A stretch of DNA of 32,383 nt from Eubacteriales Family XIII. Incertae Sedis bacterium (GTDB lineage Bacteria; Bacillota; Clostridia; Peptostreptococcales; Anaerovoracaceae): NCBI GenBank assembly GCA_031272485.1, contig JAISTV010000011.1, forward strand, positions 1 to 32,383, given 5' to 3'. The position numbers were made by a program, and so were the translations under genes. How positions within the stretch are numbered: the stretch's first letter is position 1; each line of letters starts with the position of its first letter. The notes beneath the pieces are model-generated. The model did not search any database. It saw only the letters and a program-made list of their open reading frames with translations, and had not been told where the DNA came from. Below, in pieces: positions 1 through 32,383 of the stretch.

Positions 1-1316
1 CGCCGGTGTCCGCCCATAAGGAAACGGGTGCGTACTCGATTCACTTCTACGCGGATCTGTCGAACGGCTCCGCGGTTTACCTCGGCGCGAAAAGCGTCAC
101 GGTGAGCGCGCCTACCGCCGCGGTGCAGATGGGCAGCGTGTATGCGGACGGGAGCTTCTATGTGACGGTTTCCGGCATCCAGTCGGCATCGGGCGTGAGC
201 CAGGTGCAGATTCCCACGTGGACGGTGGCCGGCGGGCAGGACGACATCCGCTGGTACACCGCGACTAAGGTGGATAACGCGACGTATGTGGCCAAGGTGA
301 GCGCGCTGAATCACAATTCCGAGTTCGGCGCTTACACGGCGCACGTGTACCTCACGGCCGGCAATGGCGTGCTTGCCTACGTGGGCGGCGCTGCCGCGAC
401 GCAGACTGCGCCGGCAGCGGTGATTGCTTCCACGTGCACGAACGGGCAGAACGTGAACCTTAGCGCGGCCGGCGTGATTCGCACGCCCGGCGTGACGGCT
501 GTGCGCTTCGCGGTCTGGGGTCCGGCGGCGGTCAGTGGCAACGTGCAGAACGACCTTATCTGGTATGACGGCGTGAACCAGGGCGGCGGCCGCTGGGTGA
601 GCACGGCGCTGGTGAGCAACCACAAGGAGACGGGCGCCTATTCGGTCCACGCCTACGCCACGCTCGCGAACGGCAGCTCGGTCTACCTGGGCGCGAGCAG
701 CTTCACGGTGCGTGCGGCCACGGCGGACGTGTCGGCTGTAAATGTGAACGCGGCAACGGGCACCTTTACGATTCGCCTCGAGAGCATTGAGACGCAGGTG
801 GTACTTGCCACACCGCGCGTGGCGGTTTGGAGTGCGAACGGCGGGCAGGACGACCTCATCTGGTACATGGCGGTGAATAAAGGCAGCGGCGTCTACGAGG
901 TGGCGGTGGACGTGACCAAGCACAAGAGTGACTTTGGCGTCTACTATGCACACGCATACGGGCTCGGCGCCAATGGGATAGATTTCTACCTGGGTGGCAC
1001 AGCCCCCACGCTCGCCGCGCCAACTGTGACGGTGAGCGGCAGTGTCAGCACGCTCGGCAGGAACATAACGGTGAACGTGGCGCAGGCGTTCCGGACGCCG
1101 GGCATCTCCAAGCTGCAGGTGGCAGTCTGGGGTGAGGTAGGCGGCCAGAACGACTTGGTCTGGTATACCATGACCTCGCAAGGAAACGGCAAGTATACGT
1201 ACACGGTTCCGTATACGAATCATAAGGAGCTCGGCACGTATTACCTCCATGTATACGCCACGCTGACAAACGGCACAAGCGTATTCCTGGGCGCGAACAG
1301 CGTGACGGTGCGTTAG
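1..1316 (+). CDS. GBS Bsp-like repeat protein, 5' end outside window
   Basis: The frame is open from the left edge (first full codon at 3), so only the C-terminal part is visible, ending at a TAG at 1314-1316. The protein is a tandem array of about 100-residue modules: one partial and four complete. Each carries the pattern W-x(5-7)-GGQ(N/D)DL-x-WY, a gap, then NHKE-x-G-x-Y-x-x-H-x-Y and NG-x-x-x-YLG. This is the signature of the GBS Bsp-like repeat family, found in secreted or cell-wall-associated proteins of Gram-positive bacteria, often next to cell-wall hydrolase domains. Here no catalytic domain, sortase motif or membrane anchor follows the last repeat, so any enzyme domain and the signal peptide must lie upstream of the window. 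A role in surface attachment or wall binding is inference. Confidence 0.85.
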   Translation, partial: PVSAHKETGAYSIHFYADLSNGSAVYLGAKSVTVSAPTAAVQMGSVYADGSFYVTVSGIQSASGVSQVQIPTWTVAGGQDDIRWYTATKVDNATYVAKVSALNHNSEFGAYTAHVYLTAGNGVLAYVGGAAATQTAPAAVIASTCTNGQNVNLSAAGVIRTPGVTAVRFAVWGPAAVSGNVQNDLIWYDGVNQGGGRWVSTALVSNHKETGAYSVHAYATLANGSSVYLGASSFTVRAATADVSAVNVNAATGTFTIRLESIETQVVLATPRVAVWSANGGQDDLIWYMAVNKGSGVYEVAVDVTKHKSDFGVYYAHAYGLGANGIDFYLGGTAPTLAAPTVTVSGSVSTLGRNITVNVAQAFRTPGISKLQVAVWGEVGGQNDLVWYTMTSQGNGKYTYTVPYTNHKELGTYYLHVYATLTNGTSVFLGANSVTVR

Positions 1317-1331
1317 AAGAAGAATGGTTGC

Positions 1332-1363
1332 GGCGCTGCTCCCGGGTCCCCGGGGGTGGCGCC
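1332..1363 (+). terminator. GC-rich hairpin after the repeat protein
   Basis: The arms 1332-1345 and 1350-1363 pair as GGCGC, a symmetric TG/TG internal loop, then CTCCCGG with CCGGGGG, closing a four-base loop. It starts 16 bases after the stop codon. No T-run follows, so it is not a canonical intrinsic terminator; it may still end or stabilise the upstream mRNA. Confidence 0.4.
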
Positions 1364-1384
1364 TGGAATGCCGGCACGGGAATC

Positions 1385-1582
1385 CGTTCTGCCGGAAAAG
1401 TTCTTAAGTGTACAAGGAAAAGCCCCGCGAAGCACTCGCTCTGCCGGAAAAGTCCTTAAGTGTACAGGATACGCGACTCAGAGTCCAGTAAATCTGTACA
1501 CTTAAGGACTTTTCCGGCATTTGGGCTTGCCGGAGCAGGGTTCTGAGGGGCTTGCGCTGTACACTTAAGAACTTTTCCGTCA
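1385..1582. repeat. Four nested copies of a 25-bp inverted repeat
   Basis: Two forward copies (F1 1390-1414, F2 1442-1466) are followed by two reverse-complement copies (R1 1495-1519, R2 1558-1582). The unit begins TGCCGGAAAAGTYCTTAAG and ends TGTACA. The forward copies also share the preceding CGYTCT (from 1385 and 1437). F2 and R1 match in all 25 positions. F1 and R2 match in 24 of 25 and share the variant base T where F2 and R1 carry C. The sites are therefore nested as outer pair F1/R2 and inner pair F2/R1. The inner loop (1467-1494) holds a further small palindrome, GACTCAGAGTC (1475-1485). The array ends ten bases before the -35 of the efp promoter. It could be a structured RNA, a protein-binding array or a nested mini-transposon; I do not recognise the family. 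Confidence 0.9.
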
Positions 1583-1591
1583 TTTGAGCCC

Positions 1592-1620
1592 TTGTTGGAC
1601 GGGGTGGAAACGGTTATAAT
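1592..1620 (+). promoter_or_regulatory. Promoter of efp
   Basis: TTGTTG at 1592-1597, a 17-base spacer and TATAAT at 1615-1620 fit a vegetative sigma factor promoter. Transcription would start near 1627, giving a leader of about 65 bases. The nested inverted repeats lie directly upstream. Confidence 0.75.
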
Positions 1621-1692
1621 CTATGTGGTAATTTCGCAACAGAGTCCGGTTGCACGACAAAGCGTGCGGGGGCGCAAGGCAAAGGAGAAGCT

Positions 1693-2250
1693 ATGATTTC
1701 TGCAGGAGATTTTCGCAAGGGCATTACTTTTGAGATTAACGGCGAGCCGTTTGTTATTATCGACTTCCAGCACGTGAAGCCGGGCAAGGGGAGCGCTTTC
1801 GTACGCACCAAGTACAAGAACGTCATAACGGGGGTTATCCGCGAGGAGAGCTTTAACCCGAATGATAAATACCCGCGCGCGCATATTGAGACGAAGAAGA
1901 TGCAGTACCTGTACAGCGACGGCGAGCTCTACTACTTCATGGATGAGGAGACGTATGAGCAGGTGCCGCTGCCTGCCGACCAGGTGGAGGACGCCATCAA
2001 GTGGCTGCGCGAGAACGACACGGCGGAGATCAAGTTCTATCAGGGGAACGCTTTCCTTGTGGAGGCGCCGAACTTCGTCGATTTGAAGATTATTGAAACG
2101 GAACCGGGGGTCAAGGGCGACACCGCCACGAACGTGACGAAGGCGGCTACGGTGGAAACCGGCGCGGTGGTGCAGGTGCCTATCTTCTTGGAAGCGGGGG
2201 AAGTGATTAAGATCGACACGCGTTCCGGAGAGTATCTCGGGAGGGCATAG
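1693..2250 (+). CDS. efp: Translation elongation factor P
   Basis: This 185-residue protein has the length and sequence of EF-P, the tRNA-shaped factor that binds between the P and E sites of the ribosome and relieves stalling at consecutive prolines. The N-terminal KOW-like domain holds the tip loop [11 protein letters not shown], with Lys32 where EF-P of Bacillus carries its modification. The two OB domains follow and end in the conserved [12 protein letters not shown]. The start is set by AAAGGAG a few bases upstream. It is the first gene after the promoter at 1592-1620 and is separated from mltG by one base, so the two are probably co-transcribed. The codon choice looks more like a highly expressed gene than its neighbours do. 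Confidence 0.97.
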
Positions 2251-2251
2251 C

Positions 2252-3310
2252 ATGAGAGAAGCCGGAAAAAGCAAAGCGCCGAGGATTATCCTCGGCTTCT
2301 TCCTTGCGGTCGTGGTGGTCATCGCGGCCGGCATGATTCTTTACCAGACATCCCTGAAACCTGTGGATAAAAGCGACGCGACGGAGATAACCGTAACCAT
2401 AGCGGAGAATTCCGGCTCGGACGGCGTGGCCAAGGCGCTTAAAGAGGCGGACCTGATTCGCAGCGAGTTCTTCTTCAAGGTGCGCGCGCGGCTGACGGGG
2501 AACATAGGCAACCTGCGCGCCGGAACGTTTGTTCTCAGCCGGTCCATGTCGGTCGATGAGATTATTGCCGTGCTGGCCAAGGCGGAGGCGGCGGTGGACA
2601 CCGTGCGCTTTACCATACCGGAGGGCTATACCACGGTGCAAATCAAGCAGGTGCTCGTGGAAGCCGGCCTCTGCACGGAGGAGGAGTTTTACAATGAAGT
2701 CGCCTACGGCGAGTTTGACTACGATTTTCTCGCAGCCGTCACGGCGTCGGGCACGGAGCGTCTGGAGGGGTTCCTGTACCCCGACACTTATGAAGTCTAT
2801 GCGGATGCTACCGCCCACGAGATAATCGAGAAGATGCTCGACCGCTTCGATGAGCTGTTTACGCGCGAGTATTACGACCGCGCGGCGGAGTTGGGCATGA
2901 GCGTGTGGGAGGCCGTGAACATGGCTTCCATAGTAGAGCGCGAGGCCGTGGTGCCGGAGGAGCGGCCCATCATGGCGCGGGTGTTCTACAACCGCCTCGA
3001 GATAGACATGCCGCTGCAGAGCTGCGCCACGGTGCAGTACATTCTGGGCTGGGCCAAGCCTTACGTGACCGTGGAGGATACGGAAATAGACGACCCGTAC
3101 AACACGTACATTTACTACGGACTTCCGCCTACGCCTATCTGCAACCCGCGCATAGAGTCGATAGAGGCGGCGCTGTGGCCGGATGACAACGACTACATCT
3201 ATTTCGTCCTGAGCGAGAAGCTCGACGGGTCGCACAATTTCTCGGAGGACTACCGGCAGTTCGAGATAGACACCGAGAACTACGCGGCGGCGCTGGCCGA
3301 AGAGGAATAG
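2252..3310 (+). CDS. mltG: Endolytic murein transglycosylase MltG (YceG-like)
   Basis: The protein has 352 residues. A short basic N-terminus is followed by one membrane segment (about residues 11-31) and a large extracytoplasmic part. The C-terminal YceG domain contains MASIVEREA at residues 224-232; Glu229 is the expected catalytic residue that cleaves glycan strands of nascent peptidoglycan and limits their length. Also visible are the family signatures GFLYPDTY and the arginine- and asparagine-containing VFYNRL. The start lies one base after the efp stop, and a GGGAGGG Shine-Dalgarno is embedded in the end of efp, so translation is likely coupled. The U32 gene follows after 13 bases. Confidence 0.95.
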   Translation: MREAGKSKAPRIILGFFLAVVVVIAAGMILYQTSLKPVDKSDATEITVTIAENSGSDGVAKALKEADLIRSEFFFKVRARLTGNIGNLRAGTFVLSRSMSVDEIIAVLAKAEAAVDTVRFTIPEGYTTVQIKQVLVEAGLCTEEEFYNEVAYGEFDYDFLAAVTASGTERLEGFLYPDTYEVYADATAHEIIEKMLDRFDELFTREYYDRAAELGMSVWEAVNMASIVEREAVVPEERPIMARVFYNRLEIDMPLQSCATVQYILGWAKPYVTVEDTEIDDPYNTYIYYGLPPTPICNPRIESIEAALWPDDNDYIYFVLSEKLDGSHNFSEDYRQFEIDTENYAAALAEEE

Positions 3311-3323
3311 GGGCGGAAGCGCT

Positions 3324-4559
3324 ATGGCCGGACCCGAGCTGCTTGCGCCGGCGGGCGACCTTTCCAAGCTGCGGTATGCGCTGGCCTACGGGGCGGATGC
3401 GGTGTATCTGGGCGGTCCGGTAGGCGGGCTGCGCGCGGCGGCCGGGAACTTTACTGTCAGCGAAATCCGGCAGGCTCTGGAGCTTTGCCGGGAGCGTGGC
3501 CGGAAGCTGTATCTTACGGTGAACTACTATCCGCATGCGGAGGACATTCCTCTGCTTGCGGATTTTTTATGTGCGCTGGACGCGGCGGACGCGGTGCCGG
3601 ATGCGTTTATCGTAAGCGACCCGGGGGTGCTGCGGCGGATTTACGCGCAGTTTCCGGAGGCGGGATTCGGGAAAAGCGGGCCGGCCATTCACATCAGCAC
3701 GCAGGCGAGCGTGACGAACGCGGACGCGGCGCTGTTCTGGTACGAGCAGGGTGCGCGGCGGATCATTCTGGCGAGGGAGCTTTCGCTTGCGGAGATTCGG
3801 GAGATTCGCGAGCGGGTGCCGGCGGATCTGGAGCTGGAGGCGTTCATCCACGGTGCGGTCTGCATGGCCTACTCGGGGCGCTGCGTGCTTTCGAACATGC
3901 TCACGGGGCGCGACGGGAACCGCGGCGACTGTGCGCAGAGCTGCCGCTGGCGGTACGCGCTGGTCGAAGAAAAGCGCCCGGGCGAGTACCTGCCGGTGGA
4001 GCAGGACGGGTACGGAACGTATATCCTGAGTTCCAAGGATTTGAACATGCTCGGCCGCGTGGCAGACCTCACGGACGCGGGCGTCACGACCTTCAAGATA
4101 GAGGGGCGCATGAAGAGCGAGTACTATGTGGCCACGGTCACGCGCGCCTACCGGCATGTGATAGACGGGGATCCGGATCTGGATTTCTGGGAAGCGGAGC
4201 TGGAGAAGGCCAGTCACCGCGATTTTTTTACCGGGTTCTTCGACGGGAATCCCGGGATAGACGGACAGGATAACGCGGGTCTGGGTTACATCCGCGGCTA
4301 TACGTACGTGGGCATGGTGACAGGGTATCTGCCGGCAGAGAGGCTGGCGGCGTTTGAGCAGCGCGGCAAGTTTTCCATTGGCGAGCCGGTAGAGGTGTTC
4401 GGCCCTACGCGCGAATACCTGCGCTTCACGGTAGAGGCGCTCTACGACGAGGAGATGAATCCGGTAGAAAGCGTGCCCCACGCGCAGCAGAAGGCCTACC
4501 TCAAGCTGCCGGAAGGAGCCACCCCGCCGGCGCCGTATTCGCTGATACGCAAGAGGTAA
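3324..4559 (+). CDS. Peptidase U32 family protein, probably tRNA hydroxylation (TrhP-like)
   Basis: The 411-residue product starts with PELLAPAGDLSKLRYALAYG, typical of the U32 family. It carries the family core FIHGAVCMAYSGRCVLSN followed by GNRGDCAQSCRWRY. Despite the name, well-studied members (TrhP, RlhA) act on RNA, forming 5-hydroxyuridine in tRNA or 5-hydroxycytidine in 23S rRNA. The cysteine cluster in this core is conserved in those proteins and is thought to hold an iron-sulfur cluster. The C-terminal beta-barrel-like part (about residues 325-405) resembles that of TrhP. A position just after mltG is common in Firmicutes. Assignment to tRNA hydroxylation rather than another U32 subfamily is inference. 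The convergent AbiE genes end 30 bases downstream. Confidence 0.85.
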   Translation: MAGPELLAPAGDLSKLRYALAYGADAVYLGGPVGGLRAAAGNFTVSEIRQALELCRERGRKLYLTVNYYPHAEDIPLLADFLCALDAADAVPDAFIVSDPGVLRRIYAQFPEAGFGKSGPAIHISTQASVTNADAALFWYEQGARRIILARELSLAEIREIRERVPADLELEAFIHGAVCMAYSGRCVLSNMLTGRDGNRGDCAQSCRWRYALVEEKRPGEYLPVEQDGYGTYILSSKDLNMLGRVADLTDAGVTTFKIEGRMKSEYYVATVTRAYRHVIDGDPDLDFWEAELEKASHRDFFTGFFDGNPGIDGQDNAGLGYIRGYTYVGMVTGYLPAERLAAFEQRGKFSIGEPVEVFGPTREYLRFTVEALYDEEMNPVESVPHAQQKAYLKLPEGATPPAPYSLIRKR

Positions 4560-4589
4560 CCAGGGCGCGCCGGGGTGGGCTTGTGGCTT

Positions 4590-5426
4590 CTATTCGAATA
4601 TTATGCGGGCGGAGAGGTCTTCGAAATAGGTGTTCGACCATATGTCGAGCGCTTGCGGGTTGAAAAGGAATGGCCGGACGTCCGCCTTGGCTTCCTCCAC
4701 GTTCAGAGCTTCTATTGTTGATTTGAGCAATTTGCGGAATTCGTCTTGCGTTGGTGGTGTGGATATCTCCTTTTCTGTTTGCATGGCTCTTTCACCGAAG
4801 TGCGCAAGGCTGAGTGGTACGCGGTTTCTTACATACCATTCGAAATCATACCAGTCACGGCCTTTGACGCGCGTTTTCCACTTCCGGTACAGTACGGCGT
4901 GCATTTTGCCGGCAAACAAATCCGGCAAGGTGAAGCAGGGCACATAGAAGGAAAAAGGTTCCGTGCACAGTTTAGGCTCTACGCGAAATCCCGGCGGTGG
5001 CATTTTGTCCACTTCGATTTTGATTTTAATGCTACCGTGGACGTTAGCACGCAAATTGTACAGGGCGGTGTCGCTTTTCAAGAAGGCGGATTCCACGGTA
5101 GAATTGGCCGATTTCTTTTTCTTTTCGAGCGTTGCCTCGCAGTCGAGTGCACGGAATTCCTGTTCAATCGCAGTCTTGTATTCCGACAGATCAAAGGCTA
5201 AATCCGTAGTTGTGAGCGAGAAGTCAAGGTCTTCGGAGAAGCGGTCTAACCCATGAAAAATTCGTAGGCAGGTTCCACCATAGAATGACGCTTTGTCAAA
5301 CAGTCCGGCACGATACATACCGGCCAGAGCAACTTGCTGCAACGCTTCATGTACCGCACGCTTTTCGTTCGCTACTGTTCCGGTGTTAGCGTTTGCAATC
5401 ATGTCTTGAATAATTTTATTGGGCAT
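4590..5426 (-). CDS. AbiEii/AbiGii-type nucleotidyltransferase toxin
   Basis: The 278-residue protein belongs to the AbiEii (DUF1814) nucleotidyltransferases, the toxin half of type IV AbiE toxin-antitoxin systems, which can cause abortive phage infection. The first motif, YGGTCLRIFHGL followed by SEDLDF (Gly50-Gly51-Thr52 and Asp66/Asp68), matches the family's glycine-serine/threonine plus DxD metal site. The second conserved block is FAGKMHAVL (Lys174), followed by RVKGRDWYDFEWY (Arg190, Asp191). Both motifs look intact, so the toxin is probably active. The start codon ATG at 5426 lies inside the end of the antitoxin gene (11-base overlap), preceded by GGTGG. Base composition is more AT-rich than in the flanking genes, which suggests horizontal arrival. 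Related AbiE toxins modify tRNA ends; the target here is unknown. Confidence 0.93.
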   Translation of the reverse strand: MPNKIIQDMIANANTGTVANEKRAVHEALQQVALAGMYRAGLFDKASFYGGTCLRIFHGLDRFSEDLDFSLTTTDLAFDLSEYKTAIEQEFRALDCEATLEKKKKSANSTVESAFLKSDTALYNLRANVHGSIKIKIEVDKMPPPGFRVEPKLCTEPFSFYVPCFTLPDLFAGKMHAVLYRKWKTRVKGRDWYDFEWYVRNRVPLSLAHFGERAMQTEKEISTPPTQDEFRKLLKSTIEALNVEEAKADVRPFLFNPQALDIWSNTYFEDLSARIIFE

Positions 5427-6069
5427 TTTCCACCGCCTTTTTTAAGAACAAAAGCATTTCCTTTTTCTTGCCGACTGCTGCACATTCGGCAATTAGCTGC
5501 GAATCAAGTGTTCGCAGTATATCTTCGTCCATGCGCATAAAGTCCGTTAGATATGACCACATGGAATCGGCGGACCGGATGCGGAGGTTGTTTTCCAGTT
5601 GCAGTAAATCACATATTGCCTTCTCGGGCGTGGCGAAAAGTACGTGCTGACCATTAGTATCTTCAATCGTTGTTATACCAATCGGGTAATAGATTTCAGG
5701 GATTGTGTGGTACGCATAATTCGCAATAGGTGTCTCATAGTGCTTGCTGCGCCTCGGTGTGGCAGACATGATAAGTCTGACGCCCTCCGGAATCAGTCCG
5801 TAATACTCCAACGCCGTATGGAAAGAGACATAAGAAGGCCCATAGAGGTGATTTGCAGTAGATAATACTGACGCTGACACGCGGCTGATTCGCGGCGCAA
5901 CATAGTAGAGCCCCTTCTTCAGTCGAATGAGCATTTCCTGCTTGCACATCTCGGAAATCTTGACGGCAGGCGAAGCGTACTCGGGAAAAAGAGCCTGCAA
6001 CGCACCAAAACTGATAGGCGCGGCGCCGACCTTTTCAAGTCTCTCGAAATCACTTAGCTTTATACCCAT
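5416..6069 (-). CDS. AbiEi-family antitoxin and transcriptional regulator
   Basis: The 217-residue product is the partner of the downstream toxin. An N-terminal winged-helix part (about residues 1-75, with LSDFERLEKVG and ISEMCKQEMLIRLKKGLYY) is followed by the AbiEi C-terminal domain (LSTANHLYGPSYVSFHTALEY, PEKAICDLLQL). AbiEi proteins repress their own operon by binding inverted repeats in the promoter and also neutralise the toxin. The ATG at 6069 is preferred over an in-frame TTG at 6102 because GCAGG stands just upstream of it. The coding sequence overlaps the toxin start by 11 bases. A consensus promoter lies 48-76 bases upstream. The AT-rich composition matches the toxin gene. Confidence 0.92.
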   Translation of the reverse strand: MGIKLSDFERLEKVGAAPISFGALQALFPEYASPAVKISEMCKQEMLIRLKKGLYYVAPRISRVSASVLSTANHLYGPSYVSFHTALEYYGLIPEGVRLIMSATPRRSKHYETPIANYAYHTIPEIYYPIGITTIEDTNGQHVLFATPEKAICDLLQLENNLRIRSADSMWSYLTDFMRMDEDILRTLDSQLIAECAAVGKKKEMLLFLKKAVENAQ

Positions 6070-6116
6070 GGCAATACCTGCATATAAAATAAACAAAATC
6101 AATATTATCTATGCAA

Positions 6117-6145
6117 ATACTACCGCAAACATAACTGCTTGTCAA
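6117..6145 (-). promoter_or_regulatory. Promoter of the AbiE operon
   Basis: On the minus strand TTGACA (6145-6140), a 17-base spacer and TAGTAT (6122-6117) form a near-consensus promoter. The leader to the ATG at 6069 is about 40 bases. The two GCAAA elements at 6113-6117 and 6125-6129 and the AT-rich leader are possible AbiEi operator sequence, but I see no clean inverted repeat. Confidence 0.8.
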
Positions 6146-6183
6146 GCGGGGGCGGCGGGCTTGTGGCTGGGGCGCGGGGAGTC

Positions 6184-6212
6184 TATACAGTCGGCGGGAT
6201 TTGTGGTATAAA
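6184..6212 (+). promoter_or_regulatory. Promoter of the CNNM/CorC gene
   Basis: TATACA (6184-6189), a 17-base spacer and TATAAA (6207-6212), with a TG one base before the -10 (extended -10), precede the gene at 6262. It points away from the AbiE promoter, and the two -35 elements are about 40 bases apart. Confidence 0.6.
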
Positions 6213-6261
6213 TAGGGGAAGAGTTGATACGCGTATTCGCGGAAAGGAGCGGACGAAATAT

Positions 6262-7623
6262 ATGGACCCGGACCCCGGCAGTTCTTACTTACCACAGATC
6301 ATTTTCCTGATAGTTCTCATACTGATAAACGCATTCTTTGCAATGGCCGAGATGGCCACGGTTTCCGTAAACAGGAACAGTATAAAAACCCTCGCGGAGG
6401 AGGGGAATAAGCGCGCGATAATTCTGCAGCGCCTCTTAGATACGCCGAACAAGTTTCTCTCGACCATTCAGGTGGTCATAACGCTGGCGGGATTCCTGCA
6501 GAGCGCCTCGGCAGCTACGTCCATGGCGGACGAACTGGCGGACTGGATCAGCGTCCACCACATAAAATACGGGGTGCAGATAGCCATCGTGGTGATTACG
6601 TTTGTGCTCTCGTTCTTCAATCTGGTTTTCGGGGAGCTGGTGCCTAAGCGCATAGGCTTGCAGTTCAGCGATAAGCTGGCGCTGGCCACGGCGCGGCCGG
6701 TGTGGATTGTCTCGAAGATCGCGGCGCCGTTTGTGTGGCTGCTTTCGATTACGGTGTCGGGTATCCTGCGGCTGTTCGGTATTAAGAAGGATAGGATAGA
6801 GGAGAAGTTCTCGGAAGAGGTAATCCGCTCGCACCTGGATGTGGGCATAGAGACCGGCCTGATAAACGAGGCCGGCAAGGAGATGATTACCAGCATCTTC
6901 GAATTTGACGACAAGCTGGCTTACGAGATAATGACGCCGCGCACGGACGTGTATATGGCGAACATAAACGACAAGCTGGAGGAATACGTGGACGAGATGC
7001 TCAAGACCCGGTTCTCGCGCATACCGTATTTCGACAAGGACAACGACGACATAATCGGCGTGCTGTATATGAAGGACTTTATCATCCAGGCGAAAAAGGT
7101 GGGCTTTAACAGAGTAAACGTACGCAAGCTATTGCAAAAGCCCTTCTTCGTGCCGGAGACGAAGAACATAGACGAGCTGTTCGAGGAGATGCAGGAGAGC
7201 AAGAAGCACATAGCGTTTCTGGTGGACGAGTACGGCGGGTTTTCCGGCGTGGTGACCATAGAGGATATGGTCGAGGAGGTCATGGGCAACATAGACGACG
7301 AGTACGACGACGCGGAGCCCAAGCTGACCAAGCTCACGGACAGCATGTATGAGATAGACGGAAACTACTACTTGGACGACCTGTCCGAGGAACTGGGGAT
7401 TCCGCTGGAGTCGGAGGAGTACGAGACCATAGGGGGCCTGCTTATGGATCAGCTCGGCGAGATTCCGGACGAGGATTCCAAGGAGAAACAGATAGTGCCC
7501 ATAGGGCGGTGCGTGTTTACGATAGACAGATGGGAAGAGCGGCGGATAGTGAAGGTGCTGCTCGAGATTCTGCCGGAGACGGCGGCAGAGGACGAGGACA
7601 GCGGTAAGGAGGCATCGAAGTAG
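6262..7623 (+). CDS. CNNM/CorC-type membrane protein (hemolysin family)
   Basis: The 453-residue protein has the layout of the DUF21-CBS-CorC family. A hydrophobic N-terminal domain of about 190 residues has membrane segments near residues 9-31, 65-82, 103-128 and 140-165 and contains the FGELVPKR signature. Two CBS domains follow (about 205-330; MTPRTDVYMANIND and HIAFLVDEYGGFSGVVTIEDMVEEVMG), then a C-terminal CorC_HlyC domain. Characterised relatives export magnesium or confer Mg/Co resistance; the name hemolysin is historical. The ATG at 6262 is chosen over upstream in-frame codons because only from there does the protein begin with the first membrane helix; AGGAG lies 12 bases upstream, a rather long spacing. 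The stop overlaps the next gene by one base. Confidence 0.9.
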   Translation: MDPDPGSSYLPQIIFLIVLILINAFFAMAEMATVSVNRNSIKTLAEEGNKRAIILQRLLDTPNKFLSTIQVVITLAGFLQSASAATSMADELADWISVHHIKYGVQIAIVVITFVLSFFNLVFGELVPKRIGLQFSDKLALATARPVWIVSKIAAPFVWLLSITVSGILRLFGIKKDRIEEKFSEEVIRSHLDVGIETGLINEAGKEMITSIFEFDDKLAYEIMTPRTDVYMANINDKLEEYVDEMLKTRFSRIPYFDKDNDDIIGVLYMKDFIIQAKKVGFNRVNVRKLLQKPFFVPETKNIDELFEEMQESKKHIAFLVDEYGGFSGVVTIEDMVEEVMGNIDDEYDDAEPKLTKLTDSMYEIDGNYYLDDLSEELGIPLESEEYETIGGLLMDQLGEIPDEDSKEKQIVPIGRCVFTIDRWEERRIVKVLLEILPETAAEDEDSGKEASK

Positions 7624-7997
7624 TGCGAAAACAGGAAGACGGCAAGGATGGCGCGGTGAATATCGCGTCGGAAGTAATCGTGACGTATATTTCGGAAGCT
7701 GTGCTGGGTACGCCGGGGGTGGCGGACCTGAGCCCGCTCGTGGCGGATACCATTTCGCACACGATACTGGGCAAGGACAGCCGTTTCAAGGGCATAAAGT
7801 TCTCGGAGTCCGAGCACGGGCTTACGATAGAGGTTTACGTGATTATCCGGTTCGGCGAGTGGATTCCGGACGTGGCGTGGAATATCCAGCAGAACGTGAA
7901 GAACTCGCTGAAGAGTGTCATGGACGTGGAGATTAACGCGGTGAACATCCACGTGCAGGGCGTGGCGCGCGCCGAAACAGGCGAGGTGGCGGTATGA
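7623..7997 (+). CDS. Asp23/Gls24 family envelope-stress protein (YqhY-like)
   Basis: The 124-residue protein matches the Asp23 family: INIASEVI-like start (NIASEVIVTYISEAVLGTPGV), a central variable part and the C-terminal GLTIEVYVIIRFGEWIPDVAWNIQ followed by VNIHVQGV. In Bacillus the homologue YqhY sits in the same place, next to nusB, and is linked to control of fatty acid synthesis. It begins with GTG overlapping the last base of the preceding stop; AGGAGG lies about ten bases upstream. Its own stop overlaps the nusB ATG (ATGA), so the genes are translationally coupled. Confidence 0.88.
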   Translation: MRKQEDGKDGAVNIASEVIVTYISEAVLGTPGVADLSPLVADTISHTILGKDSRFKGIKFSESEHGLTIEVYVIIRFGEWIPDVAWNIQQNVKNSLKSVMDVEINAVNIHVQGVARAETGEVAV

Positions 7998-8404
7998 GCC
8001 GGCGGATTCGCTCGCGGGAGGTGCTCGTGCAGATGTTCTACCAGATGACCATGCTGGGGGATTTCTCGGAGGACGTGAAAGAACAGTTCCTCGAGGAGCG
8101 CACCGAGGGAGAGCCGAACCTGGACGAGGCGTATATGACCAAGGTGCTGAACCTTTTCCGGGAGCACCAGACGGAGATAGACGGGCTGATTGGCGCAGGG
8201 AGCAAGAACTGGAAGTTCACCCGCATTTCTAAGATAGACCTGGCCATTTTGCGGGTGGCCGTTACGGAGGTGCTGTTTCTGCGGCGGGACATTCCGCAGG
8301 CAGCGTCCATAAACGCGGCGGTAGAGCTGGCCAAGGTGTACGGGGGCGAGAAGAGCCCCAAGTTTGTGAACGGCATATTAGGATGGGTTGTCAATGGCAG
8401 GTAA
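7994..8404 (+). CDS. nusB: Transcription antitermination factor NusB
   Basis: The 136-residue protein has the all-helical NusB fold signatures: SREVLVQMFYQM at the N-terminus and WKFTRISKIDLAILRVAVTEVLF, then SINAAVELAKVYGGEKSPKFVNGILG at the C-terminus. NusB with NusE (S10) binds boxA in rRNA leaders and allows processive rRNA transcription. It overlaps the Asp23 gene by four bases and xseA by eleven. Confidence 0.95.
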   Translation: MSRRIRSREVLVQMFYQMTMLGDFSEDVKEQFLEERTEGEPNLDEAYMTKVLNLFREHQTEIDGLIGAGSKNWKFTRISKIDLAILRVAVTEVLFLRRDIPQAASINAAVELAKVYGGEKSPKFVNGILGWVVNGR

Positions 8405-9743
8405 GCCGGTCCCGGTCGGGAGACTGAACGCGTATATCAAGCGGATTCTTTCAACGGATCCGCATCTGGGCAATATCGCGGTAATCGGCGAGATTTCCAA
8501 TCTCAATTTCCATTCGAGCGGGCACGTTTACTTCTCGCTCAAGGACGCGCATTCCAAGATTAGCTGCGTCCTGTGGCGCAGTGTGGCGGCAAACCTCCGT
8601 TTTCGTCCCGAGAACGGCATGACGGTGGTGGCGGACGGGAATATAAGCGTCTATGAGAAGGGCGGCACGTACTCCCTCAACATCCGGCAGCTTAGGCCGG
8701 AAGGCGCGGGAAGCCTTGCGGCGGCTTTCGAGAAGCTCAAGGAAGACCTTAAGCGCGAGGGGCTGTTTGCGGTGGAGCACAAGAAGCCGCTGCCGGCGTT
8801 TCCTAAGAACGTGGCCATAGTGACCTCGCCTACGGGCGCGGCCGTAGAGGACATGCTCTCGATTATTACGGAGAAGAACTCGTACGTGAACATCCGGATT
8901 TTTGGCGTGTTGGTGCAGGGGCCGCAGGCGGCGCGGCAGAGCGCGCGGGCCATACGGCTTATCAACGAGCGCTACCCGGATACGGACGTGATGATTATAG
9001 GCCGCGGGGGCGGCAGCATAGAGGAACTTTGGGCCTACAACGAGGAGGTGCTGGCGCGCGCCATATATGAATCGGCGGTGCCGGTCATCTCGGCGGTGGG
9101 GCATGAGACGGACGTGACCATAGCTGACTTCGTGGCGGACGTGCGGGCGGAGACGCCCACGGCGGCGGCACATTTGGCGGTGCCGGACACGCGGGAGATA
9201 GCCGCGGGGCTTAACGCGGAGCGCGAGAAGCTGGCCAAGGCCATGGCGGACCGCATGCACCGGGCAAGGCTCCGGCTGGATTCGCTCAAGATGGACCAGC
9301 TGCTTAAGATTCTGGCGGGGCGCATGCAGTATGAGCGGCGCGGGCTCGCGGCACGGCAGCAGGCCATGCGGGGCGTGGTCGTCCAGAAGATTACGACCGG
9401 GCGCACGCAGATGGCGCTCAGGGATGCCATGCAGCGGCGGCTTTCCGGGCGCGTTTCAGACAGCCGGGCGCAGCTTGCGCGCTTTACGCTAAGGCGGGAC
9501 GTGGGAGACCGGCTCACGGCGGCCAAAACGCGGGTTTTACAGGTTTACTCGGGGCTCGAGGCCCTGAGCCCGGAGGCGGTGCTGGCGCGCGGCTATGCGG
9601 CGCTTACGGGGAAGGACGGAAAGAGTATCCGGTCTGTGCGGGAGATGGAAAAGGGAGACGCCGTAACGGCCACCATGGCGGACGGCAGCGCGCAGATGAC
9701 GGTGGATAGTGTGGAATTGCTGAGGCAGGAGGCGGAGCAGTGA
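8394..9743 (+). CDS. xseA: Exodeoxyribonuclease VII large subunit
   Basis: The 449-residue product has an N-terminal OB domain ([12 protein letters not shown], then [20 protein letters not shown]), the catalytic domain with [12 protein letters not shown] and [16 protein letters not shown], followed by [23 protein letters not shown]-like sequence, and a long coiled-coil C-terminal part. With the small subunit it degrades single-stranded DNA from both ends. ATG at 8394 is preferred to an in-frame TTG six bases earlier. The gene starts inside nusB and its stop overlaps the GTG of xseB. folD, present between nusB and xseA in Bacillus, is missing. Confidence 0.96.
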   Translation: [449 protein letters not shown]

Positions 9744-9946
9744 CGGAAACGAAGATGAGTTTTGAGGAGGCCATGGAGAAACTCTCGGCCTGCTCGGATA
9801 AGCTGGCGCAAAAAGATTTGCCCCTTTCGGAGGCCATAGAGGCGTACCGCGACGGCGTAAAGTATTATAATGTATGTAATACGATTCTCAACGAAGCGGA
9901 GCGCGAGGTCTCGCGCATAGACGTAGACGTGGAGGAAAATCGCTGA
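9740..9946 (+). CDS. xseB: Exodeoxyribonuclease VII small subunit
   Basis: This 68-residue protein has the usual XseB length and the motif SFEEAMEKLSACSDKL followed by LSEAIEAYRDGVKYYNVC, which forms a helical hairpin that packs on the XseA coiled coil. GTG at 9740 overlaps the xseA stop, which implies coupled synthesis of the two subunits. Confidence 0.93.
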   Translation: MTETKMSFEEAMEKLSACSDKLAQKDLPLSEAIEAYRDGVKYYNVCNTILNEAEREVSRIDVDVEENR

Positions 9947-9959
9947 TACGGAGGCAGAC

Positions 9960-10859
9960 ATGATAGAGTATCCTGAATACCACCGGCTGAAATACCTGGT
10001 GGAAAAGCACCTGTTTGACTTCCTGCCGGACATAGATCGTAAGAGCCTTACGCTGTATGAGTCCATGACCTATACGCTGAACGCGCCGGGCAAGCGCGTG
10101 CGTCCCATCCTGCTGCTCGCGGCTACGGAGATGGCGGGCGGCGACACCATGCAGGCGCTGCCGTACGCGTGCGCGGTGGAGTACATCCACAACTACTCGC
10201 TGATACACGACGACCTGCCGGCCATGGATAACGATGAACTCAGGCGCGGCGAGCCGACGAACCATATCATGTTCGGCGAGGCCATGGCTATTCTGGCGGG
10301 CGACGCGCTCCTGAACGCGGCCTTTGAGGCCATGATGAAGGACATGCTCATCTACTACGACCAGCCGGCCATGCTCAAGAACCGGATTAACGCGGCGCAC
10401 GAGATAGCCAAGCAGGCGGGCTGCCGGGGGATGATCGGCGGACAGACGGCGGATCTGGAGGCGGAGGACCGGCAGGTTTCCGCGGAGCTCCTGGACTACA
10501 TACACGTGAATAAAACGGCGGCGCTCATAGAGGCGAGCGTGGTGGCGGGCGCCTATATTGGCGGCGCGAAGAAGCCGCTGATAAACGCGCTTTCGAGCTA
10601 CGCGCAGAACCTGGGGCTGGCGTTCCAGATAGCGGACGACATACTGGACGTGGAGGGCGACACGACCGAGACGGGCAAGCGGACCAAACACGACGAGGAG
10701 AACAAGAAGGCAACCTATCCGTCCGTGCACGGGATGGAGAAGAGCAAGGCGCGGCTGGCGGAGCTCACGGACGGCGCGGTGGCGGCGCTCGCGGACTACC
10801 GGCAGCAGGCGGAGTTTTTCGTGGAGATGGCGCGGTCGCTGGCGAACCGCAAGAAGTAG
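9960..10859 (+). CDS. ispA: Polyprenyl (farnesyl/geranylgeranyl) diphosphate synthase
   Basis: The 299-residue enzyme condenses isopentenyl diphosphate with allylic diphosphates. The first aspartate-rich motif is DDLPAMDND (Asp84-Asp92) and the second is DDILD (Asp226-Asp230). KRVRPILLLAA and GQTADLEAE are further family blocks. The residues before the first motif (YSLIH) suit a short-chain farnesyl-type product, but chain length cannot be fixed from sequence by eye. GGAGG lies five bases before the ATG. The neighbours xseAB and dxs are the standard arrangement and link it to isoprenoid precursor supply. Confidence 0.93.
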   Translation: MIEYPEYHRLKYLVEKHLFDFLPDIDRKSLTLYESMTYTLNAPGKRVRPILLLAATEMAGGDTMQALPYACAVEYIHNYSLIHDDLPAMDNDELRRGEPTNHIMFGEAMAILAGDALLNAAFEAMMKDMLIYYDQPAMLKNRINAAHEIAKQAGCRGMIGGQTADLEAEDRQVSAELLDYIHVNKTAALIEASVVAGAYIGGAKKPLINALSSYAQNLGLAFQIADDILDVEGDTTETGKRTKHDEENKKATYPSVHGMEKSKARLAELTDGAVAALADYRQQAEFFVEMARSLANRKK

Positions 10860-10866
10860 GTTTCCC

Positions 10867-12744
10867 ATGCTGAAGAAGGATTTGACCGAATATAATTTTC
10901 CGGAGGACCTTAAGGGGATGAGCGTCAAGGAGCTGGAGCTCCTGTCGGTGAACATCCGCGATTTTCTCATAAGCTCCGTGGCGAAGACAGGCGGGCACCT
11001 GGCGTCCAATCTGGGCGCGGTGGAGCTTACCGTGGCGCTGCACAAGGTCTTTGACGTGCCGCGCGATAAGATTGTCTGGGACGTGGGGCACCAGACTTAC
11101 GTGCACAAGATTCTTACCGGGCGGGCGGACCAGTTTGACACGCTGCGGCAGCTCGGCGGGATTTCCGGCTTCCCGAAGAGGCAGGAGAGCCCGGCCGACG
11201 TGTTCGACAGCGGGCATTCGAGCACCTCGATTTCCGCCGCCATGGGCCTGGCGGAAGCGCGGGATTTACGAGGCGGCACGGAAAACATTATTGCCGTCAT
11301 AGGAGACGGAGCCATGACGGGGGGCGCGGCGTTTGAGGGCATGAACAACGCCGGGATGCGCAAGACGCGCATGATTGTGGTCTTAAACGACAACGCCATG
11401 TCTATTTCGCAGAACACCGGAAGCATAGCGCGGCACTTGAGGCGGCTGCGCGCGTCGCAGCGATACCAGGACATGAAGGCTTCCGTGAAGAAGAATATCA
11501 TCCGGGTGCCGGGCGTGGGCGACACGCTGTACAGCGGCCTGGAGCATGCCAAGGACCTCATCCACTACGCCGTGGTCAACGAGTGCATTTTCGAGGCGCT
11601 CGGCTTCCACTATTACGGGCCGGTGGACGGGCACAGCATAGTGGAGCTTACGCGCATCCTCGAGAATTCCAAGCGGTTCAACGAGCCGATTCTGCTGCAC
11701 GTGGTGACCACGAAGGGCAAGGGGTACCGGAACGCGGAGCTCAACCCGCAGCGGTTCCACGGTATAGGGCCGTTTAAGCCGGAGACGGGGCAGGCGGTGA
11801 GTGCCGCGGCAGGCCCTTCGTATTCGAAGGTGGCGGGCGAGACGCTCGTGCGCCTTGCGGAGGAGGACGAGCGGGTGGTGAGCATCACGGCGGCCATGAC
11901 GGACGGCACGGGGCTCACGCCGTTTGCGGAGCGCTTCCCCAAGCGGTTTTTTGACGTGGGCATAGCGGAGCAGCACGCGGTGAGTTTCAGCGCGGGGCTT
12001 GCGCTGGGCGGCCTGCGGCCGTTTGTGTGTATCTACTCGAGTTTCCTGCAGCGGGCGTACGACCAGCTGGTGATGGACATAGGCATGCAGCGCCTGCCGG
12101 TGGTCTTCCTGATAGACCGGGCGGGGTGTGTGGGGCAGGACGGCGAGACGCACCACGGCGTGTTTGACCTCTCGTACCTGACGGCTATCCCGGGCATGAC
12201 GGTGCTGGCGCCCTCGAGCGGCACGGAGCTCATGCGTATGATGAAGTATGCGCTTGCGGCCGGGGACGGGCCGGTGGCCATCCGCTACCCGCGCGGCGTG
12301 GCCGGCGAGGACATATTCCCGGAGGTGTTTGCGGCTCCGGACGAGGCGAAAGGCTTCCGGCTGAAGCGTGGCGCAGAACTTGTTATTCTCTCTGTGGGGA
12401 CAATGGGCCCGCTGGCCCTGTCTGCCGCGGAGCTGCTGAAGGCGGACGGGACAGCCGCGCAGACGGTGGATGTAAAGACGGTCAAGCCGCTGGATACGAA
12501 AATGCTCGCGTCCATAGGCAGGAAGGGCCTGCCGGTTCTTACGATAGAGGATAACGTGATTACGGGCGGCTACGGGCAGGACGTACAGGCGTTCTTCTCG
12601 CAGGGCGGCTACGCGAACCGCGTACACGCCATGGGCTGGCCGGACGAGTTCGTGGGGCAGGGGGGCACGGCGGAGCTTATGGCGGCATACGGCCTGACGG
12701 CGGAAGCGGCCTACGCGCACGCGCGCGCCCTGCTTGGAAAGTAA
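10867..12744 (+). CDS. dxs: 1-deoxy-D-xylulose-5-phosphate synthase
   Basis: The 625-residue thiamine-diphosphate enzyme makes DXP from pyruvate and glyceraldehyde 3-phosphate, the first step of the MEP pathway. The N-terminal half carries KTGGHLASNLGAVELTVALH, the GDGAMTGG cofactor motif (146-153) and GHQTYVHK. The second half has the catalytic glutamate in GIAEQHAV (Glu368) and DRAGCVGQDGETHHGVFDL. The C-terminal transketolase domain ends with the usual QGG and ADEF-like block (GWPDEFVGQG). Length is normal. Only a weak Shine-Dalgarno is visible, and the gene starts seven bases after ispA, so coupling is likely. Confidence 0.96.
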   Translation: MLKKDLTEYNFPEDLKGMSVKELELLSVNIRDFLISSVAKTGGHLASNLGAVELTVALHKVFDVPRDKIVWDVGHQTYVHKILTGRADQFDTLRQLGGISGFPKRQESPADVFDSGHSSTSISAAMGLAEARDLRGGTENIIAVIGDGAMTGGAAFEGMNNAGMRKTRMIVVLNDNAMSISQNTGSIARHLRRLRASQRYQDMKASVKKNIIRVPGVGDTLYSGLEHAKDLIHYAVVNECIFEALGFHYYGPVDGHSIVELTRILENSKRFNEPILLHVVTTKGKGYRNAELNPQRFHGIGPFKPETGQAVSAAAGPSYSKVAGETLVRLAEEDERVVSITAAMTDGTGLTPFAERFPKRFFDVGIAEQHAVSFSAGLALGGLRPFVCIYSSFLQRAYDQLVMDIGMQRLPVVFLIDRAGCVGQDGETHHGVFDLSYLTAIPGMTVLAPSSGTELMRMMKYALAAGDGPVAIRYPRGVAGEDIFPEVFAAPDEAKGFRLKRGAELVILSVGTMGPLALSAAELLKADGTAAQTVDVKTVKPLDTKMLASIGRKGLPVLTIEDNVITGGYGQDVQAFFSQGGYANRVHAMGWPDEFVGQGGTAELMAAYGLTAEAAYAHARALLGK

Positions 12745-12757
12745 CGGAAAGGGAAGC

Positions 12758-13501
12758 ATGGCGAAAAAACGGTTGGACGTACTCATGACGGAAAGGGGCT
12801 TGACGCCCTCGCGCGAAAAGGCGCAGGCAGCCATCATGGCAGGCGTGGTAACCGTAAACGGCGTGCGGGAACTGAAGGCGGGCACGGGTTTTTCCGAGGA
12901 CGCGCAGATAGAGATAACCGAAGACGTCTTGAAATACGTGAGCCGCGGCGGGCTGAAACTCGAGAAGGCGGTCACGGTGTGGGACCTTGATCTGGACGGA
13001 CGGGTGTGCATGGACATAGGCGCCTCTACGGGCGGGTTTACGGACCTCATGCTCAAGGCGGGCGCGGTGCAGGTCTACTGCGTGGATGTGGGCTACGGGC
13101 AGCTTGACTGGAAGCTGAGAAACGACCCGCGCATAGTGAACATGGAGCGGACGAACATCCGCTATATGGACCCGCTGAGCATAGACCCCAAGCCGTCTTT
13201 TATATCTATAGACGTGTCGTTTATTTCGCTCAAGCTGGTGCTGCCGGTAGCGGCGCGGATTCTCACGGAGAACGGGCGGATTGTGGCGCTTATCAAGCCC
13301 CAGTTCGAAGCCGAGCGGGCCCAGGTCGGCAAAAAAGGCGTGATACGCGACGAGAAAGTGCATAGGCAGGTCATTGACAAGGTCAAGGGATATGCGGCGG
13401 ACTGCGGGCTGGAGATGACGGACGTAATCAAGTCGCCCATTACGGGCGCTAAGGGCAATGTGGAGTTTCTGGGGCTCATGGCCCCGGGCAGAGGCGTATG
13501 A
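12758..13501 (+). CDS. TlyA family rRNA 2'-O-methyltransferase (YqxC-like)
   Basis: The 247-residue protein joins an N-terminal S4 RNA-binding domain (KKRLDVLMTERGLTPSREKAQAAIMAG) to an FtsJ/RrmJ-like methyltransferase (SRGGLKLEKAV, MDIGASTGGFTDLMLKAGA, then ISIDVSFISLKLVLP and LIKPQFE). TlyA of mycobacteria methylates cytidines in 16S and 23S rRNA using S-adenosylmethionine; many relatives are mislabelled hemolysin. ATG at 12758 is used rather than an in-frame TTG inside dxs, because AAAGGGA precedes it. Its stop overlaps the mutS ATG by four bases. In many Clostridia argR and recN separate tlyA from later genes; here they are absent. Confidence 0.93.
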   Translation: MAKKRLDVLMTERGLTPSREKAQAAIMAGVVTVNGVRELKAGTGFSEDAQIEITEDVLKYVSRGGLKLEKAVTVWDLDLDGRVCMDIGASTGGFTDLMLKAGAVQVYCVDVGYGQLDWKLRNDPRIVNMERTNIRYMDPLSIDPKPSFISIDVSFISLKLVLPVAARILTENGRIVALIKPQFEAERAQVGKKGVIRDEKVHRQVIDKVKGYAADCGLEMTDVIKSPITGAKGNVEFLGLMAPGRGV

Positions 13502-16206
13502 GCAGGAACGTAGCGGACAATCAGATTTCTTTTATAGACGACCTGGGGGATGCGGGCCGCGCCAGGCTCACGCCCATGATGCGCCAGTACATGGAGATTA
13601 AGGACGAATACCGGGATTGCATTCTGCTGTTCCGGATCGGCGATTTTTACGAGATGTTTTTCGACGACGCGCTCACGGCCAGCGCGGCGCTTGAGATTAC
13701 GCTGACCAAGAAGAACTGCGGGATAGACGGGGAGCGGGCGCCGCTGTGCGGGGTGCCGTACCACAGCTGCGAGCCGTATATAGCGCGGCTGCTCGAGCAG
13801 GGCTACAAGGTGGCTATTTGCGACCAGATGGAGGACCCTGCCACGGCCAAGGGGCTGGTGAAGCGCGAGGTCACGCGGATAATCACGCCGGGGACGGTCA
13901 CGGGCGACCTCATGCTCGAGGCGGCAGAAAACAATTATTTGGTGAGCGTGTACGCCGGCAAGGCGGGCACGGGGCTGGCGTGGACGGACATATCCACCGG
14001 AGAGGTGCGCACGGCGGAACTGGGAGATGCCGGGCGCGAGACGGTTTTAAACGAGCTGAGCCGGATAGGCGCGGCGGAGATTCTGATATACGAGGACGGG
14101 GATTTGGCACAGGCCATAGCGGGTGCGTTCGAGGTGCCGGTGTTTCCGCTGGCCGCGGCGGACGTGGCGGCGGACGCGGGCTTACGCCGGATGGCCGGCC
14201 TGCAGGGCTATGAGAACCTGCGGGCGCTGGGGCTTATGGAGGACGGCGCGGCGCTGCCGGCGCTGTTCGGGCTCTTCTCTTACCTGGAAAAGACGCAGAA
14301 ACAACAGCTGGGCTACCTGAAGCCGCCGGCGGCCGTGCGCCTTACGGATCACATGCTGCTGGACAAGGCAAGCATTCGCAGCCTGGAGCTTACGGAGACG
14401 CTGCTCGACGGCAGCCGGGAGGGCTCGCTGCTCGGGGTACTCGACCGTACGCGTACGGCTATGGGCGGGCGTCTGCTTAAGAAGTGGATTAAGGAACCGC
14501 TCACCGACGCGGGACGCATACGGGCCCGGCATGACGCGGTGGAAACGCTTTACGAGGACGTGCTGCTGCGCAATGACATTGGCGCCGCGCTGGGGGAGAT
14601 ATACGACCTGGAGCGCTTAATCGGGCGCGTGAGCTACGGGAACGCCAACGGGCGGGATTTAATAGCTCTCATGACGAGCCTGCAGGCGCTGCCGGATATA
14701 CAGGCCGCGCTGTCGGACGCGGAGGCGGGCACGCTGCTCGCGGAGATATGCGCGGGGATAGAGGACCACGGGGAGGCGGCGGCGCGGATAGCGGCTGCCA
14801 TAGTGGAGGAGCCGCCGTTTACCGTGCGCGAGGGCGGGCTGATCAGGCCGGGCTACAGCGAGGAGCTCGACGCGCTCAAGGCGTCCATAGCGGACGGACA
14901 GGCGTGGATTTCCGAGCTGGAGGGGCTGGAGCGCGCGCGCACGGGCATCAAGAACCTCAAGGTGCGCTTCAACAAGGTCTTCGGCTACTACATAGACGTG
15001 ACGAATTCGTGGCGCGACCGCGTCCCGGCGGACTACATCCGCAAGCAGACGCTGGTCAACTCCGAGCGCTATATAACCGAGGAGCTCAAGGAGGTCGAGT
15101 CGCGGGTCCTGAACGCCGAGGCGCACATAAACCGGCTTGAATACGAGCTTTTCGACGCCCTTAGGGTGAGTCTTCTGGAAGAAGTCCCCTCGCTGCAGCG
15201 CACGGCCGGCGCTCTCGCCGCGCTGGATGTGCTGGTGTCCTTCGCGCATACGGCAGAGAAGCAGGGTTACGCGAAGCCCGAGGTGGATGACGGCGAGGTG
15301 ATCCGGATTCGCAAGGGCCGGCACCCGGTCATAGAGAATAACCTGAAGGATAAGGCGTTCGTGCCCAACGACGTTTTTATGGACCGGGGGCGGCAGAGCA
15401 TGCTGCTGATTACCGGGCCGAATATGGCGGGTAAGTCCACGTATATGCGCATGACGGCGCTCATCGTGTTGCTCGCGCAGATCGGGAGTTTCGTGCCGGC
15501 GGATGAGGCGCAGATAGGGATTGCGGACCGGCTCTATACGCGCATCGGCGCGTCGGATAATCTGGCCAAGGGCGAGTCTACGTTCTTCGTGGAGATGAAC
15601 GAGCTGGCGTATATCCTCAATACGGCTACGAGAAGGAGCCTGATTGTGCTGGATGAAATCGGGCGCGGGACGTCCACGTATGACGGGCTTAGTATCGCGT
15701 GGGCGGTGCTGGAGTTTCTTTGCCGGGAGGGGCAGCAGGTGCGGACGCTGTTTGCTACGCATTACCATGAGCTTACGGCGCTCGAGGGGGAAATGCCCGG
15801 CATGGTGAATATGAACACGGAAATCGCGGAGGTGGACGGAGAGATTCTGTTCCTGCACCGGATAGCGGCGGGCAGCGCAGAGCGGAGCTACGGGATTCAC
15901 GTGGCCAAGTTGGCGGGCGTGCCGGAGGCGGTCCTGGGCAGCGCGCAGCGGAAGCTGGATGCGCTCGAGGCGGAACGGATGCGTGCGGATGCGGGCAGGC
16001 TCGGGCAGCTGGAGTTTTTGGAGGCGCAGGAGACGGGCGCAGCGGCTGCGGCCGGGGGTGCCGGTGCGGGGGCGAGCGCGGATATTGGCAAGGAGAAAGA
16101 AAGGTTCGAGGCGGTTCGCGAGAGGCTCGCGGGCGTAAACCTCATGGAAATGACGCCGGCCAAGGCGTTTGAGGTTTTGGAAGAGTTAAAGGAACTGCTT
16201 CGTTAG
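13498..16206 (+). CDS. mutS: DNA mismatch repair protein MutS
   Basis: The 902-residue ATPase recognises mismatches. The N-terminal domain has GDFYEMFFDDA with the mismatch-wedge Phe-x-Glu at Phe50 and Glu52. Connector, lever and clamp domains follow. The ATPase has the P-loop GPNMAGKST (640-648), LVEMNE-like FFVEMNELAYIL and Walker B LIVLDEIGRGTSTYDG (Asp719, Glu720). Near the C-terminus lies an alanine/glycine-rich linker (about residues 843-860) before the terminal helix-turn-helix. The gene opens with ATGA overlapping tlyA, which places it in the same transcript. mutL follows after 65 bases. Confidence 0.97.
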   Translation: MSRNVADNQISFIDDLGDAGRARLTPMMRQYMEIKDEYRDCILLFRIGDFYEMFFDDALTASAALEITLTKKNCGIDGERAPLCGVPYHSCEPYIARLLEQGYKVAICDQMEDPATAKGLVKREVTRIITPGTVTGDLMLEAAENNYLVSVYAGKAGTGLAWTDISTGEVRTAELGDAGRETVLNELSRIGAAEILIYEDGDLAQAIAGAFEVPVFPLAAADVAADAGLRRMAGLQGYENLRALGLMEDGAALPALFGLFSYLEKTQKQQLGYLKPPAAVRLTDHMLLDKASIRSLELTETLLDGSREGSLLGVLDRTRTAMGGRLLKKWIKEPLTDAGRIRARHDAVETLYEDVLLRNDIGAALGEIYDLERLIGRVSYGNANGRDLIALMTSLQALPDIQAALSDAEAGTLLAEICAGIEDHGEAAARIAAAIVEEPPFTVREGGLIRPGYSEELDALKASIADGQAWISELEGLERARTGIKNLKVRFNKVFGYYIDVTNSWRDRVPADYIRKQTLVNSERYITEELKEVESRVLNAEAHINRLEYELFDALRVSLLEEVPSLQRTAGALAALDVLVSFAHTAEKQGYAKPEVDDGEVIRIRKGRHPVIENNLKDKAFVPNDVFMDRGRQSMLLITGPNMAGKSTYMRMTALIVLLAQIGSFVPADEAQIGIADRLYTRIGASDNLAKGESTFFVEMNELAYILNTATRRSLIVLDEIGRGTSTYDGLSIAWAVLEFLCREGQQVRTLFATHYHELTALEGEMPGMVNMNTEIAEVDGEILFLHRIAAGSAERSYGIHVAKLAGVPEAVLGSAQRKLDALEAERMRADAGRLGQLEFLEAQETGAAAAAGGAGAGASADIGKEKERFEAVRERLAGVNLMEMTPAKAFEVLEELKELLR

Positions 16207-16220
16207 GGTTACGGTCCTGG

Positions 16221-16243
16221 ATTGCCGGAACAAGTCCGGCAAT
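16221..16243. repeat. Perfect 9-bp palindromic hairpin between mutS and mutL
   Basis: ATTGCCGGA and TCCGGCAAT are perfect inverted arms around ACAAG. On the minus strand the sequence reads like the palindromic elements that, when translated, give the string VIAGLVPAIQ, well known from intergenic repeats of alphaproteobacteria. Only one copy is present here. No T-run follows on either strand, so it is more likely a repeat or an mRNA processing element than a terminator. Confidence 0.7.
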
Positions 16244-16271
16244 GACGTGAAACTGGACATAGGGATGGAAG

Positions 16272-18113
16272 ATGACGGGAACGTTTATTCGGCTTTTGCC
16301 GAAACAGATCGCGGATAAGATAGCGGCGGGCGAGGTTATTACCGGGCCCTCGGCGGTGGTCAAGGAGCTCGTGGAAAACGCTCTGGACGCCGGCGCGCGG
16401 CAGATTTCCGTGGAGATTTCACACGGCGGAAAGACCCTCATTCGCGTTACGGACGACGGCTGCGGGATAGCGGCAGAAGAGGTGACGCTGGCGCTTACGC
16501 CGCACGCCACGAGCAAACTGCGCACCGAGGAGGACCTGCTTAATATTCAGACGCTGGGATTTCGCGGCGAGGCGCTGGCGAGCATAGCGGCGGTCTCGGA
16601 AATGACGCTGGCTACCAAGACGGCGGACGCGCAGGCGGGCGTCCGCACAGTGATTTCCGGCGGCGAGGTTCTGGAGAGCAAGCCGGCCGGGCTGCCGGAC
16701 GGGACGGATATCCAGGTGCGGAACCTGTTCTTCAACACGCCGGCGCGGCAGAAGTTTCTGGCCACGGACCGGGCGGAGGCCACGCGCGTAGTGGACCTGG
16801 TTTCGCGCGCGGCGGTGGCGTTTCCGGATGTGCGCTTTCGCATGGTTTCCAACGGTAGCGTGCTGTTTGCGAGCCCGGGGAAGGGCGGCGCGCACCGCGC
16901 CATCCTCACGGTTTTCGGTCCCGGCGTGGGTGACGGCCTGCTGGAGGTGAACGCCGTGGCGGAGGGTATGTCGCTCAGCGCGTTTGTCTCCGGCATGAGT
17001 AGCAGCCGCAAGAGCAAGCGGGCGCAGACGTTCTTCGTGAACGGACGCTACGTGAAGGACAAGGTTATCTCGGACGCGGTGCGCGAGGCGTACGCGGACC
17101 TGCTTCCGGAAGGGCGCTACCCGGTGGCGTATCTGTTTCTGGAGATTAACCCGGCGGCCGTGGACGTAAACGTGCACCCTGCCAAGTCGGAAATACGGTT
17201 TCTGGAGCCCTCTGCAGTCAAGGCTTTCCTGCTTTCGTCGCTGCGCTCGGCGCTCTCGTCGGGCGAGGCTCTGCCGCAGCTGGCGATTCCGGGGTCCCGG
17301 CGGGCGCAGAAACTCAAGAGAGAAGAACACGCATTCTACTCCATGAAAGAAACGGAAACAGATGTTTACGATGCCGGCCCTGCTCCGGAAAAAACCGCAC
17401 ACGGCGAGGCGGAAAAAGTAGACATAAGAACATTATGGTCAAGCAAAGAGGGCGCCCCGGCGGCAACGTCCGCGAAAAAAGACCGCGTCAGTTCAGGCAG
17501 TGCGCCACCGGAAAGCCCGGATACCGCCCCCGTAAGCCTGGCGCCAAATTCTCTGCGATACCTGACCTCGGTCTTTGCGACTTATTTGATAGCCGAGGAC
17601 GGGGAAAGCGTGTACCTCATAGACCAGCACGCCGCGCACGAGCGGATTCATTATGAGAAATTCCTCGCCGAGGTCAAGGCAAAGCGGCACATAACCCAGC
17701 AGCTTCTGACCCCTTACATCCTGCAGCTCCCGCCAGCCATGCGGGCGGATACGGAGAACTGGGCGGATCTTATCTGTTCTCTCGGGTTTGAGGCGGAACC
17801 ATTCGGCGGCGCGTCGGTGCGCGTCAGGGCCGTCCCGGCGTTTATCCGGCTCGAAGAAGCCACTGCCTTCCTACAGGACATTGTCACCGAAAGCGGCACC
17901 AAGCTGCCCATAGGGGACCGGGCGCTGGCGCGGCTTATTTCCGCCGCGTGCCGGGCATCCGTTAAGGCGAACGACGTGCTTGCGCCGGCGGAGGCGGAGG
18001 CACTGCTCTCGCAGCTCATGGCCTGCGAGAACCCGCGTACGTGCCCGCACGGGCGGCCGGTGTTCGTGCAGCTCAAGAAGGGCGACCTGGAGCGGATGTT
18101 CGGGCGATCATGA
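16272..18113 (+). CDS. mutL: DNA mismatch repair protein MutL (endonuclease type)
   Basis: The 613-residue protein has the GHKL ATPase domain at the N-terminus (KIAAGEVI, VKELVENALDAGA, TDDGCGI, HATSKL, LGFRGEALASIAAV). A charged, low-complexity linker of about 100 residues follows (about 340-420), then the dimerisation/endonuclease domain. That domain contains DQHAAHERIHYE (451-462), the DQHA(X)2E(X)4E metal motif, as well as ACRASVKANDVL and CPHGRP (591-596). These motifs mark MutL proteins that nick DNA themselves, as expected for a bacterium that lacks MutH. The last bases overlap the miaA start (ATGA). Confidence 0.97.
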   Translation: MTGTFIRLLPKQIADKIAAGEVITGPSAVVKELVENALDAGARQISVEISHGGKTLIRVTDDGCGIAAEEVTLALTPHATSKLRTEEDLLNIQTLGFRGEALASIAAVSEMTLATKTADAQAGVRTVISGGEVLESKPAGLPDGTDIQVRNLFFNTPARQKFLATDRAEATRVVDLVSRAAVAFPDVRFRMVSNGSVLFASPGKGGAHRAILTVFGPGVGDGLLEVNAVAEGMSLSAFVSGMSSSRKSKRAQTFFVNGRYVKDKVISDAVREAYADLLPEGRYPVAYLFLEINPAAVDVNVHPAKSEIRFLEPSAVKAFLLSSLRSALSSGEALPQLAIPGSRRAQKLKREEHAFYSMKETETDVYDAGPAPEKTAHGEAEKVDIRTLWSSKEGAPAATSAKKDRVSSGSAPPESPDTAPVSLAPNSLRYLTSVFATYLIAEDGESVYLIDQHAAHERIHYEKFLAEVKAKRHITQQLLTPYILQLPPAMRADTENWADLICSLGFEAEPFGGASVRVRAVPAFIRLEEATAFLQDIVTESGTKLPIGDRALARLISAACRASVKANDVLAPAEAEALLSQLMACENPRTCPHGRPVFVQLKKGDLERMFGRS

Positions 18114-18988
18114 ACAGCATTCTGGTGATCGGGCCCACGGCGGTCGGGAAGACAGCGTTTGCCATGGAACTGGCGGAGAAGCACGGCGGCGAGATTCTCT
18201 CGGCGGACAGCATGCAGATTTACAAGGGGCTTTCCATCGGGACGGCCAAGCCCACGGCGGACGAGCAGCGGCGCGTGCGGCACCATTTGATTGACCTTGT
18301 TGAGCCGGAGGAGGCTTTTTCCGTGGCGGAATACCGCAGGCTTGCGGCGGCGGCGCTTAAGGATATGTGGGCGCGCGGGAAACTGCCAATCATCTGCGGC
18401 GGCACAGGGCTCTACGTGCACAGCCTGCTCTACGAGATGGACTTTTCGGGGTCCGGGGAAGACGGCGCGCGGCGGGCGCGGTACATGCAGATGGCAGAAA
18501 AAGAGGGCGCCGGGGCCCTGCACGCGCAGCTTGCCGCGCTGGATCCGGCGGCGGCTGAGCGCATTCATCCGAACAACGTGAAGCGGGTCGTGCGCGCGCT
18601 CGAGCGCATAGAAACCGGCGTGGAAACGGACGGTCTGCGGCCCTTCGATAACGCCTGGAAACGTTCGGACTTGCTCGACCCGAAGATTTACTACCTCGTG
18701 CGCGAGCGGGCGCAGCTCTATGCCCGTATAGACGCCCGCGTGGACGCGCTCATGGAGGCAGGCCTTCTCGGCGAAGTGCGCGGGCTGAAAGATAAGGGCC
18801 TGGGCACAGAGAAAATTGCCATGCTCGGCATAGGTTACAAGGAACTGCTCGGGTATTTAGACGGTGAGTACGACATGGCCGAGGCGGTCCGCCTGATAAA
18901 GCGCAACACCCGCCGCTACGCCAAGCGCCAAATGACGTGGTTCAGCCGCTACCCCCAGGCCGAACAGGTAGACCTCACCGGGAGATAG
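18110..18988 (+). CDS. miaA: tRNA dimethylallyltransferase MiaA
   Basis: The 292-residue enzyme adds a dimethylallyl group to A37 of tRNAs reading UNN codons. It has the P-loop GPTAVGKT (residues 8-15), DSMQIYKGLSIGTAKP, GGTGLYVHSLLY and the C-terminal TRRYAKRQMTWFSR. ATG at 18110 is the right start; upstream in-frame codons lie deep inside mutL. It uses the isoprenoid product made by the pathway of dxs and ispA upstream. hfq, a frequent neighbour of miaA, does not follow. Confidence 0.95.
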   Translation: MNSILVIGPTAVGKTAFAMELAEKHGGEILSADSMQIYKGLSIGTAKPTADEQRRVRHHLIDLVEPEEAFSVAEYRRLAAAALKDMWARGKLPIICGGTGLYVHSLLYEMDFSGSGEDGARRARYMQMAEKEGAGALHAQLAALDPAAAERIHPNNVKRVVRALERIETGVETDGLRPFDNAWKRSDLLDPKIYYLVRERAQLYARIDARVDALMEAGLLGEVRGLKDKGLGTEKIAMLGIGYKELLGYLDGEYDMAEAVRLIKRNTRRYAKRQMTWFSRYPQAEQVDLTGR

Positions 18989-19017
18989 CGGGCGTTATAG
19001 AACGCTCGAAAATTATC

Positions 19018-19046
19018 TTGAAATTCTAAAAGTAATATGTTAATAT
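19018..19046 (+). promoter_or_regulatory. Promoter of the 25-residue peptide gene
   Basis: TTGAAA (19018-19023), a 17-base spacer and TAATAT (19041-19046) give a strong-looking vegetative promoter in an AT-rich patch after miaA. Transcription would start near 19053, at the first arm of the 12-bp inverted repeat. Confidence 0.75.
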
Positions 19047-19100
19047 TTACCTACGGGTCGCTGTGTGCGGACACTTCCGGAAACGGAAAGGAGAAGCGCT

Positions 19101-19178
19101 ATGGTGACAGTAGACATAACGTTAGACGTTATTGCCTGGCTCGCTTTGGTGCTGCTTCTTAGTCACAAAAAGAAGTAG
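19101..19178 (+). CDS. 25-residue hydrophobic peptide, candidate type I toxin
   Basis: ATG at 19101 opens a 25-codon frame ending in TAG. A very good Shine-Dalgarno (AAAGGAG, seven bases before the ATG) and its own promoter argue that it is expressed. The peptide has a short N-terminus with two aspartates (Asp5, Asp9), a hydrophobic core VIAWLALVLLL (residues 10-20) and a basic tail SHKKK. Small hydrophobic peptides with lysine-rich tails are typical type I toxins of Firmicutes (TxpA, BsrG and Fst types), though the 11-residue core is shorter than a normal membrane span. A small hairpin, TTCCG-GAAA-CGGAA (19075-19088), stands directly before the Shine-Dalgarno and could affect translation. 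A convergent antisense promoter downstream supports the toxin reading. I do not recognise a specific family; alternatively it could be a harmless small membrane peptide. Confidence 0.65.
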   Translation: MVTVDITLDVIAWLALVLLLSHKKK

Positions 19179-19200
19179 TACCGCATAAGTATTGCGGTAC
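19167..19200 (-). terminator. Intrinsic terminator of the antisense RNA
   Basis: Arms GTACCGCA and TGCGGTAC (19178-19185 and 19193-19200) pair perfectly over a seven-base loop. On the minus strand the stem is followed by TACTTCTTTTT, a usable T-tract. On the plus strand the following ACTTTACG is a poorer tract, so it may act in both directions but better on the minus strand. Confidence 0.65.
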
Positions 19201-19267
19201 ACTTTACGAATACTATACACAATAGTTTCTGTGAGGTGTTCGCCGCTGACAACAGCGACCCGTCACT
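19167..19267 (-). ncRNA. Candidate antisense RNA (type I antitoxin)
   Basis: A perfect minus-strand promoter (19302-19274) would start an RNA near 19267. About 100 bases later there is an intrinsic terminator. The RNA has a short 5' hairpin (CGCTG-TTGT-CAGCG, 19257-19244) and no convincing reading frame. Its 3' part is complementary to the last codons, stop and 3' region of the peptide mRNA. This is the tail-to-tail overlap seen in TxpA/RatA and BsrG/SR4. The ends are inferred from promoter and terminator positions only. Confidence 0.6.
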
Positions 19268-19273
19268 ATTGAA

Positions 19274-19302
19274 ATTATACATACGCAGCGTATGAATGTC
19301 AA
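19274..19302 (-). promoter_or_regulatory. Consensus promoter with operator-like palindrome, antisense RNA
   Basis: TTGACA (19302-19297), exactly 17 bases and TATAAT (19279-19274) match the vegetative consensus at all twelve positions. The spacer contains the palindrome CATACGC-A-GCGTATG (19280-19294). A protein binding there would block the promoter. A further CATACGC half-site lies at 19347-19353, 26 bases before the recombinase start. Confidence 0.85.
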
Positions 19303-19378
19303 TGCGGGTTCTAACGAAATGACCTTCTGATATAGAAATGAAATGGCATACGCCCTTGTTTTTCGTTAAAATAGAGGT

Positions 19379-20482
19379 GTGAGTGAGATACGGATACACA
19401 ACAAGAGCGATAAGCCCGGGAATATTCTGCGCAAGGAAGTTCTTTTGGAGGAGCAGTGTGAGGCGCTGCAGAAGGAGCTTCCGCGGTTTCTGCGCGGGTT
19501 TTTCAGTTACCTGAAAGGGAACGTGCTGCCCATGTCGCGGCTGGCGTACCTTAGGGACATCCGGTTTTTCCTCCGCTACCTGATAGACGAGACGGATCTT
19601 ACGGACGCGAAGGAGCCTTTGGAGATAAAGAGCGCTGAGCTTGCGGCCGTCACGGCGCCGGATGTGAATCTCTTTCTGGAGTATTGCCGCAAGTACCGGA
19701 TTGAAACGGAGGCCGGCGTCCATATTTACAGTAACGACAACAAGTCATTGGCGAGGAAGCGCTCGTCTCTTTCTGTGCTGTTCAAGTACCTGTACCGGGA
19801 CGGGCTGATTGAGAAGAACATCACGGACGGGTTCGACCCGATCCGGCTGCCCAAGGCGGGCGACAAGGAAATCAAGGCGCTGCAGGACGACGAGGTCATG
19901 CTCATGCTGGACGCGGTGAGCAAGGGCGAGGGTCTTTCGCCCAAGGAGAAGCAATTCTGGCAGAAGACGCGCTACCGCGACAAGGCCATTCTGGTGCTGT
20001 TCGTCACGTACGGGCTCCGGATTTCGGAGCTGCGGGAGCTGAACCTCTCGTCGTTCAACTTCCACCGCGGCGAATTTAAGATTTACCGCAAGCGGGGCAA
20101 GGAGACCAGCATGCCGCTGAACAAGTCGGCGGTCAAGGTGCTGCGCGAGTACATAGAGCTTGAGCGGGGCGAGGGGCACGAGGAGGACGCGCTGTTCCTG
20201 TCGCTGCGCGGCACGCGCATGACGGAGCGGCAGATTCGCGAGATGGTCAAGAAGTACACAGCCATAGCGCTGGGCACGGGGCGCCGGGAGGGCTACAGCC
20301 CCCACAAGCTGCGCGCCACGACGGCCACCTCGCTCATAGAGCGCGGCAACTCCATCTACGACGTGCAGGAGCTCTTGAATCACGACAACATAACGACCAC
20401 GCAGCTTTACGCGGCGCACCGGAAGAACGCGCGGCGGGAGCTTATTCGGGACATGGAATGGGAGACGGAATTTGAGCGGTAG
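19379..20482 (+). CDS. Tyrosine recombinase of the XerC/XerD type
   Basis: The 367-residue protein has an N-terminal SAM-like core-binding domain (about 25-145) and a C-terminal catalytic domain. All active-site residues are in place: Arg214 (GLRISEL), Lys241 (KRGKETSMPL), His309 and Arg312 (HKLR), His335 (LLNHDN) and Tyr344 (TTTQLYAAH). These enzymes cut and rejoin DNA through a 3'-phosphotyrosine link. The spacing is Xer-like, and no phage or transposon genes adjoin, so a chromosomal role such as dimer resolution is plausible. An integron- or element-associated role is not excluded. The GTG start has no properly spaced Shine-Dalgarno (GAGG lies only two bases away). A TAAAAT at 19367-19372 would start transcription almost at the GTG, giving a leaderless mRNA. 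The next gene begins one base after the stop. Confidence 0.88.
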   Translation: MSEIRIHNKSDKPGNILRKEVLLEEQCEALQKELPRFLRGFFSYLKGNVLPMSRLAYLRDIRFFLRYLIDETDLTDAKEPLEIKSAELAAVTAPDVNLFLEYCRKYRIETEAGVHIYSNDNKSLARKRSSLSVLFKYLYRDGLIEKNITDGFDPIRLPKAGDKEIKALQDDEVMLMLDAVSKGEGLSPKEKQFWQKTRYRDKAILVLFVTYGLRISELRELNLSSFNFHRGEFKIYRKRGKETSMPLNKSAVKVLREYIELERGEGHEEDALFLSLRGTRMTERQIREMVKKYTAIALGTGRREGYSPHKLRATTATSLIERGNSIYDVQELLNHDNITTTQLYAAHRKNARRELIRDMEWETEFER

Positions 20483-20483
20483 G

Positions 20484-21779
20484 ATGGATCTTGGGCAATA
20501 TCTCACGCAGGCTTACGGAATCGACGAACGGCTGGTTCGCCGCGCCGGGGCGGCCGAGGCGGCAGTGCGACCTGCTTTTGCAGCCATAGAGGAGACGGCG
20601 GCCGTAAACCAGATGCGGGTTCTCAAGGCGTTTCAGGACTGCCGGGTGGCGGAAGGGCACTTTAACTGGGCCACGGGGTACGGATATAACGACGCGGGGC
20701 GCGAAGTTACGGAACGGGTGTTCGCGGCTGTTTTCGGGGCGGAGGAGGCGCTGGTCCGCACGCAGATTGTGAACGGCACGCACGCGCTTTCCCTGTGTTT
20801 TACGGGGCTGCTGCGGCCGGGCGACGAGGTGGTTTACTGCTCGGGTGCGCCTTATGACACGCTGAAATCCACGTTCGGGGCGGAGGCGGATTTCGCCGGG
20901 AAGGGCGGTCTGGATGAGTTCGGCGTGGTTTACAAGCAGGTAGACCTTCTGCCGGATGGCGGGATAGACCTTCCGGGCATCCGCGCGACGGTTACGCCCA
21001 ACACGAAGATAGCGGCGATTCAGCGGGCTACGGGCTACGAGGAGCGCGCGGCCATTACATTGGCGCAGATAGAAGAGTGGGCGGCGTTCGTGCACGGGCT
21101 GGATGCGGACATAGTTTGCATGACGGACAACTGCTACGGGGAGTTTCTGGAGACGGAGGAGCCCACGCAGCGGGGCGTGGACCTTATGGCGGGGTCGCTG
21201 ATTAAGAACCCGGGCGGCGGGTTGGCGCTGTCGGGCGGATACGTGGCGGGCAGGGCGGACCTGGTAGGGCGAATCGCGCAGCGGCTCACTTGCCCCGGGA
21301 TAGGCGGAGAGTGCGGGCTCACGTTCGGGCAGACGCGCAGCGTGCTGCAGGGGCTGTTTCTGGCGCCCTCGGTCACGGCGGCGGCGCTTAAGGGCGCGGT
21401 GTTCTGCGCCCGTTTTTTCGAGGATCTGGGTTTCCATGTGGCGCCGGCTTGGGACGCGGCGCGCAGCGATATTATAGAGACCATCCGGCTGGGGTCGGCG
21501 GAGGCGCTCGTGGCTTTCTGCGAGGGCGTGCAGGCGGCGGCACCGGTGGACAGCTTCGTGCGGCCGGAGCCGTGGGATATGCCCGGCTACGCGGATCCGG
21601 TAATCATGGCGGCCGGGGCCTTCGTGCAGGGCTCTTCCATAGAGCTTTCCGCGGACGGGCCGCTCCGGGAGCCTTATAACGTGTATTTTCAAGGGGGTCT
21701 CACATACGAATATTCCCGGATGGGCGCGCTCATGGCGGCCCAGAGCATGCTTGCGAAAGGACTTTTGACGGATTTATGA
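20484..21779 (+). CDS. Methionine gamma-lyase family PLP enzyme (aluminium-resistance type)
   Basis: The 431-residue protein belongs to the PLP-dependent family often annotated as aluminium resistance protein or methionine gamma-lyase family. Conserved parts include FNWATGYGYNDAGRE, VNGTHALSLCFTGLLRPGDE and the PLP-lysine block GSLIKNPGGGLALSGGYVAG (Lys241). The true substrate of this family is not firmly established, although a carbon-sulfur lyase activity on sulfur amino acids is usually assumed. ATG at 20484 is chosen over a TTG twelve bases earlier. The gene sits close to miaA in many Clostridia, so the position is conserved. It overlaps the next gene by four bases. Confidence 0.88.
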   Translation: MDLGQYLTQAYGIDERLVRRAGAAEAAVRPAFAAIEETAAVNQMRVLKAFQDCRVAEGHFNWATGYGYNDAGREVTERVFAAVFGAEEALVRTQIVNGTHALSLCFTGLLRPGDEVVYCSGAPYDTLKSTFGAEADFAGKGGLDEFGVVYKQVDLLPDGGIDLPGIRATVTPNTKIAAIQRATGYEERAAITLAQIEEWAAFVHGLDADIVCMTDNCYGEFLETEEPTQRGVDLMAGSLIKNPGGGLALSGGYVAGRADLVGRIAQRLTCPGIGGECGLTFGQTRSVLQGLFLAPSVTAAALKGAVFCARFFEDLGFHVAPAWDAARSDIIETIRLGSAEALVAFCEGVQAAAPVDSFVRPEPWDMPGYADPVIMAAGAFVQGSSIELSADGPLREPYNVYFQGGLTYEYSRMGALMAAQSMLAKGLLTDL

Positions 21780-22510
21780 TGCTGCATGGCGAAAAAGCGA
21801 AGAAGACATTTAAGACATTGCTGGCGGTGCTCAAGTTCGCGCTGCTGATCGGGATTGTGGTAGGTGTGCCGCTTCTCATCTGGCTGCGGAATCCGGACAT
21901 AATCCACAAGGTGGATTCCATAGAAAAGGTGAACGCGTTCCTCGACGAATACCAGGGGAAGGCGGCGCTGGTCTACATAGTCCTGCAGATTGCGCAGGTG
22001 ATTATCTCCATCATACCGGGGCAGCCCATACAGTTCGCCGCTGGGTATGCGTTCAGCTTTTTCCTGGGATTTCTGCTTTCGATTATCGGCATAGCCATAG
22101 GTACGGTGCTCACGTTCTACCTCGGTCGCCTGTTGGGCAAGGACATGATCTACCTCATCTTCGGGGAGAAACGGCTGGAGCGGTTTATCAAGGCGCTGGG
22201 TTCCAAGAAGGGCCTGCTGATTATTTTTCTCATCTACCTGTTCCCGGGCATCCCCAAGGATTTGTTCGCGTACGCGGCCGGCATATCCAAAATGCGCTGC
22301 CTGCCGTTTCTGGGCATCAGCATGGTGGCGCGCACGCCTGCGTTGCTGTGCAGCATAGCCATAGGCATGATGGTCCGCAGCGGCAGCTACGTGGGGATAA
22401 TCATCGTGGCGGTGGTGGTGCTGGCGGCGGCAGCGGTCTCGCTCGTGAACCGCAAACGCTTTCTGGCGTGGATTGACCGGCAGTACGAAGTGCGCGGCCT
22501 CAAGGGGTAG
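21776..22510 (+). CDS. TVP38/TMEM64 family membrane protein
   Basis: The 244-residue integral membrane protein has a first helix at about residues 16-38, the family core GQPIQFAAGYAFSFFLGFLL, then LSIIGIAIGTVLTFYLGRLLG, and further helices near 145-162 and 200-228. The glycine- and proline-rich LYLFPGIPKDL motif is the second half of the SNARE-associated (DedA-like VTT) fold. Homologues are implicated in lipid flipping across membranes; a precise function here is unknown. It starts within the stop of the PLP enzyme gene (ATGATG), so the two are co-translated. Confidence 0.88.
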   Translation: MMLHGEKAKKTFKTLLAVLKFALLIGIVVGVPLLIWLRNPDIIHKVDSIEKVNAFLDEYQGKAALVYIVLQIAQVIISIIPGQPIQFAAGYAFSFFLGFLLSIIGIAIGTVLTFYLGRLLGKDMIYLIFGEKRLERFIKALGSKKGLLIIFLIYLFPGIPKDLFAYAAGISKMRCLPFLGISMVARTPALLCSIAIGMMVRSGSYVGIIIVAVVVLAAAAVSLVNRKRFLAWIDRQYEVRGLKG

Positions 22511-22534
22511 CGGGGTGATTCTCGCGCGCGGCTT

Positions 22535-22543
22535 TGTTATAAT
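22535..22543 (+). promoter_or_regulatory. Extended -10 promoter of kal-kce
   Basis: TGTTATAAT (TG one base before TATAAT at 22538-22543) lies in the 58-base gap after the TVP38 gene. No good -35 is visible 17 bases upstream. AAGGTGG then serves as ribosome binding site for the ATG at 22569. Confidence 0.6.
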
Positions 22544-22568
22544 CTGAAGAAAGAAAGGTGGTGCGCGT

Positions 22569-22997
22569 ATGCAGAAAGACACGAATGAATACACGGCCGT
22601 TATCCGCGTGCGGATGAGCGCGGCGGAGGCGCATTACGGCGGCAACCTTGTGGACGGCGCCCGGATGCTGGCGCTGTTCGGCGACGTGGCTACGGAGCTT
22701 CTGATTGCCTGCGACGGCGACGAGGGGCTTTTCTTAACATACGAAAACGTGGCGTTTCGCGCCCCGGTGTACGCCGGCGACTTTATAGAGGCGAGCGGGC
22801 AGATTACGGAGATGGGCAACACCTCCAGGCGGATGCGCTTTCTGGCGAAGAAGGTCATAGCGGCCCGCCCGGACATATCGCCCAGCGCCGCGGACTTCCT
22901 GGAGGAGCCCGTCATTGTCTGCGAGGCGGAGGGCATCTGCGTGGTGCCGGCGGAGCTCAAACGCGTGTTTGGAGGTGGTCTGCGTGGCGAGCGCTGA
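22569..22997 (+). CDS. kal: 3-aminobutyryl-CoA ammonia-lyase
   Basis: The 142-residue hotdog-fold protein carries [32 protein letters not shown] (positions 15-46 read in parts), [16 protein letters not shown] and GNTSRRMRF, which I recognise as the lysine-fermentation enzyme Kal. It removes ammonia from L-3-aminobutyryl-CoA to give crotonyl-CoA, the last dedicated step before the butyrate branch. The neighbouring kce gene makes its substrate, which supports the call strongly. The two genes overlap by 14 bases and share a promoter at 22535-22543. Confidence 0.92.
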
Positions 22998-23823
22998 GAA
23001 GCTCATCATAACGGCGGCCATCTGCGGCGGCGAGGTGACCCGCGCGCACAACCCGGCGGTGCCTTACACGGTGGAAGAGACCGTCCGGGAGGCAGCATGC
23101 GCTTATCAGGCCGGCGCGTCTATTATCCACCTGCACGTGAGGCAGGATGACGGGACCCCGACAATGGATCTGGAACGCTTTCGGGCGGTAATGGAAGGCA
23201 TACGGGCAGCCAGTCCGGATGTAATCATACTGCCTACGACCGGCGGCACAATAGGCATGACCAACGAGGAGCGCCTGACGCCGACATTGCTGAATCCGGA
23301 GATGGCGTCGCTAAACCCGGGCAGCTGCAATTTTGGCGACGAGGTCTACGCGAACAGCATTCCGGACGTCAAGGTGTTCTGCGAGCGGTTTCTGGAAAGG
23401 GGCATAGTTCCCGAGTGCGAGGTGTTCGACAAGGGTCACATAGACACGACCATAGCGCTGGCGCGGGAGGGGTATATAAAGGAGCCCGTCCATTTTAATA
23501 TCGTGCTGGGCGTGGTGGGCGCGGCGGCGGCAGATGTGCGGACGCTCGCGTTTTTTGTGGACACGCTTCCTCCCGGTTCCACCTGGTGCGCCACCGGCAT
23601 AGGCAGGGCGCAGTTTCCGCTGGCGGCGGCTGCCATACAGATGGGCGGCCACATACGCGTGGGGTTCGAGGATAATGTATATCTGGAGAAGGGCGTCCTG
23701 GCGCCCGGAAACGCGGCGCTGGTGGAGAAAGCCGTGGGGCTTGCAAGAGCGGTGGGGCGCCCTGTCGCCACACCTGCGGAGGCGAGGGAGATTCTGGGGC
23801 TGTCGACCAAAGGAAATCTGTAA
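22984..23823 (+). CDS. kce: 3-keto-5-aminohexanoate cleavage enzyme (BKACE family)
   Basis: The 279-residue TIM-barrel protein cleaves 3-keto-5-aminohexanoate with acetyl-CoA to acetoacetate and 3-aminobutyryl-CoA. [20 protein letters not shown] at the N-terminus, zinc ligands His49 and His51 (IIHLHVR) and Arg225/Glu229 (HIRVGFEDN) fit the characterised Kce enzymes. GTG at 22984 is the start, since GGAGG lies eight bases upstream inside kal and the protein then begins just before the conserved EKLIITAA. The next enzyme, Kal, is encoded immediately upstream. Other members of the BKACE family use other beta-keto acids; the kal neighbour makes the lysine pathway by far the most likely. Confidence 0.93.
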
Positions 23824-23901
23824 AACCGTTGGAATTTCAATAGATACAGGCCGAAAACGCGAACATAAGATTGCGTTTGATTTACATTTTGCGCGTTCCG
23901 G

Positions 23902-23929
23902 TTGACAGGAACAATCGTTCTGATATTAT
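23902..23929 (+). promoter_or_regulatory. Promoter with LexA-type box in the spacer
   Basis: TTGACA at 23902-23907 and TATTAT at 23924-23929 are 16 bases apart. The spacer holds GAAC-AATC-GTTC (23909-23920), the core of the Gram-positive LexA (SOS) box. A weaker half-matching copy, GAAC-ATAA-GATT, lies near 23860-23871. LexA bound there would cover the promoter, so the downstream gene should be induced by DNA damage. Confidence 0.75.
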
Positions 23930-23971
23930 GTATATATCCCGTAACGAACGGATGTACACATGGAGGAAGAA

Positions 23972-24307
23972 ATGTATCAGGACACAATCGTAAGAAAGCG
24001 TTACAGAATAAAATCCAAGGTCAGATTTTCGATTTTCGTAATAACCGTGCTGACCATAGGAATACTCATAGGCGCGTTCGTGTTCGGCTGGGCGTTTAAC
24101 CGGACGCTGGAAGCCAGCGGCGCCGAGGAAACCCGATACGCCACCGTAACGGTAATCTCCGGAGACACGCTTTGGGATATAGCCACGGCATATGCGCCGG
24201 CAGGCACAGATGTACGAAGCTACATAAGAGAAATCTGCCGTACGAACGACTTGGACAGCCAGTCCGTATACGAAGGCCAGACCTTGCAGGTCCCCATATA
24301 CACCTGA
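23972..24307 (+). CDS. YneA-like LysM membrane protein, probable SOS division inhibitor
   Basis: The 111-residue product has a basic cytoplasmic start (VRKRYRIKSKVR), one membrane helix (about residues 15-37) and an extracytoplasmic LysM domain (about 54-108; VISGDTLWDIATAYA, CRTNDL and YEGQTLQVP). This is the size and layout of YneA of Bacillus subtilis, an SOS-induced protein that halts septum formation until DNA is repaired; LysM binds peptidoglycan. An ATG twelve bases earlier (23960) is in frame, but GGAGG overlaps it and lies five bases before the ATG at 23972, so the latter is preferred. The LexA-type box in the promoter supports the role. lexA itself, usually adjacent, is not in the window. 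Confidence 0.82.
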   Translation: MYQDTIVRKRYRIKSKVRFSIFVITVLTIGILIGAFVFGWAFNRTLEASGAEETRYATVTVISGDTLWDIATAYAPAGTDVRSYIREICRTNDLDSQSVYEGQTLQVPIYT

Positions 24308-24605
24308 CAGACGGAAGGTGGCAGGCCGCCCGTCGCCGCAAAATGCCCACAGGGCGAAAAACCCCCGAAATCGGCAGGTACCGTAACTCCTGAAAGAAAG
24401 GAAAATCGCTTAAATCGAAGATTTGAGCCTCGCACCTCGAAACCATTGAAATTTCAACGATTATCGTTCATTGCGCATATAAACAGTTATTTCCGCCGTC
24501 TGAGCCGGCATAGTTGCGCTGCAAATAGGGAGTTTAGGGTTTATCTATTCCGAAAACATTGATTTTAGGAATAGATAATAACAGGGCAGCAAATAATGCA
24601 CACCC
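24308..24605. other. Gene-free, hairpin-rich stretch between convergent genes
   Basis: No credible reading frame is present. I see a GCCC-ACA-GGGC stem near 24344-24354, a stem pairing CTTAAATC with GATTTGAG (24409-24427 region), the palindrome TTGAAATTTCAA near 24446-24457, GCCG/CGGC near 24496-24509 and a long AT-rich hairpin at 24541-24578. It may carry termination signals for the converging LysM and ruvX transcripts, or a structured RNA that I do not recognise. Confidence 0.5.
24541..24578. terminator. Long AT-rich hairpin, possible bidirectional terminator
   Basis: TTATCTATTCC (24541-24551) pairs perfectly with GGAATAGATAA (24568-24578). Inside the loop AAAA (24553-24556) and TTTT (24563-24566) extend the stem across one mismatch. 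It lies between two convergent genes, but neither side has a strong T-tract directly after the stem. Confidence 0.45.
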
Positions 24606-25037
24606 CTATCGCCGCGACTCCAGGTACCCTTGCAGAATTACCACTGCCGCCTGCTTGTCAATAACTTTCTTACGTTTATCAGAACGCACCCCCGCCTCCT
24701 TCATAGCCGCGGATGCTATCTTGGTTGTAAACCGCTCGTCTTCCAAAACCACGTTTACGTTCCCCAGTCCATTCGAGCGCATCTTGTTCATGAGCTTTTC
24801 CGTAAACGCGCGTACCTTCTCCGTCTGCACGCTATCCGTTCCGTTCAGGTTCAGCGGCAGCCCTACGACCACCGTCTCGCAGTCATACTCGCGCAGCAGC
24901 TCTATAACCTTGTCCGTATCCTTTTTCTGCGAATCCGTCCGCTCATAATTCAAAAGACCCTGCGCCGTGAAGCCCAGCGGATCGCTAATCGCAATGCCGA
25001 TGGTCTTATCGCCGACGTCAAGGCCTAAGATTCTCAT
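24606..25037 (-). CDS. ruvX: Holliday junction resolvase-like RuvX (YqgF)
   Basis: The 143-residue RNase H-fold protein begins MRILGLDVGDKTIGIAISDPLG with the catalytic Asp7. It contains VVVGLPLNLNGTDSVQTEKV and VVLEDERFTT, the conserved acidic blocks of the YqgF family. Family members process the 5' end of pre-16S rRNA; resolvase activity has also been reported. It follows ireB by 18 bases on the minus strand. The Shine-Dalgarno is weak. Confidence 0.93.
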   Translation of the reverse strand: MRILGLDVGDKTIGIAISDPLGFTAQGLLNYERTDSQKKDTDKVIELLREYDCETVVVGLPLNLNGTDSVQTEKVRAFTEKLMNKMRSNGLGNVNVVLEDERFTTKIASAAMKEAGVRSDKRKKVIDKQAAVVILQGYLESRR

Positions 25038-25055
25038 GGATATTTATTCCAGCTA

Positions 25056-25307
25056 TTATTTGTCCAGATAAGCGCGCAGAAGTTCTTCTACGAGATCGTC
25101 CCGTTCGAGCCGACGCGCCAGGTTGCGCGCGTTGTTGTGGCCCGTGATGTACGAAGGATCGCCCGACAAAATGTACCCGACCATCTGGTCAAGGGCGTTA
25201 TAGCCCTTCTCTTCGAGTGCATCGTAAATCGCGGCGAGAATTTCGTAAATCGTCTTCTCGGTGCCCTTCTCGTTTGCGCTGTATACCATTGTGTTACGGT
25301 TTTCCAT
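25056..25307 (-). CDS. ireB: IreB family regulatory phosphoprotein
   Basis: The 83-residue protein matches IreB (UPF0297): a flexible N-terminus with threonines (Thr6, Thr16 and Thr19) followed by IYEILAAIYDALEEKGYNALDQMVGYILSGDPSYIT. The enterococcal protein is a phosphorylation target of the Ser/Thr kinase IreK and affects cephalosporin resistance. The alaS-ireB-ruvX order is standard in Firmicutes. GGAG precedes the ATG by seven bases. Confidence 0.95.
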   Translation of the reverse strand: MENRNTMVYSANEKGTEKTIYEILAAIYDALEEKGYNALDQMVGYILSGDPSYITGHNNARNLARRLERDDLVEELLRAYLDK

Positions 25308-25364
25308 CTATCGCTCCGCTCCGGGAAATCGAGTTCCCTTCTTCTCTTACCGTGCGTGCAACTT

Positions 25365-25373
25365 ATTATAACA
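25365..25373 (-). promoter_or_regulatory. Extended -10 promoter of ireB-ruvX
   Basis: On the minus strand TGTTATAAT ends at 25365 (TATAAT 25370-25365 with TG one base before). The expected -35 position shows no good match. It lies in the 134-base gap after alaS. Confidence 0.6.
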
Positions 25374-25441
25374 CACGTTCTTAGGCAGTTTCCATTCGAA
25401 TTGTGTCAGAAATCGCAAAAATTTCGAAGCCTGAACTTTCT

Positions 25442-28075
25442 CTAAACTTCGCTGACCGCGCGCACCGCCGCCGCCATAGCCGCCTCCACCTTGGAAACGT
25501 CCTTCGCGCCCGCCTGTGCCATGTCCGCTTTTCCGCCGCCGCCGCCGCCTGCCGCGGCCGCCATCTCCTTGACTATTTTACCCGCGTGGTACCCGGCCTC
25601 CTGCAGGTGGTCGGAAACAGCCACGATAAAGATTACCTTGCCGTCCGTCCTGGAGGCCAGCGCCAGAATGACGTCCTTCTCCGTTCCGCGAATGTCGTCG
25701 CACAGCCCGCGCAGATCCTCTGCCGTATACTCGTCAAACACCTGTGTGACCAGCTTGGCCGGCCCGATCTGCTTAGCCCCCGCCAATAGATCGCCCGCCG
25801 AGCTCTTCATCTGGTCCTGCTTAGCCGCCTCGAGCTCCTTCTTTATGTCTTTCATGTCTGCCAGAAGCCCGTTCACACGCTCCAGAATATAGTCCGGATG
25901 CGACTTGACCACGTCGCCTATCTCCTTGAGGTACGTCTCGGCCTTGTCCAATGGCGAAAGTATGTTCGTACCCGTAATCGCCTCTATGCGCCGCGTGCCA
26001 GACCCGACGGAGCTCTCCGATTCTATCTTGAAAGCCCCTATCTCGCCACTGCTTTTCACGTGCGTTCCTCCGCACAGCTCTATGGAGAAGTCGCCTACCT
26101 CCACCACCCGCACGGTGTCGCCGTACTTCTCGTCGAAGAGGGCCATGGCGCCCTTCTGTTTCGCCTCCGCAAGCGCGCACTCGCTCACCGTAACCGGCTG
26201 AAACTCGTCAATGACGCTGTTGACTATGGCTTCCACCTCCGCAAGCTGCTGCTCGCCTATCCCCTCGTAGTGGCTGAAATCGAACCGCAGCGACTGGGCG
26301 TTAACAAAGGAGCCTGCCTGCTGGACGTGGTCGCCGAGCACCTGGCGCAGCGCCTTGTGCAGCAGGTGCGTGGCCGTGTGGTTGCGCGCCGTGCGATAGC
26401 GGTTAGCCACATTCACCGAGCAGCGAACCTGGTCGCCCGCCTTGAACACACCGCCGCGTACCAAAGCCTCGTGCAGGAACACGCCGCGGACCTTTTTCAC
26501 GTCCGTGACCACCGCGTAGGCGCCGTCGTCGCCCGTTATATCGCCCTTATCGCCCGCCTGTCCGCCGCTCTCCGCGTAAAACGGCGTGCGATCCAGCACG
26601 AAGAGCACCGAAGCGCCCTCGTAAGCTGCGTCCGCCTCCGCGCCGTCCGCAAAAATCCGCAGCACCGTCGCGCCGCCCTGCAGCTGTTCGTAACCCTCGA
26701 ACGTGGTCTTGGGCAGTTCGGCGAAAATCTGCTCGTCCTCCGCCCAGGCCGCGGACTCCGCTACCTTCATGTTCTGGCGGCTGGTCTCGCGCTGCCGCTC
26801 GAGCTCGCGCTCGAACCCTTCTTCGTCTATGTCTATCCCGTGCTCCTCGAGAATCTCCCGCGTAAGCTCCGGGTGGAATCCGTGTGTGTCGTAGAGCTTG
26901 AACACCGTCTTACCGGAAAGCACGCGCTCCTCAAGCCCGGACAGCTCCTCAATATAGCCGTTGAGCATCTCATAGCCCTGCTCCACCGTCGCGGCGAACT
27001 TCTCCTCCTCTATGCGAATCATCTTCTTTATATACGCGGCCTTCTCCACGAGCTCAGGATACGCCTTCCCGGAAACCTCGATAACCCGGTCCGCCAGCTC
27101 CGTAAGGAACAGACGTTTGATGCCCAGTTTCCGCCCGTGAACCCCGGCCCGGCGAAGCAGCCGGCGCAGCACATACCCGCGCTCGACATTGCTCGGAATA
27201 ATCCCGTCCGCAATCATAAACGTCACGGACCGGATGTGGTCGGTAATAATGCGCACGCTCACATCCGTTGCCGCCTGCCCGTCCTCGTACGCCACGCCGG
27301 AAATCTCCGTGACGCCCGTCAGGATGTGCCGTATGGTATCTATGTCAAAGATGGAGTCCGTGTCCTGCATAATGCAGGCGAGTCGCTCGAGGCCCATGCC
27401 GGTGTCAATGTTCGGATGCGGCAGCGGTGTGTAGTTTCCCGCGTCGTCGCGGTTGAACTGTGTGAACACGTGATTCCAAAACTCCACATACCGGTCGCAG
27501 TCGCATCCCGGCTTGCAATCCTCCTTGCCGCAGCCGTATTTCTCGCCGCGATCAAAGTAAATCTCGGAGCACGGACCGCAGGGGCCTGTGCCTATCTCCC
27601 AGAAGTTGTCGTCCTTGCCCAGCCGCACCACGCGCTCCGGCGCTATGCCTATGTCGTTTATCCAGATGTCGTACGCCTCTTCGTCGTCCTCGTAGATGGT
27701 AGCCCACAGCTTGTCCACGGGCATCTCGAGGTTCTGGGTGATAAACTCCCAGCCCCACGTAAGGGATTCGCGCTTGAAGTAGTCGCCAAAGGAGAAGTTT
27801 CCGAGCATCTCGAAGAATGTGCCGTGGCGCGACGTATGCCCCACGTTTTCCAGGTCTCCCGTGCGGATGCACTTCTGGCACGTGGTCATGCGTTTGGACG
27901 GCGGCTGCTCCAGCCCCGCAAAGAAAGGCTTAAGCGGCGCCATGCCCGAGTTGATTATCAGCAGGCTCTTATCGTTTTCCGGCACCAGCGAAAAGCTGGG
28001 CTGGGCATAATGCCCCTTCGAAACATAAAAATCGCGAAAGCGTTCGCGCAGTTCATTCAGTCCTAATTTCTGCAT
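25442..28075 (-). CDS. alaS: Alanyl-tRNA synthetase
   Basis: The 877-residue class II synthetase charges tRNA-Ala. The catalytic core has MQKLGLNELRERFRDFY, SLVPENDKSLLIINSGMAPL and HTSRHGTFFEMLGNFSFGDY. The editing domain carries the metal site HTATHLLHKALRQVLG plus CGGTHVKSSGEIG, which clears mischarged Ser and Gly. The C-terminal DHHA1 part ends in the glycine-rich GGGGGGKADMAQAG. ATG at 28075 is set by GGAGGG four bases upstream, and the protein then starts as usual; the open frame extends 50 codons further but without sense. No T-box leader is visible. Confidence 0.97.
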   Translation of the reverse strand: MQKLGLNELRERFRDFYVSKGHYAQPSFSLVPENDKSLLIINSGMAPLKPFFAGLEQPPSKRMTTCQKCIRTGDLENVGHTSRHGTFFEMLGNFSFGDYFKRESLTWGWEFITQNLEMPVDKLWATIYEDDEEAYDIWINDIGIAPERVVRLGKDDNFWEIGTGPCGPCSEIYFDRGEKYGCGKEDCKPGCDCDRYVEFWNHVFTQFNRDDAGNYTPLPHPNIDTGMGLERLACIMQDTDSIFDIDTIRHILTGVTEISGVAYEDGQAATDVSVRIITDHIRSVTFMIADGIIPSNVERGYVLRRLLRRAGVHGRKLGIKRLFLTELADRVIEVSGKAYPELVEKAAYIKKMIRIEEEKFAATVEQGYEMLNGYIEELSGLEERVLSGKTVFKLYDTHGFHPELTREILEEHGIDIDEEGFERELERQRETSRQNMKVAESAAWAEDEQIFAELPKTTFEGYEQLQGGATVLRIFADGAEADAAYEGASVLFVLDRTPFYAESGGQAGDKGDITGDDGAYAVVTDVKKVRGVFLHEALVRGGVFKAGDQVRCSVNVANRYRTARNHTATHLLHKALRQVLGDHVQQAGSFVNAQSLRFDFSHYEGIGEQQLAEVEAIVNSVIDEFQPVTVSECALAEAKQKGAMALFDEKYGDTVRVVEVGDFSIELCGGTHVKSSGEIGAFKIESESSVGSGTRRIEAITGTNILSPLDKAETYLKEIGDVVKSHPDYILERVNGLLADMKDIKKELEAAKQDQMKSSAGDLLAGAKQIGPAKLVTQVFDEYTAEDLRGLCDDIRGTEKDVILALASRTDGKVIFIVAVSDHLQEAGYHAGKIVKEMAAAAGGGGGGKADMAQAGAKDVSKVEAAMAAAVRAVSEV

Positions 28076-28124
28076 TCTTCCCTCCACAGGCCGCAAAGTT
28101 TCCGTCATTACAATACGAACATAA

Positions 28125-28133
28125 ATTATACCA
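28125..28133 (-). promoter_or_regulatory. Extended -10 promoter of alaS
   Basis: Minus-strand TGGTATAAT (TATAAT at 28130-28125) lies about 50 bases before the alaS ATG. The -35 region falls in the arm of the upstream hairpin (28148-28205) and is not consensus. Confidence 0.6.
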
Positions 28134-28147
28134 CAAAACAGCCCGTT

Positions 28148-28205
28148 CAGGGGTGCGTGCCGCCATCTGCCTCGCGGATAGCAGCACGCATCTGCGCAAC
28201 CCCTG
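28148..28205 (-). terminator. Large imperfect hairpin between the small membrane gene and alaS
   Basis: CAGGGGT (28148-28154) pairs with ACCCCTG (28199-28205), and GCGTGC (28155-28160) with GCACGC (28184-28189). A further ATCTGC/GCGGAT stem closes the centre. On the minus strand the structure starts seven bases after the small membrane gene's stop and is followed by CTGTTTTG, so it may terminate that transcript. Confidence 0.45.
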
Positions 28206-28211
28206 TGGACG

Positions 28212-28715
28212 CTACTGTGTGTCACGCGTGCGGTGGCGGTAGGATAGCAGCGCTGCTGCGTGCAGCAGGAAGGCCGCTAATACCAGCAGCGTGGTGCGGT
28301 TTATCCAGCCTGCGGCCAGGCGCAGGTTATCGAACAGGAGCCAGACTGCCGGCGTAAGAAAGCCCGTTAGGCCGAGCAGCACGTACAGCACCCTGCCCCG
28401 CCGCTTCCGCTCTTCGCGGCCGCGCGGGTTTATCAGCTGCATCATGGCCGTGAGCACGGCGGCTGCCGAAAGGAGGAGCGAAAGGACGCTCCAGTTTCCG
28501 GTCAGGGCCGCATGAAACCTCTTGGGCACGGTCATACTTTCCGGCGCGTCAATAGCAGGTGGGGTAGGCTCCGTTTCCGGCAAATCCATTGGCGCCTGCT
28601 CTTCCGCGCCGCAAACGCCTGTGCTCAGCAGGATGAGAATGAAAAAGAGAATCGTGATAAGGCCGATAGATAAAAAAGAAAAAAACGGTTTGCTCCCCGT
28701 TTTCTTTGTGTTCAT
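28212..28715 (-). CDS. Small membrane protein related to the giant surface protein's C-terminal domain
   Basis: The 167-residue protein has a lysine-rich start and a hydrophobic segment (about residues 11-31, signal peptide or membrane anchor, ending STGVCGAEE, possibly a lipobox-like cysteine). A Pro/Glu/Asp-rich stretch follows, then three hydrophobic helices starting NWSVLSLLLSAAAVL. The helices and their loops (WLLFDNLRLAAGWINRTT) align by eye with the C-terminus of the large upstream protein (HWSLLSLILSIIAVL, then WIILDDTSLPVAWVNRWT). It is therefore a stand-alone copy of that C-terminal domain. ATG at 28715 is preferred because GGAGG precedes it by nine bases; two earlier in-frame ATGs have no such site. 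Function unknown. Confidence 0.75.
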   Translation of the reverse strand: MNTKKTGSKPFFSFLSIGLITILFFILILLSTGVCGAEEQAPMDLPETEPTPPAIDAPESMTVPKRFHAALTGNWSVLSLLLSAAAVLTAMMQLINPRGREERKRRGRVLYVLLGLTGFLTPAVWLLFDNLRLAAGWINRTTLLVLAAFLLHAAALLSYRHRTRDTQ

Positions 28716-28726
28716 TATGATACCCT

Positions 28727-28771
28727 CCTCTCTTTGGGTGTTTGCCATTATGGTAACACGCCAAAGAGAGG
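28727..28771 (-). promoter_or_regulatory. 45-base hairpin abutting the ribosome binding site
   Basis: CCTCTCTTTGG and CCAAAGAGAGG (28727-28737 and 28761-28771) are perfect 11-bp arms. Inside, GTGTT pairs with AACAC and CCAT with ATGG, for about 20 paired bases with small bulges. On the minus strand the 3' arm runs into the GGAGG Shine-Dalgarno of the small membrane gene. It could terminate the giant gene's transcript, protect the mRNA or limit translation of the small gene. Confidence 0.6.
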
Positions 28772-28807
28772 ATTGCAATTATTCAATAGTTGAAAGATTA
28801 CGTAATT

Positions 28808-31800
28808 TCAAGCATTACAGCGGGTCTTGCCTCGGGCGGAAACTGCCACCTCGTCTTCCTTTTTCTCCGCGTGCTGCTTCTGGAGCTTGTAGATGAGCAG
28901 GAGCGCCAGGTGCACGAGGAAGAGGATGCCTATGACCGGCGTCCAGCGGTTGACCCACGCCACCGGCAGGCTCGTGTCGTCGAGGATAATCCAGGCGAGC
29001 AGCGTGGCGATGCCCACGACTATGGACAGCAGCTTGAGCAGCGAGCCGCCGTGGTACCGCTTCCCGTAGAAGTAGCCTATGAACAGCAGCAGCGAGATGA
29101 GCACCGCGATAATCGAGAGGATGAGCGAGAGCAGGCTCCAGTGGTCGCCCCAGGAGAAGCTGCCCACCGGTATGGTCGTCTCCTCTATGGCATCCTCCGG
29201 CACCGCCGGGTCGGGCGTGTCTATCTCGTCCGGGGTGTCCGGCTCGGCCGGCGTGACGGCCGTGGGCGTGGTCACCTCAGGCTCCGGTTCCGGCTCGGGC
29301 TCCGGCGTGGGCTCCGGATCGGGATCCGGGTCCGGCGTAGGCGTGGGCGGCGTCTCGTTTACGAGCCAGTGCGCCGTGAGCGTGATATTGCCCGTGGTCC
29401 CCGCCGGAACGCTGTAGCTTATGGTGTTCGTCGTAATATCCGTAAAGATGCTGTACGAATAGTCCACCGTCCAGCCCAGGAACGTATAGCCCGTGCGCGT
29501 CGGGTTATTTATGAGCAGCGGCAGCCCCGTGCTCACGTTATACCCCGTGGGGTTTCCGGGCGCGTTCGTCCCGCCGTCCAGATAGTATATGATCTGATAG
29601 TTGGTAATGTTCCAGCGTGCCGTGAGCGTTACGGCCACGCCGTCCTCGTTGTTTGCGCGGCCCGGTGATTCCTGTACGGCCTGCGCCAGCATGAGGCTCC
29701 CGAACGAGTCGCTCGAAATGACCGGCTGCGCGCCCGCCGCCACCGTGGTATCCGGCGTGTAGACCGGGTAGTCTATGTAGGACAGCTCCCAGCCCGCGAA
29801 CGTATAGCCGTCGCGCTGCGGGTTGATGACGGTGGTAAGCCCGGTGTTATCCCAGTGCACGCCCGTCTTGTCCGGCACCGTGGCAACGCCGCCCAGATTC
29901 CCGCCGTCCAGGTCGTACTTCACCGTGTAGCTGTTCAGCGCGTAATGCGTCTTGAGCGTGGTCGGGTAGCCGCTGGCCGACGGCATAAGGAAGGCCGCGC
30001 CTGTAAGATTATCGGCGTTTCCGGCGTCAAAATGGTACCCCTGCCGCACCGTAACCAGGCCGGGGTAGGTCTCCACCCAACTGGGTATCCCGCCCGAGAT
30101 TTCTACAATGGTGGTCGAATAGTAGCTCGTCTCCGTGGAGACCGGCCAGCTCCCGTCCGGCTTCTGATAGATGGTCGAAATGGCATACTGCGGCCGGGCA
30201 AACTGCGCGTGCACCACATTCTTCTGCCCGCCCGTCTCCGCAGCCAAATCGAAGTAGGTTATGGCCACCTCGCTGGCTATGGCGCTCGGCGTTAGATACC
30301 GCACCGTCCCGTCGCCCGCCGTAAACTGCACGTAGTCGAGGTAGTAGCCGCAGCTCCCGTCCGCTATGGCGGAGAGCGTCACGCGGCCCGCCGTTCCCGC
30401 GTCGTGCCAGACCACGCCCGCGTCGGTCGTCCACAGCACGTGGCTGGTGCTCGTGTCAAACTTGAACGTAACAGGCAGGTCCTCGCCGCCCGTAACCTCG
30501 TTAAACGTGCCGCCGGCCGCAGGCGCGTGCTCTATGTACAGCGTCAGGTCCTCCGACTTGGGATAGTAGTACTTCACGATCCCGTATCCGTATGCCCCTG
30601 CGACAATGGGAATGTTGACATCCAGACTGGCAGTCCCGTTACGCGATGGCCGCACCACAGTGGGTTGGGTGCCCGCCACCGGAACCCCGGCCGCGTCAAG
30701 TGCCTGGAAGGAGAAGACGTATTCGTACTTGTTATAGTTCGCGGAAGAAAGCTCATCCGGATAGTTCGTGGAAACCTTCTGCGTGCCGGAGGCCAGGTCC
30801 GTGCTGATCCATACGTTGCCGCTGTAGGTCAGGCGCGCCTGTTCGTAAGTATCCAGATCCTGCGCATAGCCCGTGGTGGTGTTCGTGATGGCATCCCGCA
30901 GCGCGGTAAGCCCTTCGTTGCCGGGCGCAAACTGATCCATCTGCTCCACGTAGAGGGTCTCGGTGCGCGAGGCGGGGACTATGACGACCTGGTTGAACTT
31001 ATAGTTGGTGCCGGATGCGGTGGGCACGACGGTCGGGCCGTAAACCACAGTGTCGGTACCGGTAGCCTGGCTGGTGTTGTTCTGTACACCTATATAACCG
31101 CTGCCCAGAACCGCCTCGGGGTGTATTTCGACAAAGTGACCGTTTACCGGATCGAGGATAGGCGTATCTCCGTTGGCCACGATTCCTATATCGCTCGTCC
31201 ACTTGCCGCCGCTTCCTGAATTATTGGTCTTAAGCGCCTGCTGGGTATTGTTCTTTATCGTGCCGCCCTCGAAGACGAATCGCGTCTTCGAGCCGCCCGT
31301 GACCAGCACGCCGCCGCCGTAGTAGGCCTGGTTACCGGAGATCTCGCCGCCCTTCATGATGAAGCTGGACTGCTCGCTCACGTGTACGGCGCCGCCGCCT
31401 ACGTGGTCAAGGTCTTGGGTCAAAACAGCTGTCGGCAATAGCGTGAACATAGTTGAGCCGTCGTAGGCGCTGTTTCCTTTCATCTCGCCGCCGTACATGA
31501 TAAGCTGCGAACCGAGCGTCAGCTCAAAAACGCCGCCGGAAATTCCATTGTGATTGTCGTTAAGCTTTGCGCCCGGATAAACGTTGATTTGGCCGTACTG
31601 GTCGTAGATTACCCCGCGGCTGGACCAGGAGTACGCCAAAGAGTTGCCGGACCAGCCCTTTCCCACGTTGCCGCAGATTTCGCCGTAGATATTATAGGTA
31701 TTTACGCCGGCGTTCGCGGAGTAAAATGCGCCGTAGTTGCCGGCATATGTGTTGTTGTTCACCTGCCCGGTGGGTCCCAGAGTGAAGGAGTCGCCGCCCG

Positions 31801-32383
31801 CGAAATCCAGCACGCCGCCGTAGCCGCCGCCCTTATTGCCGTTGACCTGCCCGTTGATGTTATACACCGTGCCGCTTGCGTTGCCGGCTATGACGTTGTT
31901 CATCCACTTGGTATAGCCATCGCGTGTGAGTGAATAAAGAAAACCAGGCGAGGTCTCCGTATAATGCCCCTGCCCCTGATTGTTGTTTATCTTTCCGCCG
32001 TCATCCAGCGTGAAGATGCCTATGGGCCTTATCATGGTGCCCGCGATAAAGTTATCCGAAACGTCGCCCGTGCCGGTTATCGTGAAATGGTTGTAACCGG
32101 TGGTGCCTATCAGGTTGTGATACACGCCCGCGGCCGTATTGCTCTTCACCTGCCCCGCGATGGAAGTAAAGGAAGCTTTGTACCCGCCATCCGCCACCGT
32201 GGCGTCCTTGGCTATAATCACTATGCCGTCGTTTGCGGCGTTCGTCTTCATGAGGTTGTTGCTGCTGATTTGCGCGGACGCGCCTATGGTTGTATAACCG
32301 CCCTGGCTGTAGACCACCACGCCGCCGTCTATGGTATTTCCGGAAATGCTCGTGTTGATGGTCGCGCGACCCTTGAAATTATA
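28808..32383 (-). CDS. Giant beta-helix/InlB-repeat surface protein, 5' end outside window
   Basis: The frame is open to the right edge, so the visible 1191 codons are the C-terminal part; GTG at 32320 is internal. From the N-side, about 400 residues are Gly/Asn-rich repeats (e.g. MKGGEISGNQAYYGGGVLV) of the right-handed beta-helix type. A less repetitive part follows. Then come at least two Listeria-Bacteroides/InlB B-type repeats (about 29770-29940, YTVKYDLDGGNLGG to GYTFAGWELSY; and 29400-29620, YQIIYYLDGGTNAPG to GYTFLGWTVDY and ITLTAHW). A Pro/Glu/Asp-rich spacer (about 29180-29345) leads to three membrane helices starting HWSLLSLILSIIAVL (about 28880-29140) and a charged tail. No LPxTG motif is present, so the helices probably anchor it. 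Adhesion is a plausible role but inferred. Confidence 0.85.
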   Translation of the reverse strand, partial: YNFKGRATINTSISGNTIDGGVVVYSQGGYTTIGASAQISSNNLMKTNAANDGIVIIAKDATVADGGYKASFTSIAGQVKSNTAAGVYHNLIGTTGYNHFTITGTGDVSDNFIAGTMIRPIGIFTLDDGGKINNNQGQGHYTETSPGFLYSLTRDGYTKWMNNVIAGNASGTVYNINGQVNGNKGGGYGGVLDFAGGDSFTLGPTGQVNNNTYAGNYGAFYSANAGVNTYNIYGEICGNVGKGWSGNSLAYSWSSRGVIYDQYGQINVYPGAKLNDNHNGISGGVFELTLGSQLIMYGGEMKGNSAYDGSTMFTLLPTAVLTQDLDHVGGGAVHVSEQSSFIMKGGEISGNQAYYGGGVLVTGGSKTRFVFEGGTIKNNTQQALKTNNSGSGGKWTSDIGIVANGDTPILDPVNGHFVEIHPEAVLGSGYIGVQNNTSQATGTDTVVYGPTVVPTASGTNYKFNQVVIVPASRTETLYVEQMDQFAPGNEGLTALRDAITNTTTGYAQDLDTYEQARLTYSGNVWISTDLASGTQKVSTNYPDELSSANYNKYEYVFSFQALDAAGVPVAGTQPTVVRPSRNGTASLDVNIPIVAGAYGYGIVKYYYPKSEDLTLYIEHAPAAGGTFNEVTGGEDLPVTFKFDTSTSHVLWTTDAGVVWHDAGTAGRVTLSAIADGSCGYYLDYVQFTAGDGTVRYLTPSAIASEVAITYFDLAAETGGQKNVVHAQFARPQYAISTIYQKPDGSWPVSTETSYYSTTIVEISGGIPSWVETYPGLVTVRQGYHFDAGNADNLTGAAFLMPSASGYPTTLKTHYALNSYTVKYDLDGGNLGGVATVPDKTGVHWDNTGLTTVINPQRDGYTFAGWELSYIDYPVYTPDTTVAAGAQPVISSDSFGSLMLAQAVQESPGRANNEDGVAVTLTARWNITNYQIIYYLDGGTNAPGNPTGYNVSTGLPLLINNPTRTGYTFLGWTVDYSYSIFTDITTNTISYSVPAGTTGNITLTAHWLVNETPPTPTPDPDPDPEPTPEPEPEPEPEVTTPTAVTPAEPDTPDEIDTPDPAVPEDAIEETTIPVGSFSWGDHWSLLSLILSIIAVLISLLLFIGYFYGKRYHGGSLLKLLSIVVGIATLLAWIILDDTSLPVAWVNRWTPVIGILFLVHLALLLIYKLQKQHAEKKEDEVAVSARGKTRCNA

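Follow-up and report, generated by a model that had tools for sequence, protein, structure and literature searches.

The question raised by this locus is what occupies the interval between miaA and a recombinase gene in the window, the whole 32,383-nucleotide stretch of clostridial DNA analysed here. The first-pass annotation had read the interval as a small toxin mRNA facing an antisense RNA, and this convergent arrangement stands as the best reading now that conservation and covariance-model checks have been passed. The module is about 250 bases long and is flanked by two housekeeping genes in an uncultured gut-type member of the Clostridia, the genome bin of which is 60% complete. The neighbouring gene (19379-20482) encodes a single-copy XerS-like recombinase, possibly a chromosome-dimer resolution enzyme, whose nearest relatives among named records come from Clostridiales Family XIII MAGs, other uncultured Clostridia and [Eubacterium] infirmum; it was found in 68 of the 68 most complete family genomes sampled, usually directly 3' of miaA. 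In most relatives read the recombinase gene abuts miaA with zero gap, and the gap of ~390 bp in the window is therefore lineage-specific. The presence of a XerS-like enzyme next door might suggest that the gap holds its recombination site, either dif or an attachment site, and XerS/difSL systems are described as carrying the site linked to the gene (PMC2731167); this is nevertheless extremely unlikely, as the two genes abut in those relatives and copies of the module elsewhere do not lie beside recombinases. Two other observations belong to the surroundings of the module. An 11-nt inverted repeat (TTCTAACGAAA at 19309-19319, TTTCGTTAAAA at 19361-19371) lies outside it, immediately 5' of the recombinase gene, and the sign of the GC skew flips at about 24000 in the window, which might mark a replication terminus or a change in the coding strand.

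Both promoters that had been proposed to face each other across the interval are present (Table 1). The promoter on the minus strand is the sole 12/12 promoter in the 32-kb window. Its plus-strand counterpart is weak at 9/12, which counts against the best reading, and is not significant alone because chance yields 0.7 ± 0.9 sites this good per 1.5 kb; its hexamers are, however, conserved in relatives. When the copies are aligned by position, hexamer identity is 0.87 for the minus and 0.81 for the plus promoter, versus 0.25 and 0.28, respectively, for the spacers of 17–18 nt, i.e. random; this comparison covers recognisable promoters only and omits those with a weak or missing -35 (minus promoters of copies G535a and G535b, plus promoters of G535b and G063bc). 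The keeping of hexamers around randomised spacers argues for function, and so for both promoters being real, and argues against a transposon end.

Table 1. Position and supporting evidence of each feature of the module in the window.
Feature	Position	Strand	Evidence
Peptide-mRNA promoter, TTGAAA-17-TAATAT	19018..19046	+	9/12 sigma-70 match; six relatives 10-11/12 at this position, their spacers unrelated
Left repeat arm ACGGGTCGCTGT, predicted mRNA 5' end	19053..19064	+	perfect 12-nt inverted repeat; covaries with right arm in 8 copies
mRNA leader hairpin (shared leader motif)	19055..19077	+	95.8% of cells paired over 9 leaders; homologous to antisense leader
Shine-Dalgarno sequence AAAGGAG	19087..19093	+	direct reading; mostly conserved in relatives; paired in predicted full-length fold
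25-codon ORF of hydrophobic Lys-tailed peptide, candidate toxin, MVTVDITLDVIAWLALVLLLSHKKK	19101..19178	+	relatives up to 80% identity
Predicted antisense RNA, ~100 nt, candidate antitoxin	19167..19267	-	covariance model R1, 90.2 bits (training member)
Antisense intrinsic terminator	stem 19178..19200, U-tract 19168-19177	-	8 perfect pairs; compensatory stem changes across 10 copies
Antisense leader hairpin, motif common to mRNA leader	19233..19262	-	4 pairs changed on both sides; covariation
Right repeat arm ACAGCGACCCGT, antisense 5' end; 3' closing arm of mRNA if transcription reaches it	19252..19263	.	inverted repeat, covariation, folds
Antisense-RNA promoter, TTGACA-17-TATAAT	19274..19302 (read 19302-19274)	-	12/12; relatives 10-12/12

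The strong Shine-Dalgarno sequence and the short open reading frame that had been noted behind the plus promoter were both confirmed. The product has 25 aa, a hydrophobic core and a KKK tail, all conserved in relatives, as is typical of type I toxins that are small (<60 aa) and hydrophobic with a charged C-terminus; the core is short at about 13–16 residues, which counts against the best reading. The consensus across copies is MVTxxITxDVIALVxLVLLLxHKKK. Values of dN/dS range from 0.08 to 0.63 and are below 1 in 15 of 15 pairs, and changes are fewest at second codon positions (36, vs 98 and 141 at the others); the peptide is under purifying selection. The peptide is of the membrane type and is a putative toxin. 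None of the seven peptide members carries a PxxxG motif, and the best match to Hol_Tox (PF16935), seen in one of the seven, has an E-value of 0.24, with none of eight genomes over the cut-off. The suspicion that the peptide might form a new family has been borne out insofar as it exceeds the cut-off of no family in Pfam or NCBIfam, and the RNA likewise has no Rfam match, neither at the gathering score in the window nor, with E allowed up to 5, in six loci.

On the opposite strand, the perfect 8-bp hairpin and T-tract that the first-pass annotation saw overlapping the end of the peptide gene were recovered as the terminator of a predicted antisense RNA; its U-tract is the complement of the Lys-Lys-Lys codons and ends ~100 nt from the predicted start. 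In the leader hairpin 95.8% of cells are paired, its covariation score was reached by 0 of 500 shuffles, and slid controls scored far lower. As many of its pairs are G-U, which become A-C mismatches on the opposite strand, the fold can be assigned to the predicted minus-strand transcript. Complementarity to the putative toxin mRNA is predicted from sequence alone: a convergent conserved promoter, a structured minus-strand RNA and a terminator overlapping the end of the ORF. The antisense covariance model (R1) was built from ten copies and found two more outside its training set, at G535:C29 (E 6e-8) and G000:C29:13895-13990 (E 1.6e-7). The latter (L182 2396-2491) is an orphan antisense in the window's own genome, in which promoter, leader and terminator are kept and the toxin half is lost. 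A fortuitous grouping, in an AT-rich gap, of strings that resemble promoters and ORFs, which could be entertained since the plus promoter and the 25-codon ORF are unremarkable individually, is refuted by the homologues: conservation, covariation and the matches outside the training set leave it a vanishingly small probability.

A perfect 12-nt inverted repeat, unmentioned in the first reading, sits exactly at both predicted transcription starts, giving the two RNAs the same predicted 5' sequence; their leaders are homologous over ~40 nt and share the same hairpin, which in the mRNA leader varies by one-sided (G-U) changes only. The 5' halves of the left and right arms covary within copies, with 83 of 88 positions pairing against 72.1 expected from copy shuffling (P = 0.0003, a guide because the shuffle ignores the relatedness of the copies). 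The 3' halves of the arms show no copy-by-copy match (P = 0.45), and there is no support for pairing of the two leaders in trans (P = 0.11 and 0.25). The analysis also rejected a second leader hairpin, CUUCC...GGAAAG, in which 67% of cells are paired, no better than slid versions. The inverted repeat invites comparison with a miniature transposable element, for which the repeats would be the transposon ends and the peptide and promoters its passengers, and both the dispersal of the copies and the restriction of the module at the miaA–recombinase junction to a particular lineage would suit such an element. Its ends should be block-conserved, yet from one copy to the next no similarity is kept in the sequence that separates or surrounds the promoter hexamers; the repeats differ among copies, and the two arms of one copy agree in their 5' halves only; and the peptide is under purifying selection, leaving this origin very unlikely. 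Conserved outer ends with target-site duplications were not seen by eye in the aligned flanks.

The predicted full-length mRNA of the window copy folds with z = -6.6, and seven copies give z of -3.8 to -9.0, compared with -0.34 ± 1.18 for random window segments. In the window copy, 20 of the first 20 nt are paired to the 3' end; closure of at least 19/20 was seen in 0 of 394 random segments, and of at least 16/20 in 1.5%. Among the seven copies four reach 16–20/20 and three are weak at 7–12/20; a closure threshold of 7/20 was abandoned, as it is also attained by between a quarter and a half of random segments. The Shine-Dalgarno sequence is mostly paired in the full-length fold, in the window copy with Leu codons close to the 3' end of the ORF. 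In the predicted folds it stays paired even when the mRNA is shortened, both in the window copy and in most others, which counts against the best reading. A conserved plus-strand terminator was not found, and the plus-strand tail lacks a T-run in the copies examined. The lack of such a terminator and the weak closure of three copies likewise count against that reading. The predicted full-length mRNA has a closing interaction between its 5' and 3' ends like that of hok and aapA, conditional on the position of the mRNA 3' end, as it exists only if transcription passes 19263.

The checks proposed at the outset were a search of related genomes for the peptide, conserved and accompanied by a convergent promoter, and a covariance-model search; both were carried out, and both yielded further copies. 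The family comprises about 13 close copies in 7 genomes from 5 genera of one Family XIII-type family of Clostridia. DNA and peptide searches placed copies beyond the window's genome in G063 (two), G392 (three) and G535 (two, with a third found later), plus G421, G087 and G102, with two G063 contig ends that overlap by 104 identical nt counted as one copy. The copies occupy intergenic regions of the core genome and, according to the neighbouring ORFs, adjoin different core genes, namely uvrA, recA/cinA, yebC, miaB and a DUF2344 gene. A DUF2344-like gene is the common neighbour of copies from two genera (L151 2743-4208 and L159 1-1900), suggesting an old shared site, and in another copy (L156 ~2360-2440, G087:C78) the peptide gene is interrupted by an insertion with internal palindromes. 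The family is missing from most genomes sampled and several copies have decayed, both of which count against the best reading. Among 341 genomes of the class scanned with the covariance model, the window's own was the sole one with a match at E <=0.01, and an initial DNA search of 61 relatives gave no convincing match because carrier genomes were hardly sampled. DNA and peptide searches of phage and plasmid collections returned no match; the 3 matches of the Lys-tail pattern in viral contigs were chance ones with no surrounding module, and three further patterns gave 0.

The manner in which copies decay bears on what the peptide does. The antisense half is kept and the toxin lost or broken in six close copies (G000b, G535c, G392c, G102, G535b and G087), while the reverse is seen in one (G392b), whose genome carries two further antisense copies; this 6:1 excess of toxin-first decay (one-sided sign test, 0.06) is suggestive only. 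The peptide could instead be a non-toxic small membrane peptide, acting in signalling or stress and controlled by antisense RNA and mRNA folding, given that the toxin role is read from sequence and that the copies occupy chromosomal sites beside core genes, not mobile elements. The double lock of closing fold and antisense RNA, the multiple copies, the orphan antisense and the decay ratio fit a harmful product better, and a harmless role is accordingly considered improbable.

Beyond the close copies, weak covariance-model matches (E 0.002 to 0.56) led to at least four distant modules with other peptides, in G409, G471, G078 and G014 (loci L184, L187, L191 and L175). On reading, these follow the same plan, with facing promoters and a hydrophobic Lys-tailed ORF, or a remnant of one, ending on the terminator; in G014 no start codon with a Shine-Dalgarno sequence was seen. 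Each plan includes a 9–10-nt inverted repeat at both 5' ends, unlike that of the window in sequence, and this is independent support because the mRNA-side arm lay outside the search model. The folds of these four give z-scores from -5.3 to -8.1. Matches in G411, G518, G459 and G426 were rejected on reading, as the architecture is absent, and a further match in G111 was counted neither as module nor as reject. It is tempting, if rather doubtful, to see here a wider clostridial superfamily whose peptides are unrelated but whose toxin mRNA and antitoxin RNA start, by design, with a common folded leader; one factor (an RNase, a protein or a small molecule) could then act on both RNAs while the leader also closes the mRNA.

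Comparison of the copies establishes a selected peptide, two conserved promoters, a predicted structured minus-strand RNA, 5'-3' covariation and dispersal. The explanation that we hold with considerable confidence is that the locus belongs to a new family of type I toxin-antitoxin-like modules, carried on the chromosome in several copies and proposed to work through a lock, an opening and antisense-directed decay. The plus promoter would drive an mRNA for the 25-residue membrane-type peptide, the putative toxin; the full-length mRNA would close on itself, its first ~30 nt pairing with its own 3' region, and since the ends are closed and the Shine-Dalgarno sequence is mostly paired, it should be translationally inert. 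Trimming at the 3' end would open the mRNA by taking away its closing arm, an activation step modelled, like the inert full-length form, on hok and aapA (PMC6733600, PMC8167048). The stronger minus promoter would meanwhile supply a structured antisense RNA of ~100 nt that spans the 3' half of the mRNA as far as the stop codon, which would pair with the opened mRNA and lead to its destruction, probably by RNase III, as for txpA/RatA (PMC6563280). An undescribed family of candidate type I modules is thereby added for uncultured Clostridia, and a hok/aapA-type end-to-end mRNA lock is suggested for a Gram-positive lineage too, built via an identical 5' sequence on both RNAs. The antisense covariance model also picks up modules in cases where the 25-residue peptide, through its shortness or divergence, defeats ordinary searches.

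In txpA/RatA and bsrG/SR4 of Bacillus subtilis, a small toxin mRNA and an antisense RNA converge and overlap at their 3' ends. The first-pass annotation took these as its models, and the convergent 3' antisense upholds that likeness; they are not the sole or best analogue because the mRNA here also has a hok/AapA-like 5'-3' closing. In txpA/RatA the duplex is cleaved by RNase III (PMC6563280); the present module differs from both Bacillus systems in its closing fold and shared leader, with no member over the Hol_Tox cut-off and no Rfam match. The aapA/IsoA modules of Helicobacter pylori occur in multiple chromosomal copies, encode a hydrophobic peptide with an overlapping antisense RNA, and have an mRNA made inert by a long-distance 5'-3' interaction (PMC6733600, PMC8167048), all of which is paralleled here, the RNA features as predictions; they belong to another phylum, the searches gave no similarity to named families, and in the clostridial module both RNAs share a 5' leader via the inverted repeat. 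In hok/Sok, fold-back inhibition likewise operates between the 5' and 3' ends of the mRNA (PMC8167048), but Sok acts via the overlapping frame mok, whereas the predicted antisense here lies over the 3' end and the module is not proposed to have a second frame. The par/Fst system of pAD1 resembles the module in its convergent promoters, 5'-end repeats on both RNAs and small peptide with a charged tail (PMC7472228); however, the par repeats (DRa/DRb) are direct, making the RNAs complementary in trans, while those described here are inverted and the RNAs identical in the repeat. The par terminator is also bidirectional, in contrast to a T-tract on the minus strand only, and the peptide here is without PxxxG. 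Modules of the Clostridioides difficile CD0956.2-RCd10 type share a convergent antisense antitoxin, a hydrophobic N-terminal part and a Lys-rich C-terminus (PMC6563280), and by description their toxins are longer, at 50–53 aa (homologues 30–56 aa) against 25 aa here, and often prophage-borne. The module matches no family of the libraries searched and, by analogy, looks like a combination of the hok/aapA mRNA lock with the convergent 3' antisense of txpA/RatA.

Follow-up and report, generated by a model that had tools for sequence, protein, structure and literature searches.

The stretch of DNA analysed here, hereafter the window, comprises 32,383 nucleotides and is the whole of contig C9 of genome G000, from a gut-type Clostridia bacterium; this is why the reading frame of a giant surface protein is open at the contig end. 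On the same strand and 92 bp from this gene lies a small gene with the potential to encode a stand-alone membrane protein, followed by alaS. The features referred to below are all on the complementary strand:

25442..28075, minus strand: alaS (tRNA-synt_2c, E 2.6e-192), downstream of the small and giant genes and used as the flank for comparing relatives
28212..28715, minus strand: small stand-alone FILTED-like gene of 167 aa (ORF with ATG and Shine-Dalgarno sequence; NF052597 22.8 bits; hhalign 99.5%)
28215..28496, minus strand: three-helix FILTED-like domain of the small protein, residues 74-167 (genome search, NF052597 alignment, AlphaFold2, hhalign)
28497..28604, minus strand: acidic Pro-rich spacer of the small protein, residues 38-73 (net charge -5, low pLDDT)
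28521..28532, minus strand: juxtamembrane T-V-P-K of the small protein, including Pro64 and corresponding to the conserved (V/T/I)-P-L-(A/G) motif
28608..28715, minus strand: signal-peptide-like N-terminus of the small protein, residues 1-36 (basic n-region, hydrophobic residues 12-30, model helix 12-31)
28726..28772, minus strand: strong RNA hairpin, its 3' arm running into the small gene's Shine-Dalgarno sequence (folding against shuffles)
28808->32383, minus strand: giant surface-protein gene, partial, N-terminus past the contig end (ORF, PF09479, NF052597)
28865..29140, minus strand: giant's FILTED domain (NF052597: genome search 50.0 bits, hmmscan 47.8, cut-off 40; AlphaFold2 model)
29156..29185, minus strand: juxtamembrane motif EETTIPVGSF of the giant, aligned to the type II G-x-VPLG motif
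29186..29356, minus strand: acidic Pro-rich linker of the giant (sequence)
29369..29599, minus strand: Listeria-Bacteroides repeat of the giant with the best match (PF09479; E 4.6e-13 for the whole protein, residues 908-984 being the top stretch)

A GGAGGG Shine-Dalgarno sequence lies seven bases 5' of the small gene's ATG, and the gene's GC contents at the three codon positions are 0.60/0.46/0.71, compared with 0.55/0.47/0.79 in the giant. The signal-like helix and acidic Pro-rich spacer noticed in the sequence-only reading are both present, with the cleavage site judged by eye. The lipobox rule of lipoproteins places a small residue at position -1 before the Cys. The Cys of the small protein is preceded by T-G-V, and the lipoprotein candidate was rejected by eye. 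In the AlphaFold2 models, helices were predicted at residues 77-95, 105-128 and 140-166 of the small protein (pLDDT 72) and at 28-50, 58-78 and 92-132 of the giant's domain (pLDDT 79), in identical order. Both models also label two-residue strands at the Trp-Ser preceding helix 1 and within the outer loop, which presumably pair with each other.

The small protein and the three-helix domain at the C-terminus of the neighbouring giant are homologous. In genome searches, the small protein as query gave 35% identity to the giant tail over ~90 aa (E 1.7e-10), and the giant as query gave 34% identity to the small protein over ~90 aa (E 2.7e-12). The local score of 133 between the two compares with a best of 93 in 2000 shuffles of 8-residue blocks and of 83 in 2000 further shuffles retaining the hydrophobic/polar pattern; since all pattern-kept shuffles score lower, the likeness is more than common hydrophobicity. 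The similarity also survived the profile comparison, whose loss of signal had been named as grounds for giving up the idea: compared with 35 domains of type II, almost all of them belonging to giants, the small protein gave a probability of 99.5% and an E-value of 8.3e-23 by hhalign. That two unrelated genes merely share hydrophobic helices by chance, a notion favoured by the small protein's score below the family cut-off, is in practice refuted by these shuffles and the hhalign result, together with the conserved polar positions common to both (D-N/D, W-I/V-N-R, T). The initial claim that a three-helix block beginning with (N/H)WS ends the giant and makes up the small protein was thus borne out by homology searches and models, and the segment given as D(N/D)-x5-AW(I/V)NR is present as well, but with GW in the small copy, so that it is better written D(N/D)-x5-(A/G)W(I/V)NR.

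The shared block is a domain already in databases, NCBIfam NF052597 'FILTED domain-containing surface protein', with a model length of 110 positions and a curated cut-off of 40 bits. The giant tail is a member, scoring 47.8 bits over model positions 1-109, whereas the small protein scores only 22.8 bits although aligned to positions 1-107; by sequence it is a divergent FILTED homolog that is not counted as a member of this model. Three C-terminal membrane helices, the FILTED criterion, are predicted in both AlphaFold2 models. The outer-loop signature FILTED/LTED, which is our reading of the family's name, is replaced by IILDD in the giant and LLFDN in the small protein. Both domains belong to one divergent subfamily, called type II here, with ILDD or LFDN in place of LTED and the consensus G-x-VPLG-x7-WSLLSL...WLILDD-x-x-LPM-x-WIN-x-WT, and the small protein differs from the giant in having no ectodomain. 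Several type II domains, among them L022, L023 and L053, exceed the NF052597 cut-off despite the ILDD of the consensus.

Just before the membrane segment, FILTED proteins carry a conserved Pro-Leu-(Ala/Gly) motif, (V/T/I)-P-L-(A/G). Across 120 sequences, five columns are conserved in at least 90%, and Pro64 of the small protein occupies one of them. This motif and the RNA hairpin of the small gene are new observations.

LPXTG sortase substrates are described as carrying an LPXTG motif, one membrane helix and a basic tail at the C-terminus. FILTED proteins resemble them in export, in a motif with Pro immediately ahead of the membrane segment and in a basic tail, and are unlike them in having three predicted helices rather than one. 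A sortase substrate of the LPXTG type was rejected, as the motif was found neither in the giant's last 200 residues nor in the small protein. A dedicated sortase as FILTED partner is not supported either: sortase PF04203 was detected in 286 of the 349 family genomes, many more than the 88 that carry FILTED; among the latter, at least six are without a sortase match (G072, G138, G181, G182, G188 and G198, all incomplete genomes). Listeria-Bacteroides repeats (PF09479) precede the linker in the giant and have no match in the small protein. NCBIfam NF058595 'lipo-invert' is likewise described as a C-terminal anchoring domain, but with 7.7 bits, where 37 are required, the small protein was rejected as a member. 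Foldseek searches of the PDB with both domain models returned no match at E <= 0.001, profile searching among solved structures gave matches at chance level (best E 0.21), and the best VIA-align Z for the giant model, 8.1, lies in a range that, according to the tool, is common among helical bundles. No tblastn match to the giant's tail was found in 50,697 phage records, and three proteins compared with PHROG gave none with an E below 0.02.

FILTED domains were found in 88 of 349 family genomes, with 11 matches in the window's own genome. Of 146 distinct domains gathered, 41 lie in frames shorter than 320 aa, 22 of which reach a contig end and were left out of the count below, and 19 of which are closed. 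Twelve of the 19, from 11 genomes and 8 genera, consist only of signal peptide, spacer and FILTED domain (stubs hereafter); this count refers to the sequences examined, with 31 chosen genomes searched, the two largest genera covered in part and most of the genomes being incomplete MAGs. Signal peptides and membrane helices of these other proteins were judged by eye. L077, L097, L099 and L111, which resemble tails of broken giants, were not counted as stubs, nor were L192 and L195, with an additional C-terminal part, and L100, with no signal peptide. Two groups of stubs hold their genomic position, and a third its pairing with a regulator gene. In G024, G194 and G195, of one genus, the stub is convergent with the same lysA-like decarboxylase gene; G187 and G188, also of one genus, have a common gene order around it; and in G030 and G371, of two genera, it directly follows a MerR-family gene, the regulators being 67% identical. 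The stubs of G024 and G195 differ by a dN of 0.23 and a dS of 0.59, and five further stub pairs by dN of 0.45-0.82 and dS of 1.7-2.3, near saturation. Four of the 12 adjoin MerR, histidine-kinase or ECF-sigma genes. In G194, G195 and G199, which are 81-89% complete, the stub is the single FILTED match (E <= 1e-4). Recurrence, kept genomic place and stub-only genomes together indicate, from the sequences compared, that the stand-alone form is a maintained class, and one that seems not to need a giant partner.

The hairpin upstream of the small gene is unusually stable: the 111-nt stretch folds at -33.9 kcal/mol (z -6.3), and none of 200 shuffles was equally stable. It is not among the terminator-like sites, no second copy was found in the genome, and no Rfam family reached its gathering score in the window. 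Among six other upstream stretches folded, that of the C18 tandem pair reached z -4.2 and that of the G193 stub z -2.0, with the remaining four between -0.6 and 0.5; the hairpin was therefore rejected as a general trait of stubs or of FILTED genes in tandem. No promoter-like site was found between giant and small gene, which fits co-transcription without showing it.

The explanation favoured here, with moderate confidence, is that the small gene encodes a real stand-alone FILTED-type membrane protein, an anchor without cargo that has its own task in the membrane, is co-expressed with the giant and is controlled by the hairpin. The small protein would be exported by its putative signal peptide, leaving the spacer outside; helix 1 would run inward, the very basic loop RGREERKRRGR would be cytoplasmic, the loop FDNLRLAAGWINRTT would face outward and the basic tail would lie inside. 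The giant tail is predicted to have the same topology, with which it would keep its huge ectodomain on the outer leaflet. The small protein may be a member of the anchor family kept for its own task, expressed together with the giant under local control by the hairpin at the ribosome-binding site. The gene may come from a tandem adhesin gene through loss of the ectodomain.

A rival reading is a decayed duplicate: one member of a tandem array of adhesin genes would have lost its ectodomain through a deletion and would be drifting since. Tandem FILTED giants exist in the same genome (C18, frames ~0.1 kb apart) and in G109, and a clade of the small and giant domains is not rejected (p-AU 0.35), nor is one of the small domain with the G193 stub (p 0.10). 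In the tree, whose bootstrap had not settled, the small domain is placed next to a giant domain of G192, weakly supported (88/43), and close to the G193 stub (87/73). Of the 12 stubs, the window copy alone falls below the NF052597 cut-off, the 11 others scoring 42.7 to 84.3 bits, and it no longer has two residues that the neighbouring giant retains, the Pro of LPM and the Trp of WT. The search of 349 family genomes turned up no close ortholog of the small gene to compare it with, and no frameshifted version of it was encountered. FILTED searches up to 1.5 kb upstream of alaS found nothing in 17 other genomes with the alaS start in view, among them the only other genome of the same genus searched. 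The missing ortholog, the low score and the two lost signature residues make local decay of this copy possible. Against this stand the intact ORF, with its start codon and Shine-Dalgarno sequence, the signal peptide and the complete domain of three helices at ~35% identity, as well as a neutral-decay simulation to 36% identity, in which even the domain stayed stop-free in just 57 of 1000 runs (a simple model of substitutions without indels). Decay, one of the fates first proposed, is unlikely for stubs as a class, given their kept places or partner genes and substitution rates; for the window copy it is considered rather doubtful, and this copy is probably a working gene rather than rubble.

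The sequence-only reading, which stands as regards an anchor on the giant and on a stand-alone neighbour, had also proposed a docking partner or assembly factor, the small FILTED domain packing on the giant's anchor and aiding insertion, spacing or clustering. The two domains are of the same subfamily, close together on one strand, Trp75 and the juxtamembrane Pro are retained in the small protein, and the other type II stub, that of G193, likewise directly follows an exported-protein gene. The role is weakened by the three genomes whose sole FILTED match is a stub and by the 11 other stubs, around which no second FILTED domain was found in stretches of 4.4-19 kb; only the C15 stub, in the window's own genome, has a further FILTED domain beyond that, ~11 kb away, domain to domain. 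Nor did a comparison of 603 ORFs yield a neighbour common to most FILTED loci, the repeated ones being ABC-type, kinase-type and other common genes, same-locus copies and an ECF-sigma cluster. A partner role, which overlaps with the favoured explanation so that the degrees of confidence need not add up to certainty, appears unlikely.

FILTED is a database name: literature searches found no paper using it and no experimental test of how FILTED giants are held on the cell. Natural anchors free of an ectodomain are ideal minimal objects for expression, topology mapping and structure solution, and the juxtamembrane motif supplies residues to mutate. More speculatively, and with little weight given to it, (V/T/I)-P-L-(A/G), the Trp and the outer loop could form a recognition unit that a membrane enzyme or sensor reads as a sortase-like or regulated-release signal, with cargo-less stubs, four of the 12 adjoining the regulatory genes named above, as sensors or decoys of such a system rather than adhesins; this would make FILTED more than a plug. 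If stubs are sensors or partners, a function would be at hand for recurrent small uncharacterised proteins of Family XIII-type Clostridia.

The window makes up one entire contig (G000:C9) of its own genome, which amounts to 1.26 Mb and is 60.5% complete. The minus strand carries the 3' part of a giant surface-protein gene, then a 92-bp gap, a small gene and alaS, and an RNA stem is predicted within the gap.

28808 to beyond 32383, minus strand: giant gene, 3' part
28726-28772, between giant and small gene: RNA stem, 12+5+3 pairs
28212-28715, minus strand: small gene, 167-aa product
25442-28075, minus strand: alaS, tRNA-synt_2c match

The giant carries Listeria-Bacteroides repeats (PF09479, E 4.6e-13), then a linker of Pro, Asp and Glu, and ends in a three-helix tail; the small product begins with a signal-like helix, continues with an acidic Pro-rich spacer and closes with a tail of the same type. 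Another partial repeat protein, with recurring HKETGAYSIH-like stretches, lies at the left contig end (1-1316).

The tail domain that the sequence-only reading had proposed to be common to the giant and its small neighbour is real. Each tail, used as query against the genome, retrieved its counterpart (34-35% identity; E 1.7e-10 and 2.7e-12), and their local alignment score of 133 lay far above 2000 shuffles of 8-residue blocks (mean 38, best 93) as well as 2000 in which the order of hydrophobic and polar residues was kept (mean 33, best 83). The similarity persisted in a profile comparison, in which hhalign matched the small protein with 35 type II domains (the subfamily of the window pair), nearly all giant-derived and one, L125, from a stand-alone protein, at 99.5% and E 8.3e-23. 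AlphaFold2 gave an identical order of elements in the small protein and the giant tail (pLDDT 72 and 79), and both models label two-residue strands, one at the Trp-Ser that leads into helix 1 and one in the outer loop, which presumably pair with each other. The AW(I/V)NR motif ascribed to both copies had to be given up for the small one, which has GWINR, not AWINR.

In NCBIfam the domain is entry NF052597, named "FILTED domain-containing surface protein". Against a curated cut-off of 40, the giant scored 47.8 bits over positions 1-109 of 110 and the small protein 22.8 bits over positions 1-107, so by this criterion the latter is not a member of NF052597 but only a divergent homolog. The original observation was correct, and its core is ordinary, namely a known anchor domain and a divergent copy. 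The own genome holds 11 FILTED matches at E <= 0.01, 10 of them above cut-off, and 88 of 349 family genomes are positive at E <= 1e-6, every one above cut-off. In a class-wide sample of 391 genomes, five beyond the own genome matched at E <= 1e-8, four of them above cut-off. One 2.4-Mb genome, G192, has 44 matches at E <= 1e-4, a large surface-protein expansion. No literature naming the FILTED domain, the FILTED motif, NF052597 or lipo-invert was found, as judged for "filted" since 2022 by titles and abstract beginnings, and wider searches listed nothing on the domain.

A rough pattern divided the 146 distinct FILTED domains collected into 38 of type II, including the window pair, and 108 others. 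The type II pattern reads WSLLSL ... WLILDD-x-x-LPM-x-WIN-x-WT, and in a tree of 44 domains the type II set (38) stood apart from the type I representatives (6) with support of 99/99. A type II scan gave 25 loci with a named source, of which 19 were in MAGs labelled "Clostridiales Family XIII bacterium" and 6 in Clostridia bacterium MS499-83. NCBI taxonomy assigns Family XIII to Anaerovoracaceae, the family from which the window probably comes. NF052597 matches begin at the Trp of WALLNL/WSLLSL, and a conserved P-(L/M)-(A/G/...) motif lies immediately upstream of that Trp. Among the 139 of 146 sequences with enough upstream sequence, P[LM][AGSTLY] occurred within 16 residues of the Trp in 72, and in the next two 16-residue stretches in 20 and 4; shuffling the 16 proximal residues left it in 9.6 sequences on average and 19 at most. 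The type II form is often QTGN...G-x-VPLG, with [QR][TS]GN upstream in 19 of 35. The motif Pro, Pro64 in the small protein, occupies one of five columns conserved at >=90% in an alignment of 120 sequences. As the giant reads EETTIPVGSF and the small protein ESMTVPKRF in this region, neither has the strict P[LM]. A modest new point is that the anchor has a conserved juxtamembrane motif beyond the reach of the public model.

Beyond the homology, the intact frame and the recurrence and conservation of the stand-alone class, which are established, the small protein would adopt a membrane topology like that of the giant tail, would be co-expressed with the giant and probably has a membrane role of its own. 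Direct docking of the small protein to the giant is a possible alternative, in favour of which are the adjacency of the two genes and the placement of both tails in the same subfamily. The intergenic hairpin has a predicted energy of -33.9 kcal/mol in its 111-nt surroundings (z -6.3; 0 of 200 shuffles equally stable), and its 3' arm terminates within the Shine-Dalgarno sequence AGGAGGG of the small gene. It is absent from the terminator-like sites called, and the own genome yielded no further copy of it. Such a hairpin could possibly control translation of the small gene or mRNA stability between the two genes.

Stand-alone FILTED proteins form a class. FILTED domains lay in frames <320 aa in 41 of 146 cases, of which 22 are cut by a contig end and 19 are closed; by our reading, 12 of the 19 are stubs, comprising a signal-like N-terminus, a spacer of about 8 to 150 residues and the FILTED domain. 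They are spread over 11 genomes and 8 genera (Gnnn, compared genomes; Cn, contig; Lnnn, fetched locus): the window gene; G000:C15; G193; G024, G194, G195, G199; G187, G188; G030, G371; and G020. G242 has a further stand-alone frame without signal peptide. In one genus (G024, G194, G195) the stub and a lysA-like PLP-dependent decarboxylase gene common to all three genomes (82-94% identical) are oriented convergently; in another (G187, G188) the gene order is common to both genomes, with an adjoining NAD-synthase gene; and in two genera (G030, G371) the stub lies downstream of a MerR-family gene, 67% identical between them. The least diverged pair, G024/G195, gave dN/dS 0.23/0.59, and five other pairs gave dN 0.45-0.82 at near-saturated dS (1.7-2.3). 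FILTED stubs are not random debris, and their cargo-less architecture recurs and is maintained, likewise a modest new point.

The only FILTED match of G194, G195 and G199 (81, 81 and 89% complete) is the stub, and no second FILTED domain was found around the 11 non-window stubs within the stretches fetched, so stubs can apparently occur where there is no giant FILTED partner. The other stub of the own genome, on C15 (L089:10937-14482), just precedes a 1181-aa hybrid histidine kinase, and farther along that contig, about 4 kb on, comes a FILTED giant roughly 2.4 thousand residues long. In G020 (L094:8437-12316, C27) the stub and an ECF sigma gene are divergently oriented, and behind the sigma gene lies one encoding a beta-propeller (PF09826) protein. 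The type II stub of G193 (L291:1204-2725, C283) immediately follows a gene whose product is an exported protein of 214 aa that matches no family; a tandem paralogue of that gene stands at the edge of the contig. Two proteins of one genus (L192:974-1765, G180; L195:3784-4608, G181; 264-275 aa) join a FILTED-like domain to a conserved C-terminal part with another hydrophobic stretch and no match in a Pfam search.

The closest match to the small protein outside its own genome was the FILTED domain of a G371 giant (E 2.6e-16, 39%), with no close counterpart in the 349 family genomes. alaS was matched in 20 of 25 chosen genomes, with its start visible in 18 including the own genome, and in the 17 others the upstream stretch, at most 1.5 kb, held no FILTED domain; in the one other genome of the own genus among those searched, a hybrid histidine-kinase gene occupies this place. 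The giant/small pair is therefore a local arrangement. Tandem FILTED giants elsewhere in the own genome (C18) make a possible origin from the neighbour natural, and a small+giant clade, at a cost of 1.4 log units, is not rejected (p-AU 0.35).

The window copy alone, rather than the stub class, is possibly drifting, as it lacks two residues that the giant retains (Pro in LPM, Trp in WT) and is the only one of 12 stubs below cut-off (the other 11 at 42.7 to 84.3 bits); but its frame is unbroken, its Shine-Dalgarno sequence is good and its codon positions are coding-like, and a simple neutral model decaying the giant's domain to 36% identity left 57 of 1000 runs stop-free.

ECF sigma factor genes directly follow FILTED genes in 6 of the 28 G192 loci fetched from the 44 matches (L253, L261, L272:590-1750, L273, L274, L278) and in one G002 case (L041); in G371 (L205:4943-6157) a FILTED giant has such a gene upstream of it. 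Twelve further G371/G372 loci showed no same-strand ECF sigma gene after FILTED and one opposite-strand hit. These sigma factors have, by eye, a C-terminal membrane helix and a predicted outer end, with one weak sub-threshold Ig-like match; a putatively tethered sigma factor adjoining an adhesin suggests surface sensing.
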